The notes beneath the pieces are model-generated. The model was not told where the DNA came from and searched no databases. It worked only from the letters and a program-made list of their open reading frames with translations. From Clostridiales bacterium (GTDB lineage: Bacteria; Bacillota; Clostridia; Lachnospirales; Lachnospiraceae): 64,000 nucleotides of DNA. The stretch lies in assembly GCA_003343625.1 (NCBI GenBank), contig QAKV01000022.1, positions 31,665 through 95,664 of the forward strand. The letters are read 5' to 3'. The translations under genes were made by a program, and so were the position numbers. Shown in pieces: positions 1 to 64,000 of this stretch; positions within the stretch are counted from its first letter, which is position 1; each line of letters opens with the position of its first letter.

Positions 1-1
1 G

Positions 2-376
2 GGAGAAGAGGAGGCGGTGTTCCTGGAGAGCGATCTGTTCGAAAAAGTCGAAGGACAGTATGAGATCATCGTTTCCAATCCGCCTTATATCAGGACGGAT
101 GTGATCCCTGCCCTGGAAGAAGAGGTGCGGCTCCACGAGCCGCTTACGGCTTTGGATGGAGGCGGTGACGGGTTATTTTTTTACCGGGAAATCATCAAAA
201 AGAGCAGGGATTATCTGTGCGGAGGCGGCCGGCTCTATCTGGAAATCGGTTATGACCAGAAGGATGCGGTGACGGCCCTGATGCGGGAAGCCGGATTCGG
301 GGAAGTGACGGCTGTTTCGGATTATGCGGGAAAGGACAGGGTGGTGTACGGCACCCTGTATTCCGTGCAAAAGTAA
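2..376 (+). CDS. prmC: Peptide chain release factor N5-glutamine methyltransferase, C-terminal part (cut by left edge)
   Basis: PrmC methylates the glutamine of the GGQ motif of release factors RF1 and RF2, using S-adenosylmethionine, in the cytosol. The visible part holds the family's signature NPPY motif (in SNPPYIRTD), which in this methyltransferase class positions the target glutamine. It is followed by the ALDGGGDGLFFYR segment and the usual C-terminal strand pair ending YGTLYSVQK. The reading frame is open to base 2, so the N-terminal domain lies outside the window. The gene ends 15 nt before prfA, which encodes its own substrate; prmC-prfA pairing is common in Clostridia and suggests one transcript. 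Confidence 0.9.
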   Translation, partial: GEEEAVFLESDLFEKVEGQYEIIVSNPPYIRTDVIPALEEEVRLHEPLTALDGGGDGLFFYREIIKKSRDYLCGGGRLYLEIGYDQKDAVTALMREAGFGEVTAVSDYAGKDRVVYGTLYSVQK

Positions 377-391
377 GATTGCGGAGGTAAT

Positions 392-1462
392 ATGTTCGAT
401 AAACTGGAAGATTTGTTGATCCGCTTTGAAGAAATCATGGGGGAGCTCAATGAGCCCAACGTGACGGAAAATCAGGAGCGGTTCCGGAAGCTGATGAAGG
501 AGCAGAGCGATCTGACGCCGATCGTGGAAGCTTACCGGGAATATAAAAAGTGTGTACAGGACGTACAGGACAGTCTGTCCATGCTGGAAGAAGAACGCGA
601 TGAAGAGATGCGGGCCATGCTTAAGGAAGAGCTGGCAGCGGCGAGAGAGCGGACAGAGCAGCTGGAGCAGGAGCTGAAAATCCTGCTTTTGCCCAAGGAT
701 CCCAACGACGAAAAGAACGTCATCGTCGAAATTCGCGCCGGAGCGGGAGGGGACGAAGCCGCCCTGTTTGCGGCGGAGATTTACCGTATGTATGTCCGAT
801 ACGCGGAACGGCAGCGCTGGAAGGTGGAGACCATGGATCTGGAAGAAATCGGTATCGGCGGCATGAAGTTCGTCAGCTTCTTGATTTCCGGACAGGGGGC
901 CTGGTCCAGGCTGAAGTATGAAAGCGGCGTACATCGTGTGCAGCGGGTGCCGGAAACGGAAAGCGGCGGACGGATCCACACGTCTACCATTACGGTAGCC
1001 ATTATGCCGGAAGTGGAGGATTTCGACGTGGAAATCGATATGAACGACTGCAAATTCGATGTGTTCCGCGCTTCCGGAAATGGCGGACAGTGCGTTAACA
1101 CTACGGATTCCGCAGTTCGCCTGACCCATCTCCCCACGGGAATCGTCATTTCCTGTCAGGACGAGAAGAGCCAGCTGAAGAATAAGGAGAAGGCGCTGAA
1201 AGTTCTGCGGGCGAAACTGTACGATCTGGAGGAGCAGAAACGCCACGACGAAGAAGCGCAGCTGAGAAGGAGTCAGGTGGGAACCGGAGATCGATCCGAG
1301 AAGATCCGGACTTACAATTTCCCTCAGGGCAGGGTGACGGATCACAGGATCAAGCTGACGCTGTATAAGATCGATGCTATCATGGACGGGGATATTCAGG
1401 AGCTGATCGATCGCCTGACCGCGGCAGACCAGGCGGCGAAGCTGGCGAAGATGAACGGATAA
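392..1462 (+). CDS. prfA: Peptide chain release factor 1 (RF1)
   Basis: RF1 recognises UAA and UAG stop codons in the ribosomal A site and triggers peptide release. At 356 residues it has normal length. The codon-recognition tripeptide PxT appears as PET (in RVPETESGG), the usual Firmicutes form. The catalytic GGQ is at about residues 231-233 in [16 protein letters not shown], and the conserved tail [18 protein letters not shown] is present. ATG 392 is preceded by GCGGAGGTAAT, a strong ribosome site. It follows prmC by 15 nt and faces the minus-strand acetyltransferase gene, with a long hairpin between them. Nothing is abnormal in the protein. Confidence 0.97.
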
Positions 1463-1500
1463 AAAATGAGACCTGTCGCAGAAATTCGGACGGTGGAAAA

Positions 1501-1576
1501 GAAACAGGTGGTGTGCGCCTTCGGGCTGGTTTCCGGCTATGCTGGTCGGGGCCGGAAGGCGCACACCGCCTGTTTC
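1501..1576. terminator. Long hairpin terminator between convergent prfA and maa
   Basis: The arms at 1501-1522 and 1555-1576 are 22-nt inverted complements with one mismatch. Read on the minus strand, the stem is followed by a T-rich run (TTTCTTTTCC), so it best terminates the acetyltransferase transcript. It lies 39 nt after prfA stops and could also stop that transcript. Confidence 0.75.
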
Positions 1577-1607
1577 GTTCAGTTATATCGGGATATCCAT
1601 GGGAGTC

Positions 1608-2171
1608 TCACAGATCGATTTCCAGATCCCTATAGTAATATTTTCGATCCCGTTCTCCGATTTCGCGAAGGATGCGGCAGGGATTGCCCGCAGCCACCAC
1701 GTTTGCGGGAATATCCTTCGTCACGATGGAACCGGCGCCGATCCAGACGTTTTCCTCTATATGAATGGGGAGGTTATACTGGGCCTGCTTATAGCGCAGT
1801 TCGGGATTGACGGGATGGGTTCCCGTGGCCAGCACCACGTTGGGGCCGATCATCACGTGATCGCCGATATAGATCTCGCAGTCGTCCACCATCATCAGGT
1901 TGAAATTGGCGTAGACGCCGTCGCCCAGGTGGACATTTTTTCCGCCCCAGTTGGCATAGAAAGGCGTTTCCAGATAGCAGCCTTCGCCCACTTCGGCGAA
2001 CATCTCCCGCATCAGTCTTTTCTTCTCTTCCTGCTGGCTCGGCTTTAAGGAGTTGTAATCGTGCACCTTATCCAGACAGAGCAGCTGTTCGGCGGCCAGG
2101 GCAGGATCGTCGCAGAAGTAGAGCTTTTTTGAGCGCATGCGCCCCAGCAGTTCTTCTTTGGAAAAATTCAT
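1608..2171 (-). CDS. Maltose/galactoside O-acetyltransferase family protein (left-handed beta-helix)
   Basis: The 187-residue protein belongs to the LacA/Maa hexapeptide acyltransferases, cytosolic trimers that move acetyl from acetyl-CoA to sugar hydroxyls. The N-terminal alpha-helical segment (SKEELLGRMRSKKLY) is the Mac domain. Hexapeptide turns follow, and the putative catalytic histidine is in ATGTHPVNPELR. The C-terminal coil WIGAGSIVTKDIPANVVAAGNPCR closes the beta-helix. ATG 2171 has GGAGG 9 nt upstream. It stands alone on the minus strand between a shared hairpin and the leader region of the next gene. The true acceptor sugar cannot be read from the sequence. Confidence 0.88.
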   Translation of the reverse strand: MNFSKEELLGRMRSKKLYFCDDPALAAEQLLCLDKVHDYNSLKPSQQEEKKRLMREMFAEVGEGCYLETPFYANWGGKNVHLGDGVYANFNLMMVDDCEIYIGDHVMIGPNVVLATGTHPVNPELRYKQAQYNLPIHIEENVWIGAGSIVTKDIPANVVAAGNPCRILREIGERDRKYYYRDLEIDL

Positions 2172-2313
2172 CGTCAGATTCCTCCGCTTTTCAGATCGAT
2201 ACTGTCAACGGAAAAGAAAACAAATGGGGCGTAGATTATTTCAAATATTGTTTATAAATATATAGACTAATGCGAAAACATATTATAAAATTGAAAGGAG
2301 AGGAGATTTCAGT

Positions 2314-2430
2314 GTGCAAAACAAACCGGATAGCCTGTTTTGTACACGGCTATTTGTGCCGGAGCGTCACAAATGGCTATGGAGGCATCAGAGAAATCGC
2401 ATTCTCGATTTCTCTTCGCCTCGTCGCTGA
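2314..2430 (+). CDS. Possible 38-residue leader peptide upstream of the DUF2087 regulator
   Basis: A short frame starts at GTG 2314, 9 nt after AGGAG, and ends with TGA at 2428-2430, inside the right arm of a large hairpin and just before the next gene's ribosome site. The product is very rich in Trp, Arg and His (for example RHKWLWRHQRNR). The position suggests a leader peptide, but it could be chance or part of a dispersed repeat. An alternative overlapping frame from GTG 2312 runs into the downstream gene. Low certainty. Confidence 0.25.
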   Translation: MQNKPDSLFCTRLFVPERHKWLWRHQRNRILDFSSPRR

Positions 2431-2438
2431 CGCTCCGG
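2359..2438 (+). promoter_or_regulatory. Three-tier leader hairpin before the DUF2087 regulator
   Basis: Nested complementary arms are 2359-2369 with 2428-2438 (11 bp), 2382-2386 with 2418-2422 (5 bp) and 2391-2399 with 2406-2414 (9 bp). The structure ends 3 nt before the GGAGG at 2442-2446. It could control translation or transcription of the regulator gene. No known riboswitch class was recognised. Confidence 0.5.
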
Positions 2439-2451
2439 AATGGAGGTTGAC

Positions 2452-3204
2452 ATGGACTGGAAGATGGAAATGGAAGATCTGGTAAACGGTTATACGGCGT
2501 CAGGCGAATCGTGTACCTGCATTTTGTGCGGAAAGCAGTTTGAACAGGGGCGGGTCTATGAGATGGGCGGGGAACTGTATGACGCCCGGGGAGCGGTGCG
2601 ATACCATATTCGGAAAAAGCATGGGAATACGGCGGATTTTCTGCTGAATCAACCGGCAGCTCTCACGGGGGTTACGGAGATTCAGAAACAGCTGCTGCAA
2701 CTTCTCTCCCGGGGAATGGATGACGAGAGCATCGGAAGGAGTATGGGCATCGCACAGTCCACCGTCCGCAACCATCGTTTTAAGCTCCGGGAGAAGGAAA
2801 AACAGGCCAGGCTCTTTCTGGCGATGATGAAATCCCTGGAAAAGAAGACGCAGAGCGCTGTAGGAAAAAGCGATCAGGGGATGATGGAAGAGGTACATGC
2901 GTCCGCAACCATGCTGGATGACCGCTACAGCATCACTCCGCAGGAGCGGGAGAGGACGATCGCGGCATATATGGATGAAAACGGCGCACTGCTTCAATTT
3001 CCGGCCCGGGAGAAGAAAAAGATCATCGTTCTGCGCGAAATCGTGAAGAATTTCAAAGCGGACCGGGAGTATTCCGAAAAAGAAGTCAACCGGATTCTGG
3101 AGCGGATCTATGCCAGGGATTATCCCACCGTCCGCAGATACCTGATCGAATACGGATTTATGGATCGCTCGAAGGACGGAAGCGTCTATCGGGTGAAGGA
3201 ATAA
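2452..3204 (+). CDS. LuxR-type helix-turn-helix regulator with zinc-finger-like N-terminus and DUF2087 domain
   Basis: The 250-residue protein has three parts. The N-terminus carries a Cys/His set (CTCILCGKQF ... HIRKKH) that looks like a small zinc-binding finger. The middle is a LuxR-like helix-turn-helix (ITEIQKQLL region, then DESIGRSMGIAQSTVRNH). The C-terminus (about 165-250) matches DUF2087, with LLQFPAREKKKIIVLR and DYPTVRRYLIEYGFMDR. Such proteins are predicted transcription factors of unknown signal. ATG 2452 is chosen over ATG 2440 because GGAGG at 2442-2446 fits only the later start. A hairpin terminator follows, so it is probably monocistronic. Leader structure upstream suggests post-transcriptional control. 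Confidence 0.8.
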   Translation: MDWKMEMEDLVNGYTASGESCTCILCGKQFEQGRVYEMGGELYDARGAVRYHIRKKHGNTADFLLNQPAALTGVTEIQKQLLQLLSRGMDDESIGRSMGIAQSTVRNHRFKLREKEKQARLFLAMMKSLEKKTQSAVGKSDQGMMEEVHASATMLDDRYSITPQERERTIAAYMDENGALLQFPAREKKKIIVLREIVKNFKADREYSEKEVNRILERIYARDYPTVRRYLIEYGFMDRSKDGSVYRVKE

Positions 3205-3210
3205 TTTCGA

Positions 3211-3254
3211 CGGGCCGCGTCTTTTGCAGAGAGACGCGGCCCGCGTATTGTTTT
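3211..3254 (+). terminator. Intrinsic terminator of the DUF2087 regulator
   Basis: A G+C-rich stem (CGGGCCGCGTCT at 3211-3222 with AGACGCGGCCCG at 3232-3243) lies 6 nt after the stop codon and is followed by a T-rich stretch ending TTGTTTT. Confidence 0.8.
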
Positions 3255-3345
3255 GGAGGAGCGTATAAAAGGCTTTGCAGGCGGGCATCCCAACAAGAGG
3301 AGTTCTGCCGCGTTTACCTAAAATAAGTTTGAACAACAGGAATAT

Positions 3346-3393
3346 AACAACCGCCCCATCTGTCTCAGTTATCGAGCATACGGGACGGTTGTT
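3346..3393 (-). terminator. Hairpin downstream of the toxin-antitoxin operon
   Basis: AACAACCGCCCC at 3346-3357 pairs with GGGACGGTTGTT at 3382-3393 with one mismatch. It sits just past the toxin stop on the minus strand and likely ends that transcript, though the T run after it is weak. Confidence 0.5.
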
Positions 3394-3396
3394 GTT

Positions 3397-3711
3397 TCAA
3401 ATATATTTTTTCCAATTCCGGCGGTTATACAGAATACGGCGTGCTTCCATGATGTTTCCGATCACCACATAGAAAACGGTGAAGTTCCGCACATGGATGC
3501 GGTAATACGGGTATTGACGCTCCCGTGCCGAGTGGAAAGGCTCAAAGGATTCCGCACAGGGAAGCCTTTCCAAAATGGCCGTCTCCACATCATCCACCAG
3601 GCGTTCTGCCGCAGCGGGGTTTCTCAGCCGATAGGTGATGTAATCTACGATTTCATTAAGATCATCTTCAAAAAGCGGGAGAAAACGCAGCTCATAATGC
3701 TTTTCGCTCAC
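3397..3711 (-). CDS. RelE/ParE-superfamily toxin of a type II toxin-antitoxin system
   Basis: The 104-residue basic protein has the compact RelE/ParE pattern. An N-terminal strand and helices (LRFLPLFEDDLNEIVDYITYRL, NPAAAERLVDDVETAI) lead to the strand RIHVRNFTVFYVVIGNIMEARRILYNRRNW. In this superfamily the fold either cleaves mRNA on ribosomes (RelE) or poisons gyrase (ParE); which one applies cannot be decided here. It overlaps the upstream antitoxin gene by 20 nt, so translation is probably coupled, as is usual in these pairs. No obvious damage is seen. Confidence 0.85.
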   Translation of the reverse strand: MSEKHYELRFLPLFEDDLNEIVDYITYRLRNPAAAERLVDDVETAILERLPCAESFEPFHSARERQYPYYRIHVRNFTVFYVVIGNIMEARRILYNRRNWKKYI

Positions 3712-3964
3712 GAATGCGCCTCCTCATCCGACTAAAAACCTCGTCGGCAGAATAGCGGGTGTCAGAGAGGTCAGCAGCGCGATCCGCTTCATCCAACGCC
3801 AGCTCAACATTATTTGTCAGTTCTTCGTATTGCTCCAGGCTGAGCAGAACCATAGAGCCGTAACCATTTTTGGTAAGAAAAACCGGCTCACCTTTGGACA
3901 AGACATCTTCCTCAACCTCGGAAAAGCGATTGCGCAGATCCGAGACAGGCCGAATATTCAGCAT
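3692..3964 (-). CDS. Phd/YefM-type antitoxin
   Basis: The 90-residue protein fits the Phd/YefM antitoxin family. The N-terminal DNA-binding part reads MLNIRPVSDLRNRFSEVEEDV, then GEPVFLTKNGYGSMVLLSLEQYEEL, and the acidic C-terminal tail would wrap the toxin. ATG 3964 was chosen over an upstream start at 3997 because AAAGGAGG lies 6 nt before it. The antitoxin gene precedes and overlaps its toxin gene. In known systems the complex represses its own promoter; no operator was assigned here. Confidence 0.85.
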   Translation of the reverse strand: MLNIRPVSDLRNRFSEVEEDVLSKGEPVFLTKNGYGSMVLLSLEQYEELTNNVELALDEADRAADLSDTRYSADEVFSRMRRRIRERKAL

Positions 3965-4088
3965 GGTATCGCCTCCTTTATGGCATAATTTTATCATAAT
4001 TTTATCGTGGAAGCAAGCGCTTTATACGAACTGCCAGAATGTCACAAAACTGGGAGGAATCGGAGCGGATGAACTGTTGATGATTCGG

Positions 4089-4118
4089 TTGTTTCTTTCC
4101 GTCAGAACATGATATGAT
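4089..4118 (+). promoter_or_regulatory. Predicted sigma-A promoter for the rpiR-adh operon
   Basis: TTGTTT at 4089-4094 and TATGAT at 4113-4118 are 18 bp apart, about 65 bp before the start codon of the RpiR-family gene. Confidence 0.5.
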
Positions 4119-4184
4119 ATCTAGGATGGAAAAAAATGTAAATTCTCGACGGGAAGTATCCTATCGGGGTAAGGAGAACGGAAA

Positions 4185-4991
4185 ATGGCAATGGATGCGA
4201 TGCAGGAAAAACCGGTAGCGGAAACGATCAGGGATCATTATGCGGACATTTTTCAGGCGGAACGGAAGGTGGCGGACTATATTCTGGAAAATCCCGAAAA
4301 AGCGGTGAATGCCAATGTGGCTCAGCTGGCGACCAGCAGCGGGGTGAGCGAAGCGACGGTAATACGTCTGTGCAAACATATCGGTTATCAGGGGTACTAT
4401 CAGATGAGGATCTGCCTTTCCAGGGATTTGGGAAGGAAGCAGATGGACGAGATGGATCTGCCGGAAACGAGGGAAAATACGGTGGAAAGCGTATTTCAGG
4501 CATTTTCGCAGAATCTGCTTTCCGTGGCGAAAAACATAGACGAAATCGTGTTCCAGGAATGTGTCAGGCTCATCATGCACTGCAATACCGTACATATCGC
4601 GGCGCTGGGCAATACGAGTCTGCTGGCGCAGTATGCGGGATTTCATCTCGGAAGACATGGAATCAGATGCACTTACAATATGGTGCCGGAATATTTTCTC
4701 AATCAGATCGCATTGGCGCGAGAGGATGATATCGTGCTGGCGATTTCGCAGAGGGGAATGTCGGAACCGGTCATCAAGGCGATGAACATGGCGAGAGAAA
4801 AGGGAATCAAGACAATCGCGATCACGGATTACAAATATTCCACGGTTTCGAAGCTGGCGGATTATGTTCTTTTGTCAGGTACGGAACTGGCGGAGAAAAA
4901 TTACTACAAAACCTATTCCCATCTCTGTGAGATCGGGATGATCGACGCTCTCCTCCATTTCATCAATCTTTACGAAAAGGAGGAGAATTAG
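4185..4991 (+). CDS. MurR/RpiR family transcriptional regulator
   Basis: The 268-residue protein has an N-terminal RpiR helix-turn-helix (about 15-85; VNANVAQLATSSGVSEATVI) and a C-terminal SIS sugar-isomerase-like domain (about 125-255; VHIAALGNTSLLAQYAGFHL, then ISQRGMSEPVIKAM). In this family the SIS domain binds a phosphosugar or related ligand and alters DNA binding. GGAG lies 8 nt before ATG 4185. The gene is 15 nt upstream of an iron alcohol dehydrogenase and probably co-transcribed, so the dehydrogenase is a likely target. The ligand is unknown. Position 100-110 keeps the usual linker with no truncation. Confidence 0.9.
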   Translation: MAMDAMQEKPVAETIRDHYADIFQAERKVADYILENPEKAVNANVAQLATSSGVSEATVIRLCKHIGYQGYYQMRICLSRDLGRKQMDEMDLPETRENTVESVFQAFSQNLLSVAKNIDEIVFQECVRLIMHCNTVHIAALGNTSLLAQYAGFHLGRHGIRCTYNMVPEYFLNQIALAREDDIVLAISQRGMSEPVIKAMNMAREKGIKTIAITDYKYSTVSKLADYVLLSGTELAEKNYYKTYSHLCEIGMIDALLHFINLYEKEEN

Positions 4992-5006
4992 AGGACAGGA
5001 GGCTGT

Positions 5007-6179
5007 ATGGAAGACTTTCGGTTTTATGCACCGACCTATTTCGTATTCGGCAAACAGAGCGAAGAGAGCACGGGCGAGATGATTCGGAAATTCGGAGGGA
5101 CAAAAGCGCTGCTCCATTACGGCGGGGGTTCCGTGGTGAAAAACGGAATTCTCGGCCGGGTGAAAGCTGTTCTGGAGAGGGAGAAAATTCCGTTCGTCGA
5201 ACTGGGAGGCGTTATGCCGAATCCCAGGAGCGGTCTGGTTTATGAGGGGATAGAACTGTGCAGGAGAGAAAAAGTGGATTTCATCCTGGCGGTGGGCGGA
5301 GGCAGCGTCATCGATTCGGCGAAGGCGATCGCGGCGGGAACCGTTTATGAGGGGGATTTCTGGGATTTCTATCAGTACGGATGGAAATTTCAGAAGGCCC
5401 TTCCGGTGGGGACGGTGCTCACTATCGCGGCAGCGGGAAGCGAAGGATCCGATGATGCCGTGATCACGCAGGAAAGGGGGATGCTCAAAAGAGGGGCCAA
5501 CGGGGAGGCGATTCGGCCGAAGTTCTCGATTATGAATCCCGAGTTTACGTTTTCCCTTCCTCCCTATCAGACTGCCTGCGGTATTACGGACATCATGATG
5601 CATGTATGCGAGCGATATTTTACTAATACAAAGGATGTGGAGATCACCGACCGGCTATGCGAAGCGGTGCTTAAGTGCATGATTGTCACAGCGCCTGCGG
5701 TGATGAAAGATCCGAAAGATTATGAGGCCAGAGCCAACATCATGTGGGCGGGCATGGTGGCCCATAACAATCTCTGCGGCGTGGGGCGGGAGCAGGACTG
5801 GAGCAGCCATGCACTGGAACATGAGTTGTCCGCATTATACGATTGTGCCCATGGAGCGGGGCTGGCCGTGATGATGCCCGCCTGGATGAGGTATGTGATG
5901 GGACATGATATCGCTCGTTTCGCTCAGTTCGCCGTTCGCGTCTGGGGTTGTGAAATGGACTTTTCCAATCCGGAAAAGACGGCGGCGGAGGGAATCGAAA
6001 AGTTTTCTGCCTTCCTTTCTTCCATCGGGATGCCGAAGCGCATCCGGGAGCTGGGAGGCGAGGAGAAGGACATTCCAAAACTCGTCGCAACTCTGGGAGC
6101 GACTCAGGAACGCCCGGTAGGCAATTTCGTAAAGCTGACGGACAAAGACGCTGAAGCTATTTACCGGTCTGCTCTCTAA
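5007..6179 (+). CDS. Iron-containing alcohol dehydrogenase (butanol dehydrogenase type)
   Basis: This 390-residue protein belongs to the group III (iron) alcohol dehydrogenases, which reduce aldehydes to alcohols with NAD(P)H. The nucleotide loop is GGGSVIDSAKAIA (about 95-107). The metal-ligand pattern is intact: Asp and His in TDIMMH, His in DWSSHALEH and His in DCAHGAG. The closest functional group by motif is the Clostridium NADH-dependent butanol dehydrogenases. AGGAGG lies 4 nt before ATG 5007. The regulator gene directly upstream suggests sugar-phosphate-responsive control of fermentation end products. No plus-strand terminator was recognised after it. Confidence 0.92.
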   Translation: MEDFRFYAPTYFVFGKQSEESTGEMIRKFGGTKALLHYGGGSVVKNGILGRVKAVLEREKIPFVELGGVMPNPRSGLVYEGIELCRREKVDFILAVGGGSVIDSAKAIAAGTVYEGDFWDFYQYGWKFQKALPVGTVLTIAAAGSEGSDDAVITQERGMLKRGANGEAIRPKFSIMNPEFTFSLPPYQTACGITDIMMHVCERYFTNTKDVEITDRLCEAVLKCMIVTAPAVMKDPKDYEARANIMWAGMVAHNNLCGVGREQDWSSHALEHELSALYDCAHGAGLAVMMPAWMRYVMGHDIARFAQFAVRVWGCEMDFSNPEKTAAEGIEKFSAFLSSIGMPKRIRELGGEEKDIPKLVATLGATQERPVGNFVKLTDKDAEAIYRSAL

Positions 6180-6234
6180 TTTTCATATTGCTTTTCCGCA
6201 CCAGGTATTATATGATGGATTTACATAATCCATG

Positions 6235-6258
6235 AAAAAAGCCCCGGATGAAGCGGGG
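6235..6258 (-). terminator. Minus-strand-oriented terminator with no minus-strand gene behind it
   Basis: Read on the minus strand, CCCCG, a 7-nt loop and CGGGG are followed by C and six T (6235-6240), a typical intrinsic terminator. Genes on both sides are on the plus strand, so it would only stop antisense transcription. Confidence 0.5.
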
Positions 6259-6293
6259 ATTCAAAAGAGAAAATGCCGGACGGAGGAGAGGTT

Positions 6294-7340
6294 ATGAAGA
6301 AACGGGGAATATGGAAAACGGGGCTGGCGCTGGTTCTGGCGATCGGGATGCTCATCGCGCCGGCAGCCGGAATGCGGGCGCTGGCTGCGGAAGTGATCGC
6401 CACGGTATACGGGAGCGTGATGTCGGGAACTACGTCCGACCTGCTCCTTTTGTCCACCAATGAAGGGAAGATGGAGATCAAGCTGGATTCCCAGACGGAT
6501 GCCAGCGCCTGCAAGGTGCTGCTTCCCGGAAGGGAGATCAGCGTCGCTGTGACAGCGGGATCGGACGGATATCTCCATGCGGCCAGGATCGGCAGCGAGC
6601 AGAAGAAGGAGACGGTGACGGTGGATACGGATTCCGCCGTGATCGTGAAAGGGGAGCTGGGCGACCGGACCACGGAGGATATGCTCTATCTCAAGACCGC
6701 CCAGGGCGACATGCAGATCAAGCTGGACGACTCCACCAGCATGCAGGGCTGTTCGGTGCTGGTGATCGGCGGGAGCTACCAGGTTTCCTGTGCCAGAGGT
6801 TCGGATGCCTATATGCATGCGGTGAGCATTTCCGATGCGAAAGACGGGACTTCCACCGCCCCTTCCTCCGGAACCGGAACGGGTAACTCCGCTTATCCGA
6901 CGGTGACGGGAAAGGTGGATGACCGCACGAAGGAAAGCCTGCTGTATCTGTCTACGGACGAAGGCACGATGCAGTTCATCATCGACAACAGCGCGGACAC
7001 CATGAAAGGCATGATGCTCATGCCCGACAATAAACTGACGGTCGCTTTCTATCACGGTTCCGACGGCTATCTGCACGCGGTGGGCCTGTACGGGGAAAAG
7101 AGCGGGTCTTCCGCTTCTGTGAACACTTCGTCCACGGTGACGGTGAGCGGGACTGTAAACGGCGAATCCGATGAAAACATGCTCTATCTGGATACGCCTC
7201 AGGGGCGGATGGAGTTGAAGCTGGACGCGGTTCAGAGCCTGAACAACTGCAAGGTGCTGGTGGAGGGAAAGAAGATTTCCGTGGCATGCGGCTATGGCTC
7301 GGATGCCTACCTGCATGCGGTGAACATTACGGCGCAGTGA
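6294..7340 (+). CDS. Secreted protein of four tandem about 65-75-residue repeats, function unknown
   Basis: The 348-residue protein starts with a clear signal peptide (KK, hydrophobic core LALVLAIGMLIAP, cleavage near ALAAE at 30-33). The rest is four copies of one module. Each has a strand pattern ending in LLYLxTxxGxMxxKLD, a Lys-Val-Leu-rich turn, and a closing (G)SDGYLHAV or GSDAYMHAV. Copies begin near residues 34, 105, 190 and 275; a Ser/Thr/Gly-rich linker separates copies two and three. No catalytic motif and no wall anchor is visible. ATG 6294 is preferred over 6273 because GGAGGAGAGG directly precedes it. I do not recognise the family. Confidence 0.75.
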   Translation: MKKRGIWKTGLALVLAIGMLIAPAAGMRALAAEVIATVYGSVMSGTTSDLLLLSTNEGKMEIKLDSQTDASACKVLLPGREISVAVTAGSDGYLHAARIGSEQKKETVTVDTDSAVIVKGELGDRTTEDMLYLKTAQGDMQIKLDDSTSMQGCSVLVIGGSYQVSCARGSDAYMHAVSISDAKDGTSTAPSSGTGTGNSAYPTVTGKVDDRTKESLLYLSTDEGTMQFIIDNSADTMKGMMLMPDNKLTVAFYHGSDGYLHAVGLYGEKSGSSASVNTSSTVTVSGTVNGESDENMLYLDTPQGRMELKLDAVQSLNNCKVLVEGKKISVACGYGSDAYLHAVNITAQ

Positions 7341-7573
7341 GCGCCTCTGAAACGGATATAAATCCGGGCCGCCTGAACGATTGAGGAAAAACTGAAAAGA
7401 GAAAAAGAGGGGGCCGCCGCAGGGCGAGGTGCAGGCAGATCGGGAAATCGAAGCCGGCGCCCGCTGACTGCGACGGCTTTTGCGCGATACACCCGGCAAG
7501 CGGCTGCCGTGCTTGCACGAGCAGACATTTGCCGGGCTGTTTCGCCCGGATTATCGATTCGGTTCGAGCCTGG
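7341..7573 (+). other. Noncoding region with hairpins and a 16-nt motif shared with the rpsO-pnp gap
   Basis: No gene is seen. A short stem (AAGCCG at 7450-7455 with CGGCTT at 7473-7478, then TTT) may end the upstream gene. CGCGATACACCCGGCA at 7482-7497 recurs exactly at 44424-44439. Part of it pairs locally (CCCGGCAA at 7491-7498 with TTGCCGGG at 7529-7536). Confidence 0.4.
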
Positions 7574-7603
7574 TTGCGGGATTTTCCGGTGATGTGATAC
7601 AAT
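7574..7603 (+). promoter_or_regulatory. Predicted promoter for the FAD oxidoreductase gene
   Basis: TTGCGG at 7574-7579 and TACAAT at 7598-7603 are 18 bp apart, with an extended -10 TG at 7595-7596. The start codon is 30 nt downstream. Confidence 0.55.
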
Positions 7604-7633
7604 AGAAAGCGATGTGTGAAGGGAGTGAATCGA

Positions 7634-9064
7634 ATGAAGCAAAATCGCACTTATGATATGATTGTAATCGGAGCGGGCCCGGGCGGGATTTTCTGCGCAT
7701 ATGAGCTGATGAGGCAGCGGCCCGATTCGAGGGTTCTGCTGGTGGAAAAGGGACGTCCCATCGAGGAGCGGATCTGCCCCAAAAGGACGACCGGGGTGTG
7801 CGCAGGGTGCAAGCCGTGCTCGATCACCACTGGCTTTGCCGGTGCGGGAGCTTTTTCGGATGGGAAGCTTTCCCTGTCTCCGGATGTGGGAGGCAACCTT
7901 CCGGAAATATTGGGGTATGATGAGACGCTGCGTCTGATTCGCGAGTCGGACGGAATTTACCTTCAGTTCGGAGCGGATCGCAATGTCTACGGGATGGATA
8001 AAGAAAAAGAGATCCGCGAGATCCGCAAAAAGGCGATTCAGGCCAATCTGAAACTGGTGGAATGTCCGATCCGTCATCTGGGAACGGAAGAGGGATATAA
8101 AATTTATGCCCGGATCCAGAAGCATCTGCAGGAAGTGGGCGTAGAGATGAAGTTTCACACCATGGTGGAGGAGATCCTGGTGAAGGACGGCCGGGCAGAA
8201 GGGATCCGAACGGATCGGGGAGAGAGCTTCTATGCCTCGGAAATCGTCGCGGCCGTAGGCCGGGAAGGGGCGGACTGGTTTCAGAGCAAATGCGGGGAAA
8301 TCGGAATCGAGACCACGCCGGGAACGGTGGATATCGGGGTTCGGGTGGAAGTGAGGGACGAGATCATGCAGTTCCTCAATGAAAATCTGTACGAGGCAAA
8401 GCTGATCTATCACACGCCTACTTTCGACGATAAAGTCAGGACATTTTGTACCAATCCCTCCGGCGAAGTGGCGGCGGAATACTATGAAGGCGGGCTTGCC
8501 GTGGTGAACGGGCACGCCTACAAGGCCAGGGATCATAAGACCGACAACACCAACTTCGCGTTGTTAGTGTCCAAGAACTTCACCAGTCCTTTCAAAACGC
8601 CCATCGAATACGGCAGAAAGATCGCGGAGTTGTCCAATATGCTCTGCGGCGGGAAAATCATGGTGCAGACACTGGGGGATTTCAAGCGGGGGAGGAGAAC
8701 CACGGAGGAAAGGCTCTGCCGCAACAATCTGGTTCCTACCTTAAAGGACGCGGTTCCGGGGGATCTGTCCCTGGTATTCCCGCATCGGATTATGGTAGCC
8801 ATTGAGGAAATGCTGGAAGCGCTGGATAGGGTGACGCCGGGGATCGCCAGCGATGAGACGCTTCTGTATGGCGTGGAAGTGAAATTTTATTCCAATCGGG
8901 TAATCGTAAACAGAGATTTTGAGACGAGCGTTCGGGGGCTGTATGCCATCGGGGACGGCGCGGGGGTGACGCGGGGGCTCCAGCAGGCTTCTGCCAATGG
9001 GCTGTCCGTGGCCAGAAGCATTCTGAATGCTGAAAGAAAAAACGGAAACGGATTGAAAGAATGA
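7634..9064 (+). CDS. NAD(P)/FAD-dependent oxidoreductase (COG2509-like FAD-dependent dehydrogenase)
   Basis: The 476-residue flavoprotein opens with a dinucleotide-binding fold, MIVIGAGPGGIFCAYEL. A Cys-rich stretch follows (CPKRTTGVCAGCKPC, about residues 45-60) and then GAGAFSDGKLSLSPDVGG, both typical of the uncharacterised COG2509 FAD dehydrogenases. The C-terminus has the second FAD contact GLYAIGDGAGVTRGLQQASANG. The substrate is unknown; the cysteines could be redox-active or bind metal. GTG 7616 is in frame, but ATG 7634 has AGGGAG at correct spacing. The gene overlaps the next by ATGA, so it is translationally coupled to a secreted folding factor. Confidence 0.88.
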   Translation: MKQNRTYDMIVIGAGPGGIFCAYELMRQRPDSRVLLVEKGRPIEERICPKRTTGVCAGCKPCSITTGFAGAGAFSDGKLSLSPDVGGNLPEILGYDETLRLIRESDGIYLQFGADRNVYGMDKEKEIREIRKKAIQANLKLVECPIRHLGTEEGYKIYARIQKHLQEVGVEMKFHTMVEEILVKDGRAEGIRTDRGESFYASEIVAAVGREGADWFQSKCGEIGIETTPGTVDIGVRVEVRDEIMQFLNENLYEAKLIYHTPTFDDKVRTFCTNPSGEVAAEYYEGGLAVVNGHAYKARDHKTDNTNFALLVSKNFTSPFKTPIEYGRKIAELSNMLCGGKIMVQTLGDFKRGRRTTEERLCRNNLVPTLKDAVPGDLSLVFPHRIMVAIEEMLEALDRVTPGIASDETLLYGVEVKFYSNRVIVNRDFETSVRGLYAIGDGAGVTRGLQQASANGLSVARSILNAERKNGNGLKE

Positions 9065-10062
9065 TGAAGAAATGGATGAAAAAGGCCGTGGCTTTTCTCT
9101 GCCTGCTGTCCCTCCTCGCGGGTTCGGCGGCAGGATGCGGAAAGGATTTTACGGTGGTGCTGACCACCGGTTTAAAGAAAAACGAGGTCTTTCGGATCGA
9201 AAAGATGTCCTGTACCCTGCCGGAGCTTATGGTCTATCTGACCAACCTGCAGAATCGGTATGAGTCGGTATACGGGGAGAAGATATGGGAAGCGAAGGCG
9301 GAAGGAATATCTCTGGAGCAGGAGGCCCGGGAGCAGGTGCTGGCGGAGCTGGCGCAGGTGAAGACCATGGCGCTTTTGGCCCAGGAGAGGGAAGTGACCC
9401 TGGATGAAAAGGAAGAGCAGCGGGTAGCCGCTGCAGCGGCGGAATATTTCGGGTCTCTCAATGAAGACGAAGTGGCGGCTCTGGGAGTGGATGAGGAATT
9501 GATTGCCCAGATGTACCGGGAGTATGCGCTGGCAGAAAAAATTTATCGGCAGATCGTGGAGAATGTCAACCCGGAGATCAGCGATGACGAGGCCCGTACG
9601 ATCACAGTCCTGGCCATCCGGATGGAAGATGAGCAGGAGGCACGGGACGTGTGCCTGCAGGCGAAGGAAGAAGGGGCGGACTTCGAAGCCCTCGCGGACG
9701 CTTACAGCGAGGACACTGTCGTCAGCTATTCTTTCGGGAAGGGGGAAATGGAGGAACCCATCGAGGCTGCGGCGTTCGATCTGGGAAAGGACGAGGTCAG
9801 CGATGTGATCACGGCCCAGGACGGCTATTATATCCTGAAATGCGTCAGCACTTTCGACGAGGCCCAGACCCAGCTCAACAAGGAAAAGATCGCGAACCAG
9901 CGCAGGAATGAGGCGTTCAATCAGGAGTACGACAGTTTTGTCAACTCCCTGGTGCGGCGCCTGAACGAGGAGCTCTGGAACAGCGTGACGATGATTCACG
10001 ATGAGAACGTGACCACGGATAGTTTTTTCGCAGTATACAGCAAATATTTCCAGACAGCGTAA
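9061..10062 (+). CDS. Parvulin-type peptidyl-prolyl isomerase lipoprotein (PrsA/SurA-like)
   Basis: The 333-residue protein has a lipoprotein signal peptide with lipobox AGSAAGC near residue 26, so it should be lipid-anchored outside the membrane. An N-terminal helical SurA-like segment is followed by a parvulin domain (about 180-275: ITVLAIRMEDEQEARDV, FEALADAYSEDT, FDLGKDEVSDVI, DGYYILKCVS). Such proteins help exported proteins fold. The domain is slightly degenerate: the usual G-x-L-G-F/W motif reads SFGKGEM. It overlaps the FAD oxidoreductase gene by 4 nt. An internal ATG 3 nt later is an alternative start. Confidence 0.85.
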   Translation: MMKKWMKKAVAFLCLLSLLAGSAAGCGKDFTVVLTTGLKKNEVFRIEKMSCTLPELMVYLTNLQNRYESVYGEKIWEAKAEGISLEQEAREQVLAELAQVKTMALLAQEREVTLDEKEEQRVAAAAAEYFGSLNEDEVAALGVDEELIAQMYREYALAEKIYRQIVENVNPEISDDEARTITVLAIRMEDEQEARDVCLQAKEEGADFEALADAYSEDTVVSYSFGKGEMEEPIEAAAFDLGKDEVSDVITAQDGYYILKCVSTFDEAQTQLNKEKIANQRRNEAFNQEYDSFVNSLVRRLNEELWNSVTMIHDENVTTDSFFAVYSKYFQTA

Positions 10063-10066
10063 ACTG

Positions 10067-10093
10067 TTAGCACTCATTTAAAATGAGTGCTAA
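10067..10093 (+). promoter_or_regulatory. CIRCE operator (HrcA binding site), perfect match
   Basis: TTAGCACTC at 10067-10075, a 9-nt spacer, and GAGTGCTAA at 10085-10093 match the CIRCE consensus in all 18 arm positions. It lies 7 bp before the -35 box of the htpG promoter, so HrcA heat-shock repression of htpG is expected. Confidence 0.95.
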
Positions 10094-10100
10094 TTTTATA

Positions 10101-10129
10101 TTGACAATTCGCCGTAACAGGGCTAAACT
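10101..10129 (+). promoter_or_regulatory. Predicted sigma-A promoter of htpG
   Basis: TTGACA at 10101-10106 and TAAACT at 10124-10129 are 17 bp apart, directly after the CIRCE operator and about 75 nt before the htpG start. Confidence 0.7.
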
Positions 10130-10203
10130 GTTCTTCAGAAGCGAAGAGCTGCAACACAGATCAGCCGGCGGGCTGAATGAAAAAAGAAAGGAACGTGATT
10201 TTC

Positions 10204-10968
10204 ATGGCTGAAAAGCATGGCAATTTATCGATTAATAGCGAAAATATTTTTCCCATTATCAAGAAATGGCTCTATTCCGACCACGATATCTTCTACAGGG
10301 AGCTGATTTCCAACGGCTGCGACGCCATCACGAAGCTGAAAAAGCTGGATATGATGGGCGAGTATACCCTGCCGGAAGACTATAAGCCCAGGATTTCCGT
10401 GATCGTGAATCCGGAGGAGAAGACTCTGAAATTCATCGATAACGGCATCGGCATGACTGCGGACGAGGTTGAGGAGTATATCAATCAGATCGCTTTTTCC
10501 GGCGCTACGGATTTCATCGCGAAATATAAGGATAAGGCCAACGACGACCAGATTATCGGCCACTTCGGCCTGGGATTTTATTCCGCTTTCATGGTGGCGG
10601 ATGAGGTTCATATCGATACCCTGTCCTGGCAGCCCGGCGCGAAACCGGTTCACTGGGAATGCGACGGCGGCACCGAATATCATATGGCAGAAGGCAGCTG
10701 GAACGAGATCGGCACCTGTATTACCCTGTTCCTGAACGAGGACTGCCTGCAGTTCTGCAACGAATACAAGGCGAAAGAAGTCATCGGCAAATATTGCTCC
10801 TTCATGCCTACTGAGATTTATGTCTCCCGGGAGAATACGCCGGAGACCCAGACCATTCTGGCGAGCGAGAAGCTGGACACCGACAGAGTGATCGAGGAGG
10901 TCAAGAAGGAAAAGGAGGACGATCCGGACCGGATCAAGATTGCGAAAAGGCCTGAACTGATGGCCTGA
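10204..10968 (+). pseudogene. htpG: Hsp90 chaperone HtpG, N-terminal fragment (reading frame broken)
   Basis: This fragment (254 residues from ATG 10204) carries the Hsp90 GHKL ATPase domain: the ATP-lid Asn/Asp motifs in FYRELISNGCDAITKL, the DNGIGMT loop, and IIGHFGLGFYSAFMV. An alternative upstream start at 10177 adds nine residues; the chosen one matches the usual MAxKxxxLSINSENIF beginning. The frame ends early at TGA 10966-10968, inside a 13-bp tandem duplication. Deleting one copy restores IAKRPELINDTHPLWMK and joins it to the downstream fragment. As written, only the ATPase domain would be made. A sequencing or assembly error cannot be excluded. Confidence 0.9.
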
Positions 10969-10974
10969 ACTGAT
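10949..10974 (+). repeat. 13-bp tandem duplication that frameshifts htpG
   Basis: GGCCTGAACTGAT occurs twice back to back (10949-10961 and 10962-10974). Thirteen is not a multiple of three, so the second copy shifts the frame and creates an in-frame TGA at 10966. Confidence 0.97.
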
Positions 10975-12319
10975 CAACGATACGCACCCCCTCTGGATGA
11001 AGAACCCCAGCGAGTGCACGAAGGAAGAGTACGTGGACTTTTACCGGAAGGTATTTCAGGATTATAAGGAGCCCCTGTTCTGGATCCACCTGAACATGGA
11101 TTACCCGTTCAACTTAAAGGGAATCCTCTATTTCCCCAAGATCAACATGGAGTATGAGTCCATCGAAGGCGTGATCAAGCTGTACAACAATCAGGTGTTC
11201 ATCGCCGACAATATCAAGGAAGTCATTCCGGAATTTCTGCTCCTGTTAAAGGGCGTTATCGATTGCCCTGATCTGCCCCTGAACGTGTCCAGAAGCGCCC
11301 TGCAGAACGATGGCTTCGTGAAGAAGATTTCCGACTACATCACCAAAAAGGTGGCGGATAAACTCTCCGGCATGTGCAAGACGCAGAAGGAAGAGTATGA
11401 GAAATATTGGGACGATATCGCGCCCTTCATCAAATTCGGCTGCTTAAAGGACGAGAAATTCTGCCAGAAGATGACGGATTACATCCTCTTTAAGAATCTG
11501 GACGGAAAGTATATGACTCTGCCCGAATGCCTGGAGGTCAACAAAGTGGATCCCGACGAGACCGGAGACGCGGCGGATGAAAAAGCGGTGGACGAAAACG
11601 GCGAAGCTGTGCAGGCCGAAGTTGTGGAAGAGAAGAAGGAAGAGGCCGATAAACCTGAAGAAAAGAAGGAAAAGACCATCTATTACGTCACAGACGAGCA
11701 GCAGCAGAGCCAGTACATCAATATGTTCAGGGCGGCGAAGATGGATGCGGTGATCCTGCCCGAACGCATCGACCAGCCTTTCATTTCACAGCTGGAGGCG
11801 AAGAACGAAGGGATCCATTTCGCCCGGATCGATGCGGATCTGACGGACGCATTCAGGGCAAAGACCGGTAAGAAAGCGCAGGAAGAGCTGAAGGCGCAGG
11901 CGGAGAAGATCGAAAAGCTGATGCGCAAGGCCCTGAAGAACGATAAGATCAAAGTCAGCGTGGAAAAGCTGAAGAACAAGAAGGTCTCCGCGGTGCTGAC
12001 CGTTTCGGAAGAATCCAGGCGGATGCAGGATATGATGAAGATGTACGGCGGCGGTATGGATATGAGTATGTTCGGCGGAGAAGGGGAGACTCTGGTGCTC
12101 AATGCCGGCCATCCGCTGGTAGCCTATATTACGGGACACGAGGAGGACGCCAATGCGAAGATGATCTGCGAGCAGTTGTATGATCTGGCCAAAATCCAGA
12201 ATGCGCCCCTGTCCCCCGATGCGATGACCAAATTCGTCGCCCGTTCCAACGAGATCATGATGCTGTTGATGAAGGAGGACTCGGGGAAGGCTGAAGCTGA
12301 ACCGGAGAAAGAGGAATAA
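10961..12319 (+). pseudogene. htpG: Hsp90 chaperone HtpG, middle and C-terminal fragment
   Basis: The remaining two thirds of htpG are open in the third frame relative to the first fragment, beginning within the duplication. The Hsp90 middle domain is recognisable (LFWIHLNMDYPFNLKGILYF, then IDCPDLPLNVSRSALQ) and so is the C-terminal dimerisation part (VLNAGHPLVAYITGHEED). A charged Glu/Lys stretch (about 11560-11680) interrupts the middle region. The first internal ATG is 10997, but no convincing ribosome site precedes it, so this part may not be translated. Apart from the duplication the gene looks intact, which suggests a recent event. Confidence 0.9.
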
Positions 12320-12345
12320 AGCGCCGGAATACAAAGTTTTGTGTA

Positions 12346-12388
12346 AACCCTCAAACTGATGTAAGATAGACTTACCGGTTTGGGGGTT
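12346..12388 (+). terminator. Hairpin between htpG and the RecQ-like gene
   Basis: AACCCTCAAAC at 12346-12356 pairs with GTTTGGGGGTT at 12378-12388 (one G-T pair), with an inner stem GTAAG/CTTAC. It may end the htpG transcript or act as leader for the helicase, whose ribosome site begins 8 nt later. Confidence 0.5.
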
Positions 12389-12409
12389 CCTTTGTGGAGG
12401 GGAAACGGT

Positions 12410-14632
12410 ATGGATGAATTGTTATATGACGTACAAAAACATTTTAAAAAGGTCAGACAGTTCCGTGAGTCGCAGGAAGAGATCATAACAGCGCTCTTAA
12501 GCGGCAGGTCTGTCCTGGCAAACATGCCCACCGGTTCCGGCAAATCTCTTTGCTATCAGTATCCCGCAATCAAATTGCCGGGGCTTACATTGGTGATAAC
12601 CCCTCTGATCGCCCTGATTCATGACCAGACGGCAAATTTCAACCTCAACTTTCCGGATGGGATGTTCAGAGCTGCTTTTCTTGTCGGCGATATGAGCCCG
12701 GCAGAATATAAAGAACAGATGCAGGCGATCCGGTCGGGCCGATGCAAACTCCTTTATGTTTCGCCGGAACGTCTGCTCTCCCCCAAATTTATCCGTTTCG
12801 CGAAGCAACTGGAGGTAAGTATGCTCGTTGTCGACGAAGCTCACTGCATTTCCATGTGGGGGTTTAACTTCCGCCCCGCTTATCTCAACATCCCGCAGTT
12901 TATGGATATCCTTCATATACATCCTTTGATCGCTGCTTTTACCGCCACGGCCACCGACTGCATAAAAAGAGATATAGAAACATTTCTCGGAATGAAAAAA
13001 GTCTGTCGTAAAGACAGCGGCTATATGAGGAAAAATCTGACACTTTCCGTCGTCCGCTGCACGGATGAGTCTGAAAAATATGCCCGGATCCTCGATTTCC
13101 TGGAAGAACATAAAAAGAAGAATGGAATTATTTACTGTTCCACGCGGGAAAAAGCGACTGAAGTCTATAACTGCCTGACGGGCAGATATTACAAAGCAGC
13201 GCTGTATCATGGCGGTATGGAAAAAGAGAAAAGGGAAAAAGCTTACCGAAGATTCATGAGAGGCTCCTGCAGGATCATGGTCTGTACCAATGCTTTCGGA
13301 ATGGGGATAGATAAGGGCAATATAAGCTTCATCCTCCATTTCGCAATGCCGCTCAATCTGGAAAGCTATTCCCAGGAGATCGGCCGTGCCGGACGCAATG
13401 GACGCGAAGCGGAATGCGTGCTGTATTATTGCGCGCAGGACAAAACGATCCTGGAAGGGGTTTTAAAACTTTCTGAAAGACCCGGGTGGTACGACGGACA
13501 AATGAGCAGGTATCTCGATGAGATGTCATATCAACGTCTGGATCAGATGGAGGAATATGGGAAAAACGGCGAAGGGCTGAGCAGCGCGATGCTCTGGCAG
13601 AAAATAGAAAGATATTTCCGCGAAACGCCGCTTCCCTGCTCCGAAGCAGAAGCGGACTGCATGCGGAATATCATCCTGAAAAAGACGAGAGAGATCCATT
13701 GCCTGTACACGAACGAGACGCGGGTCTGCGCATATATAAGGAACGGAAGCTTCAGGTGTGGCGAAACGATCCAAATCACAGTGTCCGGAAAAGGTCAGCC
13801 CGGGAAAACGCTCGCTGCGAGGATGAACAGACAGCTCACCTATTTTGATACGATGGTAGCGGATGCCGTTTATACCTTGCAGGCTTTTGGCAAAACGACA
13901 TTCTATCCCCGGAATATTCTCGCGCTGCTTTCCGGGGATCCTTCTGCTGCCATGAGGCCTGAAAAGGATAGCGGTCCGGGAAAAAACAAACGTGCGCTCA
14001 TCGTCGAAAGCCTTGAGAAGATGATGGCTACGGAGATAGAACTCGACCTGTCCGGATATCTTTCTTCCGGCAGCGTTCCGGAGCCGTTTATACATGGGAA
14101 TTTTCTCCCGCTGGAGCGACACGGGAAAAATGGATACACGATCAGGGAGATCCCTCCGCTATATCGATATGCCGAGCTTGAAGATCACCTTTTTACCATC
14201 CCCCAGGAAATGCTCTGCACATATAAGGACGGTAACCCTGAAATCAAAATGCCCAATTCTGCGGAAAACCTCAAACTACGGCACTTTCTGGCCAGAAGAG
14301 TGCTTATGATAAAGCGGTCGAGGTCTCCCCGCGGCCACAGCCCCATCAGCGCCAGCATAAAGCTGATCCGCAAAAGGAAAGGCGAGAGGGATATGCTGGG
14401 AATCCTCGGGATGGAAATCCGGCCGGACAATCCCCAGAAAAGAAGGGTCCTGAAAAATATCTGCAAAAAAGTCATAACCGTCCTGACCTGTTTTGAAAAA
14501 GAAGGGGTGATATATGGATTCCGCCCTGTCGGGACGGATGCTGAAATAGACGATGGCATTTTTTACAATATAAAAATCCTGTTATCCCCTTCCGATGAAG
14601 TTCGGGGGGAAGATGATCTGGATGAAAAATGA
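12410..14632 (+). CDS. RecQ-like superfamily 2 DNA helicase with atypical C-terminal region
   Basis: The 740-residue protein has a RecQ-type helicase core. Walker A is MPTGSGKS (39-46), Walker B is DEAH (142-145), and the RecQ aromatic loop reads CISMWGFNFRP. Motif VI is QEIGRAGRNGR. The normal RecQ zinc-binding, RQC and HRDC order is not evident after about residue 430. Instead, the last 130 residues (NSAENLKLRHFLARRVLMIK, RVLKNICKKVITVLTCFEKE, GVIYGF) resemble the winged-helix end of some plasmid or phage replication initiators; this is a pattern impression only. GGAGGGG precedes ATG 12410. Codons are more A/T-rich than neighbours, suggesting acquisition with the genes downstream. Confidence 0.85.
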   Translation: MDELLYDVQKHFKKVRQFRESQEEIITALLSGRSVLANMPTGSGKSLCYQYPAIKLPGLTLVITPLIALIHDQTANFNLNFPDGMFRAAFLVGDMSPAEYKEQMQAIRSGRCKLLYVSPERLLSPKFIRFAKQLEVSMLVVDEAHCISMWGFNFRPAYLNIPQFMDILHIHPLIAAFTATATDCIKRDIETFLGMKKVCRKDSGYMRKNLTLSVVRCTDESEKYARILDFLEEHKKKNGIIYCSTREKATEVYNCLTGRYYKAALYHGGMEKEKREKAYRRFMRGSCRIMVCTNAFGMGIDKGNISFILHFAMPLNLESYSQEIGRAGRNGREAECVLYYCAQDKTILEGVLKLSERPGWYDGQMSRYLDEMSYQRLDQMEEYGKNGEGLSSAMLWQKIERYFRETPLPCSEAEADCMRNIILKKTREIHCLYTNETRVCAYIRNGSFRCGETIQITVSGKGQPGKTLAARMNRQLTYFDTMVADAVYTLQAFGKTTFYPRNILALLSGDPSAAMRPEKDSGPGKNKRALIVESLEKMMATEIELDLSGYLSSGSVPEPFIHGNFLPLERHGKNGYTIREIPPLYRYAELEDHLFTIPQEMLCTYKDGNPEIKMPNSAENLKLRHFLARRVLMIKRSRSPRGHSPISASIKLIRKRKGERDMLGILGMEIRPDNPQKRRVLKNICKKVITVLTCFEKEGVIYGFRPVGTDAEIDDGIFYNIKILLSPSDEVRGEDDLDEK

Positions 14633-14633
14633 G

Positions 14634-14670
14634 CCTGACAAAAAAGTGATTTTTTGTCAGGACTTTTTTT
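14634..14670 (+). terminator. Strong intrinsic terminator of the RecQ-like gene
   Basis: A perfect 12-bp stem (14634-14645 with 14650-14661; arm CCTGACAAAAAA), a GTGA loop and a run of seven T directly follow the stop codon. Confidence 0.95.
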
Positions 14671-14992
14671 GTTATGCCCAGTATTTGCGCGCATATTCTG
14701 CTTTTTCTGCGGGCGGTAAAGTAAGAAGTAAAATAAAAAACAATAACAGAAACACCTATTTTGTTTTTGGTTTTACGTTTCGCTCTTTTTTTCATTTTTA
14801 GTTTATGATTTTATAATTCATATCTTTATTTCAATCCTTCACTTTTTTCTTAAAGTTTAACGTTTTTTGAATGCACCGCAAGGCGGTGCCGGGTACTTTT
14901 ATGAAAAGGTAATGAATAGTTAAGCTTAATTATCAGATTGATTTACGATTTAATGTTTTAATGTGAAAATGTGAAAGGAGAATGAATTCGAC
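14671..14992 (+). other. A/T-rich noncoding region with a small structured element
   Basis: No gene is seen in about 320 bases. Two short hairpins stand side by side: GCACCGC/GCGGTGC with an AAG loop (14873-14889) and CTTTT/AAAAG with an ATG loop (14896-14908). The region presumably holds the promoter of the five-gene operon. No DnaA-box cluster, tRNA or direct-repeat attachment site was recognised. Confidence 0.4.
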
Positions 14993-15412
14993 ATGATTCA
15001 AAATTCTAAACGATCTAAACGAAAGACTCAGCCGAAGAGAAAAGGAGCAGCCATATCGAAAATACCTCTTCAGGACAGGTTGAAACGGATTCATAGCGGA
15101 TACCCCTGTGATCCTGCCTATGCGATGCACGCCATATGTACGATGGCCAATACCCGGCTTCCTGAATTTTTTGGAGATCCTTCCCTTTTGGAACAATTTA
15201 CATGCGACTTATGGTTGTCGGATGCGGAAGCGAGAAATATGACTTTTAAAGAAGCCGCCTGGCGCATTTACCGGATCTGTATGGACAAAGACGAGTATAA
15301 GAAAAGGAAACACGAAGTAGAAAGCGCCATAGCGGATCTGGCAATTCCCCTGATCAGAAGCTGGGAAGAAAGGAGACACCTGTATGCAAAATCCCAAAAT
15401 TCCGCTGAATGA
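14993..15412 (+). CDS. Small protein with KIPLxxRLK motif, first gene of the ClpP/VirD4 operon
   Basis: The 139-residue protein has a very basic N-terminus (RSKRKTQPKRKG) and then KIPLQDRLKRIHSG (23-36), a motif repeated in the next gene's product. The remainder is predicted helical, with several aromatic and charged residues (EAAWRIYRICMDKDEYKKRK). No signal peptide or membrane segment is visible. GGAG is 12 nt before ATG 14993, a long spacing. It overlaps the next gene by 29 nt, so both are likely co-translated. I do not recognise a known family. The paired motif suggests a duplicated adaptor or docking segment. Confidence 0.7.
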   Translation: MIQNSKRSKRKTQPKRKGAAISKIPLQDRLKRIHSGYPCDPAYAMHAICTMANTRLPEFFGDPSLLEQFTCDLWLSDAEARNMTFKEAAWRIYRICMDKDEYKKRKHEVESAIADLAIPLIRSWEERRHLYAKSQNSAE

Positions 15413-15770
15413 GCGGCTGAAACTGGCAAAAAGCGGTTCCACCCCTTTTCTTTCGGCATATGAACTTACTGCCGCAGATATTTCCTCGGAAATACATAAA
15501 GTAACGGGGAACAGCCTTCTGACAGAACATTACAGAGATATCCAGAAATATACTTATGATAATGACACAAATATTCTGTACTTTCTGTCGCAGTTTTTAT
15601 ATACCCACACGGCTGCTGCAGTCTTCCTGGAAGAAAGCCTGAAACTGAAATATTATGGCCTGATAGAACCCTTTGCCATCTTATATGAGTATGAACTGGA
15701 ACAGCAAAGAGAAAAGTACGGCAGAAGAAAGGCGACAGCCACAGAAAACGGAAAGGAGAACGATCAATGA
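15384..15770 (+). CDS. Small protein with KIPLxxRLK motif, second gene of the ClpP/VirD4 operon
   Basis: The 128-residue protein begins almost at once with KIPLNERLKLAKSG (5-18), sharing nine of fourteen positions with the motif in the preceding protein. The rest is helical (LTAADISSEIHKVTGNSLL, YFLSQFLYTHTAAAVFLEESLKLKYY) with a charged tail. AGGAG lies just before ATG 15384, inside the end of the first gene. It overlaps the ClpP-like gene by ATGA. No enzymatic motif is visible. By position and shared motif it could be a partner or substrate adaptor for the peptidase or the ATPase that follow; this is inference. Confidence 0.72.
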   Translation: MQNPKIPLNERLKLAKSGSTPFLSAYELTAADISSEIHKVTGNSLLTEHYRDIQKYTYDNDTNILYFLSQFLYTHTAAAVFLEESLKLKYYGLIEPFAILYEYELEQQREKYGRRKATATENGKENDQ

Positions 15771-16369
15771 CTAATTCGCAAATGCCCGCCATCATAAAAG
15801 AAACCAGTTCCGGAACGGTATGTTACCGCATTCAGGACGCGATGTTCATGCGGAGGGAAATAACGCTGTCCGGGGAAATCACCCAGGAATCGGCCTCCGC
15901 TTGTATTATGCAGCTGCAATATCTGGCAGCACAGTCTGCCGATGAGGAGATAACGCTGTATATCAACAGTTCCGGCGGAGATGTCACTGCCGGGCTCGCC
16001 CTGTACGATGTCATGCAGGCCGTCAAATGCCCCATACATACCGTATGCATGGGTATGGCTGCGAGCATGGGAGCAATCCTTTTTACGGCCGGGGACATCA
16101 GGGATATCATGCCGCACGCTCGTATTATGATACACGACCCGCGCCTGAGCCAGGGCGTAACGGGGGATGCCATGCGCTTAAACGACATTTCCAAAGACCT
16201 TCTGGAAATGCGGCGTGTGCTCGGGCTCATTCTGGCCAGGCACACAAAAAAGAAGCTGCAGGAAATCTTCAAAGCCACACAGAAAGATACCTGGTTCAAT
16301 GCCCAGGAAGCTGTTAACTTCGGACTCGCAGACAAAATTATATACGAAATGAGAGGTGCATCCAGATGA
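15767..16369 (+). CDS. ClpP-family serine peptidase (orphan, within accessory operon)
   Basis: The 200-residue protein has the ClpP fold and a complete predicted catalytic triad: Ser100 in GMAASMGA, His123 in IMIHDP and Asp174 in QKDTWFNAQEA. The oxyanion-region motif INSSGGDVTAGLALYD is also intact. Housekeeping ClpP is normally encoded beside tig or clpX; here it sits between a small protein and a VirD4-like ATPase, each overlapping by ATGA. No Clp ATPase gene is in the window, so it may use a housekeeping ClpX/ClpC, the neighbouring ATPase, or act alone. It is probably a specialised paralogue and not the cell's main ClpP. Confidence 0.88.
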   Translation: MTNSQMPAIIKETSSGTVCYRIQDAMFMRREITLSGEITQESASACIMQLQYLAAQSADEEITLYINSSGGDVTAGLALYDVMQAVKCPIHTVCMGMAASMGAILFTAGDIRDIMPHARIMIHDPRLSQGVTGDAMRLNDISKDLLEMRRVLGLILARHTKKKLQEIFKATQKDTWFNAQEAVNFGLADKIIYEMRGASR

Positions 16370-17652
16370 ACGATAACTTCAGAAACGAAACATTCCGAAT
16401 TCTTGCCGAGAACCAAACCGTCTCAAACGACACGTGGAAAACGGGGTTAAACAATAACGATCTCATCATCGGCCCCAGCGGGGCGGGAAAAACCCGCGGA
16501 TATGTCCTTCCGAATATCATGCAGTGTAACGAAAGCATTATTGTCGCTGACAGCAAAAACACCCTTCGGGATAAAACGCAGAAACTGCTCCGGGAGAATG
16601 GCTACCATGTCATCAACATCAATATATCGGATCTTTCCGATGCTTCCTGCGATGGCTATAATCCGCTGGACTATATCCATTATGACAAAAAGAAAGGGCT
16701 GTACAATGAGCAGGATATCATGACCGTTTCGGCCTGTCTGGTTCCATGTCAGGACCTTCGCGAACCTTTTTGGGAATGTGCCGCGCGCATGTTCCTGGAT
16801 TGCCTGATCGCCTATGTGCTGGAATGCCTGCCGGAGCAGGAGCACCATTTGGGCAGTGTGGAAACGCTGTTCTTCGAAATGGGAAACAAATATTTCCACC
16901 GCATGTTTAACGAACTCGGGGAACTCAACCCGCAGAGCTTCGCTTACCGCCGGTATAAACTGGCGATGACGCTGGCGCCCGCCGACAGGACATTCTCCTC
17001 CGTTATGGGGATCCTGGCGGAAAAGCTGAGCACGCTCCTCACCGAGGACGTCAAGGCATTATTCCAGAAACCCAGAAAAATACGTTTCCAGGATCTCGGA
17101 AGAAGAAAATCCGCCGTTTTTATCGGCGTCAGCGATACGGATCGTTCCTGCGACAGGCTCGTGACCCTCTTTTTCGCTCAGGCCCTGCATGAACTTTGCA
17201 TGAGCGCTGACATGGACTACCCGTCCCACAGGCTTCCTGTCCCGGTACGCCTGATACTGGATGATTTCGCTGCAAACGGAAGTATTCCGGATCTGGATAA
17301 AATCATTTCCGTAATCCGGTCACGGGAAATTTCCGTCAGCATCATCCTGCAAAGCCTCTCACAGCTCGAGGCGCTTTACGGGGACGCGCGATGCAAAACA
17401 ATCCTCAACAACTGTGATACCTGTCTGTACCTCGGGGGACAGGATGTGGATACAGCGCGTTATATCAGCGTGAAGGCCGATAAATCAATCCACAGTATCC
17501 TCAATATGCCGTTAGACAACGCATGGCTGTTCCAAAGGGGGCATATGCCCAGGTCTGTCCGCAAATATGTTCCGGAAACAGAGACAATTGCGGCGGAAAA
17601 CACCAAACACAACAAAGAAAGGAAAAATGTGAAAAATGTACGATATCTATAA
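16366..17652 (+). CDS. VirD4/TraG-like P-loop ATPase without membrane domain
   Basis: The 428-residue protein resembles the ATPase domain of type IV coupling proteins (HerA/FtsK superfamily). Walker A is GPSGAGKT (36-43) and Walker B is LILDDF (about 296-301). The sensor-like region ILNNCDTCLYLGGQD and the ending MPLDNAWLFQRG are typical of TraG/VirD4. True coupling proteins are usually 550-700 residues with N-terminal membrane spans; none is present here, and no relaxase or mating-channel gene is nearby. It may therefore be a soluble hexameric motor with another job. It overlaps the ClpP-like gene by 4 nt and the last gene by 17 nt. Confidence 0.85.
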   Translation: MNDNFRNETFRILAENQTVSNDTWKTGLNNNDLIIGPSGAGKTRGYVLPNIMQCNESIIVADSKNTLRDKTQKLLRENGYHVININISDLSDASCDGYNPLDYIHYDKKKGLYNEQDIMTVSACLVPCQDLREPFWECAARMFLDCLIAYVLECLPEQEHHLGSVETLFFEMGNKYFHRMFNELGELNPQSFAYRRYKLAMTLAPADRTFSSVMGILAEKLSTLLTEDVKALFQKPRKIRFQDLGRRKSAVFIGVSDTDRSCDRLVTLFFAQALHELCMSADMDYPSHRLPVPVRLILDDFAANGSIPDLDKIISVIRSREISVSIILQSLSQLEALYGDARCKTILNNCDTCLYLGGQDVDTARYISVKADKSIHSILNMPLDNAWLFQRGHMPRSVRKYVPETETIAAENTKHNKERKNVKNVRYL

Positions 17653-18040
17653 TTCCTACCTCATGGCGCCCTGCTCTATCCCCATGGATAAAATGCTCGC
17701 CATTTATCGGAATATGATGGATGAACTCGATGATAAAGATGAAGAAGCATATGTATTCTACAGGGATATCCTGCAGGCTTCCCTGGACTACGCCAGGCTG
17801 CGCAGCCGCTGGAATCTGATGGGGCAAAAAGAACGGCTGGAATCAGATCCGGAACGAACCCGAAAACATAACCGCGTGATCCTCAGCATCAATATGCTCG
17901 CGAGGTATTTGGTCCAACGGGGGAAGAAGGCCGCCTGGCGGCAGGCCCTGGGCGATGAAAACAGAGATCCCTCTGTCAGAAAAGCGATCGGAGATTACGC
18001 CTGCTTTCTGGTATTTCTGCAGTGCCTGGACGCAAGATAA
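17636..18040 (+). CDS. Small helical protein, last gene of the ClpP/VirD4 operon (possibly DUF3232-like)
   Basis: The 134-residue protein is mostly helical and charged, with blocks RLRSRWNLMGQKERLESDPERTR (split by a turn), HNRVILSINMLARYL and AIGDYACFLVFLQCLDAR. The general pattern recalls the DUF3232 family of Clostridia, but I could not confirm this. ATG 17636 lies inside the end of the VirD4-like gene (17-nt overlap), following AAAGGAAAAATGTGAAAA. A bidirectional hairpin after it closes the operon. No signal peptide, membrane segment or catalytic motif is seen. Confidence 0.7.
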   Translation: MYDIYNSYLMAPCSIPMDKMLAIYRNMMDELDDKDEEAYVFYRDILQASLDYARLRSRWNLMGQKERLESDPERTRKHNRVILSINMLARYLVQRGKKAAWRQALGDENRDPSVRKAIGDYACFLVFLQCLDAR

Positions 18041-18060
18041 ACCGCAGGCCCGGCATAAAA

Positions 18061-18087
18061 CTGCCAGCAGGTCTCGCCTGCTGGCAG
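18061..18087. terminator. Bidirectional hairpin terminator between the island and hppA
   Basis: CTGCCAGCAGG at 18061-18071 and CCTGCTGGCAG at 18077-18087 form a perfect 11-bp stem with a 5-nt loop. Minus-strand T4 follows for hppA, and a weaker A/T run follows on the plus strand. Confidence 0.85.
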
Positions 18088-18124
18088 AAAATTTATATTT
18101 TCGATTGTCTGCTTATCGCCGGGA

Positions 18125-20212
<2,088 letters not shown>

Positions 20213-20307
20213 AAATTCACCCCTTTCTTTATTATGCTGACGGAATCATACAGCTGGCGGGTTTTGATAAGGGGAAAACCGCCTAAAAAACCCTTCCAAA
20301 ACCCATT

Positions 20308-20336
20308 ATAATACATCATTTTGCAGAATCAAACAA
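20308..20336 (-). promoter_or_regulatory. Predicted promoter of hppA
   Basis: On the minus strand TTGTTT (20336-20331) and TATTAT (20313-20308) are 17 bp apart; TATAAT overlaps the -10. The leader then contains GGCGGTTTT pairing with AAAACC(C)GCC, a hairpin upstream of the hppA ribosome site. Confidence 0.55.
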
Positions 20337-20382
20337 TTTTTTCCCTCTTTTTGCAGCGAACGGATCTTTTACGGGTTCTTTT

Positions 20383-21648
20383 TTACGGCTCTGCAATCCG
20401 GGATACGGCAGTATAGATGCCGGAGATTTCGTACCAGGTGGGATAATCTGCGATCCCGTTTGCGGGCAAATCGAAAATCCGCTGGAAAGTTTCCACTGCC
20501 TGAGCGGTTTGTTCGCCATAAATGCCGTCTGCAGTTACGGTGGGGATCGCGGGGAAGTTTTTGGCGATTCGGTTCAACTGCTCCTGAAGCTGCCGCACTT
20601 TTGTGCCGGAAGAACCGACGGTAAGGTTGTAGCCGGGCCAGGAGGAAGGGACACCGCTGATGGCCTCCGCGGAATTGATAAACATATCGTTCCCGTAATA
20701 GTAGCGGATGATTTCGATGGCGGAATAGCCCTGATCCCCCAGATATTTGGAACCCCATTGGGAAAGGCCCTGGCAGGTGACCCGTTCCCCGTCGCAGTAG
20801 CTGGTAAAAATCGGTTGTTGCACACCGGGGCGGGAAAGATAATTGGCGAAAACAGAGTCTACCAGGCGGTCGATATCGCTGAAAATGTTTCTTCCGTAGA
20901 TGAATTTCTGATCGTAAGCTGTGGAAGAAGTGATGGTGAAAGGATATCCTTTGGAGCGGTACCACTCCGTGTATACCCGGTTGAGGGTGAAGGACTGGAT
21001 GGCCAGGATATTGGCGTAGATGGCGCTTTCCGGCCAGGTAGCATAGATTTCGGAAGAGGCCACATTTTTAATGTAATCTTTGTAGCGTACATAATAATTA
21101 GGAGCGCTGGAATCATTCGGGAGGCCGTCGTGAACGATCACGTATTCCGGAATGACCACGCGGTTTAAAATGATTTCCCCTGTTTCCGGGTCGGTCTTGA
21201 TTTCGGCTTCCGGGATTTTGGGAGGATACTCTCCGTACAGGGTGTGATCCGGAATATTGATATCTTCCTCCTCTCCGCCTGCCTCTTCCAGAGGAGTCAT
21301 GGAGATGTTCTGAAGGCTGATTTCGTCGGGAAGAAGTTCGGAGCCTATGATGCGAACCGGCTCGTATCCGGGCGCGGTCACTTCGATATCATAGTCCGTA
21401 TAGGGACGCGGCTGGGAGGGCTCCATGGAATAGGCCAGATTGGGAGCGGGCAGTTCGACCGGCCGGGTCTGGCCGGATTCATTCGTGGTGAGCTGCTCGA
21501 TGATTTCGCTTGGAGTATCGCTGTTGGAAATCGTCACGGTAGCGCCCGCCACGGGGAAAAATCCTACGGATGAGGTGACGTTGACCTGCAGCGTTCCGGA
21601 AAACGCGCTTCCCGACGTCTCCTGAGCGGCAAATAGGGATTTGGACAT
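20383..21648 (-). CDS. SpoIID/LytB-domain protein with C-terminal peptidoglycan-binding domain
   Basis: The 421-residue protein has three parts. The N-terminus is a carboxypeptidase-regulatory-like beta domain (GTLQVNVTSSVGFFPVAGATVTI). The middle is a SpoIID-type segment (about 170-340; YIKNVASSEIYATWPESAIYANILAIQSF, split by turns, and LSQWGSKYLGDQGYSAIEIIRYYYG). The C-terminus is a PG-binding-1 domain (VGSSGTKVRQLQEQLNRIAKNF, DGIYGEQTAQAVETFQR). SpoIID proteins trim peptidoglycan stem-less glycans during engulfment in sporulation. No signal peptide is seen, which is odd for a wall enzyme. Its start codon sits directly after the terminator of the upstream ABC operon, whose stem holds the ribosome site. 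Confidence 0.8.
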   Translation of the reverse strand: MSKSLFAAQETSGSAFSGTLQVNVTSSVGFFPVAGATVTISNSDTPSEIIEQLTTNESGQTRPVELPAPNLAYSMEPSQPRPYTDYDIEVTAPGYEPVRIIGSELLPDEISLQNISMTPLEEAGGEEEDINIPDHTLYGEYPPKIPEAEIKTDPETGEIILNRVVIPEYVIVHDGLPNDSSAPNYYVRYKDYIKNVASSEIYATWPESAIYANILAIQSFTLNRVYTEWYRSKGYPFTITSSTAYDQKFIYGRNIFSDIDRLVDSVFANYLSRPGVQQPIFTSYCDGERVTCQGLSQWGSKYLGDQGYSAIEIIRYYYGNDMFINSAEAISGVPSSWPGYNLTVGSSGTKVRQLQEQLNRIAKNFPAIPTVTADGIYGEQTAQAVETFQRIFDLPANGIADYPTWYEISGIYTAVSRIAEP

Positions 21649-21696
21649 AAAAAACCTCGCGCATTTCTGTTGTGTTACAGTATATGCGCGGAGGTT
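21649..21696 (-). terminator. Terminator of the GntR-ABC operon that overlaps the next gene's ribosome site
   Basis: On the minus strand AACCTCCGCGCAT pairs with ATGCGCGAGGTT (one bulge), then T-rich sequence runs straight into ATG 21648. The GAGG ribosome site is within the stem. Confidence 0.75.
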
Positions 21697-21731
21697 GTTT
21701 CACGTGTCTGCGGAGGAGACGAAAGCGCGGG

Positions 21732-22559
21732 TCAGTCCAGATTCAGACATTTTCTCATGATATAATCCGATACGAAGAAAAGGATCGCAGAGAGGAAGAT
21801 TTCCACAAAAAAGCTGATGATATAGATGGTTCGCATGAAAGCGGGCATGACCAGTGAGAAAAACTGCTCCGCCTCATCTGCGTGGGTGATGATCACTCCG
21901 GTCATCCCGGGCAGAATGAAGAAGGAGGAGGCGGTGGAAATCAGCGCGTTGATGCCCAGATAACACAGGATCGCTGCCAGCACTTTATGGCGGGGGAACA
22001 GCTGTCCCAGACAGACTGCGGTATAGAGCGTGATAGCGGTGAACGCGCAGTTGACGATCAGATATGGGAACAGGTAAAAGAGCGCTCCCGGTATGCTTCC
22101 TCCCAAGGTGGCCAGAAGGGACTCGGATACCATAGAGAGATCTCCGGGGTCGAAATAGGCCAGTTTGGGGAGGGCGGCCATGGTTACGGGCAGGATGAGG
22201 AGGAGCATTAGCAGATTGACGATCCACAGCCATGCCGATGCCACCAGCGCCTTCGAGGTGAGGAGCATCCACGGCTTCACCGGAAGGGTGTGCATCAGAT
22301 ATCCTTCGTCTGTATACAGGTTTTTGTAGAAGCGCACCCCGAGATAAACGGCGAGGATCAGGCTGACGGAGCAGATGAGCATCACGTATCCCAGGAAAAG
22401 AACCGTATTTCCCACGTTGAGCTCGACATCGGGCGCAGGGGAAGCGGCGAAATGGAAGTACAGAGCGCTGACAGCGGAAAGGGCCAGGATGATACTTGAG
22501 ATCAGCGCCGGGATTTTCCAGGTCTCCAGCCATTCATGGCGCAAGAGTTTTTTTAACAT
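21732..22559 (-). CDS. ABC-2-type transporter permease
   Basis: The 275-residue protein has about six predicted membrane spans, starting MLKKLLRHEWLETWKIPALISSI, a typical opening of ABC-2 permeases paired with GntR/YtrA-type operons. It would form the membrane pore for the ATPase encoded upstream. It overlaps that gene by 7 nt. Gene order regulator, ATPase, permease matches Firmicutes ytr/yhc-like export systems, often involved in envelope stress or antibiotic efflux; the actual substrate is unknown. The ending CLNLD follows the last span. The transcript ends at the hairpin 21649-21696. Confidence 0.85.
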   Translation of the reverse strand: MLKKLLRHEWLETWKIPALISSIILALSAVSALYFHFAASPAPDVELNVGNTVLFLGYVMLICSVSLILAVYLGVRFYKNLYTDEGYLMHTLPVKPWMLLTSKALVASAWLWIVNLLMLLLILPVTMAALPKLAYFDPGDLSMVSESLLATLGGSIPGALFYLFPYLIVNCAFTAITLYTAVCLGQLFPRHKVLAAILCYLGINALISTASSFFILPGMTGVIITHADEAEQFFSLVMPAFMRTIYIISFFVEIFLSAILFFVSDYIMRKCLNLD

Positions 22560-23266
22560 GAGAACACCTCCCGAAAATAGGAATCTACGGATTTGCCGTA
22601 GGCATTGCGGATATCCTCAACGCTGGACGTGAGGGTGATTTTTCCGTCCTTCAAAAAGATCACATCGTCCAGTATGGGCTCGATATCGGAAATCAGATGG
22701 GTGGAAAGCAAGATGGATGCTTCTTCATTATAATCCTGAATAATGGTCTTTAAAATATAGTCTCTGGCGGCGGGGTCAACGCCCGCGATGGGTTCATCCA
22801 GAATATACAGCTGCGCTTTCCTGCTCATCACCATGATCAGCTGTACCTTTTCCTTCGTCCCTTTGGAGAGGGTTTTTAAAGGGCAATCCGGCGAAATCTG
22901 CAGGGAGGAGAGCATGGACAGCGCCTTTTCGGAATCGAAATCCGCATAGAAATCCGTAAAGTAGGAGAGCAGCTGTTTCACCCGGATACCGGAGGGAAGA
23001 TAACTGCGCTCGGGCAGATAGGAAACGCAGGCTTTGGTCTCGGGACCGGGGAGATTCCCCGCGATGAGGATCTGTCCGCGCCCGGGGGTCAACAGCCCGT
23101 TCATCAGTTTGATGAGCGTGGTCTTTCCGCTGCCGTTGGGGCCCAACAGCCCGATGATGTGGCCCCTGGGAATGTCCAGGCTGATATCGTCCAGGGCGAT
23201 GTGTTTCCCATACTTTTTGCTCAGGTTACGGATGGAAACCAGGCTGCCGGTATGCATTTCATTCAT
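22553..23266 (-). CDS. ABC transporter ATP-binding protein
   Basis: The 237-residue ATPase has Walker A GPNGSGKT (about 40-47), a signature-region variant reading LSKGTKEKVQL, Walker B LYILDEP followed by IAGVDPAARD, and the switch histidine in LLSTHLISD. All catalytic positions look intact. It partners with the downstream ABC-2 permease and overlaps the GntR gene by 8 nt. The LSKGTKEK signature replaces the usual LSGGQ, as is common in this YtrB/YhcG-like subgroup. Expression is probably repressed by the first gene product. Confidence 0.92.
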   Translation of the reverse strand: MNEMHTGSLVSIRNLSKKYGKHIALDDISLDIPRGHIIGLLGPNGSGKTTLIKLMNGLLTPGRGQILIAGNLPGPETKACVSYLPERSYLPSGIRVKQLLSYFTDFYADFDSEKALSMLSSLQISPDCPLKTLSKGTKEKVQLIMVMSRKAQLYILDEPIAGVDPAARDYILKTIIQDYNEEASILLSTHLISDIEPILDDVIFLKDGKITLTSSVEDIRNAYGKSVDSYFREVFSC

Positions 23267-23633
23267 GGCTGTCCCCTCCTTTGTGCTCCGAGAGCATCGC
23301 TATGATTTCCGCTCTGTCGAAGCCGAGATTGTTCATCTGGGTCAGAAACTGGCTGATTTGTTCTTCTGCCAGTTCTCTGCGCGTTTCGTTGATCATGGCT
23401 GTATCCTCCGTAACGACGCGTCCGCTGGTACGCATCGTGATAATCAGTCCGGTTCGCTCCAGTTCGGCGAACGCCTTCTGCATCGTGTTGGGATTGACGC
23501 TGGCTGTGGCAGCCAGCTCCCGGACGCTGGGAAGCCGTCCGCCCGGCGGATAAACGCCGGAAACGATTTCAGTCTTAAGTCGCTCCACCAGCTGCGCGTA
23601 AATAGGGCGATCCGATTGCAGTGTCCATGCCAT
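23259..23633 (-). CDS. GntR family (YtrA subfamily) transcriptional regulator
   Basis: The 124-residue protein has the GntR winged helix (IYAQLVERLKTEIVSGVYPPGGRLPSVRELA, split across helices, then NPNTMQKAFAELERTGLI) and only a short C-terminal tail, which defines the YtrA subfamily. These proteins repress their own operon of ABC genes until an inducer, often a wall-active compound, appears. ATG 23633 was chosen because AGGAG lies 9 nt upstream; an in-frame TTG at 23654 is less likely. A palindromic operator-like site at 23664-23681 sits just upstream. Confidence 0.88.
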   Translation of the reverse strand: MAWTLQSDRPIYAQLVERLKTEIVSGVYPPGGRLPSVRELAATASVNPNTMQKAFAELERTGLIITMRTSGRVVTEDTAMINETRRELAEEQISQFLTQMNNLGFDRAEIIAMLSEHKGGDSHE

Positions 23634-23663
23634 TCTCCTTGCTCCTTTCTTCAAATTTCAAAT

Positions 23664-23681
23664 GTATTACTAACTTAGTAC
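23664..23681 (-). promoter_or_regulatory. Candidate GntR/YtrA operator
   Basis: GTATTACTAACTTAGTAC is an imperfect palindrome with GTAnTA and TAnTAC half-sites and a perfect TACTAA-C-TTAGTA core. It lies about 30 nt upstream of the gntR start, a suitable place for autorepression. Confidence 0.5.
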
Positions 23682-23718
23682 AATGATACTGCTGAATGAA
23701 CAGAAAGTCAAGCAGCGG

Positions 23719-23747
23719 TTGCGCGAAAAAATAAAATAGAGTACAAT
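23719..23747 (+). promoter_or_regulatory. Predicted promoter of the DUF5717 operon
   Basis: TTGCGC at 23719-23724 and TACAAT at 23742-23747 are 17 bp apart, 43 nt before ATG 23791. Confidence 0.55.
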
Positions 23748-23790
23748 AAAAAAACAGGAAACAGGTGTTTGGACGGCAGGAGGCGGTAAG

Positions 23791-26700
23791 ATGCGGGAAA
23801 TGCGGGATCGGATTCTGGCGGAGGGCTGGAGGAAGGCGGAGGGACAGCTGAATTTTTCCACAAAGCGGGTAGAGCTTGCAGGATTGCCGGATCAGAAGCT
23901 GGAAGGCTATTTCACAATCGAGAGCACTGCGGGAGGGCGGACGGAAGGTTTTCTCTCTTCTTCCGACGGACGGATGCAGTGCCTGACTCCCTTTTTTAGC
24001 GGCGGCGCAGAACAGATCGAGTACCGGTTTGATACGGTCGGCATGCAGGAGGGCGAGACGCGCAGCGGCCGCTTTTTTATTGTGTCCAACTGCGGGGAAT
24101 ACGAACTGCTCTGGACGGTCTCCGTTCTGGAGCGGGAGGGAGAGAGCACTCTGGGCAGGATCGGCAACCTGTCTCAATTTGCCAATTTGGCGCGCACTTC
24201 CTGGCGGGAAGCCGTCAAATTTTTCTATACTGAGGATATGCGCCGGCTCTGCCAAAAACAGGGAGAAGAGCTGTTCGCTTTGTACAGGGGATTTGGGGCC
24301 AATGCAGGCAATGAGGACAATGTAGAGCGCTTTCTGGTGGCGGTGAACAGGAAGCAGCCCATCGCCTTTGAGCCCGTCCGCCGCCAGATCGCAGTCGAAG
24401 ACGTAAGGGGGCACATCAGCGAAGAGATACAGATCCTGAAAAACGGCTGGGGGCCGGTGCGGTTGTCGGTGAAGGCCCGAGGAGATTTTCTGTCCGTGGA
24501 AAGGAGCTGGATCGGAGAGGATGATTTTCTGGGGAATCTGTGCAGGGTCCCCGTCTTTCTGGAGGAGGGGAGGATGCACGCCGGACGCAATTTCGGCGAA
24601 GTCACATTCAGCTCGCTTTACGGAAGTTTCACGGTGGAGATCACAGCCGTTAAGCGGGCTCCGGGAACCGGGGAAAAGGATGGAAAAGGAAGAGCGCTGC
24701 GGGCGGCAGACGTCCGGCTGGTTCGCCTGTATGAACAGCTGCGGATGAAGCGGATGGATCCGGAAGAGTGGAGGACGAAGGCGAGGGAGTGCGTGGAGGA
24801 GATCTCCCATCTGATTCCGCAGAGCCCGATCCCCCGGCTCTTTATGGCTCAGATTCTCATGACGGAAGACAAGATGGAGGAAGCGGGCTGGATTTTGAAC
24901 CGCGTGCAGCTGAAATCCAGACAGGAGGATCCGGCCGTCTTCTGCTATTACCTGTATTTGACCACTTTGTATAACAGGGAGGAAGCCTACGGACAGAAGG
25001 TGCAGCAAAAGGTGCGGGAACTGTTCGAGCAGAACCCGGGGGAGTGGAGGATAGCCTGGCTCCTTTTGTTCCTGGCACCGGAGCTCGACCGCAGTCCCGG
25101 CAGGAAGTGGGCTTTTCTGGAACGCCGGTTTTCAGAAGGGTGTACCAGCCCCCTTTTGTATCTGGAAGCGGTGCAGCTGATGAACAGCCGCCCCGTGCTT
25201 CTGAACAAGGTGGGGGGAATCGAAAAAAGAGTGCTGATGTATGGGGCCAGAAACGGGATTCTGGGCAGGGCGCTGGCCGGGCATGCGGCGGATCTGATCG
25301 GCAGGGAGAAGTATTACGATCCCGTCCTGTTCAGGATTTTGAAGCTCGCCTGGGAGAAGAAACCCGATGTGGAGGTATTGCAGGCGATATGCACCCTGCT
25401 GATCAAAGGCGGAAAGACCGGGCCGGCCTGGTATCCCTGGTACTACAGGGGAGTGAAGAAGGAGCTGCGCATCGCCCGGCTGTACGAGCATTATTTGATG
25501 AGCGTGGATCTGGAGCGGGAAGGGAAGATCCCCAGGCAGGCCCTCCTGTATTTCGCCTTTCAGAGCAACCTGGACTATGAACATGCCGCGTGGTTATATG
25601 CCGGTGTGGAAAGACACAGGGATGAGGATACGGACCTCTATCTGACTTATCGCCCTCAGATCGATCGCTTTGTGGAAGACCAACTCTCCAAAGGAAGGAT
25701 CAGCAGGGATTTGGCATGGCTGTATCGCCGTGTGCTCAAACCGAGGGAACTGCCCAAAGAAGCGCTCGATCAGCTGGCTTCCCTGCTGTGCAGCGTAGAG
25801 GTGAAGGCTCCCGATAAGGCCAAAGGCAGGATAGCGGTCGTATACGCCAGGCTGAAAGGAGAAAAAATTTACGCCATGCAGGGAGGAAAAGCCTGTGTGG
25901 ATCTTTACAGCCGCATGGATCAGGTGTTTTGGGAAGACGAGTCCGGGGGGCGGGAGCTGCTGAACGGGAAGGCCTCCATGACGCCGCTGTTTGCGGATCC
26001 GGGAGAGGAGTTCGAGAAGGAGATTCTGGGGCTGGCTGAGGACGTAACGGGCCTGGCCCTTGCGGTCACGGATCCCGCCGACCCGCAGGTTTGTCCGGAA
26101 AACGAGGAGGCCAGCATGACCGTGGTGGCGGAACCGTTTCTGGAAAAGGGATTCGGAAGGAAATTGCGGATCGCTCTGCTCCGGTATTTCGAAGAGCAGG
26201 ATCGCCCCCGGGATTTGAGCCTCCTGCTGGGACGGCTGAACCCGGAAGATATCGAGCCCGGAGATCGGACGGAGATCGTCCGATATCTGGCGCTGCAGGG
26301 AATGTACGAGAAGGCGTATGAATGGCAGAAACAGTTGGATCCGGATAAGCAGGATCCGAGGGTGCTGCTGCGCCTGTGCAGCCGTCTTCTGGATCAGGGA
26401 AGGTATCGCGAGGAGCCGGAGATGACGCGGCTGTGCTATGCGTCCGTCGTCCACAGGAAATACGATGCCTGCATACTGAGACAGCTGACGGAGCGCTATG
26501 AGGGCAGCGTCCGGGAAATGGAAGCGTTAAAGGCGGCTGCAGAAGGCTTCGGCATCGATACTTACCCGCTGTGCGAGCGGATTATGGAGCAGCTGCTTTA
26601 TACCGGCCAGGACGTGACCGAGCGGATGGATCTGCTGCGGCAGTATGTGGCGGAGGGCGGCAGGAGCGGGCTGGAAGGAGCCTTCCTGCATCGGTGCGCC

Positions 26701-27348
26701 TACAGCGGCGTGATGGAAGGACAGCCTGTTCACCGCTATATGATTCACGATATGCTGCGGATGGAAAAAAATGGTGAGCCCCTCACGGATCTGTGCCGGA
26801 TCTCGGTTTTACAGTATTTTGCCAAGAACAGGGACGCTATGGATGCGGCCGCGGAAGAGGCGGTCAAGCGAATGGGCAGCCGTCTTTTGGAAAAAGGGAT
26901 TCAGCTGCCGGCGCTGCGGGAGTTCGCCCGGCTGATTCCGGGCGCGGAATTTTTGCAGGACAAGACTTTCGTCGTCTATTACGGGGCGCCGGAAGAGGGG
27001 ATTTGCCTGCACTGGCGTCTCCTGCCCGAAAAGGGCGGGGGGGCCGAATATGTGAGCGCACGGATGCCTCATCTGTACGAGGGTATCTACGCGATGTCTT
27101 TCATCCTCTTCCCCGGGGAATCCCTTCAGTACTTCATCACAGCGGAGGAGAATCCGGGGCTGAGGAAGGAGAGCGGTATTTTGAAGGCGGTTGAAAGCGA
27201 CCCGGCCGAAGAAGGCCGTTACGGAATGTTGTGTGCGGTTTCTGCCCGGCAGCTGGCAGGCGGGTGGCAGGGACTGGAGCTGTTAAACCGCTACCTGTAC
27301 ATGGATTTTTGCGCGGACCGACTGTTCTTCCCCCTGAAAGAGGACTGA
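23791..27348 (+). CDS. Very large DUF5717-family protein, function unknown
   Basis: The 1185-residue protein appears to match DUF5717, a family I associate with Lachnospiraceae. The first 300 residues look beta-rich, with two similar sandwich-like stretches (LNFSTKRVELAGLPDQKLEG and GWGPVRLSVKARGDFLSVE). The remainder is mostly helical and repeat-like (LYEQLRMKRMDPEEWRTKA, IPRLFMAQILMTEDKMEEAG), suggesting TPR-like solenoids. No signal peptide, membrane span or catalytic motif is seen, so it is probably a cytosolic scaffold. ATG 23791 follows AGGAGG. It is the first of three co-directional genes (gaps 52 and 18 nt), and probably acts with the DUF5716 protein next to it. Confidence 0.75.
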   Translation: MREMRDRILAEGWRKAEGQLNFSTKRVELAGLPDQKLEGYFTIESTAGGRTEGFLSSSDGRMQCLTPFFSGGAEQIEYRFDTVGMQEGETRSGRFFIVSNCGEYELLWTVSVLEREGESTLGRIGNLSQFANLARTSWREAVKFFYTEDMRRLCQKQGEELFALYRGFGANAGNEDNVERFLVAVNRKQPIAFEPVRRQIAVEDVRGHISEEIQILKNGWGPVRLSVKARGDFLSVERSWIGEDDFLGNLCRVPVFLEEGRMHAGRNFGEVTFSSLYGSFTVEITAVKRAPGTGEKDGKGRALRAADVRLVRLYEQLRMKRMDPEEWRTKARECVEEISHLIPQSPIPRLFMAQILMTEDKMEEAGWILNRVQLKSRQEDPAVFCYYLYLTTLYNREEAYGQKVQQKVRELFEQNPGEWRIAWLLLFLAPELDRSPGRKWAFLERRFSEGCTSPLLYLEAVQLMNSRPVLLNKVGGIEKRVLMYGARNGILGRALAGHAADLIGREKYYDPVLFRILKLAWEKKPDVEVLQAICTLLIKGGKTGPAWYPWYYRGVKKELRIARLYEHYLMSVDLEREGKIPRQALLYFAFQSNLDYEHAAWLYAGVERHRDEDTDLYLTYRPQIDRFVEDQLSKGRISRDLAWLYRRVLKPRELPKEALDQLASLLCSVEVKAPDKAKGRIAVVYARLKGEKIYAMQGGKACVDLYSRMDQVFWEDESGGRELLNGKASMTPLFADPGEEFEKEILGLAEDVTGLALAVTDPADPQVCPENEEASMTVVAEPFLEKGFGRKLRIALLRYFEEQDRPRDLSLLLGRLNPEDIEPGDRTEIVRYLALQGMYEKAYEWQKQLDPDKQDPRVLLRLCSRLLDQGRYREEPEMTRLCYASVVHRKYDACILRQLTERYEGSVREMEALKAAAEGFGIDTYPLCERIMEQLLYTGQDVTERMDLLRQYVAEGGRSGLEGAFLHRCAYSGVMEGQPVHRYMIHDMLRMEKNGEPLTDLCRISVLQYFAKNRDAMDAAAEEAVKRMGSRLLEKGIQLPALREFARLIPGAEFLQDKTFVVYYGAPEEGICLHWRLLPEKGGGAEYVSARMPHLYEGIYAMSFILFPGESLQYFITAEENPGLRKESGILKAVESDPAEEGRYGMLCAVSARQLAGGWQGLELLNRYLYMDFCADRLFFPLKED

Positions 27349-27400
27349 AGCGACGGAGGAAAAGAGGACGGGAGCGGAAGAAAGCGGAAGGAGAGAGAGC

Positions 27401-28717
27401 ATGTTTCTGGGAAACAGAGAGCGGGAGATCGGATCGGGCGCTTCCGGCGCGGTGGTGGGATATGATTTCGATGGCCGGGGCGCTCAGATCAGCTATTGCC
27501 TGCCGGGATCCAAACAGCCGGAGACCGTCAGCCAGGTGGCGGGAGAAGAGCAGTTTCTGATTCCCGCGCTTTTGGCCAGGTGCACCGATCGGGATCTGTG
27601 GCTGTATGGGAAAGAGGCGGAAGAAAGCGTGGAGAGGGGGGAGGCTCTTCCCGTGACGGATCTTCTGGAAAAGGCGTCCCTGAAAGAGACGGTATTTTTG
27701 GACGGGAAATCCTATGATCCGGTGGCGTTGCTCTCCCTGTTTTTGAAGCGGACGCTGTCTTTGCTCAATCCAATCCTCCCGCTGGGCCGGATTCGCGCCT
27801 TCGTTTTCACGGTAGCAGAAGTGACCGGGCCGGTCATCGAAGCCCTGACTCAGGCGGGATCCCTGCTGGGACTGAAAGGAGCCAGGCTGTATGTGATCGG
27901 AAGAGCCGAGAGTTTTTTCTATTATAATATCAGCCAGCCGGAGGAACTGTGGATTCACGACGTCCTTTTGTGCGATTTTTCCGGATCCTCTCTGAAAACG
28001 TTTCTCTTTACGGCAAATCGGCGGACCACGCCTACGGCGGTGTTTGTGGAGGAGGCGTCGTTCCTCCATGTGCGCCGGTTGGAAGCCACCGGAAACGAAG
28101 AGGAAGAGGAACGCCGGAAGGGCAAGCTCGACCGGTACTTTGCGGATGCGGTGGGGCAGGTGCTCCGGGACAGAACCGTGTCGACGGTCTATCTGATCGG
28201 GGAAGGTTTCGAAGGGGAATGGTATCGGGAATCTTTAAAGCTGCTCTGCCAGGGCAGGAGGGTGTTTCTGGGAAACAATCTCTACAGCAAAGGCGCCTGT
28301 TACGCAGCCAGAGAGCGGCTGTCGGCTTCCAGGCTGTCTGCGGACTACGCTTTTCTGGGCAGGGACATGATCAAAGCCAACGTGGGAATGCATGTGCAGC
28401 GGCGCGGGCAGGACGCCTATTTGGCCCTTCTGGATGCGGGAACCAACTGGTATGAGGCGAAGAAGGAAGTCGAATTTTTGCTGGAGGAGGAAAACGGCTT
28501 TTCCCTGCGCGTTACCCCTTTGAACGGGCGGGAAGTGAGGGAGGTATTGATCGCGTTAAAAGGGCTGGCCAAACGCCCTGCCCGGATGACCAGGATCCGC
28601 ATGCGCGTGGATATGACGGATGTGGATACGGTTCGAATCAACATGGAGGATCTGGGGTTCGGAGAGTTCTATCCGGCGACGCATCAGTTTTGGGAAGAGA
28701 CGTTTTCTCTCGCCTAG
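27401..28717 (+). CDS. DUF5716-family protein, possible actin/Hsp70-like fold
   Basis: The 438-residue protein appears to match DUF5716. Several segments recall actin/Hsp70-like ATPases: an early strand-loop VVGYDFDGRGAQISY (compare phosphate-1), the mid strand TVYLIGEGFEGEW (compare the adenosine motif VLVGG), and NLYSKGACYAARERL (compare the A-rich helix after it). The canonical phosphate-1 DxGT is not conserved, so nucleotide binding may be lost. No membrane segment is present. GGAGAGAGAGC precedes ATG 27401. It lies between the DUF5717 and TPR genes and probably forms a complex with them; the fold suggestion is inference. Confidence 0.72.
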   Translation: MFLGNREREIGSGASGAVVGYDFDGRGAQISYCLPGSKQPETVSQVAGEEQFLIPALLARCTDRDLWLYGKEAEESVERGEALPVTDLLEKASLKETVFLDGKSYDPVALLSLFLKRTLSLLNPILPLGRIRAFVFTVAEVTGPVIEALTQAGSLLGLKGARLYVIGRAESFFYYNISQPEELWIHDVLLCDFSGSSLKTFLFTANRRTTPTAVFVEEASFLHVRRLEATGNEEEEERRKGKLDRYFADAVGQVLRDRTVSTVYLIGEGFEGEWYRESLKLLCQGRRVFLGNNLYSKGACYAARERLSASRLSADYAFLGRDMIKANVGMHVQRRGQDAYLALLDAGTNWYEAKKEVEFLLEEENGFSLRVTPLNGREVREVLIALKGLAKRPARMTRIRMRVDMTDVDTVRINMEDLGFGEFYPATHQFWEETFSLA

Positions 28718-28735
28718 GGATCGAAAGGAGAGACG

Positions 28736-29569
28736 ATGGGACGGGTATATCTGTGTCTGGGGAAAAATGCTGAAGTGCCCTGGTATTTCGAGAGGGCCAG
28801 GGTTCATATCTGGAATGTGGAAGAACTCTGCTATTTCGTCCAGGAAAACGCGTGGCTCCTGGAGCCGGAGGTTCTGGACGAAAAGCTGGCAGCGTGGGTT
28901 GGGGAGCAGTGCGGTCTTCCGGATCTGGCCCGTCAGCTCTTTGCGGCCACCCGGGAAAAAGATCCTGTGACGGCTTTTGTCGGAGCGCTGCTCGATTATA
29001 CCGGTTACTGTACGAAACAGCAGGAACAGCAGGTGGAGAAGATCCTGCGCATTAACGAAAATTCCAGTCAGGCCCAACGGGCCAAAGCCAGGGGGGATTA
29101 TTTCCTGGAATGCAGGAAATTCGTTCTGGCCATCCGGGAATACGACGGGCTCGCCCGGGAATTCCGGGGAATGGATCCCGCCTTTCTGGGAAAGGTCTAT
29201 CACAGCCTGGGGACAGCCTGCGCTCAGCTGTTCTGGTTTGAACGGGCTGCGGACGCCTTTTTGCAGGCGTGGAGGCTGTTGCGGACGAAGGAAAGCGCCC
29301 TTCAGTTTCTCGCCGCCAAACGGCTCGGGCTGGGAGAACAGGGATATGTGGCGTTTTTGGCGGATAACCCGGATTTCTATCAGATCTCACTGGAATTCGA
29401 GAAGCGGATGGAGGCCTGCGATCTGGCCTGGAGAGAGTCGGAAGACGCTGCGTTTATCCTGCACGCCGGGGAGGAACGCAGGGACGGCGAAGGAGAGTTG
29501 AGCCGGCGCCGCCTTGCGGAGCGGCTTTCGGCGCTGCAGAACGATTATCGCAACTGCACGGCGCAATGA
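28736..29569 (+). CDS. TPR-like helical protein, third gene of the DUF5717 operon
   Basis: The 277-residue protein begins with a short beta segment (MGRVYLCLGKNAEVPWYF). Helical hairpins of tetratricopeptide type follow (about 90-215: SSQAQRAKARGDYFLECRKF, GKVYHSLGTACAQLFWFERA, ADAFLQAWRLLRTKESALQF). The C-terminus is charged. TPR solenoids mediate protein-protein contacts. AAAGGAGAGACG precedes ATG 28736, 18 nt after the DUF5716 gene. No transmembrane segment or signal is visible. It could be the adaptor that joins the two larger proteins; no known system was recognised. Confidence 0.7.
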   Translation: MGRVYLCLGKNAEVPWYFERARVHIWNVEELCYFVQENAWLLEPEVLDEKLAAWVGEQCGLPDLARQLFAATREKDPVTAFVGALLDYTGYCTKQQEQQVEKILRINENSSQAQRAKARGDYFLECRKFVLAIREYDGLAREFRGMDPAFLGKVYHSLGTACAQLFWFERAADAFLQAWRLLRTKESALQFLAAKRLGLGEQGYVAFLADNPDFYQISLEFEKRMEACDLAWRESEDAAFILHAGEERRDGEGELSRRRLAERLSALQNDYRNCTAQ

Positions 29570-29587
29570 CGCGATTCGATGACGGCG

Positions 29588-29627
29588 CCGCAGCCGCGCG
29601 CAAAAGGTGGCGCGGCCGCGGCTGCGG
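29588..29627. terminator. G+C-rich hairpin between the TPR gene and hisJ-like gene
   Basis: CCGCAGCCGCG at 29588-29598 pairs perfectly with CGCGGCTGCGG at 29617-29627, between convergent genes. No clear T run follows on either strand, so termination efficiency is uncertain. Confidence 0.55.
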
Positions 29628-29629
29628 GA

Positions 29630-30448
29630 TCAGAGCCTGTGGAATGAGGGCCTTCTTTTTTCGAAGGTACAGTAGTAGGAAAAACCGCATTCTTTCAGCG
29701 TTTCCGCTGCCAGGGCGAAATGGCTGCCCATATCCTCCGGGCGGTGGGCGTCAGAACCCACGGTGATGATTTCCCCGCCTTTGGCGCGATAGGCCCTGAG
29801 CACGCCGTTGCAGGGATGGAATTCCTTTAGCCCCTTGCGGAAGCCGCCGGTGTTGAGCTCGATGCCCTTGCCGTTTGCGATGAGCGTCTCCAGAATCGGA
29901 TCGAACAGATCCGCATATTTTTCATAGGAGTAACCCCGGTCTCTGGAGCGGCTGTAGCGGATCACGTAGTCCAGATGCCCGTAGACGTCGTAGTCGGAAA
30001 AGGAGCGGACCGAGTTGAGGATCTCCTGAAAATAAGCCCGGTAACCTTCCTCGTCCGAGATGCCGTCATAGTACTCCGGATACCCCGGATCCCTGTGATC
30101 CACCACGTGGGTGGAGGCGATGACGAAATCGAAATCGTAAGAGCGGATATAGCGGGCGTTTTCCTGTGATACCTGGGGTTGCAGCCCGAGCTCAACGCCG
30201 AAGTTGATCCGGATCCGATCCCCGTATTTTTTCCGGTATCGGAGAAGATCGTAAAGGTAGGAATCCGTGTTGACCTCGAACGTGCCCGCAGGGAGATCTT
30301 CCTGCACGGGAAAGTCCCGATCCATATGTTCCGTAAAGCACAATTCCGTATATCCGAGTTCGATAGCGCGCCGGATCATATCCTCCATGGGCGCCTCGGA
30401 ATCTCCGGAAAAGTGGGAGTGAAGATGATAATCGGCTCTGATTGACAT
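29630..30448 (-). CDS. Histidinol-phosphatase HisJ-family PHP phosphoesterase
   Basis: The 272-residue protein has the PHP metal-dependent phosphoesterase pattern: HLHSHFSGD at the N-terminus, ELCFTEHMD, FVIASTHVVDH and the C-terminal GSDAHRPEDMG. These supply the His/Asp/Glu ligands of the metal centre. In histidine synthesis HisJ removes phosphate from histidinol phosphate. No other his genes are nearby, so another small phosphoester could be the substrate. AAAGGAGAATACGCT precedes ATG 30448. It is divergent from gap and convergent with the DUF5717 operon. Confidence 0.85.
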   Translation of the reverse strand: MSIRADYHLHSHFSGDSEAPMEDMIRRAIELGYTELCFTEHMDRDFPVQEDLPAGTFEVNTDSYLYDLLRYRKKYGDRIRINFGVELGLQPQVSQENARYIRSYDFDFVIASTHVVDHRDPGYPEYYDGISDEEGYRAYFQEILNSVRSFSDYDVYGHLDYVIRYSRSRDRGYSYEKYADLFDPILETLIANGKGIELNTGGFRKGLKEFHPCNGVLRAYRAKGGEIITVGSDAHRPEDMGSHFALAAETLKECGFSYYCTFEKRRPSFHRL

Positions 30449-30572
30449 AGCGTATTCTCCTTTTGCTGAAAGTTGCGGGACAGAGGCGGGAGCCGCTCGT
30501 CCTGCGACTGTAAGTATACCATAAAAGAAAGGTAAAGTTCCCTGCGATTTCCAATAATTTTGAATTTACATC

Positions 30573-30601
30573 TTGATATTTGAACACAAATTAGGTAGAA
30601 T
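30573..30601 (+). promoter_or_regulatory. Predicted promoter of gap
   Basis: TTGATA at 30573-30578 and TAGAAT at 30596-30601 are 17 bp apart, about 90 nt before the gap start. Confidence 0.65.
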
Positions 30602-30617
30602 AATTGTGCTGATAAAA

Positions 30618-30661
30618 TTTTGTCAAGCACTCTGCCCAAAAGTAGGAGCAGCCTGACAAAA
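30618..30661 (+). promoter_or_regulatory. Inverted repeat in the gap leader
   Basis: TTTTGTCA at 30618-30625 and TGACAAAA at 30654-30661 frame a 28-nt loop in the untranslated leader, starting about 10 nt after the expected transcript start. It may be an operator or a 5' stabilising hairpin. Confidence 0.4.
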
Positions 30662-30692
30662 GAGTAAAAATCATTTTCAGGAGGAAACTAAA

Positions 30693-31712
30693 ATGGCAGT
30701 AAAAGTAGCAATCAATGGTTTTGGCCGTATTGGTCGTCTGGCTTTCAGACAGATGTTCGGAGCAGAAGGTTTTGAGATCGTTGCGATCAACGACCTGACA
30801 TCCCCTAAGATGCTGGCTCACTTACTGAAATATGACTCCACACAGGGCAGATATGCGCTGGCTGACAAGGTTACGGCCGGCGAAGATTCTATCACTGTTG
30901 ATGGCAAGGAAATCAAGATCTATGCGAAGGCTAACGCAGCAGAGCTGCCCTGGGGCGAGATCGGTGTTGACGTAGTTCTGGAGTGCACCGGCTTCTACAC
31001 TTCCAAAGCGAAGGCTCAGGCTCATATCGATGCGGGCGCTAAACATGTTGTGATCTCCGCTCCTGCGGGCAACGACCTTCCTACCATCGTTTACAATGTT
31101 AACCATGAAGCGCTGACCAACGAAGATACCATCATCTCCGCTGCATCCTGCACGACCAACTGCCTGGCTCCCATGGCGAAGGCTCTGAACGACTCCTTCC
31201 CGATTCAGTCCGGTATCATGTGCACCATTCACGCTTACACCGGCGATCAGATGACTCTGGACGGCCCTCAGAGAAAAGGCGATCTGAGAAGATCCCGCGC
31301 AGCAGCTGTGAACATCGTTCCCAACAGCACCGGCGCAGCTAAGGCAATCGGCCTGGTTATCCCTGAGCTCAACGGCAAGCTGATCGGTTCCGCACAGCGC
31401 GTTCCTACCCCTACGGGTTCCACCACGATCCTGACCGCTGTCGTAAAGGGCAATCCTACCAAGGAATCCATCAACGCAGCGATGAAGGCAGCTTCCAACG
31501 AGTCCTTCGGCTACAATGAGGATGAGATCGTATCCAGCGATATCATCGGCATGAGATACGGCTCCCTGTTCGACGCTACCCAGACCATGGTTCTGCCCAT
31601 CGACGACGAGCTCTCCGAAGTACAGGTTGTTTCCTGGTACGACAACGAAAACTCCTATACCAGCCAGATGGTTCGCACCATCAAACACTTCGGCAAACTG
31701 CTGAACGTTTAA
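30693..31712 (+). CDS. gap: Glyceraldehyde-3-phosphate dehydrogenase
   Basis: The 339-residue NAD-dependent enzyme makes 1,3-bisphosphoglycerate in glycolysis. The Rossmann loop is [13 protein letters not shown]. The catalytic cysteine (about Cys153) sits in [12 protein letters not shown] and the catalytic histidine region is [10 protein letters not shown]. The cofactor and phosphate site [20 protein letters not shown] is normal. AGGAGG precedes ATG 30693. Codon use here is more biased (frequent GCT, GTT, TCC) than in neighbours, as expected for high expression. The gene has its own promoter and terminator, and pgk and tpiA follow. Confidence 0.98.
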
Positions 31713-31751
31713 TCCGCACTTTGTCCGAACTGTAGACACAGGCTCATTTAA

Positions 31752-31784
31752 GGGTCCGGTCTGATGAGGACCGGATCCTTTTTT
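31752..31784 (+). terminator. Intrinsic terminator of gap
   Basis: GGGTCCGGTC at 31752-31761 pairs with GACCGGATCC at 31769-31778 (one G-T pair) and is followed by six T. Confidence 0.9.
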
Positions 31785-31867
31785 CCACGGGGGGAAACAC
31801 GCTTCCTGCCGTGATGAAGGCGTTTATTCGCACATATTCCCAAAAGTATTTTAAGGAGGATTCCAAC

Positions 31868-33091
31868 ATGGGCTTAAACAAAAAATCTGTTGATGATATC
31901 AACGTAAAGGGCAAAAGAGTCCTGGTCAGATGCGACTTCAACGTTCCGCTGAAAAACGGCGTTATCACCGATGAAACCCGTATCGTGGCGGCGCTGCCCA
32001 CCATCCAGAAGCTGATCGACGACGGCGGCAAAGTCATCCTTTGCTCCCATCTGGGCAAGGTAAAGAACGGCCCCAACGAAGGCGAATCTCTCGCTCCCGT
32101 AGCGGTGAGACTGTCCGAGAAGCTGGGCAAGGAAGTGAAATTCATTCCCGACTATCATGTGACCGGCGAAGCGGCTACCGAGGCGGTTGCAGAAATGAAG
32201 GACGGAGATGTGATCCTGCTGCAGAACACCCGTTTCCGCGGCGCGGAAGAAACCAAAAACGGCGAGGAGTTCAGCAAAGAGCTGGCGGATCTGGCTGACG
32301 ACTACGTGTGCGACGCATTCGGTTCCTCCCACAGAGCGCATGCATCCGTGGCCGGCGTGACCAAGTATATCTCCGCAAAAGGCGGCTCCAACGTAGTCGG
32401 CTATCTGATGCAGAAGGAGATCAACTTCCTGGGCAATGCGGTGGAGAATCCGGTAAGGCCCTTCGTGGCAATCCTGGGCGGCGCTAAAGTGGCGGATAAG
32501 CTGAATGTGATTTCCAACCTGCTGGAGAAGTGCGATACCCTGATCATCGGAGGCGGTATGGCGTTCACCTTCCTCAAGGCGAAAGGCATGGAAGTGGGTA
32601 AATCCCTGGTGGATGACACCAAGATCGATTACTGCAAAGAGATGATGGACAAGGCGGAGAAGCTGGGCAAGAAGCTGCTGCTTCCTGTTGATACCGCCAT
32701 CGCTCCCGCGTTCCCGGATCCCATCGATGCGCAGATCGAAGTGAGCTATGTGGACGTGGAGAACATGCCTGCAGACCAGCTGGGCCTGGATATCGGCCCC
32801 AAGACCGCAGAATTGTATGCGGAGGCTGCAAAGACCGCGAAGACCGTGGTATGGAACGGACCTATGGGCGTATTCGAGAACCCCGTTCTGGCGAAAGGTA
32901 CCATCGCGGTAGCGAAAGCGCTGGCGGAGACGGATGCGACGACCATCATCGGCGGCGGCGATTCCGCAGCGGCTGTCAACCAGTTGGGCTTTGCGGATAA
33001 GATGAGCCACATCTCCACCGGCGGCGGCGCTTCCCTGGAATTCCTGGAAGGTAAGGAACTTCCCGGCGTTGCGGCTGCTGACGACAAATAA
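31868..33091 (+). CDS. pgk: Phosphoglycerate kinase
   Basis: The 407-residue enzyme transfers phosphate from 1,3-bisphosphoglycerate to ADP. The N-domain substrate site is [19 protein letters not shown] (in [13 protein letters not shown]), with [13 protein letters not shown] further on. The C-domain nucleotide site is [17 protein letters not shown], followed by [13 protein letters not shown] and the hinge end [16 protein letters not shown] 31868 is preferred over an in-frame upstream ATG at 31811, because AAGGAGGA lies at good spacing and [11 protein letters not shown] is the usual start. tpiA follows 37 nt later, so the pair is co-transcribed. Confidence 0.98.
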
Positions 33092-33128
33092 GAGAGCATA
33101 TATTTTTAATAAAGGAGGCCAGCTGAAA

Positions 33129-33878
33129 ATGGCTAGAAAGAAAATCGTTGCCGGCAACTGGAAGATGAACATGACTCCCAGCCAGGCGGTAGAACTGTGC
33201 AGTACTTTAAAGGATCTGGTAAAGTCCGATGATGTGGACGTGGTCTACTGCGTTCCCGCCATCGATATCGTTCCCGTCGTGGAAGCGGTGAAGGGAACCA
33301 ATGTGGAAGTGGGCGCCGAGAACATGTACTTTGAAGACAAAGGCGCTTATACCGGCGAAATCTCCGCTGAGATGCTGGTAGATGCCGGCGTGAAGTATGT
33401 GATCATCGGACATTCCGAGAGACGCGATTACTTCAAAGAGTGTGACTGTATGCTGAACAAGAAGGTGAAGAAGGCTCTGGAAGCGGGCCTGACCCCGATC
33501 CTGTGCTGCGGCGAATCTCTGGAGCAGAGAGAAATGGGCGTTACCATGGACTGGATCAGACTGCAGATCAAATCCGACCTGGCTGGCGTGACCGCTGATC
33601 AGGTCAAAGGAATGGTCATCGCTTACGAGCCCATCTGGGCGATCGGCACCGGCAAGACCGCTACCACAGAGCAGGCGGAAGAGGTCTGCAAAGGCATCCG
33701 CGACTGCATCGCGGAGATGTATGATACGGACACTGCGGAAGCGGTTCGCATCCAGTACGGCGGATCCGTCAATGCCGGCAACGCTGCGGAGCTGTTCGCA
33801 CAGCCCGATATCGACGGCGGCCTGGTTGGCGGCGCTTCCCTGAAGGCTGACTTCGGCAAGATCGTCAACTACAAATAA
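33129..33878 (+). CDS. tpiA: Triosephosphate isomerase
   Basis: The 249-residue TIM-barrel enzyme interconverts dihydroxyacetone phosphate and glyceraldehyde 3-phosphate. Catalytic residues are all present: Asn and Lys in AGNWKMN, His in IGHSERR, and Glu in [14 protein letters not shown], which also begins the mobile loop 6. The phosphate site YGGSVN and GGLVGGASL are intact. ATG 33129 follows AAAGGAGG; the in-frame upstream start at 33069 lies inside pgk and is unlikely. A strong terminator follows, and the phosphoglycerate mutase and enolase genes often found next are not here. Confidence 0.98.
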
Positions 33879-33903
33879 AACTGGCGGGATCGAATGAAAG
33901 GGG

Positions 33904-33946
33904 GCTCTCCGGAAGTACGAGAAGGACTTTCGGAGAGCTTTTTTTT
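33904..33946 (+). terminator. Intrinsic terminator of pgk-tpiA
   Basis: GCTCTCCGGAAG at 33904-33915 pairs with CTTTCGGAGAGC at 33927-33938 (one mismatch), followed by eight T. Confidence 0.95.
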
Positions 33947-33955
33947 CAAAAGCGC

Positions 33956-33984
33956 TTGCATATTATGGAAGACCGTGTTATCAT
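33956..33984 (+). promoter_or_regulatory. Predicted promoter of the rimP-nusA-infB operon
   Basis: TTGCAT at 33956-33961 and TATCAT at 33979-33984 are 17 bp apart, immediately after the tpiA terminator. Confidence 0.6.
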
Positions 33985-34012
33985 AAATGTGATGCTAGAA
34001 TGTTACTGGAGT

Positions 34013-34037
34013 AAGAGTGGGTTGAAGGCCCACTCTT
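34013..34037 (+). promoter_or_regulatory. Leader hairpin upstream of rimP
   Basis: AAGAGTGGG at 34013-34021 and CCCACTCTT at 34029-34037 form a perfect 9-bp stem with a 7-nt loop, then CTTTGTT. It lies in the roughly 140-nt leader and looks like an attenuator or weak terminator, possibly sensed by NusA encoded downstream. Confidence 0.55.
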
Positions 34038-34129
34038 CTTTGTTGCATGGGGGACTTCTGCAGGTTCCCGGGCGGTGAAAAAGCTCCGGTAAAGATGCGC
34101 GTTTTGCGTTCAACAGGGAAGGTGGATGG

Positions 34130-34594
34130 ATGTCGAGAAGAGAAACATATGAGACCAGGGCGGAAGAACTTCTGCTTCCGATCGCGGAGGAAAACGGCGT
34201 GGAAATCTACGACGTGGAATATGTAAAGGAAGGCAGCGACTGGTATTTGCGGGCATATATCGATAAGCCGGGAGGCGTGGATATCAACGACTGCGAACGG
34301 GTGAGCCGGACGCTGTCCGACCGCCTGGATGAGGAGGATTTTATCGAGGACGCCTACATTCTGGAAGTGAGTTCCCCGGGGCTGGGACGGACGCTGAAAA
34401 AGGAGAAGCATCTGCAGAAGAGCCTGGGAGAAGAAGTGGAGATCCGCCTGTACAAACCCGTTGAGAAATGCAGGGAATTTGCCGGAACATTGAAAGAATT
34501 CGATGCACAATCCGTTACGATACAGACGGCTCAGGGAGATCGGACGTTCGACAGAAAAGACGTGGCCCTGATTCGGCTTGCGCTTGACTTTTAA
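34130..34594 (+). CDS. rimP: Ribosome maturation factor RimP
   Basis: The 154-residue cytosolic protein helps mature the 30S ribosomal subunit. The N-terminal domain has GVEIYDVEYVKEGSDWYLR and the family hallmark DINDCERVSRTLSDRLDEED. The conserved SSPGLGRTLKKEKH follows, and then the SH3-like C-terminal half (GTLKEFDAQSVTIQT). It is the first gene of the conserved rimP-nusA-ylxR-ylxQ-infB operon. GGAAGGTGGATGG precedes ATG 34130. The long leader with a hairpin suggests feedback control of the operon. Confidence 0.96.
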   Translation: MSRRETYETRAEELLLPIAEENGVEIYDVEYVKEGSDWYLRAYIDKPGGVDINDCERVSRTLSDRLDEEDFIEDAYILEVSSPGLGRTLKKEKHLQKSLGEEVEIRLYKPVEKCREFAGTLKEFDAQSVTIQTAQGDRTFDRKDVALIRLALDF

Positions 34595-34631
34595 GAGATC
34601 TTAGCCCAAAAGAGGCGAAATGGAGGACGAA

Positions 34632-35855
34632 ATGAACAAGGAATTGAAAGAAGCACTGGATATACTGGAGAAGGAGAAGGAGATCAGCAAGGATACGCTG
34701 TTCGAGGCCATCGAAAATTCCCTGATCACCGCCTGCAAGCAGCATTTTGGAAAAGCGGATAACGTGAAGGTGGAGATCGACCGGGATACCTGCGACTTTT
34801 TGTGTTACGCCGAAAAAGAAGTGGTTGAGACCGAGGATGATGTGGAGGACGATTGCCTGCAGATCCCTCTGGAGCAGGCCCGCGAGATCTCCAAGCAGGC
34901 GAATGTGGGAGACATCATTCATGTAGAGATCAAATCCAAAGAATTCGGCCGGATCGCCACCCAGAATGCCAAGAACGTGATCCTGCAGAAAATCCGCGAA
35001 GAGGAAAGAAGCGTCATCTACAACCAGTATTTCGAGAAGGAAAAAGACGTGGTAACCGGCGTGGTGCAGCGTTATCTGGGACACAACATCAGCATCAACC
35101 TGGGCAAGGCAGATGCGATCTTAAATGAAAGCGAGCAGGTGCGCGGCGAGGTGTTCAAACCCACGGAACGCATCAAGGTATACATCCTGGAAGTGAAAAA
35201 TACTCCCAAAGGCCCCAGAATCCTGGTGAGCCGGACCCATCCCGAGCTGGTGAAGCGCCTGTTCGAAGCGGAGGTGACGGAGATTCGCGACGGTACGGTG
35301 GAGATTAAGAGCATCGCGCGGGAAGCGGGAAGCCGCACCAAGATGGCCGTTTGGTCCAATAATCCCAACGTGGATCCGGTAGGCGCCTGCGTGGGAGTCA
35401 ACGGTTCCAGAGTCAACGCCATCGTAGATGAGCTGCGGGGCGAAAAGATCGACATCGTCAACTGGGATGAAAATCCCGGCAACCTGATACAGAACGCCCT
35501 TTCCCCGGCGAAGATCGTGGCGGTCTTCGCGGATCCGGAGGAGCGTACCGCAAAGGTAGTGGTGCCGGATTATCAGCTGTCTCTGGCGATCGGCAAGGAA
35601 GGACAGAATGCCCGTCTGGCAGCCCGCCTGACCGGCTATAAGATCGATATTAAGAGCGAGACCCAGGCGAAGGATGCGCCCGGTTTCCGCTATGAGGATT
35701 ATCTGGATTACGATGAGGAAGACGACTATGACGAGGAGTATGACGAGGAAGAATACTCCGGGGACAGCGAAGAGTATCCGATAAACGAAGAAGCGGATCC
35801 TGCGGAGGAAGCTCCGCAGCCGGAGTCCGAAGAACAGGATGAGCGCGATGAATAA
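34632..35855 (+). CDS. nusA: Transcription termination/antitermination protein NusA
   Basis: The 407-residue RNA-polymerase partner has an N-terminal RNAP-binding domain (ELKEALDILEKEKEISKDTL), an S1 domain (VVTGVVQRYLGHNISINLG), KH1 (VDPVGACVGVNGSRVNAIV) and KH2 (LAIGKEGQNARLAARLTG). The last about 65 residues are an acidic Asp/Glu/Tyr-rich tail and not the extra repeats found in E. coli. ATG 34632 is preferred over ATG 34620 because GGAGG lies 5 nt upstream and MNKEL is the usual beginning. ylxR overlaps its 3' end by 8 nt. Confidence 0.96.
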   Translation: MNKELKEALDILEKEKEISKDTLFEAIENSLITACKQHFGKADNVKVEIDRDTCDFLCYAEKEVVETEDDVEDDCLQIPLEQAREISKQANVGDIIHVEIKSKEFGRIATQNAKNVILQKIREEERSVIYNQYFEKEKDVVTGVVQRYLGHNISINLGKADAILNESEQVRGEVFKPTERIKVYILEVKNTPKGPRILVSRTHPELVKRLFEAEVTEIRDGTVEIKSIAREAGSRTKMAVWSNNPNVDPVGACVGVNGSRVNAIVDELRGEKIDIVNWDENPGNLIQNALSPAKIVAVFADPEERTAKVVVPDYQLSLAIGKEGQNARLAARLTGYKIDIKSETQAKDAPGFRYEDYLDYDEEDDYDEEYDEEEYSGDSEEYPINEEADPAEEAPQPESEEQDERDE

Positions 35856-36120
35856 AAAGATCCCCATGAGAATGTGCGTGGGCTGCGGCGAAATGAAGGG
35901 CAAGAAGGAAATGATGAGAGTCCTGAAGACGCCGGAGGGCCCGATCGTGCTGGATATGACAGGTAGAAAGAACGGCAGGGGCGCATATCTGTGCCGGAAT
36001 CTGGACTGCCTGAAAAAGGCGGAAAAGAACAAAGGCCTGGAACGCTCCTTCAAAATGAATATTCCAGATGAGGTTTATCAGAACCTGGAGAAGGAGTTTG
36101 GTGAGAGTGGTACCGAATAA
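35848..36120 (+). CDS. rnpM: YlxR/RnpM (DUF448) RNA-binding protein
   Basis: The 90-residue basic protein matches YlxR, recently described in Bacillus as RnpM, a modulator of RNase P. The signature is PMRMCVGCGEMKGKKEMMRV, with two cysteines, followed by GRKNGRGAYLCRNLDCLKKA. A C-terminal Lys-rich helix likely contacts RNA. ATG 35848 overlaps the nusA stop (ATGAATAA), which implies translational coupling; ATG 35839 is a possible alternative. It overlaps the next gene (ylxQ) by 14 nt. The order is standard in Firmicutes. Confidence 0.92.
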   Translation: MNKKIPMRMCVGCGEMKGKKEMMRVLKTPEGPIVLDMTGRKNGRGAYLCRNLDCLKKAEKNKGLERSFKMNIPDEVYQNLEKEFGESGTE

Positions 36121-36448
36121 AATCTTTTCTCTGCTGGGGCTCGCGACCAGAGCAGGACGGCTGGTGAGCGGCGAATTCATGACGGAAAAAGCCGTCAAGG
36201 AGGGCCGTGCACAGCTGGTTTTGCTGGGGGCGGATGCCTCGGCGAACACGAAAAAAAACTTCCGTAATATGTGCGAATATTACCGTGTGCCGTATTATGA
36301 ATACGGGACGAAAGAGGAACTGGGGCACGCCATGGGCAAGGAAATGAGGGCGTCCCTGGCTGTGACCGACGGAGGATTCGCGCAGAACCTGAAGAAGCAT
36401 CTGGAAGAGACGGGGAGTGAGACGGAGGTAGCAGCATGGCAAAAATGA
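36107..36448 (+). CDS. ylxQ: L7Ae/L30e-family RNA-binding protein YlxQ
   Basis: The 113-residue protein belongs to the ribosomal L7Ae family of kink-turn RNA binders. Motifs are [34 protein letters not shown] and [14 protein letters not shown]. The start is not certain: GTG 36107 has AAGGAG 10 nt upstream and gives the usual [12 protein letters not shown] beginning, whereas an upstream ATG at 36068 would add thirteen residues without homology. It overlaps ylxR by 14 nt and infB by 13 nt. Its exact role in Bacillus-like bacteria is not settled. Confidence 0.88.
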
Positions 36449-39400
36449 GAGTGCATGAACTCGCGAAAGAGTTGAATACGACGAGCAAGGATATCATCGA
36501 ATTCCTGCAGGGGCGGGGGCTGGATGTAAAAGCGCCCGCGAGCTGTGTGGAAGGAGATGCGATCGACTGGGTGAAGAAACGCTTTGCCCCGCCGGCGGCT
36601 CCGAAGGCGGAAGAAAAACAGGGAAACACAGAAAGGATGACACAGGTGGAAAAATCGGAAGCATCGAATAATAGAGCGGAAGCATCGAACACGAAATCGG
36701 AAGCGGCGAACGCGAAAGCGGCGGGAAAGCCGCATAAGAAGTCGAAGACGATCATCGTTGTCAATAATCCTCAGAACAGCCGAATGAGAAATAGCGGCAG
36801 CGGAAACAATGACAGAAGAAGCGGCGGAAGAGGGAATGAAGGCCGGGGAAATGAGGCTAAAAACGGCGGCCGGCAGGGAAACAATAACAATAAGCGCGGC
36901 GGGAATAACAGCGCGCGGCTGGAAAACCGTCCTTTGATCCGGCCTCTGACCAAGCCTTCCCAGCCCGTCATGCCGGATGAAAAGCTGCTGAGCCGGGAGC
37001 GCGCGGCGAAAGAGGCCGCAGAGAAAGCCGCCGCAGCGCAGCGCGCGGCTCGCATAGCGGAAATCGAGGCACAGAAAAAAGAAGAAAGCAGCGCACAGCC
37101 TCAGCGCGCGATCCGCAGCGAACAGCATGTGGAACGTCAGAGCGCGGGCGGCGCGTCCGTCAGGGGCGACAGATCCGCCGGACAGTTTTCGGGAGGCCGC
37201 GGAGACCAGAACCGCGCGACTTCGGGGAGAAGCGACAGAAATGATGGAAACAGAGACCAGAACCGCGGACAGGGCAGGAACGGCGGCCAAAGAAACGGTC
37301 AGGACAGAAACCAGGGCGGTAACGGGTCGAGAAAGGATCAGAACCGTCCGGGCTATGGGACGGGAAGCCGGGATGGTCAGGGCTATAGCCGTTCTGGAGG
37401 CGCTGGTCGTCCTGGCGCGGGCGCTGGGCGGCCTGGCTCGAATAGCGGCAGGCCTTCGGGCGGCGACAGCAGGCAGGACAATAAGTTCAGAAAGCCGGCA
37501 GCAGGGAAGGGATTTGCGGCGGAGGTTCCTGCGAAGGATGCGGAAAAGCGCCGCGACGACAGAAGGCAGAGCCAGCAGGATCGCGACCGCAAGTCCAAGA
37601 AGGATGCGATTTATGAAGAGGACAGCGCAGCAAAACTGAAGAGCGGCAAGAACAGGGCAGGGCGCTTTATCAAGCCCGAACCCAAGCCGGCCGAGCCGGA
37701 AGAGGCGATCAAGGTCATCACGATCCCGGATACCATCACCATCAAGGATCTGGCAGACAAGATGAAGATGCAGCCTGCGGCCATTATCAAGAAGCTGTTT
37801 TTGCAGGGCAAGATCGTTACCGTCAATCAGGAGATTTCCTATGAAGATGCGGAGAATATCGCGATCGATTACGATATTATCTGCGAGAAGGAAGTCAAGG
37901 TGGACGTGATCGAAGAGCTGTTGAAAGAAGACGAAGAGAAGGAAGAGGATATGATTTCCAGACCTCCCGTCATCTGCGTCATGGGTCATGTGGATCACGG
38001 AAAAACATCCCTGCTCGATGCGATTCGCAAAACCAATGTGACGGATAAGGAAGCCGGAGGTATCACCCAGCATATCGGAGCGTATACGGTGCAGATCAAC
38101 GGACAGAGGATCACTTTCCTGGATACGCCCGGACACGAAGCCTTCACCGCGATGCGTATGCGCGGCGCCAACTCCACGGATATCGCGGTACTGGTGGTGG
38201 CTGCGGACGACGGCGTCATGCCTCAGACTGTGGAAGCGATCAACCATGCGAAAGCTGCGGGAATTGAAATCATCGTAGCGGTAAACAAGATCGATAAACC
38301 CAATGCCAATGTGGATCGGGTGAAACAGGAACTCACGGAATACGGCCTGATCGCGGAAGACTGGGGCGGCAGCACCGTATTCGTTCCGGTATCCGCCAAG
38401 ACGGGAGAAGGGCTGCAGCAGCTTCTGGAAATGATCCTCCTGACTGCGGAAGTGATGGAACTGAAGGCGAACCCGAACCGTAAGGCGAGAGGAATCGTGC
38501 TGGAGGCGCAGCTGGATAAAGGCCGCGGTCCTGTCGCCAGCGTGCTCGTGCAGAAGGGAACTCTCCATGTAGGGGACTTTATCTCCGCGGGTTCTTCTAG
38601 CGGCAAGGTGCGCGCGATGATCGACGACAAGGGCAGAAGGGTGAAGGAAGCAGGCCCGTCTACCCCGGTGGAAATCCTGGGCCTTTCCGATGTTCCGGAT
38701 GCGGGCGATGTCTTCCTGGCTCACGAGAGCGATAAGGAAGCGAAATCTTATGCGGCGGCGTTCATCGAGCAGAATAAGGAGAAGAAACTGGAGGAAACCC
38801 GTTCCAGAATGTCGCTGGACGATCTGTTCAGCCAGATTCAGGAGGGCAATTTAAAGGAACTCAACCTGATCGTCAAGGCCGATGTGCAGGGCAGCGTGGA
38901 AGCGGTGAAACAGAGTCTGACGAAGCTCTCCAACGAAGAAGTGGTGGTGAAATGTATCCACGGCGGAGTGGGAGCCATCAACGAGTCCGACGTCACGCTT
39001 GCAAGCGCGTCCAATGCTATCATCATCGGTTTCAACGTGCGCCCTGACGCTACGGCGAAGGCGACGGCGGAACTGGAAGGTGTGGACATTCGCCTTTACA
39101 GGGTAATCTATCAGGCGATCGAAGACATCGAAGCTGCGATGAAGGGGATGTTGGATCCCATTTTCGAGGAAAAGGTCATCGGCCACGCGGAAGTGCGTCA
39201 GATTTTCCACGCCTCCGCCATCGGAAATATCGCAGGTTCCTATGTGCTGGACGGCGTATTCACCAGAGGATGCAAGGTGAGGATCTCCAGGGAAGGAGAG
39301 CAGATTTACGAAGGCGCTCTGGCATCTCTGAAGCGGTTTAAGGACGATGTGAAGGAAGTGAAGGCCGGATTCGAATGCGGTCTGGTGTTCGAAGGCTTCG

Positions 39401-39459
39401 ACAAGATGCAGGAGCTGGATATTGTGGAAGCCTATGTGATGGTGGAAGTGCCGCGCTAA
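36436..39459 (+). CDS. infB: Translation initiation factor IF-2 with very long disordered N-terminus
   Basis: The 1007-residue GTPase brings initiator tRNA to the ribosome. The first IF2-N domain ([20 protein letters not shown]) is followed by an about 350-residue low-complexity part rich in Gly, Asn, Arg, Asp and Gln. A second IF2-N domain lies at 430-480 ([20 protein letters not shown]). The G domain begins at about residue 515: G1 [22 protein letters not shown] and SAKTGEG. Domains II-IV end in VEVPR. The linker is longer than in Bacillus (total 716 residues) and is a probable IDR. rbfA starts 14 nt later. Confidence 0.97.
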
Positions 39460-39473
39460 AGGAAGTGGTTTTA

Positions 39474-39881
39474 ATGAGAAAGAACAGCGTAAAAAATAAC
39501 AGGATCAACGGCGAAGTGCAGCGCGTTCTGGCGGAGGTGATCCGGGGAGAGATCAAGGATCCCCGGATCAGCGCCATGACCAGCGTCGTTTCGGTGGAAG
39601 TGGCGCCGGACTTGAAGAGCGCGAAGGCATATATCAGCGTACTGGGCGATGAAGAAGCGCAGAAAAACACTCTGGCGGGGCTCAGAAGCGCGGAAGGATT
39701 CATCCGCGGTCGCCTGGCCAGGGAAGTCAATCTGCGCAATACGCCCGAAATTCAGTTCATTATGGATCAGTCCATTGCCTATGGCGTAGATATGTCTTAT
39801 AAGATCGACCGGGTTATGGCGGACCAACGTGCCAAAAAAGGCGGGGAGGCAGAGAATGTTGAGGATTCTGGAGGAGCTTAA
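39474..39881 (+). CDS. rbfA: Ribosome-binding factor A
   Basis: The 135-residue KH-fold protein binds 16S rRNA and helps late 30S maturation. Motifs are VQRVLAEVIRGEIKDPRISAM, then SAKAYISVLG and LRNTPEIQFIMDQSIAYG. ATG 39474 was chosen because AAAGGAAG lies upstream and MRKNSVKNNRINGEV is the normal start; a longer in-frame start at 39375 lies inside infB. The tail (KKGGEAENVEDSGGA) overlaps the nrnA start by 26 nt. This gene order is normal. Confidence 0.95.
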   Translation: MRKNSVKNNRINGEVQRVLAEVIRGEIKDPRISAMTSVVSVEVAPDLKSAKAYISVLGDEEAQKNTLAGLRSAEGFIRGRLAREVNLRNTPEIQFIMDQSIAYGVDMSYKIDRVMADQRAKKGGEAENVEDSGGA

Positions 39882-40809
39882 GGGCGCCGGCAAGATCGCA
39901 ATCAGCGGCCATGTGAGGCCGGACGGAGATTGCATCGGTTCCTGCATGGGCCTGTATCTTTACTTGAAAAAGGCGATGCCGGAGGCCAGGACGGACGTTT
40001 ACCTGGAACAGCCGGCCGAAATATTTTCCTGCATCGACGGGATCGAAGAAGTGAAAACGGACTGCAGTCAGGATGTTTGTTACGACGTATTCATCGCGGT
40101 GGATACGGCCAGCGATCGGTTGGGCGCAGCGGAGAAGTATTTTAAAACGGCGAAAAAGACGATCAATATCGATCATCATATCAGCAATGCCAGGGGCTGC
40201 GGCCAGGTGAACTACGTGGATCCCAACGCCAGCTCCGCCAGCGAACTCGTCTATGATCTGATGGAGGAAAACCTGATGGATGCCACCATCGCAAAGGCCA
40301 TTTATATGGGAATCGCTCATGATACCGGGGTTTTTCAGTATTCCAATACGACTCCCCAAACCCTTCGGACGGCCGCGAAGCTGATTTCCTATGGATTCGA
40401 TTTTTCCAGGCTGATCGACGAGACGTTTTATGAAAAGACCTATGTACAGAATCAGATCCTGGGAAGGGCGCTTTTGGAGAGCATCCTGTTTATGGATGGC
40501 AGATGTATCGTCAGCGCCATCGATAAAAAGACCATGGACTTCTATAACGCGCTGCCGAAAGACCTGGAGGGAATCGTGAGTCAGCTGCGTATTATCAAAG
40601 GCGTGGAGTGTGCGATTTTCATGTATCAGACGGGATCTCAGGAATATAAGGTCAGCATGCGCTCCAACGGACGGGTGGACGTGGCTGCAGTGGCCTCTTA
40701 TTTCGGCGGCGGCGGACATGTCAGAGCGGCGGGCTGTACGCTGCGGGGTACTTATTATGACTGCATCAACAACCTGTCTTTACATATTGAAAAACAACTG
40801 GGAGCATGA
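39856..40809 (+). CDS. nrnA: DHH-family nanoRNase/pAp phosphatase NrnA
   Basis: The 317-residue enzyme degrades RNA oligonucleotides of 2-5 nt and removes the 3' phosphate of pAp. The metal motifs are GHVRPDGDCIGSC, the DHH in INIDHHISN, and the C-terminal DHHA1 loop GGGGHVRAAGCTL. GGGGAGG lies 7 nt upstream of ATG 39856; an in-frame ATG at 39829 is less likely. It overlaps rbfA by 26 nt and is followed by truB 14 nt later, as in other Firmicutes operons. All ligand residues look intact. Confidence 0.94.
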   Translation: MLRILEELKGAGKIAISGHVRPDGDCIGSCMGLYLYLKKAMPEARTDVYLEQPAEIFSCIDGIEEVKTDCSQDVCYDVFIAVDTASDRLGAAEKYFKTAKKTINIDHHISNARGCGQVNYVDPNASSASELVYDLMEENLMDATIAKAIYMGIAHDTGVFQYSNTTPQTLRTAAKLISYGFDFSRLIDETFYEKTYVQNQILGRALLESILFMDGRCIVSAIDKKTMDFYNALPKDLEGIVSQLRIIKGVECAIFMYQTGSQEYKVSMRSNGRVDVAAVASYFGGGGHVRAAGCTLRGTYYDCINNLSLHIEKQLGA

Positions 40810-40823
40810 AAGGAAGAGGTTTC

Positions 40824-41744
40824 ATGAACGGAATCCTCAATGTCTATAAAGAACCGGGCTTCACTTCCCACGATGTGGTGGCGAAGCTCCGTGGAATCTG
40901 CAAACAGAAAAAGATCGGCCACACAGGTACCCTGGACCCGGATGCGTCCGGGGTACTTCCGGTCTGTCTGGGGAACGCCACGAAAGTCTGCGATCTTTTG
41001 ACCGATAAGGATAAGGAATACCGGGCGGCGCTTTTGCTGGGGCGGACGACGGATACCCAGGATGTATCCGGAAAGACGCTGGAAGAAAGGCCTGTCCTGG
41101 CGGCGGAAGAAGCGGTACGGGAGGCGATACTCTCCTTTGTGGGGGACTACGATCAAATTCCGCCCATGTATTCCGCGCTGAAAGTGAACGGAAAGAAGCT
41201 GTGCGATCTGGCCAGGGCCGGAAAGGAAGTGGAACGCAGCAGCCGGCGGGTGAAAATATATTCCATTCAAATCGAAGAGATGGACCTTCCAAGGGTCAAA
41301 TTGAGGGTGAACTGTTCCAGGGGGACTTATATTCGTACCCTCTGTCATGATATCGGTCAGCGCCTCGGCTGCGGCGGAACGATGGAGAGCCTGATCCGCA
41401 TTCGCTCGGGACAGTTTGTTCTGGAAGAGGCCAAAACCCTGTCCGAATTTCAGAAAATGGCCGACGCGGGAGAGCTGGAAGAAGCCCTGATCCCCGTGGA
41501 CTCCCTGTTTGGCGATCTGCCGAAAGCTGCCGTCAGGCTCGAATGGATCCGGCTTGCGGACAACGGGAATCCTCTGCAGGAGGATGCTCTCGAAACGGAC
41601 GCGCCTTTTGGAGAAGGAACGCGGCCGGACGGGGAGCGGATCCGGATATACGGGCAGGGCGGCCGGTTTTATGGGATCTATGCCTGGAAAGAAGAGAGCG
41701 GGCATTTTAAGCCGGTGAAATTGTTTTTAGGAAAGGATAGTTAG
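40824..41744 (+). CDS. truB: tRNA pseudouridine(55) synthase
   Basis: The 306-residue enzyme converts U55 of tRNA to pseudouridine. The catalytic Asp is in GHTGTLDPDASGVLPVCLG. Other family motifs are YKEPGFTSHDVVAKLR at the N-terminus, SCSRGTYIRTLCHD-type NCSRGTYIRTLCHDIG and the C-terminal beta end GRFYGIYAW. ATG 40824 follows GGAAGAGG; an in-frame start at 40806 would give a poor ribosome site. It ends 6 nt before ribF, so the pair is tightly coupled, which is standard across bacteria. Confidence 0.96.
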   Translation: MNGILNVYKEPGFTSHDVVAKLRGICKQKKIGHTGTLDPDASGVLPVCLGNATKVCDLLTDKDKEYRAALLLGRTTDTQDVSGKTLEERPVLAAEEAVREAILSFVGDYDQIPPMYSALKVNGKKLCDLARAGKEVERSSRRVKIYSIQIEEMDLPRVKLRVNCSRGTYIRTLCHDIGQRLGCGGTMESLIRIRSGQFVLEEAKTLSEFQKMADAGELEEALIPVDSLFGDLPKAAVRLEWIRLADNGNPLQEDALETDAPFGEGTRPDGERIRIYGQGGRFYGIYAWKEESGHFKPVKLFLGKDS

Positions 41745-41750
41745 AAAGAC

Positions 41751-42671
41751 ATGCAGATCATTTCCGGAAAGACGGAATTTTGGCTGGAAAAACCTTCGGC
41801 GGTGGCGATCGGGAAATTCGACGGGATGCACAGAGGACACCGGGCGCTTCTGGAGCGAATTGTCGAAGCGAAAGAATGCGGGATGCAGGCGGTGCTGTTC
41901 ACCTTCGATCCGCCGCCGGCGACCTTTTTTTCGGGGAAAATGCAAAAGGGGCTGACGACGAAAGAGGAGAAGAGGAGATTGTTCCGGCAGCTGGGGATCG
42001 ATGTTTTGATCGAGTTCCCGATGAATGCGCAGACTGCCGCAACGCCGCCGGAAGTTTTTATTCGGGACATCCTCTGCGCCAGGATGAAAACCGCATTGAT
42101 CGCGGCGGGAACGGATCTTTCTTTCGGGGACCGGGGAAAAGGGGACTGCGCGCTCCTGCAGCGATATGCGCCGGAATGCGGCTATCGGGTGGAGATTATC
42201 GATAAGGTGTATGACGGCGGGGAGCAGATCAGTTCCACCCGGGTGCGGGCTGCGGTGGAGCGGGGCCGGATGCAGGAAGCGGGGCGTCTGCTGGGAGTTC
42301 CCTATGCGGTGATGGGGACTGTAGTGCATGGAAACCGGATCGGAAGGACGCTGGGATTTCCCACGGTGAATCTGCTTCCGCCGCCGGACAAGCTGCTTCC
42401 GCCAAACGGAGTCTATCGCTCCCAGGTAGAATGCAGAAAAGGGATTTTCTGGGGGCTGACCAATATCGGGACGAAGCCCACCGTCCAGAAGGGAGACCAC
42501 CCTGTAGTGGGGGTGGAAACTTATCTGTACGATTTCGACGAGGACATTTACGACACGTTCATCACGGTGCGTCTGCTGGATTTCGTCAGGCCCGAAAAAA
42601 AATTCGACGGCCTGGAGGCGCTGAAGGCGCAGCTCCAGGAAGATATAGCGGCCTGTAGGCCGGTTCAGTAA
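41751..42671 (+). CDS. ribF: Bifunctional riboflavin kinase / FAD synthetase
   Basis: The 306-residue enzyme makes FMN and then FAD. The N-terminal adenylyltransferase domain has GKFDGMHRGHRALL (HxGH-type motif) and the ISSTRVRAAVERG end. The C-terminal kinase domain has GNRIGRTLGFPTVNL and the NIGTKPTVQ strand. Both active sites look complete. The gene is the last of the infB operon; no perfect terminator was recognised before the promoter of the next gene, and a read-through is possible. ATG 41751 lies 6 nt after truB stops. Confidence 0.95.
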   Translation: MQIISGKTEFWLEKPSAVAIGKFDGMHRGHRALLERIVEAKECGMQAVLFTFDPPPATFFSGKMQKGLTTKEEKRRLFRQLGIDVLIEFPMNAQTAATPPEVFIRDILCARMKTALIAAGTDLSFGDRGKGDCALLQRYAPECGYRVEIIDKVYDGGEQISSTRVRAAVERGRMQEAGRLLGVPYAVMGTVVHGNRIGRTLGFPTVNLLPPPDKLLPPNGVYRSQVECRKGIFWGLTNIGTKPTVQKGDHPVVGVETYLYDFDEDIYDTFITVRLLDFVRPEKKFDGLEALKAQLQEDIAACRPVQ

Positions 42672-42741
42672 TTTTCCACCAGTTTCATGGCGATTTTCTC
42701 CCACAGGTAAAATTTTCTGAGGCAAAAGCCCTAAAAGGACG

Positions 42742-42770
42742 TTGACAATCCTGGAAAGGATCTTTATAAT
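42742..42770 (+). promoter_or_regulatory. Consensus sigma-A promoter of the SH3-NlpC/P60 gene
   Basis: TTGACA at 42742-42747 and TATAAT at 42765-42770 are exactly 17 bp apart, a full consensus match. Confidence 0.9.
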
Positions 42771-42777
42771 TAAAAAA

Positions 42778-42794
42778 TATTACAAAAGTGTTAC
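42778..42794 (+). promoter_or_regulatory. Candidate WalR box at the transcription start
   Basis: TATTAC and TGTTAC at 42778-42783 and 42789-42794 are separated by 5 nt; the WalR (YycF) consensus is TGTWAH-N5-TGTWAH. One base differs in the first half. It lies right after the -10 box, a place where binding would repress. Confidence 0.4.
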
Positions 42795-42844
42795 AAAAGG
42801 ACGAGGGCGGGAATTTGCAGGACAGAGCACGAGGGAGAATGCGA

Positions 42845-43924
42845 ATGTACAGACCTGAAAAATTCAAAAAGAGTTGCGAAACATTTGGAAAATTCGGTGC
42901 GGCAGCTGCCTGTGCCGTTTGCATAGGGATGTTGGGGATGCCGGGCCTGACGGTTCAGGCATCGTCTGCGCAGAACACGATTCACGATGCGGTGTCATCC
43001 GTGGGCGTGGGCTCGATACTGGATGAGTCGGTGGATACACAGCAGTATCTGGCGGCTGCGGAGAACGCGAAGCAGGAGAGAAAGAAGATATACGGCTATG
43101 AGAACCTGGGCGTGGCCAATGTCAACGACTATTTGAACGTCCGGGAAGCGCCTGGAGAGGACGCGGAGCTGGTGGGAAAGATGCCCCGCCATGCGGGCGC
43201 GGACGTGCTGGGAGAAGAGGACGGATGGCTGAAGATCCGTTCCGGAAAGGTTACCGGTTACGTGCGGGCGGACTATATGCTTACGGGTTCTGATGCGCGG
43301 ACGCTGGCGGACGGAGAGGCGACGGAGATGGCGGTGTGCAACTCCGGCGGCCTGCGGGTTCGGGAGGAAGGAAGCCTGGATGCCCCTGTGATCACCCTGG
43401 TAGCGGAAGGGGAAGAATTGGAAGTGGTTTCCCAGGAGGGGGACTGGGTGAAGATCATGCTGGACGATGAGGAAGCCTACGTTTCCGCCGAATACGTGGA
43501 TATCTCGAAGCGTCTGGAAAAGGCGGTCAGCATGACCGAACTGAAATACGGCGAAGGCGTCTCCGACGTGCGCGTGGATCTGGTGAACTATGCGAAGCAG
43601 TTTCTGGGCAATCCCTACGTATGGGGCGGCACAAGCCTGACCAATGGGGCGGACTGTTCCGGTTTCGTTTTAAGCGTGTTCGCAAAATACGGGGTGAGCC
43701 TCCCTCACCATTCCGGAAGCCAGGAGAAGTACGGGACGAAGATCAGCCTTTCCGAAGCGCAGCCCGGCGATCTGGTTTTCTATGCGAAAAACGGCGTGAT
43801 CAACCACGTGGCGATCTACATCGGCAGCGGGCAGGTCATCCATGCCAGCAATCCCAGGACGGGCATCAAGATTTCCAACGCTTCCTACCGGACGCCTTAC
43901 AGCGTCAGAAGGATCCTGTCCTGA
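42845..43924 (+). CDS. Secreted SH3-domain NlpC/P60 peptidoglycan endopeptidase
   Basis: The 359-residue protein has an N-terminal hydrophobic signal (AAAACAVCIGMLGMPGLTVQA, split), two bacterial SH3 domains (DYLNVREAPGEDAELVG and GGLRVREEGSLDAPVIT), and a C-terminal NlpC/P60 domain. The catalytic triad is Cys271 in GADCSGF, His321 in INHVAIYIG, and a third polar site in VIHASN. It should cut wall peptide bonds (D-Glu to diamino acid). ATG 42845 is chosen because GGGAG is well spaced; earlier in-frame starts would overlap the promoter region. WalRK control is plausible. Confidence 0.92.
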   Translation: MYRPEKFKKSCETFGKFGAAAACAVCIGMLGMPGLTVQASSAQNTIHDAVSSVGVGSILDESVDTQQYLAAAENAKQERKKIYGYENLGVANVNDYLNVREAPGEDAELVGKMPRHAGADVLGEEDGWLKIRSGKVTGYVRADYMLTGSDARTLADGEATEMAVCNSGGLRVREEGSLDAPVITLVAEGEELEVVSQEGDWVKIMLDDEEAYVSAEYVDISKRLEKAVSMTELKYGEGVSDVRVDLVNYAKQFLGNPYVWGGTSLTNGADCSGFVLSVFAKYGVSLPHHSGSQEKYGTKISLSEAQPGDLVFYAKNGVINHVAIYIGSGQVIHASNPRTGIKISNASYRTPYSVRRILS

Positions 43925-43973
43925 TGTTCCGTCGGAAACGGCAGGCGAAGTGATCAGGATCTGAAAAAATTTG

Positions 43974-44002
43974 TTTACAGGCGAAAGATGACGTGCTATA
44001 AT
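43974..44002 (+). promoter_or_regulatory. Predicted promoter of rpsO
   Basis: TTTACA at 43974-43979 and TATAAT at 43997-44002 are 17 bp apart. Confidence 0.75.
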
Positions 44003-44098
44003 TATACAGTATGAATTTTAGCCGACGCTCAGGGACAGGACGCTCCGACCTGCATCTTAGTGTCAGGCGGTTTAAAAAAGATGAAGGAGGATTTACCC
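44003..44098 (+). promoter_or_regulatory. rpsO leader, candidate S15 autoregulatory RNA
   Basis: The about 90-nt leader contains GACGCTC twice (starting 44027 area and 44039 area) and ends in AAGGAGG before ATG 44099. S15 commonly represses its own translation by binding the leader; this leader is a candidate, but I could not derive a confident fold. Confidence 0.35.
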
Positions 44099-44365
44099 AT
44101 GATTTCCAAAGAGAAGAAAACTGCGATCATCAAAGAGTATGGCAGAACCGAAGGGGATACCGGATCTCCGGAAGTTCAGGTAGCTGTTCTGACCGCGAGA
44201 ATCCAGGAGCTGACCGAGCACCTGAAGAGCAATCCCAAGGATCATCATTCCAGAAGAGGTCTGCTTCAGATGGTAGGTCAGAGAAGAGGTCTGCTGGATT
44301 ATCTGAAGAGAAAAGATATCGAGAGATATCGTGCTCTGATCGAGAAGCTCGGCATCAGAAAATAA
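44099..44365 (+). CDS. rpsO: 30S ribosomal protein S15
   Basis: The 88-residue protein binds 16S rRNA helix 22 and forms an intersubunit bridge. The motifs [39 protein letters not shown] and [16 protein letters not shown] are fully normal. ATG 44099 has AAGGAGG 8 nt upstream; an in-frame upstream start at 44060 is not supported. The gene is followed by a hairpin and then pnp, the almost universal rpsO-pnp order. Confidence 0.98.
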
Positions 44366-44375
44366 GGAAGCTCGG

Positions 44376-44420
44376 ATAAGGCGGATGACAGGGCCGGCAT
44401 CGGACCGGTCACCGCCTTAT
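44376..44420 (+). terminator. Hairpin after rpsO
   Basis: ATAAGGCGG at 44376-44384 pairs with CCGCCTTAT at 44412-44420, then TTTA. It is a weak terminator or an RNase processing hairpin between rpsO and pnp. Confidence 0.6.
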
Positions 44421-44423
44421 TTA

Positions 44424-44520
44424 CGCGATACACCCGGCAGGAGGCGTTTCCGAGACCACTGATAAGGGCATCGATACGGTGCATTTATCAGTAGTTTCGG
44501 GATTTCCCGCCTGACAGCCC
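44424..44520 (+). promoter_or_regulatory. Structured element in the rpsO-pnp gap
   Basis: The segment begins with CGCGATACACCCGGCA, also present at 7482-7497, and contains a 15-nt imperfect stem (44451-44465 with 44485-44499). In enterobacteria the pnp leader is an RNase III target; this structure may serve pnp autocontrol, which is inference. Confidence 0.4.
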
Positions 44521-44605
44521 GGATGTTTTTGGAACGAAGTTCACAGGAGTTTACGAAGAAAGGAAAAGTGACTGTCAAAGCATCGGGCAGTTACGGGGAA
44601 AACAG

Positions 44606-46696
44606 ATGTACAAAACATTTACGATGGAGCTGGCCGGACGTACTCTGAAAGTGGACGTGGGCCGTGTGGCCGCTCAGGCAAACGGGGCGGCGTTCATGCA
44701 GTACGGGGAGACCACCGTTTTATCCACCGCGACGGCGAGCGAGAAGCCCAGGGAGGGAATCGATTTCTTCCCTCTGTCCGTAGAGTATGAGGAAAAGATG
44801 TACGCTGTCGGGAAGATCCCGGGCGGATTCAACAAGAGAGAGGGAAAAGCCAGCGAGAACGCGGTATTGACCAGCCGGGTCATTGATCGCCCTATGCGCC
44901 CGCTGTTTCCCAAGGACTACAGAAACGATGTGACGCTGGATAATCTGGTGTTGTCCGTGGATCCGCAGTGCCGTCCGGAGCTGGTGGCGATGCTGGGTTC
45001 TGCCATCGCGACCTGCATTTCCGACATCCCCTTTGACGGCCCCTGCGCCATGACCCAGGTGGGCCTCATCGACGGCGAGTTCGTGATCAACCCCAGCCAG
45101 GAGCAGTGGAAGAAGGGGGATCTGCAGTTGACTGTGGCTTCCACCAGCAAGAAGGTGATCATGATCGAAGCCGGCGCCAACGAAGTTCCGGAAGACAAGA
45201 TGATCGAAGCGATCTATAAAGCGCATGACATTAACCAGACCATCATCGCCTTCATCAATCAGATCGTGGCAGAAGTGGGCAAACCGAAGCATGAATACAC
45301 CAGCTGTGCGGTTCCTCAGGAACTGTTCGACGCGATCATGGAGATCGTTCCGCCCCAGGAGATGGAAGAAGCTGTCTTTACGGATGTGAAGCAGGTTCGG
45401 GAAGAGAACATCCGTAAGATCACGGAGCGCCTGGAAGAGGCGTTTGCGGAGAAAGAAGAATGGCTGGCGGTGCTGGGAGAAGCGGTTTACCAATATCAGA
45501 AGAAGACCGTGCGCAAGATGATTTTAAAGGATCACAAGCGCCCTGACGGCCGCGCTATCACACAGATCCGCCCGCTGGCTGCGGAGATCGACATCATTCC
45601 CAGAGTGCATGGCTCTGCTATGTTCACCCGCGGACAGACCCAGATCTGCAACGTCTGCACTCTGGCGCCCCTGTCCGATATGCAGAAGATCGACGGACTG
45701 GATGAAAACGAAGTGTCCAAGAGATATATGCATCATTATAACTTCCCCGCTTATTCTGTCGGGGAGACAAAGCCTTCCAGAGGGCCCGGACGCCGGGAAA
45801 TCGGCCATGGCGCTCTGGCGGAAAAAGCCCTGATGCCGGTGCTCCCTTCCGAGGAAGAGTTCCCCTACGCGATCCGCACCGTGTCCGAAACGTTTGAGTC
45901 AAACGGATCCACCTCTCAGGCTTCGGTCTGCGCGTCCACCCTGTCCCTGATGGCGGCTGGCGTGCCGATCAAGAAGCAGGTGGCTGGTATTTCCTGCGGC
46001 CTTGTGACCGGGGAGACAGACGATGATTACATCGTGCTGACCGATATCCAGGGGCTGGAAGATTTCTTCGGCGATATGGACTTCAAGGTCGCGGGAACCC
46101 ATGACGGCATCACCGCAATCCAGATGGACATCAAGATCCACGGCCTGACCAGGCCTATCGTAGAGGAGGCGATCTCCAGGACGAAGGAAGCCAGAGAGTA
46201 TATCCTCAACGAGATCATGACGCCCTGCATCGCGAAGCCCAGACCGGAAGTGGGCAAATACGCGCCCAAGATCATTTCCATTCAGATCGATCCCGAGAAG
46301 ATCGGAGATGTGGTGGGCCAGAGGGGCAAGACGATCAACGAGATCATCGCCCGTACCGGCGTGAAGATCGATATCACGGACGACGGCAACGTATCCGTCT
46401 GCGGCACGGACAAGGCTATGATGGATAAAGCCGTGGAGATGATCAAGATCATCGTGACGGACTTCGAAGCGGGTCAGATTTTCAAGGGCACCGTTGTGAG
46501 CATCAAGGAGTTCGGCGCATTCGTAGAATTCGCTCCGGGCAAGGAAGGCTTGGTTCATATCTCCAAGATCGCGCGGGAGAGGATCAACCGCGTGGAAGAC
46601 GTGCTGACGCTGGGAGATAAGGTGACCGTCGTCTGCCTGGGTAAGGACAAGATGGGCAGGATGAGCTTCTCCATGAAGGATGTGGCGCAGGTATGA
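44606..46696 (+). CDS. pnp: Polyribonucleotide nucleotidyltransferase (PNPase)
   Basis: The 696-residue phosphorolytic exoribonuclease degrades RNA 3' to 5' with inorganic phosphate and can add tails. Two RNase PH cores are present (first about 5-215; second about 310-540 with GRREIGHGALAEKAL and GISCGLVTGETDD). A KH domain (DVVGQRGKTINEIIARTGVK) and a C-terminal S1 domain (GTVVSIKEFGAFVEFAPGKE) follow. The ribosome site ACGGGGAAAACAG is modest. The gene has normal length and a strong terminator after it. Confidence 0.98.
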   Translation: MYKTFTMELAGRTLKVDVGRVAAQANGAAFMQYGETTVLSTATASEKPREGIDFFPLSVEYEEKMYAVGKIPGGFNKREGKASENAVLTSRVIDRPMRPLFPKDYRNDVTLDNLVLSVDPQCRPELVAMLGSAIATCISDIPFDGPCAMTQVGLIDGEFVINPSQEQWKKGDLQLTVASTSKKVIMIEAGANEVPEDKMIEAIYKAHDINQTIIAFINQIVAEVGKPKHEYTSCAVPQELFDAIMEIVPPQEMEEAVFTDVKQVREENIRKITERLEEAFAEKEEWLAVLGEAVYQYQKKTVRKMILKDHKRPDGRAITQIRPLAAEIDIIPRVHGSAMFTRGQTQICNVCTLAPLSDMQKIDGLDENEVSKRYMHHYNFPAYSVGETKPSRGPGRREIGHGALAEKALMPVLPSEEEFPYAIRTVSETFESNGSTSQASVCASTLSLMAAGVPIKKQVAGISCGLVTGETDDDYIVLTDIQGLEDFFGDMDFKVAGTHDGITAIQMDIKIHGLTRPIVEEAISRTKEAREYILNEIMTPCIAKPRPEVGKYAPKIISIQIDPEKIGDVVGQRGKTINEIIARTGVKIDITDDGNVSVCGTDKAMMDKAVEMIKIIVTDFEAGQIFKGTVVSIKEFGAFVEFAPGKEGLVHISKIARERINRVEDVLTLGDKVTVVCLGKDKMGRMSFSMKDVAQV

Positions 46697-46737
46697 GATC
46701 GCGTTTCTGAATGCCGATCCATCGATCATGAAATGTG

Positions 46738-46789
46738 AAAACCGCTGTACGGAGCGAGGATATCCGCCTCTGCCCGTACAGCGGTTTTT
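46738..46789 (+). terminator. Intrinsic terminator of pnp
   Basis: AAAACCGCTGTACGG pairs with CCGTACAGCGGTTTT (46738-46752 and 46774-46788), ending in five T. Confidence 0.95.
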
Positions 46790-46836
46790 AGATGGAAAAT
46801 TTCACATATATTTCACAATAATTCGCATCCTTTTGC

Positions 46837-46865
46837 TTAATGTCGGAATGAAGTTGTGCTATAAT
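46837..46865 (+). promoter_or_regulatory. Predicted promoter of the sulfotransferase gene
   Basis: TTAATG at 46837-46842 and TATAAT at 46860-46865 are 17 bp apart, with an extended -10 TG at 46857-46858. Confidence 0.6.
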
Positions 46866-46911
46866 CGTAGCGTCAATCTGAAAAAGAAGACGATCAAAGG
46901 AGCAAAAGATT

Positions 46912-48681
46912 ATGGAAGGGCACAAAAAAGGAAAAATGGGGAGGAAGAAAAAAATCCTTCTCGCCGTGGCTGGAGCAATTCTGCTCGCGGTCATCATTTT
47001 CATCATCTATAAGCTGGTAGTGAAGCAGCAGATGGATGAGGAAACCGCGCCGAGGGAATCCTGGACGACCGAGACCGGAGAGCTGCTGGAGACGAACCAG
47101 AACCAGAAGATTCGGATCTATCAGGCGCCGGGGGAGTCGGATCTGCTGATTTATCAGATGCAGCCGCAGGAAGTGGAAAATGACGGCTTCACCTACTATA
47201 ACCTGAAGGTGCAGGAGCGCCTGGACAGCGCGCTGGGCGAACTGAAGGAGCAGGAGGCCTATACGCTGGAAAAACCGCTGGCAGTGTGGAATCCCTACGG
47301 GACGGGAAGCAACGGGCTGTATCTTTATTTCGAAGCGCCCGGGGAAGGGTTGACCGTGCACTATCGAATTCATGTTGAAGACGGGGAAATTCCGGATTTC
47401 GAGGCGGATGCGAATGCCGGCTCCGGAACGGAGAAGGAATTTCTTGTGATCGGGCTCGTTCCGGGAATGGAAAACGAGTTGGAAATTACGCTGAACGCGG
47501 AGGATGGAACCGCAGTTCAGACCGCTTCCTTCCGCGTGGAGGCGCCCGAAACCGCTTCCGGTTACGATGTGGTACTGGAAGAAACGCAGGGGGAATCCTC
47601 GCAGGAACTGACGGACGGCCTCTACTATACGCTGGGGATTCAGGGCTATTACGGCCACATGTTCCTGTTCGATAACGATGGCGTGCTCCGCTATGAAATG
47701 CTGTTGGACGGATACAAGCCGGATCGGGTGCTGTTCGACGGGGAGGATATGGTGTGTTGCGTTTCGGCCAACCAGATCGGGAAGATCAGCCATCCGGGAA
47801 AAGTAACGAACCTTTACACGATGAACGGTTATGTGATGCACCACGATTTCTGCTACGGGGAGGACGGAACGCTTCTGGTTCTGGCCACGAGGAAGAACGC
47901 CCGGGACAGCGGGGTCATGGATCGGGTGCTGGAAATCGATATGGAGACCGGAACGGTGACGGAGATCGTCGATCTGCGCAGGATTTTGCCCGACTATTAT
48001 GCGGAGACGGAAAAGGTGACGGAAACGGATCCGTTTTTCTGGCAGGCGGGAACCCGGGACTGGATTCATGTCAATACCATCGACTATATGGATGATGACA
48101 GCATTGTGTTGAGCGCCAGGGAGACTTCTACTATCGTCAAAATCCAGGATCTGCACGGGGAACCCACGCTGTGCTATCTGATCGGCGATGCGGCATACTG
48201 GGAAGGAACCGGCTATGAAGAGTATTCCTACGAGAAAGTGGGGGATTTCGCGGATCAGTACGGACAGCATACCGTGACTGTGGTGGAAGAGGACGGCATG
48301 GAAGAGGGAACGTACTATCTGATGATGTACGACAACAATTATTATGCCAACAGCACCAGGACGGACGATTACGAACCGGTACTGCCGGACAGCGTATCCA
48401 CGGATCTGATGGGAGATGAGAAACCTTCTCATGTATACTGGTATCTGGTGAATGAGAATCAGGGAACCTATGAACTGGTGTGGAGTTTCGACGTGCCCTA
48501 CTCCAGCATCGTTTCCAGCGTTCAGATCGTCGGAGACAATTATGTGGTCAACAGCGGCGTATCGAATGTCTTCGGCGAGTACGACAGCGAAGGCAATCTG
48601 ATTCGACAGTTCGGTTATGAATGCACCATGCAGGGCTATCGGGTGATGAAGGATACATTCGAGGGATATTGGTTCTCCTGA
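46912..48681 (+). CDS. Membrane-anchored aryl-sulfate sulfotransferase (ASST-like)
   Basis: The 589-residue protein has a basic N-terminus and one membrane span (ILLAVAGAILLAVIIFIIYK, about 17-36), which should anchor the rest outside. The C-terminal part is the ASST beta-propeller. The covalent catalytic histidine is in RDWIHVNTIDY (about His386), the conserved Arg is in IVLSARETSTIVK, and further His are in MHHDFC and YGQHTV. ASST moves sulfate between phenols without PAPS. An N-terminal beta domain precedes the propeller. AAAGGAGC precedes ATG 46912. In gut anaerobes these enzymes modify phenols, drugs or catechols; the substrate here is unknown. Confidence 0.9.
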   Translation: MEGHKKGKMGRKKKILLAVAGAILLAVIIFIIYKLVVKQQMDEETAPRESWTTETGELLETNQNQKIRIYQAPGESDLLIYQMQPQEVENDGFTYYNLKVQERLDSALGELKEQEAYTLEKPLAVWNPYGTGSNGLYLYFEAPGEGLTVHYRIHVEDGEIPDFEADANAGSGTEKEFLVIGLVPGMENELEITLNAEDGTAVQTASFRVEAPETASGYDVVLEETQGESSQELTDGLYYTLGIQGYYGHMFLFDNDGVLRYEMLLDGYKPDRVLFDGEDMVCCVSANQIGKISHPGKVTNLYTMNGYVMHHDFCYGEDGTLLVLATRKNARDSGVMDRVLEIDMETGTVTEIVDLRRILPDYYAETEKVTETDPFFWQAGTRDWIHVNTIDYMDDDSIVLSARETSTIVKIQDLHGEPTLCYLIGDAAYWEGTGYEEYSYEKVGDFADQYGQHTVTVVEEDGMEEGTYYLMMYDNNYYANSTRTDDYEPVLPDSVSTDLMGDEKPSHVYWYLVNENQGTYELVWSFDVPYSSIVSSVQIVGDNYVVNSGVSNVFGEYDSEGNLIRQFGYECTMQGYRVMKDTFEGYWFS

Positions 48682-48803
48682 CCGGTTTTCCGGGAGAAAC
48701 ACCAGGGAACGGGGCGGCTGCGCGGGCGACATCCCATATGGGAATGCCGCTGAAAGCGGCGGCCCCGCCGCGCTTGGCTGCACAGAAATGGAGGATCCTG
48801 TCT

Positions 48804-51146
48804 ATGGAAATTCAATTTGGAAAGGCGACGTTGTCTTTAGCGGAAAACGGCATGATCGTGGATATGAAATTCGGGAATCAATCCATTTTTCCGAAAGGGC
48901 AGCCTTCTTATATGATGAGGTTTTTCCGGGAAGGAAAACCCGAGGACATCCGGTTGACGGAAAGGAAAGGGAGTCTGCTTCGATATCACTTTCGGGATAT
49001 CGAAGATACCGTTTCGGTTCTGATAGATGAAAAGGAAGGCTATACCGTATTTCAGGTGATGGATTGTCCCGGCTGTTTCGATTTCCTCACAATTGGCCCC
49101 ATCGTCACCGCGCTGAATGATGTGGTGGGCGATGTGGTGGGCGTCGTACAGGGGAAATCCGCGGCTATTGGAATTCAGGCCCTGAACGAAAAAACGCTGC
49201 CAGGAATTCCGTGCGAACTGATCGAACAGGCGCTGTATCGCAGGGATGAGCCCACATCGAGCATGACGGTGGGCAATTTGGATTACACTGCGGCCGCCGC
49301 GTTTGAAATGCCCTTCGGCAGCGTGCTGCACCTGTTTTGTGAGAACAGGAGGCGCGACAGAATGAAGACTGTACTATATGCGGTGAACTGTGTCCCGGCG
49401 CCCGCGATGGATCGTGACGATGCGGACATCAGGGGAACGAAATTCGCCCTGTTTTCCTGCGACAGTCCGGCGGCGCTTGAAACCATAGGAAGGATCGAGG
49501 TCGGGGAAGGGCTTCCGCACCCGATGCTGGACGGGGAGTGGCTGAAAACGTCCGCCAAGGCGACGAGCTCTTACCTGATCGGAGAATTTGGTATCGAAAC
49601 TATTGATAAGATGACGGCCTATGCCCAAAAGGGAGGTTTTTCCTGCCTGTATCACCCGGAGCCTTTCGAAACCTGGGGACATTTTGAACTGAGAAAAGAG
49701 CTCTTCCCGAAAGGGGACGCCTCTTTAAAGGAATGCGTGGAATACGCTAAGGCGCAGAGAATCAAGGTAGGGCTTCATACGCTCAGCAATTTCACCAAAA
49801 CGAACGACGCTTATGTGACACCCGTGCCGGACAGACGGCTGAAAGCCATGGCCCCGGCAAAGCTGGCAGAGGATATAGCAGCGGAGCAGATCGAAATAGC
49901 GGTGGATCGGCTTGCGGCATTCGAATGTCCGGCGACGCTGAATTGTGTCCGGATAGACGATGAGCTCCTGCAGTATTCGGAATATGAACCCACAGACGAT
50001 GGGGCTGCAATCCTGAAAGGCTGCATAAGAGGCGCGTTCGGAACCGAGCCCGCAGCCCATACCAAGGGCAACAGCGCGTACAAATTGATCGATTATCCTT
50101 ATCAGACGCTCTTTCCGGATGTGGAGCTGCAGGATGAATTTTCGGATCGCATCGCGGAACTGGTCGATGAAACCGGCGTCAGCCAGATTTCCTTTGACGG
50201 TCTGGAAGGCTGCGAGTGGACGGGAGAAGGCGAGTACGCGGTCAACCGTTTTGCGATGAGATGCTATGAGAAATTCGATCACACGGTAATCAATGACGCT
50301 TCCAGACTGCATCATTTTCTGTGGCACATGAACACGAGAATGAACTGGGGAGAGCCCTGGGGAGAAGAGATGCGCGTCGGACAGGTGGAGGGAAGAATGA
50401 GAAATCAGAAATTCTTCCAAAAAAATCTCCTCCCCGCGATGCTGGGCTGGTTTTTGATCCGGAAGGCGAACCGGAAATTTGAGGCCAGCACGTTGATGGA
50501 TATGGAGTGGGCTCTGTCGGAGGCTGCGGGATTTGACGCCGGATTCGCCCTTTCTGCATCGGAAGATACGCTCGACGCGCTGGGAACTGCGGATGAAATC
50601 CTGGAAGCCATAAAAAACTGGGAGCGCCTCAGGCTGGAAAAGCGGTTCGGAGAGGAGTTGAAGGAGCAGCTGAAAAAGCCGGAAACGGAATGGCATCTGG
50701 AAAAGAAGGACGACAGGAATTTCGCCCTTTATCCGATGGCGATCAGCAAACCCTTTGTTTGCGATCTCCTGGAGATGCAGCCTGGGCAGCCCGGCGGGGC
50801 GGACTGGAGTTTTGAGAACCCGTTCGGGGAGCAGAAGCTGGCCTTTCGCATGAAAATAGAGGGCTATGGCTATATTGAAAAACCGAGATTTTACACGCGA
50901 AAGGGGATGATACGGTTTGATGTCCGCGTAAAGGGCGGCCAGTACCTGATCTTCGACGGGGCGGAGGCTTATGTGACTGACAGAAACTACAACCGGCTGT
51001 CGGAGGCGGAATATGAGGGAACCTGCCTCGTGGAAAAAGGCATCGCCCCTCTGAGCTTCGGCTGTTCTTTCGGAGGGGAAGAAGGGCCTGAAGTAACGGT
51101 GAGAGTGATCACCAAATCGACTCCATACGCGATCAGCCGGGACTGA
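48804..51146 (+). CDS. Large carbohydrate-enzyme-like protein (TIM-barrel hydrolase type), function unassigned
   Basis: The 780-residue protein has an N-terminal beta domain (about 1-240), a probable TIM barrel (about 260-560) and a C-terminal beta-rich part. Barrel-like motifs are GGFSCLYHPEPFETWGHFE, RIKVGLHTLSNFTKTNDAY, YVTPVPDRRL, and ISFDGLEGCEWTGEGEY. The last has the acidic residues expected of a glycoside hydrolase or lyase. I recognise the style, but not a numbered family. There is no signal peptide, so it should act on imported sugars. ATG 48804 is supported by GGAGG 9 nt upstream; longer in-frame extensions to 48621 overlap the sulfotransferase gene and are unlikely. Confidence 0.65.
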   Translation: MEIQFGKATLSLAENGMIVDMKFGNQSIFPKGQPSYMMRFFREGKPEDIRLTERKGSLLRYHFRDIEDTVSVLIDEKEGYTVFQVMDCPGCFDFLTIGPIVTALNDVVGDVVGVVQGKSAAIGIQALNEKTLPGIPCELIEQALYRRDEPTSSMTVGNLDYTAAAAFEMPFGSVLHLFCENRRRDRMKTVLYAVNCVPAPAMDRDDADIRGTKFALFSCDSPAALETIGRIEVGEGLPHPMLDGEWLKTSAKATSSYLIGEFGIETIDKMTAYAQKGGFSCLYHPEPFETWGHFELRKELFPKGDASLKECVEYAKAQRIKVGLHTLSNFTKTNDAYVTPVPDRRLKAMAPAKLAEDIAAEQIEIAVDRLAAFECPATLNCVRIDDELLQYSEYEPTDDGAAILKGCIRGAFGTEPAAHTKGNSAYKLIDYPYQTLFPDVELQDEFSDRIAELVDETGVSQISFDGLEGCEWTGEGEYAVNRFAMRCYEKFDHTVINDASRLHHFLWHMNTRMNWGEPWGEEMRVGQVEGRMRNQKFFQKNLLPAMLGWFLIRKANRKFEASTLMDMEWALSEAAGFDAGFALSASEDTLDALGTADEILEAIKNWERLRLEKRFGEELKEQLKKPETEWHLEKKDDRNFALYPMAISKPFVCDLLEMQPGQPGGADWSFENPFGEQKLAFRMKIEGYGYIEKPRFYTRKGMIRFDVRVKGGQYLIFDGAEAYVTDRNYNRLSEAEYEGTCLVEKGIAPLSFGCSFGGEEGPEVTVRVITKSTPYAISRD

Positions 51147-51185
51147 TTTGGCAGGGCGGTACAAAGAGAAAGAGACGGATTTCGC

Positions 51186-51239
51186 AAAAGACTCCGGCTT
51201 TCGGCAGCTTTTTTCTGGCCGAGAAGCGGGGGTCTTTTT
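51186..51239 (+). terminator. Terminator after the carbohydrate-enzyme-like gene
   Basis: AAAAGACTCCGGCTTTCGGC pairs imperfectly with GGCCGAGAAGCGGGGGTCTT and ends in a T run (51233-51239). Confidence 0.75.
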
Positions 51240-51256
51240 GTATAAACCTTTAGGTA

Positions 51257-52144
51257 ATGATTGGACAACAAAATGAAACTTCCGGCGAAAAGCAGGTGAA
51301 AGGGGAGCATCGGTCGATCTGGAAAGTCATGGAACAAGTGAATCGGGTAATTCTCGGAAAGGAACAGATCGTCCGCGAAATCGCGCTGGCGTTTCTGGCG
51401 GAAGGCCATGTACTGCTGGAAGATATGCCGGGAGTGGGAAAGACGACCCTGGCGCTGGCTTTCTCGAGGGCGATGCGGCTGGATTATAAGCGGGTACAGT
51501 TCACGCCTGATGTGCTGCCTTCGGATCTGACGGGATTTTCTGTCTATCGGCGGGAGCAGGAAAAGTTCGTCTATCGGAAGGGAAGCGTATTCTGCAACTT
51601 GCTGCTGGCGGATGAAATCAACCGGACTTCTCCGAAAACCCAGTCTGCGCTTCTGGAAGTGATGGAAGAGAGAAAAGTGACAGTGGAAGGGATTACCAGG
51701 AGCGTCCCGTCCCCTTTTTTGGTGATTGCGACCGAAAATCCTTCCGGGAGCGCGGGAACACAGGCGCTGCCCCGGGCTCAGCTGGATCGATTCGCCATAT
51801 GCCTTTCCGTGGGATATCCGGATTTTGAAAGCGAGCTCTGCATGGCCATGGGGATCGGCGAGGACGACCGGTTGGCGCGTGTCGTTCCGGTGATGGATGC
51901 CGGTTCCCTGAAAAATCTGCAAAGAGACGTGTGCGGCGTCTATATGGATGATACTGTCTGCAGGTATGTGGTGGAATTGGTGCGGGCGACCCGGGGCCAT
52001 CGATTCCTGGAAACGGGAGGGAGCCCGCGCGCTACCATCGCTCTGGTCAGGCTGGCGCGGGCGGCAGCCTGGTTGGATGGACGGGATTACGTGCTGCCTG
52101 AGGACGTGGCGGAGCAGTTTCCGGCAGTCATGCGCATAGGGTGA
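51257..52144 (+). CDS. MoxR-family AAA+ ATPase, C-terminus lost by probable frameshift
   Basis: The 295-residue AAA+ ATPase has Walker A MPGVGKTT (about 57-64), Walker B LLLADEINR, sensor-1 VIATENPSG and the arginine-finger region ALPRAQLDRF. MoxR proteins act as chaperones that activate partner proteins, here probably the DUF58 protein. The frame ends at TGA 52142, but the +2 frame from CAT 52135 continues HRVKRSQAARMEAVEKDEIL and stops at 52245, overlapping the DUF58 start as ATGA. That tail is the normal MoxR end, so one base is probably missing near 52133. The start is weak, with no clear ribosome site. Confidence 0.85.
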   Translation: MIGQQNETSGEKQVKGEHRSIWKVMEQVNRVILGKEQIVREIALAFLAEGHVLLEDMPGVGKTTLALAFSRAMRLDYKRVQFTPDVLPSDLTGFSVYRREQEKFVYRKGSVFCNLLLADEINRTSPKTQSALLEVMEERKVTVEGITRSVPSPFLVIATENPSGSAGTQALPRAQLDRFAICLSVGYPDFESELCMAMGIGEDDRLARVVPVMDAGSLKNLQRDVCGVYMDDTVCRYVVELVRATRGHRFLETGGSPRATIALVRLARAAAWLDGRDYVLPEDVAEQFPAVMRIG

Positions 52145-52241
52145 AACGCAGTCAGGCGGCCCGGATGGAAGCCGTGGAAAAGGACGAAATTCTGGACGAG
52201 ATCCTTAAGGCTATCCGGAAACCGTCCATAGGGAGGCGACG

Positions 52242-53294
52242 ATGAAGAAGCTGCTGCTCGTTCTGTTTTCGATATCGGCGTGGTATCTGGCCGCGATGTA
52301 TCATCTGTTTTCCCTTTTGGTCTGGGCCCTGGCAGGCCTCATCCTGCTGTTGAGTATGCTCGCAGTATCCCTGTATCTGAAACGAAAGATCCGCATCGGT
52401 TTTTCAGCGCGCAAAGGGGTGTTCTACAAAGGGCTGAGATCGGAATATCCGCTGGAGGTGAAGAATTCGGGACTGTTGCCCGGGAGGATCCGCCTGCGTT
52501 TGGGGCTGTCTTATCCGGGCGGGGCGGAACGAAAGGAAGAACTTTCTCTTCTGGTGTGCGCAGGGGAGGAAAAAAGAGCGGCGGGACTGTGCGCGCCCTG
52601 GTGCGGGCCTTTGACTGTTTCTCTGAAGCGCGCCCGCATTTTCGACTTTTTTTCCCTGTTTTCGATGAAAACAGGGATGAAGGAAATGATGGAGGCGGCC
52701 GTTTTACCTGTGCCAAAGGCTATGAAACTCTCGTTTCTTCCCGATTCGGGAACCCGTTCGGGAGAGGAAGACAGCGTGAAGGATTTGGGGAATGGGGGCG
52801 GAGAAATCCGCCAAATACGGGAATACGTTCCGGGTGATTCCTCGCGCCAGATTCACTGGAAGCTGACGGCCCGGACGGACGCGATCTGGATGAAAGAGAG
52901 AGAAGAGCAGCGGGAAGGAGAAAACTTTCTGTATCTGGATCTCTTTTCGGAAAAAGAAAGAAGCAGACAGGAGCTGGACGGGTTTTATGAAGTTCTCTCC
53001 GCGCTGGTGACAGGGATCATACAAAACCGGCGATCGGTTCATGTGATGTGGGAGGAAGGGGACGGACGCAGGGAAGGCTGCGATGTGGAAAACGTAGAAG
53101 AGTTGGAAGAGCTGCTGTTGAAGCTGTATCTGATAGAAGGGAAGCCGTCATCCGATCGGGGGAGGAGGCCTGGGAAAGAGCGGGGCCTTCGGCTGAGCCG
53201 GGATCTGGTGCTGTCGTCGGAGGGCCGGGAGGTTTACCGGTTTTCCTGTCAGAAAGTTGCGGAAGAATTGGAGCGGATAGAATTCATCCTTTAA
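52242..53294 (+). CDS. DUF58 domain-containing membrane protein
   Basis: The 350-residue protein starts with two membrane spans (LLLVLFSISAWYLAAMYHLF, then LLVWALAGLILLLSMLAVSL). A beta domain follows, and then the DUF58 signature IRQIREYVPGDSSRQIHWKL, with RTDAIWMKEREEQREGENFL and the MIDAS-like YLDLFSEK. DUF58 proteins pair with MoxR ATPases and transglutaminase-like membrane proteins in a conserved trio whose function is unclear. GGGAGGCG precedes ATG 52242. The start overlaps the inferred full-length moxR stop by ATGA. Confidence 0.9.
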   Translation: MKKLLLVLFSISAWYLAAMYHLFSLLVWALAGLILLLSMLAVSLYLKRKIRIGFSARKGVFYKGLRSEYPLEVKNSGLLPGRIRLRLGLSYPGGAERKEELSLLVCAGEEKRAAGLCAPWCGPLTVSLKRARIFDFFSLFSMKTGMKEMMEAAVLPVPKAMKLSFLPDSGTRSGEEDSVKDLGNGGGEIRQIREYVPGDSSRQIHWKLTARTDAIWMKEREEQREGENFLYLDLFSEKERSRQELDGFYEVLSALVTGIIQNRRSVHVMWEEGDGRREGCDVENVEELEELLLKLYLIEGKPSSDRGRRPGKERGLRLSRDLVLSSEGREVYRFSCQKVAEELERIEFIL

Positions 53295-53313
53295 AAAGGA
53301 AGGGGATTGCGGT

Positions 53314-54498
53314 TTGATAAGAAAAGGGCGAAGCGGAAAAGAAAAGAAAAAGTTCGCGCATTTCGGATCGCCGGATGGGGATGCTGTCATGGAGCTGATC
53401 GCTTTCCTGATAGGCGCCTGCGGATTGACGCTCCTGATTTTGTCCATTGACGGGATTCGTCTCAACCGCTGGCCGGTGCTTCTGGCAGCCCCGATTCCGG
53501 CGGCGCTGGTCTGGTTTCTCGGGAAAGCGGGCGGGCTCAACCGAAGGATATGGATCGCGGCGGGGGCCGCGTTGCTGGCTGTCCTGCTTTCGATTCCGAG
53601 AATTTTTCCGCCCCTGCAGGAGCAGTTTCAGGCCATTTTATCCGCCGTGCTGGGAGGAGGAGAAGGAGAGGAAGTGACGGCAGCGGCCGCGCTTCTGGCG
53701 ATGGAATCGTCGCTCGTGTTGTTTCTTCTGAAGGTAGGGCTTCGCCTCCGCTGGCCGCTCTATGTTTTCCTTTCGATACTTTTGCTGGCGTCATCCTCGT
53801 TGGGAATTTCCCCCGGGACGGCGGCAGCCTGTCTGCTGTTTCTCTGTTCGGCCGCAGCTGCGCGGAGGCTGGGAACGGGCATCGATCGGCTGTTCTGGGG
53901 GGATGTGGCCCACGAATGGGCCGGAGCGGTTATGTTCGCCTTGTTTATTGTCCATCACATCCTCAATGGGAACTGGTACAGAAATCTGTTTCGGGGGAAA
54001 TATTCCCCTTCCCGCATCTTTCTGCTGATCGTCGATTTCCTGGTTTTACTTTCCATGATTGGTCTGATGGTCAGCGGGATCATGCTCTCCAACCATGTAT
54101 TTGCATTTTTGGGGATCCGGAGCGGCATGTCATTTGCACGGCTGCTGCATATGGTTGCATCGTATTGGGGATTCGTCCTGATGTCGCTGCATTTGGGGAT
54201 TCATTGGGGAATCTTTCTGGGGATTACAAAAAGGGCATTGAAATTAGAAAAGAGTTCCTCAAAGGGGAAAGTCCTGCTGCCTGTCATTGGAGCCGCAGTT
54301 GCGGTTTACGGCCTGACAGCATTTATCCGGCGGGATCTTCTCACCTATATGCTGTTGCGTACCCAGTTCGTGTTTCTGGATTTTAGTGAGCCGGTTCCTC
54401 TTTTTTATCTGGACTATCTCGCGATGATGGGAACGTTCATTTTCCTGGCTTATTATGCTTCTGTATTTTTGCGAAAGCTATATACCAAAACGAAGTAA
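53314..54498 (+). CDS. Apparent fusion of a multi-span N-terminus with a DUF4405 C-terminus
   Basis: The 394-residue membrane protein has two dissimilar halves. Residues about 1-185 are several spans (ELIAFLIGACGLTLLILSI, WIAAGAALLAVLLSI), matching the place where MoxR-DUF58 operons usually encode a transglutaminase-like protein. From GDVAHEWAGAVMFALFIVHH onward it reads as DUF4405 (cytochrome-b561-like; HHILNGNWYRNLF, GLMVSGIMLS, LHMVASYWGFVLMSLHLGIHWG). The first span of DUF4405 and the whole transglutaminase domain are absent. This suggests a deletion joining two genes, or a misassembly, near 53870-53910. The start (TTG 53314 with AAGGAAGGGG) is accepted. Confidence 0.65.
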   Translation: MIRKGRSGKEKKKFAHFGSPDGDAVMELIAFLIGACGLTLLILSIDGIRLNRWPVLLAAPIPAALVWFLGKAGGLNRRIWIAAGAALLAVLLSIPRIFPPLQEQFQAILSAVLGGGEGEEVTAAAALLAMESSLVLFLLKVGLRLRWPLYVFLSILLLASSSLGISPGTAAACLLFLCSAAAARRLGTGIDRLFWGDVAHEWAGAVMFALFIVHHILNGNWYRNLFRGKYSPSRIFLLIVDFLVLLSMIGLMVSGIMLSNHVFAFLGIRSGMSFARLLHMVASYWGFVLMSLHLGIHWGIFLGITKRALKLEKSSSKGKVLLPVIGAAVAVYGLTAFIRRDLLTYMLLRTQFVFLDFSEPVPLFYLDYLAMMGTFIFLAYYASVFLRKLYTKTK

Positions 54499-54509
54499 GG
54501 AGGTCTCAA

Positions 54510-55574
54510 ATGAAGAAACGGTTTTCCCTTTGTCTGACATTGTTGTTATGCATTGCTTCGCTGGCGGGATGCGCTTCGGATGAGCCGGATGTTTCGTCCG
54601 GAGGCAATCCTCCCGAATCCGTTCAGCAAGCGGATGGATCCGCGCAGCCCGCACCGGAGGAAACAAAACAGCCGGAAACTTCAGCTTCGGCGGAGGAGAT
54701 TACAGCTTCGAATGGAGCGCCTGCTGTGTATATGACTGAGGATATCAGCCCGGAGGGACTGATGGCCATCTACGAGGCGCTGGGCCCACAGCTGCCTGAG
54801 GGCAACATTGCAGTGAAGATCAGTACCGGTGAAACCGGGAGTAACTGTCTGCGTCCGGAACTCATCGGCGATCTGGTGCAGTCGGTGAACGGTACGATTG
54901 TGGAGTGTAACACAGCCTATGGCGGAGAACGGGCTAACACCGCATACCATATGCAGCTCGCCGAAGATCATGGTTATACGGCCATCGCCGACGTGGACAT
55001 TATGGACGCGGAGGGATCCACAACCCTGTCGGTTGCGGGAGGGACACACCTGACGGAAAATTATGTGGGTTCCCACTTTGAAAATTATGATTATTATATC
55101 GTGCTTTCCCACTTTAAAGGTCACGCCATGGCAGGATTTGGCGGAGCGATAAAAAATATATCCATTGGAATCGCCTCCTCCGATGGCAAAGCCCATATCC
55201 ATTCCGGAGGCACCGGGGGCAGTATGTGGGGAGGCGATCAGAACGCCTTTCTGGAATCCATGGCGGAAGCAGGCAAGTCCGTTTCTGACTATATGGATGG
55301 GAATATGCTCTATATTAACGTAATGAACCGGCTCTCGGTGGACTGTGACTGCGATGGGAATCCCGCTGAACCGGATATGCACGATATCGGTATACTGGCT
55401 TCGTTCGATCCGGTTGCCGTGGATCAGGCATGTATCGACCTGGTGTATGCTTCAGAGGACGGCGCATCCCTCATCCAGCGCATTGAGTCCCGCAACGGGC
55501 TTTTGACATTGGAGCATGCCGAGGAGATCGGTCTGGGCAGCCGCACCTATGATCTGGTGAGTATCGATGAGTAA
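54510..55574 (+). CDS. DUF362-domain lipoprotein
   Basis: The 354-residue protein has a lipobox (ASLAGC, cysteine near 21), a Ser/Pro/Glu-rich linker to about residue 65, and then a DUF362 domain: GNIAVKISTGETGSNCLRPE, VECNTAYGGERANT, YYIVLSHFKGHAMAGFGGAIKN and DIGILASFDPVAVDQACIDL. DUF362 proteins often carry iron-sulfur or act in redox metabolism; this copy lacks an added ferredoxin part. AGGAGG lies 9 nt before ATG 54510, which is 11 nt after the fusion ORF, so the two are likely co-transcribed. Confidence 0.85.
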   Translation: MKKRFSLCLTLLLCIASLAGCASDEPDVSSGGNPPESVQQADGSAQPAPEETKQPETSASAEEITASNGAPAVYMTEDISPEGLMAIYEALGPQLPEGNIAVKISTGETGSNCLRPELIGDLVQSVNGTIVECNTAYGGERANTAYHMQLAEDHGYTAIADVDIMDAEGSTTLSVAGGTHLTENYVGSHFENYDYYIVLSHFKGHAMAGFGGAIKNISIGIASSDGKAHIHSGGTGGSMWGGDQNAFLESMAEAGKSVSDYMDGNMLYINVMNRLSVDCDCDGNPAEPDMHDIGILASFDPVAVDQACIDLVYASEDGASLIQRIESRNGLLTLEHAEEIGLGSRTYDLVSIDE

Positions 55575-55625
55575 CCTTTAAAATTAACAGGAGATAATAG
55601 CATTGGAAAAGAGGAGGACGTGAAA

Positions 55626-56672
55626 ATGCAGTATACAAAACTCGGCAATTCAGAGCTGAAGGTATCCCGAATCTGCATGGGATGCATGGGATTTGGAGAC
55701 GCGAAAAACGGACAGCACAGCTGGACGCTGGATGAAGAGCATTCCCGTGAAATCATCAGGCGGGGGCTGGATCTCGGCGTAAACTTTTTTGATACGGCCA
55801 TTGGGTATCAGAGCGGTACCAGTGAGCAGTATGTAGGAAGAGCGATCCGCGATTTCGCAAAACGGGAGGATGTTGTGTTAGCCACTAAATTTCTTCCCCG
55901 AACCCAGGAAGAGATCTCTGCCGGCATTTCCGGGCAGCGGCATATTGAACGGATGATCGATACCAGCCTGAAAAATCTGGGGATGGATTACGTGGATCTT
56001 TACATTTATCATATGTGGGATTACGAGACTCCGCTCTATGATATTATGGATGGACTGAACCGTATGGTGAAAGCGGGAAAAATCCGGTACATCGGCATCT
56101 CCAACTGTTTTGCATATCAGCTGGCAAAAGCCAATGCACTGGCGGAAAAGGAGGGGTTTGCGAAGTTCGTTTCCATTCAGGGACATTATAACCTGATATT
56201 CCGGGAGGAAGAACGGGAAATGGCAAAGCTGTGTGCGGAAGACAATATCGCCATGACGCCGTACAGCGCGCTGGCCAGCGGCCGCCTTGCAAGACATCCC
56301 GGGGAAACTTCCAAACGTCTGGAGGAAGACAGTTATGCGAAGTTTAAATATGATGCCACTGCAAAGCAGGACGATGTGATCATCAGCCGGGTAGCAGAGC
56401 TGGCGGATAAGAGGGGCGTATCGATGACAGAGATTTCGCTGGCATGGCTTCTGACGAAAGTGACGGCTCCCGTAGTAGGGGCCACCAAGATGCGCCATAT
56501 CGAAGGGGCGGCGAAAGCTGTGGAACTGACCCTGACGCAGGAGGAAATCGCCTATCTGGAAGAACCCTATATTCCGCACAGGCTGGTAGGCGTTATGGCA
56601 CAGAATACTCCTGCGGCGGCCAGGGAACAGCACGTTTGGTCCGTAGGAAATCAGAAGATCGAGAAAGCGTAA
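55626..56672 (+). CDS. Aldo/keto reductase
   Basis: The 348-residue TIM-barrel oxidoreductase uses NADPH to reduce aldehydes or ketones. The catalytic Asp/Tyr pair is in NFFDTAIGYQSG, the Lys in VVLATKF, and the His in LYIYHMWDY. Near the C-terminus, VVGATKMRHIEGAAKAVEL is the cofactor phosphate site. ATG 55626 follows GGAGG by 8 nt; GTG 55620 is too near. It belongs to the YajO/TAS-like branch by motif. It lies between the DUF362 lipoprotein and an ArsP-like permease in the redox cluster; the substrate is unknown. Confidence 0.92.
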   Translation: MQYTKLGNSELKVSRICMGCMGFGDAKNGQHSWTLDEEHSREIIRRGLDLGVNFFDTAIGYQSGTSEQYVGRAIRDFAKREDVVLATKFLPRTQEEISAGISGQRHIERMIDTSLKNLGMDYVDLYIYHMWDYETPLYDIMDGLNRMVKAGKIRYIGISNCFAYQLAKANALAEKEGFAKFVSIQGHYNLIFREEEREMAKLCAEDNIAMTPYSALASGRLARHPGETSKRLEEDSYAKFKYDATAKQDDVIISRVAELADKRGVSMTEISLAWLLTKVTAPVVGATKMRHIEGAAKAVELTLTQEEIAYLEEPYIPHRLVGVMAQNTPAAAREQHVWSVGNQKIEKA

Positions 56673-56706
56673 GATATTTATTTCATTTTACTGAGGAGAC
56701 GCGGGG

Positions 56707-57603
56707 ATGGAAATTCTTCAGCGGGAATTTACCTATATCTGGTACTATTTTATGGTTCAACTGGATCAGATTTTTATTTACTGGATCCTGGGGATGGTAA
56801 TCGGGTCGGCGGTTTCCGTATTTGCAAAAGACCATATCCACGGAATTTTTCTTTCGCTGCAGGGGAAAGGCCTGGGAATCCTGGGAATTGTGGCGGCCAG
56901 TGCATTGGGAGTTGCCTCTCCCCTTTGTATGTATGGAACCATTCCCATCGCCGCTTCCTTTTCCAGGAGCGGAATGAAAGATGACTGGCTGGCAGCATTT
57001 ATGATGAGTTCGATCCTTTTGAATCCTCAGCTGATTGTTTACAGCGCTGCTTTGGGGAATACGGTTCTGGCTGTGAGAATTATTTCCTGTTTTCTGTGCG
57101 GAATCCTCGCAGGACTGCTTATCTTCCTGCTTTGCAAAAACCGGTCATTTTTTGATTTCAGCGGGTTTGATGGCCCGAAAAACCGGGATTCGGATCCGAA
57201 CCTTTTAAAGCGGTATTTGAAGAATCTCGGGCGGAACGTGAAGGCTACCGGGCTCTACTTTTTTATCGGTATTTTATTATCCGCCCTGTTTCAGCGGTAC
57301 GTTTCGGCAGACGCCATGACCGCGCTGTTCGGAGGAAATGAGGCGCTGGGGGTTTTGATGGCGGCTACCGTTGGAGTTCCTCTCTATGCCTGCGGAGGCG
57401 GAACGATTCCGCTGCTGCAGCAGTGGCTGCTTGACGGAATGAGCGTAGGAAGCGCGGCCTCCTTTATGATTACCGGGCCGGCTACAAAAATTACGAATCT
57501 GGGAGCAGTGAAAATCATTCTGGGAACAAAGCGGTTTGTTTTGTATCTCGCGTTTGTTATGCTGTTTTCCTTTCTGGCGGGGATGATTGTGAATCTCCTC
57601 TGA
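56707..57603 (+). CDS. ArsP/DUF318-type permease
   Basis: The 298-residue protein has eight or so membrane spans in two similar halves. The hallmarks of the permease family PF03773 are VASPLCMYGTIPIA in the first half and VPLYACGGGTIPLLQQWL in the second, with conserved cysteines, and then ITGPATKITNLGAVKI. Characterised relatives export trivalent organoarsenicals or metals. GAGGAGACGCGGGG precedes ATG 56707. It closes the plus-strand cluster; convergent with it is the AraC gene, 136 nt away with no clear hairpin. Confidence 0.85.
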   Translation: MEILQREFTYIWYYFMVQLDQIFIYWILGMVIGSAVSVFAKDHIHGIFLSLQGKGLGILGIVAASALGVASPLCMYGTIPIAASFSRSGMKDDWLAAFMMSSILLNPQLIVYSAALGNTVLAVRIISCFLCGILAGLLIFLLCKNRSFFDFSGFDGPKNRDSDPNLLKRYLKNLGRNVKATGLYFFIGILLSALFQRYVSADAMTALFGGNEALGVLMAATVGVPLYACGGGTIPLLQQWLLDGMSVGSAASFMITGPATKITNLGAVKIILGTKRFVLYLAFVMLFSFLAGMIVNLL

Positions 57604-57739
57604 AGCGAGGATATGGCAATCATCATTTTCTTTTATTCATGTTCGTCTTCTTCCTTTCTGAATGTGCTGTTTTGTTTTTGGTATGACTGTATCATAAAGG
57701 AAAAAGATGAAAGCGAAATTAAAAAATACAGAAACGTTC

Positions 57740-58774
57740 TTAAATATGTTTGCGGTACTCCGTTGGCGTCATGTGAAATTCTCTTTTAAATGCCCGGATA
57801 AAGCTTTCTGCATTTCGATATCCAACCAGTTCTGCGATATGGCCGACAGTATGATTAGTGTTTTTCAGAAGATGGGCGGCCTTGCTGATTTTTGCCTGGG
57901 AAACCAGATCGGAAAAGGTAAATCCCGTCTGCTGCCGGATCAGCTTTGAGGTGTATTCCGGCGTATAGTGGAGGCGCTGAGCCAATGCAGGCAGGTTCGC
58001 ATTTTCCGGTGCGTTTCGGATATAATCATAAACCGCCTGTACGATCAGGCTGTTCGCGGGGAGATCGCTTGAAACCTCACAACTGGACAAATAGTAGCGC
58101 ATTGCTTTTGCCCAAAACAATTCGAACATCGCATAGAGCGCCGGTATATACTGGCTGTACCGATTCTGGTTTTCTTCGTAAATATCCAGCGCCAGCTGAC
58201 GCAGCTCCTCATTATGTTCTGTATGCATAAACAAGCAGCTGTTATTGCGGCTGCCGCCGGTCATACTGTTGGCGGAAAAAAAGGCGACTACGGTATTGGT
58301 ATCGCGGAATCGCGAAAGGACAAAGATCTGGCGGATCGCGGCGACACTGCACCGAAAAGCCAGGGCCAGATCGTCCTCTCCTATGTAGATCCGGTGCTCC
58401 ACGCCGGGCGGTATGATGCAGAGATCGCCTGGCTCCATTTCCCGCTCCATCGAAGTAGAAGCGTGCAGACACTTTCCCTCCAGCACATAAACAATTTCAA
58501 AAAAAGCGTGCTGGTGAAGAAAGGCCGGTTGACAGCGATGGCGCTTTTCCGGAATCAATCCCCCTTCGGCACAGGACTGGGCGTACTCGTCCATAAAATA
58601 GCTGGGGACGGTTTCCGGCAGCTCCGGGATCACCAGACCGTGTTCAATCAGATTCCCGGCATCGAGCGTGGAGAGAAATTGCTGAAATTTCTGAGGATTC
58701 CTTTTCATGCGGGCATATTTTCGATAAAACTTTTCCTCCGGCGTCCATTTCCTTAACTCGTCCAGCGTTATCAT
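57740..58774 (-). CDS. AraC family transcriptional regulator
   Basis: The 344-residue protein has an N-terminal cupin-like sensing domain (FFEIVYVLEGKCLHASTS, EPGDLCIIPPGVEHRIYIGE) and a C-terminal AraC double helix-turn-helix (about 245-344; LPALAQRLHYTPEYTSKLIRQ, and VGYRNAESFIRAFKREFHMTPTEYR). Its inducer is not known. ATG 58774 has AGGGAG upstream and MITLDEL is natural; a longer frame to 58840 is less likely. It is divergent from the double-rubredoxin gene, with a direct-repeat pair in the shared promoter region. Confidence 0.9.
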   Translation of the reverse strand: MITLDELRKWTPEEKFYRKYARMKRNPQKFQQFLSTLDAGNLIEHGLVIPELPETVPSYFMDEYAQSCAEGGLIPEKRHRCQPAFLHQHAFFEIVYVLEGKCLHASTSMEREMEPGDLCIIPPGVEHRIYIGEDDLALAFRCSVAAIRQIFVLSRFRDTNTVVAFFSANSMTGGSRNNSCLFMHTEHNEELRQLALDIYEENQNRYSQYIPALYAMFELFWAKAMRYYLSSCEVSSDLPANSLIVQAVYDYIRNAPENANLPALAQRLHYTPEYTSKLIRQQTGFTFSDLVSQAKISKAAHLLKNTNHTVGHIAELVGYRNAESFIRAFKREFHMTPTEYRKHI

Positions 58775-58836
58775 TGGCAGTTCTCCCTGTAAGCGATACG
58801 ACTTTTGAAATATTAAATGAAAGCTGTAAAATAGAT

Positions 58837-58863
58837 TCAATTTAAGATTTTCATCAATTTAAG
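58837..58863. repeat. 10-bp direct repeat, candidate AraC-type operator
   Basis: TCAATTTAAG occurs at 58837-58846 and 58854-58863, a 17-bp period, in the intergenic region between the araC-like gene and the rubredoxin gene. AraC-type activators usually bind direct repeats of this spacing. Confidence 0.5.
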
Positions 58864-58889
58864 TCTATATCAATGTATCACAAACAATG

Positions 58890-58917
58890 TTATGCGGCAA
58901 GGAAAAGGGTGTATAAT
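58890..58917 (+). promoter_or_regulatory. Predicted promoter of the rubredoxin-rubrerythrin pair
   Basis: TTATGC at 58890-58895 and TATAAT at 58912-58917 are 16 bp apart, 34 nt before the start codon. Confidence 0.55.
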
Positions 58918-58951
58918 ATTAAAAATAGATTCATAAAAAGGAGGAGATCGC

Positions 58952-59599
58952 ATGAAATACATATGTTCCGTCTGCGGATACATCTACGATGAGTCCAAGC
59001 AGAAGACGCCCTTTGATCAGCTGCCTGCATCCTGGGTCTGTCCTCTTTGCGGCGCGGCCAAATCAGCATTTTCCCCGCAGGGAAAGAAAGAGGAAGCGGT
59101 ATCTTCCCCCGTCCAGCCTTTGGAAATCGATGAGGATATGCGGCAGCTTTCAGCAGGCGAACTTTCTGCTCTGTGTTCCAATCTGGCACGCGGATGCGAA
59201 AAACAGTATAAGGAAGAAGAAGCTGCTCTGTTCCGTCAGATTGCGGATTACTTTGCTGCCGCTACACCGCCTGTATCGGATGCCGGCATCGACCGTCTGG
59301 CAAATCTTCTGCAGGCAGATTTGCGCCAGGGATATCCCGCGGTTTCCGGCTCCGCTCAGGCGGCAGGCGATCGGGGCACCCAGCGCGTCTGCGTCTGGGG
59401 CGAGAAAGTGACCGCGATTCTTTACTCGCTGTTGGATCGATATCGTAAAGAGGGACCCGGATTTCTGCGCGGGACGCAAATATGGGTCTGCTCTGTATGC
59501 GGCTTTACCTATGTGGGACAGACTCCTCCGGAGCTGTGTCCGGTATGCAAGGTTCCCGCATGGAAGTTTGAAAAGGTAGAAGGGAGGGAGTCCGCATGA
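58952..59599 (+). CDS. Protein with two rubredoxin-like domains
   Basis: The 215-residue protein has rubredoxin-type CxxC pairs at both ends: [10 protein letters not shown] with CPLCGAAK in the first 35 residues, and CSVCGFTY with [15 protein letters not shown] in the last 30. Each should bind one iron. The about 130-residue centre is helical and Ala/Gln-rich. Such proteins pass electrons to oxygen- or peroxide-reducing enzymes. AAAAGGAGGAG precedes ATG 58952. It overlaps the ferredoxin-rubrerythrin gene by 4 nt (ATGA), so the two are coupled; it probably serves as its electron donor. Confidence 0.88.
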
Positions 59600-60648
59600 A
59601 AACCAAAGTTGCTGTGAGAAACCTTCGCTTATGCACCAAGGATTGTCTGTGCCTGTATGTGTGCCCCACCGGGGCGTCCGATACGGAAAACAGTATCATC
59701 GATGTAAGCAAGTGCATTGGCTGTGGCGCCTGTGCTGATGCCTGTCCCAGCGGAGCGATCTCCATGGTGCCGATGGAATATCCGCCCCAGCAGAAAAAGG
59801 CGGAACAAGTGCTCGACCGTTCCTATGCCCTGTCCAAAAACAAAGCTTCCCAGGAAACGATGGCCCGGCAGCTGGCAGAAACGGCCGGGGATGACGCATT
59901 GTATCGTCTGATGACTGCTATCGCCAAATCCGTCCGCCTGGTAAATGAGGATCTGCTGCGGGAATCCGGATATATGCTGCCTCAGAGCAAAAATGCTCAC
60001 GATTTACTGGAACAGATGCTGTCGGCTCCGCCTTCGAAAGAATTTCCCGCAGAAGCGGCGAGAAAATTGCTGGAATCGATTCCATGCAATGAAGAAAGAG
60101 AGGAAAATGTCATGAATAAATACGCCGGAACCCAAACGGAGAAGAATCTGGAGACCGCTTTTGCCGGCGAGTCCCAGGCCCGGAACAAATACACCTATTT
60201 CGCATCGGTAGCGAAAAAAGAAGGATATGAACAGATCGCGGCCCTGTTCCTGAAGACTGCTGAAAACGAGAGAGAACACGCAAAGATGTGGTTCAAAGAG
60301 ATGAACGGCATCGGCAACACAGCGGAAAACCTGCTCCACGCCGCTGAGGGAGAGAACTACGAATGGACGGATATGTATGACGGCTTTGCGAAAACTGCTG
60401 AAGAAGAAGGCTTTCCCGAACTGGCAGCTAAGTTCCGGCTGGTGGCCGCGATCGAGAAGCATCATGAAGAACGGTATCGTGCCCTGCTTCACAACGTGGA
60501 AGCGGCGGAGGTTTTCGCCAAGAGCGAGATAAAGGTATGGGAATGCCGCAACTGCGGACATATCGTGGTAGGAACCAGCGCCCCTGAGATCTGTCCTGCC
60601 TGCGCCCATCCCCAGAGCTATTTTGAACTGCACGAAGAAAATTATTGA
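59596..60648 (+). CDS. Ferredoxin-rubrerythrin fusion protein
   Basis: The 350-residue protein joins three parts. The N-terminus has Cys motifs of a ferredoxin ([15 protein letters not shown], and [16 protein letters not shown]). A helical linker follows. From about residue 172, [17 protein letters not shown] starts a complete rubrerythrin: diiron helices with [15 protein letters not shown] and [10 protein letters not shown], then [12 protein letters not shown], and a C-terminal rubredoxin [10 protein letters not shown] ... [11 protein letters not shown]. Rubrerythrin reduces hydrogen peroxide. An internal ATG 60112 follows GAGAGG and would give stand-alone rubrerythrin of normal 178 residues. 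Confidence 0.9.
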
Positions 60649-60697
60649 ATTAAGGGCATAGAGGAATAACCTCCGGACCTTCCGCTCGGCATGGCAA

Positions 60698-60729
60698 GGG
60701 CCGGGAACCTTCAAACAGGTTCCCGGCCC
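60698..60729 (+). terminator. Hairpin terminator after the rubrerythrin fusion
   Basis: GGGCCGGGAACCT (60698-60710) and AGGTTCCCGGCCC (60717-60729) form a perfect 13-bp stem with a 6-nt loop. The T run after it is weak (GTGTTTAT). Confidence 0.75.
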
Positions 60730-60740
60730 GCTGTGTTTAT

Positions 60741-61162
60741 ATCCGCTGTAATTCCCTGTTCGTGAAGGCGGAGAGCAATCTGGCCCTGAACAACCCTGTA
60801 ATGATGCTTGTAGTCTATGGCTGTATTCTGGCAATCTCCTGGTTTGGAGCCCGGTTTATCGTAGCAGGTGACCTTACCACCGGCAACCTGACTTCTCTGT
60901 TCAGCTATGTCATGAGCGTTCTCATGTCCCTGATGATGTTCTCTATGGTGTTTGTCATGATAACCATGAGCGCCGCCAGCGGCAGACGGATTGCGGAAGT
61001 CCTGAATGAAGTGCCGGATATGAACGATCCCGACCGGCCGGAAACCGGGGTGCGGGATGGAAGCATCGACTTCAACCACGTCAACTTCTCCTACAAATAC
61101 GGTAGCGGAGAGGAGACGCTGCATGACATTGACTTTCATATCCATTCCGGGGAGACTGTGTG

Positions 61163-61175
<13 letters not shown>
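60741..61175 (+). pseudogene. ABC exporter remnant 1: membrane part and start of ATPase domain
   Basis: The frame is open from just after the hairpin and reads as spans 4-6 of an ABC-B-type exporter (FVKAESNLALNNPVMMLVV, SLFSYVMSVLMSLMMF). It then enters the ATPase domain (IDFNHVNFSYKYGSGEETL, HDIDFHIHSGETV). It stops exactly where Walker A should begin, because the sequence there joins another gene, and the 5' part is also missing. Both ends are therefore truncated. The nearest start, GTG 60762, has no ribosome site, so it is unlikely to be translated. Confidence 0.8.
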
Positions 61176-62646
<1,471 letters not shown>

Positions 62647-62882
62647 TAATGCAGGCTGAGAAGCGAGGATGAAGTTGCCGTACAAATTAAAGTCCGCACA
62701 GAACGCCAGCAGTAGATGGGGCAGGTATAATTGGGAAAGAGTCATTCCGCTGGCCTCCCTTGTCCGTTTGATGACGAGCCCTATATCGTGAAAATCAAAT
62801 GTATGGAGAACGGCTTTGTGAATATTACTGGAAGTTTCAAAAAAAGAATATCATTATGGTAATGCAGTAAGGAGGGACACAT
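62647..62882 (+). other. Noncoding interval between ABC remnants
   Basis: About 235 bases hold no gene I can support. Short frames are present but lack ribosome sites. The sequence AAGGAGGGACACAT before 62883 is a good ribosome site for the next fragment. Confidence 0.4.
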
Positions 62883-63060
62883 ATGGGTAGTAGAATTTTA
62901 TCCGTTCAGAATGTCACCCAGAGATACGGCCAGACATTTGCACTGGATAATGTGAGTATTGCAAATCAACGGGCTTGACCCATCCGGTATTGTTGAGATC
63001 TTTGCCACAATGTCAAGTGATGAATTCAAAAAAGGGCAAAAAATATCCCCTCTCCATTAA
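62883..63060 (+). pseudogene. ABC transporter ATP-binding subunit remnant 3
   Basis: The start is normal: AGGAGG, then MGSRILSVQNVTQRYGQTFA and LDNVS, typical of bacitracin-type ABC ATPases. After about 26 residues the frame goes wrong and ends at TGA 62976. In another frame from 62965 it resumes as INGLDPSGIVEI, which in intact proteins lies just after Walker B. More than 120 residues, including Walker A, signature and Walker B, are missing. It ends at TAA 63058. This is an internally deleted remnant. Confidence 0.75.
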
Positions 63061-63075
63061 AAGAAGAGGGGATAT
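63043..63075. terminator. Hairpin after the last ABC remnant
   Basis: ATATCCCCTCT (63043-63053) pairs perfectly with AGAGGGGATAT (63065-63075), with an 11-nt loop. It overlaps the end of the remnant frame; T runs are absent on the plus strand and weak on the minus strand. Confidence 0.5.
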
Positions 63076-63190
63076 ATGTGATACGAACTATAATTTGTTT
63101 GCCTTTCAGCGTATCCATAAAATCATCGCCAAAAGGCCATAAGAAAAGCACCGCCGAAGCGATGCTCTTAAAACCATATTATTGAATGTG

Positions 63191-64000
63191 TCACTTGTTC
63201 CGCTTTCCTGTATTCTTTGTTCCCCGGACTTCCTCATGATAGAAATAATCTACGATGACCGGATGTCCCTGCGGTACTCTGCCGTAGGGCATTTCATTAT
63301 CAACAAAGAGGCAGTCATATTTCCTTGCCATTTCTTTGGCTTTTTCCTCCAGAGCTTTGAAATAACTGCGGTTGTGTTTGTTATAGATTTCATCATAAAG
63401 CGGCACAAGGTCAAAATGTTTCTCTGCTATATAATCCATAATCGTCTTTTTGAAGCTGCCTCGTAGGTTCAGGTTTTCCAGCCAAAACAGGTCACACTGA
63501 CCCTTCACTCGCTCAAAAATCGCCTCAAAATCCGTGATGCCCGGAAAAACCGGCGCAACAAAACAGACGGTGCGGATGCCTGCATCGTAAACCTGCTTCA
63601 TAGCCTCAAGCCGTCGTTTGATGCTTACAGCATTGTCCATATCATCTTTGAAATCCTCATCGAGCGTATTGATCGACCACGATACCGTGACCTGTCCCAG
63701 CTCCTTCAGCAGATCAATGTCACGAACCACAAGATCGGATTTTGTGCAGATTAAAATATCTGCGCCACTGCCTCGAAGCTGTTCCAGCAGTTTTCTGGTA
63801 TTGCCGAACTGTTCCTCCTGCGGATTGTAGCCGTCCGTCACGGAGCCGATCACAATACGCTGTCCGGCAAATTTCTTTGGGTTTTTAATCTTCGGCCAAT
63901 GCTTCACATCAAGGAACGTGCCCCATTCCTCCATATGCCCGGTAAACCGCTTCATAAAAGACGCATAGCAGTATTTGCAGGCATGGGTGCAGCCCACATA
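63191..64000 (-). CDS. SPL-like radical SAM protein (start beyond right edge)
   Basis: The frame is open to the window end, so the true start lies outside. The visible 269 residues begin with the radical SAM cysteines GCTHACKYCYASF (CxxxCxxC), which bind a 4Fe-4S cluster and SAM. Family segments follow: IVIGSVTDGYNPQEEQF, LICTKSDLVVRDIDLL and VTVSWSINTLDED. The arrangement matches the SPL/Rv2578c-like radical SAM proteins, relatives of spore photoproduct lyase with mostly unknown substrates. It faces the ABC remnants. The C-terminal region (HEEVRGTKNTGKRNK) is basic. Confidence 0.88.
   Translation of the reverse strand, partial: YVGCTHACKYCYASFMKRFTGHMEEWGTFLDVKHWPKIKNPKKFAGQRIVIGSVTDGYNPQEEQFGNTRKLLEQLRGSGADILICTKSDLVVRDIDLLKELGQVTVSWSINTLDEDFKDDMDNAVSIKRRLEAMKQVYDAGIRTVCFVAPVFPGITDFEAIFERVKGQCDLFWLENLNLRGSFKKTIMDYIAEKHFDLVPLYDEIYNKHNRSYFKALEEKAKEMARKYDCLFVDNEMPYGRVPQGHPVIVDYFYHEEVRGTKNTGKRNK

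Follow-up and report, generated by a model that had tools for sequence, protein, structure and literature searches.

VirD4 relatives move DNA; what, then, would such a motor do in one operon with a ClpP peptidase? The two lie side by side in a 64,000-nt stretch of a Clostridiales genome (contig QAKV01000022.1; hereafter the window), where an earlier note had described five overlapping genes for two related small proteins, a ClpP peptidase, a VirD4-like ATPase and a small helical protein. All five open reading frames are on the + strand, and their exact coordinates were confirmed, with overlaps of 29, 4, 4 and 17 nt. A RecQ-like gene just upstream, absent from the operon as first described, was added as a probable member. 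The features are as follows.

12380-14632, + strand: recQ-X, a transcription unit of its own, encoding a RecQ-type helicase that ends in a replication-initiator-like domain
13703-14629, + strand: X domain of recQ-X, modelled as tandem winged-helix, RctB/RepE-type initiator fold
14634-14661, both strands: 12-pair terminator hairpin, T-tailed in both directions, separating the operon from recQ-X
14662-14992, + strand: A/T-rich operon leader, with a promoter-like site (14789-14817) and no iteron array
14993-15412, + strand: orf1, 139 aa, all-helical putative adaptor
15384-15770, + strand: orf2, 128 aa, orf1 paralogue, overlapping orf1 by 29 nt
15767-16369, + strand: clpP, 200 aa, dedicated ClpP with intact triad and a docking pocket that appears partly rewired
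16366-17652, + strand: virD4s, 428 aa, soluble VirD4-type ATPase without membrane domain
17636-18040, + strand: orf5, 134 aa, accessory and optional

Results

Structure of the operon

The earlier note had set the island between terminators and seen A/T-rich codons in it. Upstream, the hairpin at 14634-14661 upheld this on both strands, but the 11-pair hairpin at 18061-18087 scored as a terminator only on the minus strand, where it would serve the facing gene hppA, and terminator-like sites in total were at shuffle level (6 vs. 4.9, sd 2.4). Codon composition is clearly low in GC3 for orf1 (0.45) and orf2 (0.43), but clpP, virD4s and orf5 (0.62) fall only slightly below nine other window genes (0.635-0.749); recQ-X has 0.57. 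The 360-bp gap 5′ of orf1 is 31% GC, and the promoter-like site of the leader (TTTTCA-17-TATAAT) is of a kind no commoner than in shuffles.

The suspected relatedness of Orf1 and Orf2 was weak by BLAST but clear by profile comparison (probability 95, E 3e-8). An AlphaFold2 model of Orf1 (pLDDT 86) has eight helices and found no match in the PDB. Searches of Pfam, NCBIfam, PADLOC and PHROGs gave nothing significant for Orf1, Orf2 or Orf5 (best E 0.07), and none of these libraries has a model of the whole module.

Recurrence of the gene set

Around relatives of the window VirD4 (82 stretches; the genome loci studied were the best 80 of 184), ClpP lay within 300 bp of the VirD4 relative in 68 of 82 stretches and within 1.5 kb in 73. 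Relatives of orf1 were found in 70 stretches and those of orf2 in 57 at E 1e-3 (61 at 1e-2), while relatives of orf5 were found in 14 (E 1e-3). The core module, which recurs as a set, is two related helical proteins, ClpP and the VirD4-like ATPase; Orf5 is an optional component. Because this core lies beside most relatives of the window VirD4, chance co-occurrence is ruled out. Several gene orders occur, including a fused orf1/orf2, but the set is kept together, and its copies adjoin unrelated, ordinary chromosomal genes. Thus the arrangement is not peculiar to one strain, and the recurrence at different chromosomal sites that the earlier note had offered as its check was borne out. The helical partners are strongly diverged.

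Occurrence is patchy: when the first few candidates in each of 397 genomes of one family were scored, 10 genomes had the module, with ClpP adjoining VirD4 at 11 of 11 places; at least 3 of the 10 also supplied some of the genome loci above. Matches turned up in 1067 plasmid records, all below 60% identity (36% for the best among the matches listed). Distances among the ClpPs and among the VirD4s proteins were correlated (r = 0.79, n = 72; maximum of 999 permutations 0.18), as joint inheritance alone would already lead one to expect. Five fully flanked stretches, from Bifidobacterium (L059, L076, L079) and Lachnospiraceae (L064, L073), have a VirD4s and no ClpP, so the motor is able to exist without it. 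In three others (L068, L070, L077) ClpP is 849-877 bp from VirD4s, with the catalytic Asp replaced by Glu and no pocket charge. The module can be described as a small wandering gene cluster of some gut bacteria.

The VirD4-type motor

The assignment of ORF4 as VirD4-like held (PF02534, E 1.8e-46; PF12696, E 1e-23): its core is a P-loop ATPase with the TraG/TraD C-terminal, TraM-recognition domain, and it exceeds the cut-off of the NCBIfam CD1115 family (NF045973; 288 vs. 250 bits). We take VirD4s to be a ring ATPase of the HerA/FtsK/VirD4 group. Walker A (residues 36-43) begins near the N-terminus in the window protein and in 28 aligned relatives, whereas it begins at residues 115-168 in 18 conjugative VirD4s (those compared in sequence, of 32). 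No strongly hydrophobic stretch precedes Walker A in the 79 short VirD4s that remained, with starts trimmed by script, after 3 of 82 were left out for lacking the NNND motif or being shorter than 330 aa. The second acidic residue of Walker B (D299-D300 in the window) is Asp in all 79 and Glu in all 18 conjugative proteins, a substitution that could slow ATP hydrolysis. Two loci encode VirD4s as a fusion with another partner, orf6.

In 40 genomes chosen from module loci, and hence all carriers, 51 short VirD4 copies scored at least 429 bits and the others at most 274 bits. A relaxase (PF03432 searched; three rows below the curated cut-off dropped) lay within 10 kb of 1 of the 51 copies vs. 12 of 32 conjugative VirD4s in the same genomes; in L020 one is 3.2 kb from a module copy. 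With no membrane domain, a score class of its own and a relaxase near only one copy, the module is therefore not part of a conjugative element, and its homologues are not housed where the earlier note would have had to give up its reading. Among the best 120 database relatives (56-100% identity), almost all belong to a single length class, which argues against decay; proteins of this type are currently annotated as conjugal transfer proteins.

The module ClpP

ORF3 is a ClpP (PF00574, E 1.3e-54), as first proposed, but scores below the cut-off of the curated equivalog TIGR00493 (160.7 vs. 308.6 bits). Among module ClpPs (74 of 75 loci; the 113-residue piece in L018 was omitted), the catalytic Ser and His are present in 74 of 74 and the Asp in 69; the window protein has all three. 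A quick tree groups the 74 module ClpPs on a single branch, separate from the 25 others (24 host ClpPs plus that of E. coli; SH-aLRT 100), and all 18 genomes examined, chosen from module loci and all carriers, also have a host ClpP.

The two groups differ at positions that we take to line the docking pocket. At positions 28, 48, 82 and 112 (E. coli numbering), singled out after their hydrophobicity counts were known, the residue is hydrophobic in 0, 15, 9 and 2 of 74 module ClpPs vs. 24, 24, 23 and 24 of 24 host ClpPs, and one of the four carries a charge in 71/74 vs. 0/24. Five other positions (62, 90, 92, 114, 189) are hydrophobic in at least 69/74 module ClpPs, and position 60 separated module from host ClpPs poorly; the mean number of hydrophobic pocket positions is 5.2 of 9 (window 5) vs. 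8.7 in hosts. Passages of two papers describe Clp ATPases as docking by IGF/LGF/MGF loops into hydrophobic ClpP pockets (PMC12383707, PMC9753991). Judged by these residues, half of the ClpX/ClpA docking pocket is rewired in the module ClpP, which makes another partner likely, most simply the VirD4-like motor. The pocket may also simply be closed by an E28-R48 pair.

RecQ-X, replication initiators and neighbours

The recQ-X product has DEAD and Helicase_C domains, followed by the X domain, which is modelled as a tandem winged-helix of plasmid-type replication initiator fold. RecQ matches occurred in 83 of 397 genomes (first few candidates per genome scored), and only two run through the X domain, both 2.7-3.1 kb from a short VirD4; in the 40 module genomes, 12 of 13 X domains were within 4 kb of one. 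Through this initiator-like domain recQ-X is probably part of the system. With the same scoring of first candidates, X was found in 4 of 397 genomes, in two of which (G244, G262) it accompanies a DnaB-like ATPase and the surrounding 20-31 kb contains no module gene, so the domain is not exclusive to the module. Overall X was fused to RecQ, or fused to or beside a DnaB-like ATPase. Of the 82 stretches, 19 have X and 7 have RepL within 4 kb, never both, and 56 have neither within 4 kb; many stretches end at contig ends. Among 100 neighbour proteins, DnaB_C (7) and RepL (5) were the Pfam families seen most often. No iteron-like array was found in window positions 14600-15010 or in short pieces of L006 and L027.

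Proximity to defence genes or integrases, the other sign that the earlier note had suggested looking for, did not emerge. The 100 neighbour proteins gave single PADLOC matches only, with no enrichment, and the best match of the module itself in PADLOC-DB was mad8 (16.2 bits, E 0.0014). Recombinases were at background (full-length in 9 of 82 stretches vs. 9.0 matches expected from genome-wide density, two counts made by different detection). L062 has a WYL-domain gene upstream, and relatives of it occur in L063, L026 and L032.

Discussion

We tentatively favour, at a shade below an even chance, a dedicated ATP-driven machine in which VirD4s, a soluble and probably hexameric motor that would have lost its conjugative membrane anchor, docks on the chamber of its own ClpP. 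The changed docking face of this ClpP should no longer fit ClpX, ClpA or ClpC. Orf1 and Orf2 (and Orf5 where present) would serve as helical adaptors, binding the motor and choosing its substrates, and the machine would strip or degrade proteins bound to DNA. In the window's lineage the target would probably be brought by RecQ-X, a helicase with a replication-initiator-like domain, so that the machine would likely act at a replication origin or an initiator complex. A bolder version, possible but doubtful, is that this is the first compartmental protease with a VirD4/HerA-group motor in place of an AAA+ Clp/Hsp100 ring, that it traded a membrane channel for a peptidase chamber, and that it polices origins, with helicase-initiator fusions bringing foreign or competing replication complexes for destruction.

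Several other explanations bear on the same evidence. The module might instead maintain a plasmid-like replicon, its motor-peptidase setting copy number by remodelling or degrading the replicon's own initiator (RepL, or the RctB/RepE-like domain carried by RecQ or encoded next to a DnaB-like helicase), much as host chaperones activate the Rep proteins of iteron plasmids. The prominence of DnaB_C and RepL among neighbours, the mutual exclusion of X and RepL, as of alternative initiators, and the occurrence of X with a DnaB-like ATPase alone, as of a replication unit, are what this would lead one to expect, and passages of PMC4980987 describe the activation by chaperones of plasmid Rep proteins, whose active form is the monomer. 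We think it unlikely, however, given the 56 stretches with neither initiator, the ordinary chromosomal neighbours, the distant plasmid matches and the lack of an iteron array between recQ-X and orf1. A defence role has a precedent in DUF4297-HerA, whose effector is stacked on the HerA hexamer (PMC11291478); here the ring ATPase would detect foreign DNA, or a foreign replication complex, and activate ClpP as its effector with no protein being threaded. Patchy occurrence, diverged helical partners and the WYL-domain genes agree with it; with neighbouring defence genes not enriched, PADLOC matches of at most 16 bits and recombinases at background, it seems to us distinctly unlikely.

That VirD4s is a DNA pump and ClpP an accessory peptidase that works with host ATPases or with no ATPase at all would account for the ClpP-less stretches and for the five of nine counted pocket positions that stay hydrophobic, and is in keeping with the DNA transport of VirD4 relatives. 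It is quite improbable in our estimate, as the rest of the host-Clp-ATPase pocket is altered, with a charge in nearly all module ClpPs, and the genes remain side by side through rearrangements. Hardly credible is a remnant of an integrative conjugative or mobilizable element: the CD1115-family score and the relaxase in L020 speak for it, but the missing membrane domain, the clear score gap, the rarity of relaxases and the single length class all speak against it.

If VirD4s does drive its ClpP, as we favour, a secretion-type motor would have become a protease motor; two questions would then become testable, namely if coupling proteins can unfold proteins and thread them, and which features of a partner ring ClpP requires. 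A mobile gut-bacterial system that may link proteolysis to replication initiation would be added, and proteins now annotated for conjugal transfer would gain a better name. The literature search found no paper pairing VirD4 with ClpP. The pairing of a DNA-pump-like motor with its own peptidase matches no system that we found, as the earlier note said, and may represent a novel type of machine for destroying proteins.

Its parts nevertheless resemble known systems. As in the HerA-effector complex DUF4297-HerA, a ring ATPase is encoded with an effector enzyme; the module differs from that complex (PMC11291478) in that its enzyme is a peptidase rather than a nuclease, its motor belongs to the VirD4 type and no defence context was found. 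The modelled X domain shares its tandem winged-helix fold with the initiators RepE (iteron plasmids) and RctB (Vibrio chromosome 2), but is fused to RecQ or fused to or beside a DnaB-like ATPase, and no iterons were seen in the window leader. With CD1115-family coupling proteins (NF045973) VirD4s has in common the P-loop motor core and TraM-recognition domain; unlike them, it has no N-terminal membrane domain, has DD rather than DE in Walker B, is not linked to relaxases and forms its own score class. Finally, the module ClpP shares its fold family and catalytic triad with the ClpP of ClpXP, ClpAP and ClpCP, but it sits on a separate branch, has charged, small or polar residues at four pocket positions and is additional to the host ClpP.

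The operon and its recurrence

The operon lies downstream of a recQ gene, and all five overlapping frames reported in the earlier note are present:

12380..14632, + strand, recQ-X (RecQ fused to a C-terminal X domain)
14993..15412, + strand, orf1
15384..15770, + strand, orf2
15767..16369, + strand, clpP
16366..17652, + strand, virD4s (short, soluble VirD4-type ATPase)
17636..18040, + strand, orf5

Searches of Pfam, NCBIfam, PADLOC and PHROGs identified ORF3 as ClpP and ORF4 as a VirD4-like ATPase but gave no significant match for ORF1, ORF2 or ORF5. No description of a VirD4 paired with a ClpP was found in the literature searched. As far as these libraries and papers go, the operon fits no known system, as the earlier note had remarked. 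ORF1 and ORF2 are paralogues at the profile level (E 3e-8, profile comparison), and ORF1 is predicted to adopt a confident all-helical fold (pLDDT 86, pTM 0.68), which found no match in the PDB.

A protein search returned 2817 proteins at E 1e-20, a threshold that will take in conjugative VirD4s; the best 120 are 56–100% identical and nearly all 395–450 residues long. Scanning one genome per species yielded 184 relatives, the best 80 being retained as loci, and viral contigs yielded one. Recorded hosts are chiefly Lachnospiraceae and Oscillospiraceae, with Bifidobacterium, Slackia and Bacilli. Across the 82 stretches carrying a VirD4s relative (window included), profiles matched at E 1e-3 for ClpP in 75, orf1 in 70, orf2 in 57 and orf5 in 14. 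At most 300 bp separate ClpP from VirD4s in 68 stretches, and at most 1.5 kb in 73. ClpP was not found in seven, two of which (L061, L067) start at or near a contig end beside VirD4s. Among 397 genomes drawn from one family, VirD4s occurs in 10, at 11 places, always adjoined by ClpP; orf1/orf2 profiles match at seven of these, weakly at one and not at three (~1.5 kb of flank covered). Thus orf1, orf2, clpP and virD4s form a linked module, found across phyla and rare in the sampled family. The set recurs at differing loci, as the earlier note had proposed checking, though its order varies and a fusion often joins orf1 and orf2 into a single protein. A location beside defence genes or integrases, which the note also proposed checking, was not supported, neither defence genes nor recombinases being enriched near modules.

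Module neighbours include genes we take, mostly by eye, to be recG-, smpB- and pyrophosphatase-like; the last borders the module upstream at L038:6278-8377 and lies downstream in the window. Among Bacilli, L062 carries a WYL-domain gene (8204-9370) just upstream of ClpP-VirD4s and L063 a relative of that gene (8109-9233); WYL regulators are often associated with defence systems. Paired short VirD4 copies lie ~16 kb apart on contig 38 of genome G323 (L138, L141) and ~8 kb apart in L066, so modules are able to sit close together. Seven stretches (L032, L041, L046, L049, L053, L056, L065) share neighbour families C5, C8 and C12, which are absent from the stand-alone copies listed; some copies may therefore ride larger elements.

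In L036:9992-12289 and L061:710-2992, VirD4s carries a C-terminal domain of ~300 residues, a fusion to the orf6 family, which is a separate gene in L019, L054, L064, L071 and perhaps L016. Because the partner proteins diverge strongly, occur in pairs, fuse with one another and, as orf6, fuse to the VirD4s tail, they look like putative adaptors. An accessory family, C52 (340–502 aa), lies near VirD4s in L019, L054, L059, L064, L069, L071, L076 and L079, including all three ClpP-less Bifidobacterium loci; three members had no Pfam match.

A dedicated ClpP

Host ClpP scores at least 252 bits in 18/18 genomes examined, and module ClpPs score 165–188 bits, being absent in the three Bifidobacteria. 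One branch of the tree (support 100) parts module ClpPs from host and E. coli ClpPs. The module ClpP is a dedicated one. Its catalytic triad is kept. Nine positions (E. coli numbering) were taken as the docking pocket. Four of these (28, 48, 82, 112), picked after residue counts had been inspected, are hydrophobic in 0, 15, 9 and 2 of 74 module ClpPs (commonest residues E, R, A, E) versus 23 or 24 of 24 host ClpPs. The remaining five are hydrophobic in 69–74 of the 74. Charge at 28/48/82/112 occurs in 71/74 module ClpPs versus 0/24 host ClpPs. Clp ATPases are described as docking through hydrophobic loops in such pockets (PMC12383707; PMC9753991). With the active site kept and the pocket altered, the module ClpP would be expected either to work with a different partner or to have its pocket closed.

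VirD4s is not a conjugative coupling protein

In 40 module genomes, the VirD4s profile A1 scored 51 short VirD4s at 429 bits or more versus 274 or less for 32 others, which have open frames of 584–715 residues. A PF03432 relaxase lies within 10 kb of 1/51 short VirD4s versus 12/32 others and within 40 kb of 1/51 versus 21/32, contig ends limiting both counts. Walker A starts at residue 115–168, after hydrophobic segments, in 18 conjugative VirD4s fetched from the 32, and short VirD4s start almost at Walker A. The second acidic Walker B position is Asp in 79/79 short VirD4s aligned and Glu in 18/18 conjugative ones. We rejected a role in conjugation on the separate score class, the rarity of relaxases and the missing N-terminal hydrophobic segments.

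Linkage to putative replication initiators

The last 309 residues of the RecQ preceding the operon match a domain, X, present in 19/82 stretches. In 15 it is joined or adjacent to a DnaB-like ATPase, three carry it as a RecQ fusion (window, L055, L080), and in one it stands by itself where the contig ends. Its model (pLDDT 85) has RctB as first and RepE as second structural match, both replication initiators; neither Pfam nor PHROGs, the two libraries searched, gave a match. Seven other stretches have RepL, a further family of plasmid initiators, within 4 kb; RepL and the X domain never occur together among the 82. In the 40 module genomes, a short VirD4 is no more than 4 kb away from 12/13 X-domain places (exception in G023). 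RecQ matched at threshold in 83/397 genomes; only two matches extend through the X domain, both in module genomes (2/10), 2.7 and 3.1 kb from VirD4s, and eight further RecQs checked lack it. A direct search of the 397 found the domain in four, the two RecQ-X genomes plus G244 (L158) and G262 (L159-L160), where it adjoins a DnaB-like ATPase with no module genes in the 20–31 kb fetched. Thus the RecQ fusion accompanies the module as far as seen, and the X domain with its ATPase also stands alone, perhaps as a free-standing replication unit. No iterons were found in window positions 14600-15010 or in short pieces of L006 and L027. Upstream of recQ-X, the presumed htpG (10100-12319, named by eye) is split over two frames (N-terminal part to ~10980, the rest in an ORF at 10997-12319), either a real pseudogene or a sequencing error.

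A possible motor-peptidase

Since VirD4s nearly always adjoins clpP, it is the obvious candidate partner, and we infer that pairing. VirD4-type rings transport DNA and, in secretion, also proteins. The missing membrane domain would expose the VirD4s face normally occupied by the secretion channel, and a ClpP ring could take the channel's place. We give such a motor-peptidase about an even chance. Against it, VirD4s occurs without ClpP in the three Bifidobacterium loci, L064 and L073; ClpPs of L068, L070 and L077 lack both the pocket charge and the usual catalytic Asp; half of the pocket is unchanged; and the correlation between ClpP and VirD4s sequence distances is evidence of joint inheritance only. 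Repeated linkage to initiators and helicases suggests a replication complex as substrate, which could belong to the element or to a competitor, although the X domain is not exclusive to modules and 56/82 stretches show no X domain or RepL within 4 kb. The negative iteron search and the lack of defence-gene and recombinase enrichment likewise count against this reading. Defence and element maintenance are about equally probable roles.

Compared with host ClpP, the module enzyme stands on a separate branch with four pocket positions altered and a like triad; compared with conjugative VirD4s, the short form lacks the hydrophobic N-terminal segments and has Walker B Asp where they have Glu. The two enzymes have known folds; a machine made of them, should one exist, would be of a new kind.
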